8,837 bases of DNA from Bacillota bacterium (GTDB lineage: Bacteria; Bacillota; Bacilli; Alicyclobacillales; Alicyclobacillaceae). Positions 1 to 8,837 of the stretch are shown here, piece after piece. Location: the NCBI GenBank assembly GCA_021820805.1, contig JAKADF010000109.1, positions 1 to 8,837 on the forward strand. Direction: 5' to 3'. Below the pieces are notes generated by a model, which had not been told where the DNA came from, searched no databases, and saw only the letters and a list, made by a program, of their open reading frames with translations. The number at the start of each line of letters is the position of its first letter. The stretch's first letter is position 1. Both the position numbers and the translations under genes were made by a program.

Positions 1-306
1 ATGAGAAATTCATGTTGTGTATCAAAATTTAGTCAAATTATAAGATAATAATTGAACATCTTGGCCCAGGTGTTCCTTTATAGTGCACTCAACTTAGTTC
101 ATCTTAGGACGGTTGCGTAAGCATAAGGCATAATTGGGGTTATGGGATTATAGGATTTTGCGGGTTCGGGGATTTTACGAATCGGATATTTTGTGGGTTC
201 GCAAAAGGAAATGGCCAAATCTGGAATTTGTGCCTTGGACGTTTCAGAAAGATACAGGAAAAAATACTTTACGGAGTAAAGCAAATGGCAGAATTTCACT
301 TCAGCT
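1..306. other. Non-coding stretch left of the reductase gene
   Basis: I see no convincing gene here. A 66-codon minus-strand frame (99-299) has no recognisable domain, and the terminator at 259-283 falls inside it, so I treat it as chance. A weak hairpin at 54-75 (GAACATCT paired with AGGTGTTC, one G-U pair) is followed on the plus strand by CTTTATAG; it could be a poor terminator for a gene to the left of the window. A G-rich patch around 135-206 carries two near-identical 13-mers, TTTTGCGGGTTCG at 156-168 and TTTTGTGGGTTCG at 189-201. CGCAAAA at 200-206 is the inverse of the TTTTGCG at 156-162. Confidence 0.5.
259..283 (-). terminator. Intrinsic terminator of the HesB-like/reductase unit
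   Basis: Read on the minus strand, CTTTAC-TCC-GTAAAG forms a 6-bp stem that a G-U and a U-A pair extend to 8 bp. It is followed at once by TATTTTTT. It lies about 25 nt past the stop codon of the reductase, which is where an intrinsic terminator is expected. The stem is short and AU-rich, so it may be only moderately efficient. Confidence 0.6.
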
Positions 307-939
307 CTAGTAGCTTATTACAATAGTCTTACGAATGGTAGATTTATCAGCAGCAATTCTCAACATAAAGTCAGCAACATCTGCCCGAGAAATTTTAGGC
401 ATCATTCCAAGGCGAATATGCTCCCCTGTTCGATATCTGCCAAATCCTAGTTTGGGGCCATTTGTGAGTAACACCGGATGAATACAAGTAAAATCAAGGT
501 CACCTTGCAGAAGGTACCTTTCTCCTTTAGCCTTATCATCGAAAGTAGGTTTCAAAATTGTTCTCGCCGCAATTTTTAAAAAGGGAGACGAAGCTTTCTT
601 CTGACTGTCACCGACACCAAATGCTGACATAACAACCAATCGCTTGACTCCATGCCTATGCATCCCATCGGCTATATTTTTTACGCCTACCGAAAATACG
701 TCGCCTTTAAATGGCGTCCTTGTTCCAAGAGCGGAGACAACCACGTCATATCCAGCTACCGCGTTTCTGACGCCTTGTGTGTCAGTCACATCTCCAACGA
801 TGGAAGAAAGGTTCGGGTGGTTAATAGTAAGCTTCATCGGATTACGCACAAAAGCCGTGATTTCATGACCAAGTTCAAGGCCTTGTTTCACAATCTCCTG
901 CCCAGTAAGTCCAGTTGCGCCAAAGACTAAAAACCTCAT
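307..939 (-). CDS. NAD(P)H-binding reductase, BLVRB/flavin-reductase-like
   Basis: This is a predicted 210-residue cytosolic oxidoreductase of the atypical short-chain dehydrogenase group (NAD(P)H-binding, PF13460-like). The N-terminal beta strand runs into the glycine motif GATGLTG (residues 7-13). An Arg after the second strand (VRNP, residues 31-34) suggests NADPH preference. IVGDV, SALGTR, MSAF and the late ISRADVADFMLR segment resemble mammalian biliverdin-IX-beta/flavin reductase, and there is no classical YxxxK pair. The natural substrate cannot be told from sequence. The ATG at 939 is preferred to a TTG 39 nt upstream: it gives MRFLVFGATG, the usual start for the fold, and AGAAGGG lies 10 nt before it. 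It starts 43 nt after the HesB-like stop, so the two are probably co-transcribed. Confidence 0.88.
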   Translation of the reverse strand: MRFLVFGATGLTGQEIVKQGLELGHEITAFVRNPMKLTINHPNLSSIVGDVTDTQGVRNAVAGYDVVVSALGTRTPFKGDVFSVGVKNIADGMHRHGVKRLVVMSAFGVGDSQKKASSPFLKIAARTILKPTFDDKAKGERYLLQGDLDFTCIHPVLLTNGPKLGFGRYRTGEHIRLGMMPKISRADVADFMLRIAADKSTIRKTIVISY

Positions 940-982
940 AGTCCCGAATCCCTTCTTTCTATCAGATTCCTGCAGCAACCGA

Positions 983-1285
983 TTAATGATGGTGGCCGTG
1001 GCCGCCCTTACTTGGATTTACTACAACCCACTTGTCATCAGCGGGATCGTAATCAATTTCAACACCATCCAAAAAATCAACACCTTTTTCCAACAAAACC
1101 TGGGCGCCAGATTCTGTAACAACAAGTTCGTCACTTTCTTTTTGCTCATCAAGACCCAATCCATAATGCGCATGATCTCCGTGTGCATGTTCCACAAACA
1201 CACGAACTTTCAATGTCTTTTCTTCCTGCTGCTGAATAATATAATTCAATCTGTCTGCTGCACTCTTACTCACGCTGCACTTCAT
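983..1285 (-). CDS. HesB/IscA-fold protein with His-rich sites in place of cluster cysteines
   Basis: This 100-residue protein matches the HesB/IscA (A-type Fe-S carrier) fold along its length: an N-terminal helix with SKSAADRLN, then a YGLGLDEQKESDELVV core (41-56) and FLDGVEIDYD (71-80). Canonical IscA has a Cys in the first loop (SGCSG) and a C-terminal CxC. Here the first loop reads EHAHGDHAHYG (32-42), with Gly36 at the Cys position and His at 33, 35, 38 and 40. The C-terminus is GGHGHHH, so HGH replaces CGC. The only cysteine is Cys3. Some HesB-like relatives carry Cys or Sec in this loop (GFGUGG type). The His pattern suggests metal binding other than classical Fe-S transfer, which is inference. 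The ATG at 1285 has GAGGGAG 12 nt upstream. It leads an operon with the reductase. Confidence 0.85.
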   Translation of the reverse strand: MKCSVSKSAADRLNYIIQQQEEKTLKVRVFVEHAHGDHAHYGLGLDEQKESDELVVTESGAQVLLEKGVDFLDGVEIDYDPADDKWVVVNPSKGGHGHHH

Positions 1286-1347
1286 TCTTTTTTTCAGCTC
1301 CCTCGTTTTAAATTATCCATTCGGACAAAGGTAGTCTACGAGAATTC

Positions 1348-1376
1348 ATCATACGTTTCTGTGAACCGTTTTACAA
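1348..1376 (-). promoter_or_regulatory. Sigma-A-like promoter of the HesB-like/reductase operon
   Basis: On the minus strand, TTGTAA (-35, plus-strand 1371-1376) is separated by exactly 17 nt from TATGAT (-10, 1348-1353). That gives 4/6 and 5/6 matches to the consensus. Transcription would begin near 1341, leaving a leader of about 55 nt before the ATG at 1285. I see no obvious operator. Confidence 0.6.
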
Positions 1377-2011
1377 TCCTCACCAATCACTATTGACAAA
1401 ATTACAAATAAGATTACCCGCGGCACAGTATTCTGCACTGGATTGGGCAGGTGTGTACTAATATCAACACTAAAATGGCTTGTGCTATGGTGGGCCTGGG
1501 GATCCGGGGGAGCCTAGGGTCGGGCGATCTGAGCAGCATTGGGACTGTTTTGGTATCTATCGCTCCCTGCTCGCCCCGAGGCCTACCGTAATTAACCCCA
1601 TTTCGGCAGCTATGCTTCTCTGGGCACGCTCTGCCACTGGGGCGATAGGGAGCGTTTTGGCAGCTATGCTCCCTGAGCTTACTCTGCCGCTGCGGGGATA
1701 GGGATCGTTTCGACAGCTATGCTCTCTGGGCACGCTCTGCTGCTGGGGCGATAGGGATCATTTCGGTACCTATACTCTCTGGGCACACACTGCCGCTGGG
1801 GCGATAGGGATCGTTTCGGCACCTATCGCTCCCCGCTTGCCCCCCGAGCGCCTCGAAGTCCCCGCTCTACATCTTCTTGCCTAAAGCCAAACAAACTCTG
1901 CTCATTTTCCCATTACATGAAACAATCGAAGCTTGGGAAAACCAGAATAGACTGTGGATTATTTGAAACTATTCAGAATCTGATAAGCTCTGGGGAAGTC
2001 GTGAACAGCAT
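1377..2011. other. Long intergenic region holding the 53-bp repeat array
   Basis: This stretch lies between the divergent HesB-like and L,D-transpeptidase genes. Its centre is the degenerate tandem array at 1548-1850, annotated separately. Directly left of the array, about 1495-1547, is a G-rich segment (GGGGGAGCCTAGGG, GGGCGAT) that could be a further eroded half-copy. The 160 bases right of the array (1851-2011) become AT-richer and show no hairpin or clear promoter. A TTGAAA at 1963-1968 has no well-placed -10. No coding sequence is supported: the 73-codon plus frame at 1480-1701 runs through the repeats, whose period is not a multiple of three. Confidence 0.6.
1548..1850. repeat. Degenerate tandem array of 53-bp hairpin-forming repeats
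   Basis: Six head-to-tail units start at 1548, 1601, 1655, 1708, 1761 and 1814 (period 53, once 54; the last is partial, to about 1850). Each starts TTT(C/T)GG(C/T)A(G/C)CTAT. The four central units continue with (G)CTCTCTGGGCACGCTCTGC and end GGGGCGATAGGGATCG, with small differences. The two end units instead carry CTATCGCTCCC(C/T)GC followed by a C-rich tract. Units pair with their neighbours: GCGATAGG (1801-1808) with CCTATCGC (1822-1829), extended by GGG/CCC to span 1798-1834, and GGGAGC (1648-1653) with GCTCCC (1668-1673). There are no unique spacers, so it is not CRISPR. It resembles REP/BIME-like intergenic elements; the family is not recognised. Confidence 0.85.
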
Positions 2012-2620
2012 ATGTGTAAAGTTATAAAGAGGGCTTGTGTCATAGTCTGTGCATGTTCAATTTTCGTCTTAACGTCGTCTGTAAATTCAACTGTGAATCC
2101 AGCTTTCGCGGAGCAAATGCAGAAAGCATCGCCGCATGGAAAAGTTGTACTGAAAATTGATACTTCCAAACGAGAACTATTCGTCTATGCAAATAGAAAA
2201 CTCTACCGAGCGTTCCCTGTTGCTTTAGGCAAGCCCGCGACACCAACTCCAATTGGAGAATGGAGGGTTGTTAATAAGCAAAGGGACTGGGGGTCCGGTT
2301 TCGGAACTCGTTGGATCGGCATCAATGTTCCATGGGGGATTTATGGTATACACGGTACCAACAAGCCGTATTCAATTGGCAACTATGTAAGCGGTGGATG
2401 TATACGCATGCAAAACTCCAATATTGAGGAGTTGTTCGAGTGGGTTCATGTCGGTACACCTGTTATAATACTTGGCGATCCGCTTAAGCCTTTACGCAAC
2501 CTCGCTTTAGGATCGGCTGGAGCAGACGTGCGTTTGGTCCAGATTCGTTTGAAGAAACTAGGATATTTTCACGACTACTGCGATGGGCAATTTGAAACAT
2601 CAACTGAGGAAGCATTGTAA
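2012..2620 (+). CDS. Secreted L,D-transpeptidase (YkuD), truncated after the catalytic domain
   Basis: This is a cell-wall enzyme expected to form 3-3 peptidoglycan cross-links, or otherwise exchange L,D-bonds, outside the membrane. The 202-residue product starts with a signal peptide (hydrophobic core about 8-22, possible AFA cleavage at 31-33). The YkuD domain runs about 43-154 and is complete: FPVALGKPATPTPIGEW, then IHGTNKP with His114, then the SGGCIRM motif with catalytic Cys130. Residues 165-202 begin a peptidoglycan-binding repeat (GSAGADVRLVQIRLKKLGYF) that stops at TAA 2618-2620. The next codons, in frame, encode the rest of that repeat, so the wild-type protein was probably about 239 residues. 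GGGGAAG is 13 nt before the ATG, a rather long spacing. The catalytic part may still work. Confidence 0.85.
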   Translation: MCKVIKRACVIVCACSIFVLTSSVNSTVNPAFAEQMQKASPHGKVVLKIDTSKRELFVYANRKLYRAFPVALGKPATPTPIGEWRVVNKQRDWGSGFGTRWIGINVPWGIYGIHGTNKPYSIGNYVSGGCIRMQNSNIEELFEWVHVGTPVIILGDPLKPLRNLALGSAGADVRLVQIRLKKLGYFHDYCDGQFETSTEEAL

Positions 2621-2731
2621 AGGTTTCAAGAAAAAAACGGGCTGTGTGCTGATGGTATAGTGACAAGAGTTGTCTATCAGAAACTTGGACTTCACCATGT
2701 TAGGCACGCCATCCCGTTCTCTCAAAGCTAA
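2618..2731 (+). pseudogene. Severed C-terminal half of the peptidoglycan-binding repeat
   Basis: Reading on past the TAA in the same frame gives RFQEKNGLCADGIVTRV and then VYQKLGL, ending at a second TAA at 2729-2731. With the ...STEEAL before the stop this completes a normal PG_binding_1 repeat (AV/ALxRFQxxNGLxxDGIVxxxxxxxLGL). The TAA sits exactly where relatives usually have Lys, Gln or another codon one change away (AAA, CAA or GAA). Only 3 nt separate the downstream stop from the convergent deacetylase gene, which fits 2731 as the original gene end. The cause could be a recent nonsense mutation, a sequencing error, or readthrough. Confidence 0.8.
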
Positions 2732-2734
2732 ATA

Positions 2735-4096
2735 TTACACATGATTCACAATTGTGGTTTTGTTGGTGAATCCTTTTTGCGATTTAGTTTGGGTCGATTG
2801 TATTCCAGATTGGGATCCGCTCTTAGAGGTACCCGAGGGGCCTGCTGTACCCGTAGCGCCCGATGTACCCGCAGTGCCGCTCACGCGGCTTGTCGCAGAT
2901 CCTTTTGTTGCAGATCCTGTTGCAGAGTTTGTCGTAAGTTTCTTTGTTGAACTCTTCGCAAAGCTCTGTGCTCCGCTCTTTGTGGTACCACTGGTATGCA
3001 CCATGCTGCTGATTCCCGTTTTTTGTGTACCTAGTTTTGTACTTCCTGGCTTATGGCCATTCGTTTCGGCAACAATGTTTACTTCCGTTACATGGTGGTG
3101 GTGGTGATGAAGCCCGCCGCCGCCTAGGTTCTCCTGTATATTTGCGAAACGGATAATCAACTTCAACGCCGTAGCCGGGCTAATTCCTGGCTTACCGATG
3201 TCGATGCGTGGGATTTCAAAATGGTCTGTATTTGCTGCAACGTATCCATTTGTCGTTGTATAAATGTACCCGTACCCTGCTCGTTCTGCTAGATAGGTAG
3301 ATTCTGTTGTACCCCAGCCAAAAGGCCACGCAAACTGCGTAACTGCATCACCAGTATTCACTTCAAGTTCTTTACGTGCACGGCTAAAATCATTGTAAAC
3401 GCGCGTATCATAGTGACTGAGTGTTTCGCGTTTTCCATTTGCGACGATGCGAGTGTCAAAAACCGGCTCCATCTCTCCATTTGAGGAACGCACCTGGTAA
3501 TGCGAATCGTAAGTATGGCTTTCAATCACCATTCCATCATGAGCCATAGTTTTAATTTGGTTCCAACTTAAATATTCCGTTTCTTGTTTATCCGCTGTTC
3601 CGACAATCTCGAAAAACGTCCCTTGCAAATGCAAAGACAGCAAGACAGGTAAAGCATAAGTGTACATGTCACGGTACCCATCATCAAAAGTCAATAAAAC
3701 GGAGTTTGGCGGAATCGTGCCTTCGTGATCCAAAAAGTTAATAAATTCGTGGTTTGTAAGGACGTGAAACCGTGCCTTTATTGCAACCAAGTCCTCGGTA
3801 AACTGCAACGGCGTAATTACATATGGAGAATATACAGTTGGTGCAATATCATGAAACGTAACAATGACAACTCTATTTCGATAGTACGTTTTTGCCGGAA
3901 TGCTGGATATCTCCGATGTAATATTCGATAGTTGCATGTTGCTAGACTGTTGGCGCGACACTGTCACAGTATGAATCGTCTCATTCGAAGTCATAGGGGA
4001 TGTGGCCGATAAATGATGAGCGTACAAATCTGCAGCAGCAGCGAGCATTCCAATGCACATGACTCCAGCCAGAAACTTCTTAGCTTTTTTCTTCAT
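2735..4096 (-). CDS. Secreted polysaccharide deacetylase with His6 segment and low-complexity tail
   Basis: This 453-residue protein has an N-terminal signal or anchor (KKKAKKFLAGVMCIGMLAAAA, residues 2-22) and a NodB-type deacetylase domain (about 75-315). It should remove N-acetyl (or O-acetyl) groups from an extracellular glycan using a divalent metal. Motifs: TFHD (80-83), TFDDGY (136-141; Asp138/139), SHTYDSH (193-199; His194 and His199), and AWPFGWG (256-262). SHTYDSH has one residue more between the histidines than the usual HxxxH and recalls the IcaB/YxkH-like branch. After the domain come GGGG-L-HHHHHH (about 325-335) and a Ser/Thr/Gly/Ala-rich tail to the end, including GXY triplets (407-424). 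The ATG at 4096 has GAGAGGG 11 nt upstream; a GTG nine codons earlier (4123) overlaps that site. Confidence 0.87.
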   Translation of the reverse strand: MKKKAKKFLAGVMCIGMLAAAADLYAHHLSATSPMTSNETIHTVTVSRQQSSNMQLSNITSEISSIPAKTYYRNRVVIVTFHDIAPTVYSPYVITPLQFTEDLVAIKARFHVLTNHEFINFLDHEGTIPPNSVLLTFDDGYRDMYTYALPVLLSLHLQGTFFEIVGTADKQETEYLSWNQIKTMAHDGMVIESHTYDSHYQVRSSNGEMEPVFDTRIVANGKRETLSHYDTRVYNDFSRARKELEVNTGDAVTQFAWPFGWGTTESTYLAERAGYGYIYTTTNGYVAANTDHFEIPRIDIGKPGISPATALKLIIRFANIQENLGGGGLHHHHHHVTEVNIVAETNGHKPGSTKLGTQKTGISSMVHTSGTTKSGAQSFAKSSTKKLTTNSATGSATKGSATSRVSGTAGTSGATGTAGPSGTSKSGSQSGIQSTQTKSQKGFTNKTTIVNHV

Positions 4097-4380
4097 ATGG
4101 CCGACAGCCCTCTCTACAAGCACTCATTAACTAAATTTCACATCGCTGCTACTAAACAATTTGATAATCGTGGTAGAAAGCCTTAAACAAGAAACCAATC
4201 TGTTTACAACAATTCTTAATCCAAATAAATTATATTTTATATGTGCTTTACAACATTGCAATCCCTGGCCTAAATGAAATTTTTCTGAAAATAAGAATCC
4301 GTTTTACACCTCTCGCTTTCCGCCATCAAGGCTCTATCCCTACCCCTGCCCGCACACCGTTGCCCTATGCTGCGCCTTAT
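4097..4380 (-). other. Gap between the two deacetylase genes, possible promoter
   Basis: The AT-rich centre contains a perfect minus-strand TATAAT (plus 4229-4234) in a run of A/T. The nearest -35-like TTGTAA is only 13 nt away and TTGCAA is 21 nt away, so a promoter is suspected, not shown. A second weak pair, TTGTTT and TATCAA with an 18-nt spacer, lies nearer the gene. Just after the upstream gene's stop (4320-4380), GC-rich sequence shares GGGCA, GGGG and TAGGGAT in the same order, on the minus strand, with the 53-bp repeat. I see no hairpin with a T-run, so transcription from upstream may continue. Confidence 0.3.
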
Positions 4381-5346
4381 CTACTCTAGTGACCGGGCCA
4401 GCAATTTTGAAAACGTATCGATGGATAATCCTTGATGCACCGCAATACGATTCAGAAGATAAGGACCATCTGTTGCAGGATTCGCATATCCGTTATCTGT
4501 GCAAACTGCCAGCCGATAGCCAGCTTTTGCTACAGCACGAAGGACATTCCCGTCGTATGCTCCGAACGGATAACAAAAATAATCAATCGACTGATGTACT
4601 TCAACAGATAGGTCTTTCCTTGATTCAGACACTTGCTGCCGCAACTGTGTTGGATTTTGCTTCGTTAAGTTGGGGTGATCTAATGTGTGCGATCCAATTT
4701 GCCAAATATGACTTTCTACCATCTCTTGCAACTGTGGCTTTGTTAAAAATCCCTTCTTGTTGATGAAACCACTTACCATAAATTCTGTCGCCTTAAATCC
4801 ATACTTTTTTAAAATCGGCGTTGCAGATGTGAAACTGCTCGTATAACCATCGTCAAATGTTAGAACAATCGGCCGTTTTGGCAGCACTTGACCTAAGTAG
4901 ATTGCATTATAAACATCGTCTAATGAGATTGTTTGAAATCCATGCTTCTTCAGAAAGGACATTTCCTCATTGAACTGAGCTGGACTCATTGTATATGGAT
5001 TACCCAATACGAAATTGACATCATGATACTCCAAAATCGGAATATAAAAGTTTGCGAAAGGCAAAGACTTCCTCATATTTGTTTCTACGGCGGAAGGCTT
5101 ATGAATTATACGATCCGCCTGCGGCAAGGAATGCTCGAGCCGCATTTCATCCATCGGAAGAGGCGCCTCAGTCTCAGTTGATGCTTCATGTTCATGGGCC
5201 CGTACAGTCAGAGCTTCAACCGTCAATCGTTTAATTTGCTTACTTTGCCCATACCCGTACGACATTGAAAATAGAAGCGTGATAGTAAAAAGTGCTGCCG
5301 AACAAATTGCAAAACGTGAACCATTTCCCATTTTACCCAGCCCCAT
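4381..5346 (-). CDS. Membrane-anchored polysaccharide deacetylase (NodB domain)
   Basis: This 321-residue protein has a short cytoplasmic start, one membrane segment (about 12-31, uncleaved anchor or signal peptide), a charged linker (35-95) and a NodB deacetylase domain to the end. Visible family motifs are YHDV (107-110), TFDDGY (163-168, with Asp165 as candidate base and Asp166 as metal ligand), SHTLDH (219-224; His220 and His224 complete the metal triad), CYPFGAYD (258-265) and LLNRI (297-301). All catalytic residues appear intact, so it should be an active extracellular deacetylase of peptidoglycan or another wall glycan. Substrate is not decidable from sequence. It starts 37 nt after asnB on the same strand, suggesting co-transcription. 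The start is uncertain: ATG 5346 has no good Shine-Dalgarno, and ATG 5331 (MGNGSRF) has a weak GGGG/GGG. Confidence 0.88.
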   Translation of the reverse strand: MGLGKMGNGSRFAICSAALFTITLLFSMSYGYGQSKQIKRLTVEALTVRAHEHEASTETEAPLPMDEMRLEHSLPQADRIIHKPSAVETNMRKSLPFANFYIPILEYHDVNFVLGNPYTMSPAQFNEEMSFLKKHGFQTISLDDVYNAIYLGQVLPKRPIVLTFDDGYTSSFTSATPILKKYGFKATEFMVSGFINKKGFLTKPQLQEMVESHIWQIGSHTLDHPNLTKQNPTQLRQQVSESRKDLSVEVHQSIDYFCYPFGAYDGNVLRAVAKAGYRLAVCTDNGYANPATDGPYLLNRIAVHQGLSIDTFSKLLARSLE

Positions 5347-5383
5347 CTAGATATCTTTTTTAGATGGTGCCCAGTTTTAGCGT

Positions 5384-7435
5384 CTAGATTCCCGCATAGG
5401 ACGCCGTACTTAAAGCTGCTGAACTTTGCAGCGGCTTTTTTCTTGAAAGGGAATGAACATTCGTTTCCCAAAGCTCAAAGCAAAGCAATATCCACAACAG
5501 GCGAGCTGCCCGTCTGCGGCCTTTTTCCGGCGTTTTGAAAAGCCCTTCTATGAAACTTGGGTTATATATTGCTCTCGTCTCCGCATTTGGATTTAGCAAT
5601 GTGGAAAGAACGAAATCTCTCCATTCGTTAAACATCCAAGCGGACAAAGGGACTGGAAAACCTGCCTTTTTTCGATTAAGAACTTCTTTCGGCACGATAT
5701 CCGCAAGCGCACTGCGAACAATCCATTTCCCTGTCTTGCCGTGTATTTTTTCTCGTCTGCCCATTTTAAGTGCAAATTCAACAATCTGTCTGTCCAGAAA
5801 TGGAACGCGCAGTTCGATTGAATGCGCCATTGAAATCTTGTCCGATTTTGTAAGTGTATTTTCAGGTAACCACGCATTCAGATCAAAAAGTGTCATTTGA
5901 CGCAGCAAATCCTGACTCTTATGGTTTTCCATGTTTTGAATCGGCTTCAAAACCCTGTTTGCATACGCCCTTGTTTCATCCATTTTAAGCATTCGTATTG
6001 TTTCATCTGTGAGCAATTCTTTTAATTCATGCTCCTGAAATGCGCCCCCAACCCCTTGATACCAATCTGCAACGGGAGATAAGGATTTTTGTAAGACGCC
6101 AGTTCCTGGAATGCAAAGTCTCTTGTGCACATAAAGCATCAATTTCCGAACTGCTTTTGGAACTCGGTTGAGTGCGCTAAGCCAGTACACCTGACGGTAA
6201 ACCGAATAACCATTAAACAGCTCGTCCAAGCCTTCACCGCTGAAAAGCACCTTTACCCCAGATTGATGGGCCAACTTGCAGGCGAACCATAAGGGGATTG
6301 CAGTCGGATCGGCTATCGGCTCATCTAAGTCAGAAATGATACGAGGTAAAGAGGCCAGCACTTGTTTTGGCGTATAACATTCACTTATATGATTTGCTTC
6401 AAAAAATCTCGCAACAGATGATGCATTATCAATTTCGTTATACTCACATATTTCTGTCTTGTCGCGAGGTTGCGTAAAAGAGACGGTAAACGTTTCGGGA
6501 GTTTGCCCAAACAACCGATAATGCATTGCAAGCAAGGCGGATGAATCCAGGCCCCCGCTGAGTAAAATCCCAGAATTCGTATAGGATGCTTCTTGGCTTA
6601 ATACTGCATCATACAGCTTTTGTTTAAGTTGTCTCACTTTTTGCTTATATGGCGCGCGTGTTACAGAGGGTTCCCGAATCTCTGCTGCTGACCAGTAACT
6701 GCTATGAATCAAACCAAGGCCCGGCTGAATTACAACAAATTCTGCTGGCTCTAGTTTTTGAATCCCGGCAACAACCGTTTTTTCCCCAGGCACAAATCGA
6801 AATGTATGATATTCGGTAAAACCCGTTTGGTCCAACTGTGCGCTTACATCTGGTTCAGAGAGCAGAGCGCGAATTTCTGATGCGAACAGAAACCTATTCT
6901 CGGTCTCTGCGAAATACAACGGTTTTACGCCAAGCCTATCCCTTGCTGCAATAAGTTTTCCTTGCACCTTGTCCCAAAGTACAAACGCAAAAGTACCTTC
7001 CAAATAACGTATACAATTCTCTTGATATTGTTCATAAAGATGAACAATGACCTCTACATCCGATGCAGTCGAAAATGTATGTCCATTTACTTCCAAGTCA
7101 GAATGCAACTGATGGTAATTATAGATTTCTCCATTACAAATAACTGCAATTGTACGTTCTTCATTCCAAATTGGCTGTACACCCGAATCACCGCCGACAA
7201 TCGCTAGGCGAGCCATCCCAAGGGCAATTTCGTCGCCGATATAAGTTCCGACTGAGTCCGGTCCTCGATGTTCGATTGCTTCCACCATTGAATCAATATT
7301 ATCTTTCAAGTTTCCTAAGGAATTTCTAGTCATTCGTAAATCATCTTTAAAGATTTGCAATTTGTCTGCAGGTAACTGCTGTAGGGCATTACCATAAATG
7401 TTCTTCTTCAACAAAACTGCGGCAATACCGCACAT
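5384..7435 (-). CDS. asnB: Asparagine synthase (glutamine-hydrolysing), AsnB family
   Basis: This 683-residue two-domain amidotransferase has an N-terminal class II glutaminase with catalytic Cys2 (MCGIAAV), HRGPD (56-60), CNGEIYNY (100-107) and RDRLGVKPLYF (165-175). The C-terminal ATP-pyrophosphatase domain has SGGLDSS (293-299), DEPIADPTAIPLW (371-383), GEGLDELF (400-407) and LNRKKAGFPVP near the end. It uses Gln and ATP to amidate a carboxylate: aspartate, or in bacillar AsnB proteins possibly meso-DAP of peptidoglycan precursors. The deacetylase downstream makes a wall role plausible. Oddities: about 25 extra residues between MCGIAAV and HRGPD, and Leu where most relatives have Ala (GEGADE). 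Cys2 chemistry and ACGGAGA 9 nt upstream fix the start at 7435. The open frame extends 104 codons upstream, but that part has no homology I recognise. Confidence 0.92.
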   Translation of the reverse strand: MCGIAAVLLKKNIYGNALQQLPADKLQIFKDDLRMTRNSLGNLKDNIDSMVEAIEHRGPDSVGTYIGDEIALGMARLAIVGGDSGVQPIWNEERTIAVICNGEIYNYHQLHSDLEVNGHTFSTASDVEVIVHLYEQYQENCIRYLEGTFAFVLWDKVQGKLIAARDRLGVKPLYFAETENRFLFASEIRALLSEPDVSAQLDQTGFTEYHTFRFVPGEKTVVAGIQKLEPAEFVVIQPGLGLIHSSYWSAAEIREPSVTRAPYKQKVRQLKQKLYDAVLSQEASYTNSGILLSGGLDSSALLAMHYRLFGQTPETFTVSFTQPRDKTEICEYNEIDNASSVARFFEANHISECYTPKQVLASLPRIISDLDEPIADPTAIPLWFACKLAHQSGVKVLFSGEGLDELFNGYSVYRQVYWLSALNRVPKAVRKLMLYVHKRLCIPGTGVLQKSLSPVADWYQGVGGAFQEHELKELLTDETIRMLKMDETRAYANRVLKPIQNMENHKSQDLLRQMTLFDLNAWLPENTLTKSDKISMAHSIELRVPFLDRQIVEFALKMGRREKIHGKTGKWIVRSALADIVPKEVLNRKKAGFPVPLSAWMFNEWRDFVLSTLLNPNAETRAIYNPSFIEGLFKTPEKGRRRAARLLWILLCFELWETNVHSLSRKKPLQSSAALSTASYAGI
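5412..5441 (+). terminator. Terminator-like hairpin inside the 3' end of asnB
   Basis: On the plus strand AAAGCTGCTG (5412-5421) pairs over 10 bp, one of them G-U, with CAGCGGCTTT (5429-5438) around a 7-nt loop. It is followed by TTT, giving T6 at 5436-5441. It lies in the last codons of asnB (KKPLQSSAALS). In the plus direction it looks like an intrinsic terminator and would stop antisense transcripts. On the minus strand the stem has a C-A mismatch and only three T's, so it should be weak for asnB. Confidence 0.35.
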
Positions 7436-7443
7436 AATCATTA

Positions 7444-7450
7444 TCTCCGT
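7444..7450 (-). promoter_or_regulatory. Ribosome binding site fixing the asnB start
   Basis: ACGGAGA on the minus strand has GGAG ending 9 nt before ATG 7435. The in-frame ATG at 7441 would leave only 3 nt, and starts further upstream would bury Cys2. The glutaminase needs Met removed to expose Cys2, so 7435 is the functional start. Confidence 0.75.
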
Positions 7451-7479
7451 TCTTAAATGGATACGGCATATGAATTCTT

Positions 7480-7513
7480 GTGTCATCTTAATCCGACACC
7501 TAATGTAGCACAA
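7480..7513 (-). promoter_or_regulatory. Possible asnB promoter with an inverted repeat around the -10
   Basis: On the minus strand TTGTGC (7508-7513) and TAAGAT (7485-7490) are spaced by 17 nt, a weak sigma-A-like pair (3/6 and 4/6). The -10 lies between the arms of an exact inverted repeat, GTGTC (7480-7484) and GACAC (7495-7499), which could be a regulator site. Both observations are short enough to be chance. Confidence 0.3.
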
Positions 7514-7628
7514 AAATGTTAAGGAAATTTGGAGATTGGGCTTGTACAAACCAAAAGAGGATTTTTTCTTATGAGCATAATTACCAGTCATTCTCTGCAT
7601 ATTAAACATAACTTTTTGTGGAAGGAAA

Positions 7629-8009
7629 ATGATATTAAAAATGTTAAATTTACGTTTATGTGCAGGAACACTTGCATTTTTAACAGCGCTGCAATCTATA
7701 TCCCCCACCGTTGCTTTTGCAAAAGACAGGTCTCTGCAGATTTCCATTACAGATCATGGTTTTGTTCCAAATAGTGTTATGACCGTCCTCAACCAGCAGG
7801 TAAAAATACACGTAGTCAATAATGGCCGCAAAGTACACCAGTTTTCGATTCCTTACTATAGGATTTACACAGAGGACTTAAACCCAGGCCAGACGTCCGA
7901 TATTGCTTTTGCACCATGGACTGCAGGTCGGTTTGATATGACATCGGATCCGTCTGGTACAGATAACCCAGAATTCAAAGGGAATTTTAATGTAACAGAC
8001 CATAAATGA
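7629..8009 (+). CDS. Secreted cupredoxin-fold protein lacking most copper ligands
   Basis: This small protein (126 residues) has a signal peptide (about 1-31, AFA before KD) and a cupredoxin-like domain: DHGFVPNSVMTV (42-53), VKIHVVNNGRKVHQFSIP (58-75), then LNPGQTSDIAFAPWTAGRFDM (84-104) and FKGNFNV (117-122). These match the Cupredoxin_1 pattern of exported electron-transfer or copper proteins. Of the type 1 ligands only the first His (His70) remains. Where relatives have Y-C...H...M-K-G this has RFDMTSDPSG...EFKG: the Cys, second His and Met are gone. It probably does not bind copper in the classical way; structural, lipid- or metal-chaperone roles are possible. ATG 7629 follows GTGGAAGG closely; ATG 7641, also in frame, is an alternative with a 14-nt spacing. 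It is divergent from asnB; I found no convincing promoter. Confidence 0.8.
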   Translation: MILKMLNLRLCAGTLAFLTALQSISPTVAFAKDRSLQISITDHGFVPNSVMTVLNQQVKIHVVNNGRKVHQFSIPYYRIYTEDLNPGQTSDIAFAPWTAGRFDMTSDPSGTDNPEFKGNFNVTDHK

Positions 8010-8109
8010 CTAAAGGTCGATAACAGCGATATCGAGCGCTAGATGTAGATATGGGCAGAGAAAGCACTTTCGCTGAAGAATACCAGCATAAAACAGTCTG
8101 ATTCCAATT
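8010..8109. other. Gap between the cupredoxin and the microprotein promoter
   Basis: No gene is visible. Two small hairpins occur, TCGATA/TATCGA (8017-8022 and 8030-8035) and an imperfect one built on GAAAG-CA-CTTTC near 8058-8069. Neither is followed by a T-run, so no terminator for the cupredoxin gene is called. Confidence 0.4.
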
Positions 8110-8138
8110 TTGACGAAAGTGTGACAAATAAGTACGAT
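8110..8138 (+). promoter_or_regulatory. Sigma-A-like promoter of the 41-residue microprotein
   Basis: TTGACG (8110-8115, 5/6 match) is followed after exactly 17 nt by TACGAT (8133-8138, 4/6 match). The expected transcription start near 8145 leaves a leader of about 26 nt containing the Shine-Dalgarno GGGGGG at 8157-8162. The close fit of promoter, ribosome site and start codon supports a real short gene. Confidence 0.6.
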
Positions 8139-8170
8139 ACATCTACCACAAATTACGGGGGGTATAAAAA

Positions 8171-8296
8171 ATGTTGCTAGATGTTATTGCAGCTTCTGTA
8201 AGTGCACCGTTGCTCCTCGTTCAAGTCATTTTTATGTGGAAGTACTTATTTACTTTTCTTGATGAACAATCTATGCATACAAGCGCAACTCACTAA
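8171..8296 (+). CDS. 41-residue hydrophobic microprotein, single membrane helix
   Basis: This short gene encodes MLLDVIAASVSAPLLLVQVI, then FMWKYLFTFL and a polar tail DEQSMHTSATH. Residues 3-30 are almost entirely hydrophobic with one Lys at 24, so a single transmembrane helix is likely. No family is recognised. The evidence for expression is contextual: a sigma-A-like promoter at 8110-8138, a strong GGGGGG Shine-Dalgarno exactly 8 nt before the ATG, and a perfect hairpin starting 9 nt after the stop. It follows the secreted cupredoxin gene on the same strand by 161 nt and may be functionally linked to it or independent. Small membrane proteins of this kind often modulate a larger membrane partner; that role is only inference here. 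Confidence 0.68.
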   Translation: MLLDVIAASVSAPLLLVQVIFMWKYLFTFLDEQSMHTSATH

Positions 8297-8305
8297 CATG
8301 GAAGA

Positions 8306-8337
8306 GGGGAGTGTGCTCTTTAACAGTCACACTCCCC
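8306..8337. terminator. Perfect 10-bp hairpin between convergent genes
   Basis: GGGGAGTGTG (8306-8315) pairs without mismatch with CACACTCCCC (8328-8337) around a 12-nt loop. It is 9 nt after the microprotein stop and 6 nt after the cysK stop on the opposite strand, the usual place for a shared bidirectional terminator. Neither side has a strong T-run (GACATATT on plus, TCTTCC on minus), so termination may be weak or the hairpin may mainly protect 3' ends. Confidence 0.65.
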
Positions 8338-8343
8338 GACATA

Positions 8344-8837
8344 TTAATGCTCAAACTGGAACAACGGTGTCGAGAGATACCGTTCACCACATGACGGAGA
8401 AATTGCAAGGACTCTATGACCTTTGCCGAGTCTCTTCGCAACTTGAAGAGCAGCAAAAATGTTGGCACCAGATGAAATGCCAACAAGCACCCCTTCCTTT
8501 GCAGCCATACGCCGAGAAATATCGAACGCGTCTTCATTTTCTACTGCAAAGACTTCATCATAAACAGTCGTGTCTAAAATAGACGGGATAAATCCAGCAC
8601 CTAAGCCTTGCAGTTTATGAGGGCCTGGTTTACCGCCGGATAACACAGCCGATCCAGTTGGCTCTACCGCCACTATCTTGCAATCTGGAATTTCTCTGCG
8701 GAGCACATGGCCAACACCAGTTAAAGTACCGCCTGTCCCTACGCCTGCGACAAAAGCATCAAGTTTTCCTTCAAATTGCCGCACGATTTCCGCACCAGTT
8801 GTCTTTTCATGGATGTCTGAATTAGCAGGGTTATCAA
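8344..8837 (-). CDS. cysK: Cysteine synthase (O-acetylserine thiol-lyase), 5' end outside window
   Basis: The visible part is the C-terminal 163 residues of a PLP-dependent enzyme that makes cysteine from O-acetylserine and sulfide. It enters the window in frame with [17 protein letters not shown], the usual substrate-side segment. Further motifs are [12 protein letters not shown] (PLP-phosphate loop), [36 protein letters not shown] (the Ser that holds the PLP ring nitrogen lies downstream in [14 protein letters not shown]). Both blocks are typical of CysK. The PLP lysine and the N-terminal half lie beyond 8837, and a GTG at 8784 is internal, not the start. The short C-terminus (FQFEH) is normal. 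It converges on the microprotein gene through the hairpin at 8306-8337. Confidence 0.95.

Follow-up and report, generated by a model that had tools for sequence, protein, structure and literature searches.

A family of Bacilli proteins with a predicted A-type-carrier fold in which a histidine hairpin takes the place of the cysteine loop

A-type carriers are defined by three conserved Cys residues, and it is reported to be a matter of controversy whether they act as iron donors, as cluster carriers or in both roles (PMC10301553). Versions of the same fold that are devoid of Cys ligands have been described, and include DsrR, which adopts the IscA fold (2k4z), the degenerate domain of NfuA (PMC10301553) and YneR/PdhI of Bacillus subtilis, which binds pyruvate dehydrogenase E1 via Tyr31 (PMC10090944). 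The passages on PdhI (PMC10090944) and on the NfuA domain (PMC10301553) make no mention of a His hairpin. On a different fold, BolA-type proteins are reported to possess two conserved His residues, to bind a broad range of divalent metals and to share a cluster with a Cys-bearing partner, YrbA being a member that binds divalent metals through two His residues (PMC7538681).

The window analysed here (the whole stretch of DNA, 8,837 nucleotides in length) encodes a small protein related to the A-type carriers, the gene and functional sites of which are listed in the table. The open reading frame described in the original prediction, with its coordinates, its length of 100 aa, its His loop and its HGHHH terminus, was recovered exactly. 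The window protein scored below the curated cut-offs of Pfam PF01521 (22.2 versus 26.3), TIGR00049 (40.3 versus 58.8) and ErpA (43 versus 117), as well as below those of IscA and SufA. Where A-type carriers possess a loop Cys and a C-terminal CxC motif, the window protein carries Gly36 and HGHHH, and its sole Cys is residue 3. Alignment to ErpA HI1723 (2apn) matched the loop HAHGDHAHY with GGGCSGFQY, Gly36 falling at the Cys, and alignment to native Bacillales carriers matched it with GGCSGF, bearing out the proposed exchange of the loop Cys for a Gly amid His residues. At the C-terminus an Asn-Pro pair common to both is followed by CGCG in canonical carriers and by HGHHH in the window protein; the claim that HGHHH replaces CGC is therefore sustained as to approximate position, but the exact columns are ambiguous, as spacing and length differ between the two tails.

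Features of the His-type gene and its downstream neighbour in the window
Feature	Position	Strand	Basis
Focal gene, His-type A-type-carrier-fold protein	983..1285	-	ATG start, 100 aa plus stop
His hairpin HAHGDHAHY, codons 33-41, replacing the Cys loop	1163..1189	-	ErpA and native-carrier alignments; codon positions checked
Gly36 codon, aligned with the loop Cys	1178-1180	-	Codon positions checked
C-terminal His tail HGHHH, codons 96-100, where CGC stands in carriers	986..1000	-	Native-carrier alignment
NAD(P)-binding (NmrA-like) gene, downstream of focal gene	307..978	-	PF13460 E 3.2e-44

Structure prediction supported an IscA-type fold for the window protein, as the original prediction had proposed. 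DSSP assignment on the model located the hairpin turn at G36-D37, while tail residues 96-100 were modelled as disordered (pLDDT < 50). A metal ion would be held on this tight β-hairpin, with H35/H38 and H33/H40 predicted to oppose each other across the strands, and the flexible His tail may assist in holding it.

Conservation of the His residues was assessed in a class sample of 398 genomes, which was preferred because it avoids the bias of a motif pattern. Matches at E <= 0.001 were present in 225 of these genomes and fell into two groups: a strong group of 117 family matches (>= 53 bits) in 108 genomes, 9 of which hold two copies, and a weak group (<= 38 bits). All 13 weak matches that were fetched, a subset of that group, display the canonical GGC[ST]GF loop. 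Conversely, H35, H38, H40 and Y41 are present in every one of the 116 strong proteins read, the 117th match (G010, locus L044) being counted in another set; the predicted conservation of the His residues is thereby upheld. Position 33 is His in 103 of the 116, position 36 is Gly in 112, Asp in three and Ser in one, and position 37 is Asp in 101, Asn in seven, Ser in four and Thr in four. Such conservation exceeds chance, given 117 matches in 108 of the 398 class genomes. The pattern H..H.HY was also found in all 75 proteins of a protein search, query included. The loop identity in 80 of 80 loci from a pattern search, representing the best 80 of 160, is biased because the His loop was one of its six search patterns. 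The class-sample search is not limited to the motif, as canonical carriers were also returned by it. In a phylum sample of 398 genomes, the strong group (>= 124 bits) comprised 11 matches in nine genomes, and every other match scored at most 54.3 bits; within what was searched, the family looks confined to Bacilli.

The tail was shown to be more variable than the loop. Among 109 full-length relatives, all of which possess no or one Cys, 105 carry one or more His residues among their final nine positions and 92 carry two or more. The four without a tail His (L091-L094) represent a second His-type copy in genomes that also hold a His-type gene paired with a DUF1450 gene; they have lost H33 as well, yet retain H35, H38 and H40, and for this reason the hairpin looks to be the core site, with the tail and H33 auxiliary. 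A further five proteins lack H33 yet retain the tail. The suggestion of coordinated selection at both sites thus holds strongly for the loop His residues, but is weakened by a tail that is far less conserved, disordered in the model and absent from four of the 109.

The His-type protein is an added paralogue and not a replacement of the Cys-type carrier: a normal carrier (GGC[ST]GF...CGCG) coexists with it in all 10 genomes in which PF01521 relatives could be read. This check covered 30 loci, of which four yielded no protein, several gave an unrelated best open reading frame and 11, from those 10 genomes, were readable as canonical carriers; genome G001 (1.6 Mb) gave no PF01521 match and G007 gave one, which lies outside the set of sequences read. 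A tree built from 64 proteins placed the 46 His-type proteins on one side of a branch with an SH-aLRT support of 95; this grouping persisted upon removal of the loop and tail columns, at a weaker, inconclusive 88, and three PdhI-like sequences fall outside the His branch. P0002 (79% identity) and P0003 (74%) are closest to the window protein, with Alicyclobacillus proteins next. With only three plasmids, all from Peribacillus (41% identity), carrying a member and no phage record for the family in the collections searched, this does not appear to be a mobile-element gene as far as those collections show.

In many Paenibacillaceae relatives, the His-type gene is tightly paired with a gene encoding a DUF1450 protein with five invariant Cys residues. 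The pair was present in each of the 37 strong members of the subfamily; 71 of the 108 His genomes lack it, as does the window. The fold match of DUF1450 is weak (thioredoxin-like, possibly a [2Fe-2S] ferredoxin); a profile match to glutaredoxin (E 1.4e-5) covers short stretches around the Cys motifs, and kinship with glutaredoxin was not relied on. At one locus (L108, 3165-4524), genes for a nitroreductase, the His-type protein and DUF1450 touch or overlap, representing a three-gene unit. In the window, the likely real start of the NmrA-like gene is the ATG at 939-937, 43 nt past the focal stop; this gene is a possible operon mate, with a putative functional tie. Elsewhere, a CbiX-type chelatase gene lies 66 nt upstream of the His-type gene in L096, where a CodY gene lies downstream, and two genes upstream in L098, both loci of the divergent branch, while an Nramp gene lies 368 nt downstream in L110. 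Scanning of 109 upstream stretches for eight consensus patterns, with CcpA as an unrelated pattern, revealed no enriched metal-regulator box, mean mismatches being similar to those of shuffled controls; the scan may miss a weak signal, since the controls were mononucleotide shuffles only.

Other features of the window were also recorded. A 53-nt direct repeat of about five copies (1538-1843; starts at 1601, 1655, 1708, 1761 and 1814; 16-nt core identity 75-100%) lies between the focal and L,D-transpeptidase genes, and an Rfam scan of the window, including this repeat, returned no match. A PgaB-like polysaccharide deacetylase (2735-4123, minus strand) possesses an internal run of six His residues and a long Ser/Thr/Gly-rich tail. 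An asparagine-synthase-like open reading frame (5384-7747, minus strand; 787 aa) is closest, among 15 genomes tried, to the asparagine synthetase of Alicyclobacillus tolerans (57%), so that the contig probably derives from a relative of the Alicyclobacillaceae; its first ~140 residues match no family, and its real start is probably internal.

We tentatively favour, at somewhat less than even confidence, a reading in which the His-type protein is an A-type-carrier paralogue whose three Cys ligands were exchanged for His, and which, as a soluble protein, carries or donates a bare divalent metal to serve iron or iron-sulfur handling, with Fe(II) the likeliest metal. Three invariant His residues on the hairpin of a Cys-less carrier fold would most likely bind a bare divalent ion, and, because the Cys are missing, a conventional Cys-ligated cluster would not be held, so that metal and not a finished cluster would be carried. 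Fe(II) is the first choice because of the ancestry of the fold and the linked Cys protein. Where the pair exists, DUF1450 may be a client or partner, and an ion or cluster shared with its Cys residues would be passed onward, a mechanism for which BolA-type proteins offer the precedent. The claim that the protein is not a cluster carrier is accordingly likely to hold for the protein alone, which has lost the cluster Cys, but the DUF1450 link in relatives leaves room for a shared cluster. Against the Fe(II)-carrier reading, no metal-regulator box is enriched, and the pair is absent from the window and from the majority of the His genomes.

Zn, Ni, Co or Cu instead of Fe(II) is possible, and the same His site serving to buffer or chaperone one of these metals, with no tie to iron-sulfur chemistry, is a plausible if less probable account. 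A His-rich hairpin accompanied by a His tail is typical of Zn, Ni or Cu binding. The loop spells HxHxDH (HAHGDH in the window protein) in 98 of the 109 full-length members, and models of the metallo-beta-lactamase superfamily match a few members on the loop motif (of 98 members scanned, ribonuclease Z in five, lactonase in one, Lactamase_B in one). The CbiX and Nramp neighbours point the same way, but were encountered in just three of the 24 loci listed; moreover, Zur, CsoR and NikR-like boxes are not enriched, the gene conserved beside it in Paenibacillaceae encodes a protein that is rich in Cys and possibly ferredoxin-like, and the fold is by ancestry one that deals with iron and clusters.

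It is improbable that the His-type protein and DUF1450 jointly hold a [2Fe-2S] cluster with mixed His/Cys ligands in the manner of BolA and monothiol glutaredoxin, an arrangement to which the consistent gene pairing in the strong subfamily, the invariant His residues on one partner and the five invariant Cys residues on the other would lend themselves. The DUF1450 fold match is weak, and since the pair is missing from most His genomes and from the window, a shared cluster would not be a universal role unless another partner serves. A regulatory or binding protein comparable to DsrR or YneR/PdhI, with the His residues forming a protein interface instead of a metal site, is similarly doubtful, as three invariant His residues together with H33 and the His tail exceed usual interface conservation and the tree separates the His sequences from the PdhI-like group.

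A natural branch that retains the fold but has no Cys ligands to use separates the iron-donor and cluster-carrier roles, and, if iron is still carried, the fold would support iron handling without cluster chemistry. On the broadest reading, which we consider unlikely as a whole, Bacilli would have evolved an entire carrier-fold branch with a His hairpin for Cys. In Paenibacillaceae this branch would form a two-protein module with a dedicated, ferredoxin-like DUF1450 protein, and the module would hold or hand on either iron or a [2Fe-2S] cluster ligated by His and Cys. The BolA-glutaredoxin principle would then have been invented in parallel on a fold unrelated to that of BolA. For DUF1450, itself a domain of unknown function, the His branch supplies an initial hypothesis. 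Database names such as 'iron-sulfur cluster assembly accessory protein', 'IscA' and 'heme biosynthesis protein HemY' probably give a false picture of the members so labelled.

Compared with known systems, the window protein shares its fold with the A-type carriers IscA, SufA and ErpA (PF01521, TIGR00049), but has none of their three cluster Cys, with His residues instead. DsrR resembles it in adopting the IscA fold without Cys ligands, but occurs in sulfur oxidisers that carry dsr genes, and no Dsr protein was found among the eight window proteins scanned. YneR/PdhI (9a4q) likewise represents a Cys-less carrier fold, but forms a separate group from the His-type proteins in the tree. HesB-like selenoprotein families, the loop of which carries Cys or Sec, are distant profile matches (TIGR01911 in 22 and NF038090, IscA_HesB_Se, in 56 of 98 members), and neither residue occurs at position 36 in the 116 strong proteins. 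Metallo-beta-lactamases appear to differ in fold, although the lack of this or other folds from the VIA list carries no evidential weight; the motif stands isolated and D37 is not invariant in the His family. The match is confined to a local motif, and the likeness looks convergent. BolA/YrbA with monothiol glutaredoxin likewise combines a small His-ligand protein with a Cys-bearing thioredoxin-fold partner, but its fold is unrelated, there is no glutaredoxin in the present case and the DUF1450 partnership is known from gene order only. A search of open-licence papers retrieved no description of this family, which does not prove its absence from print. The His hairpin sits on a fold for which other Cys-less versions are already known.
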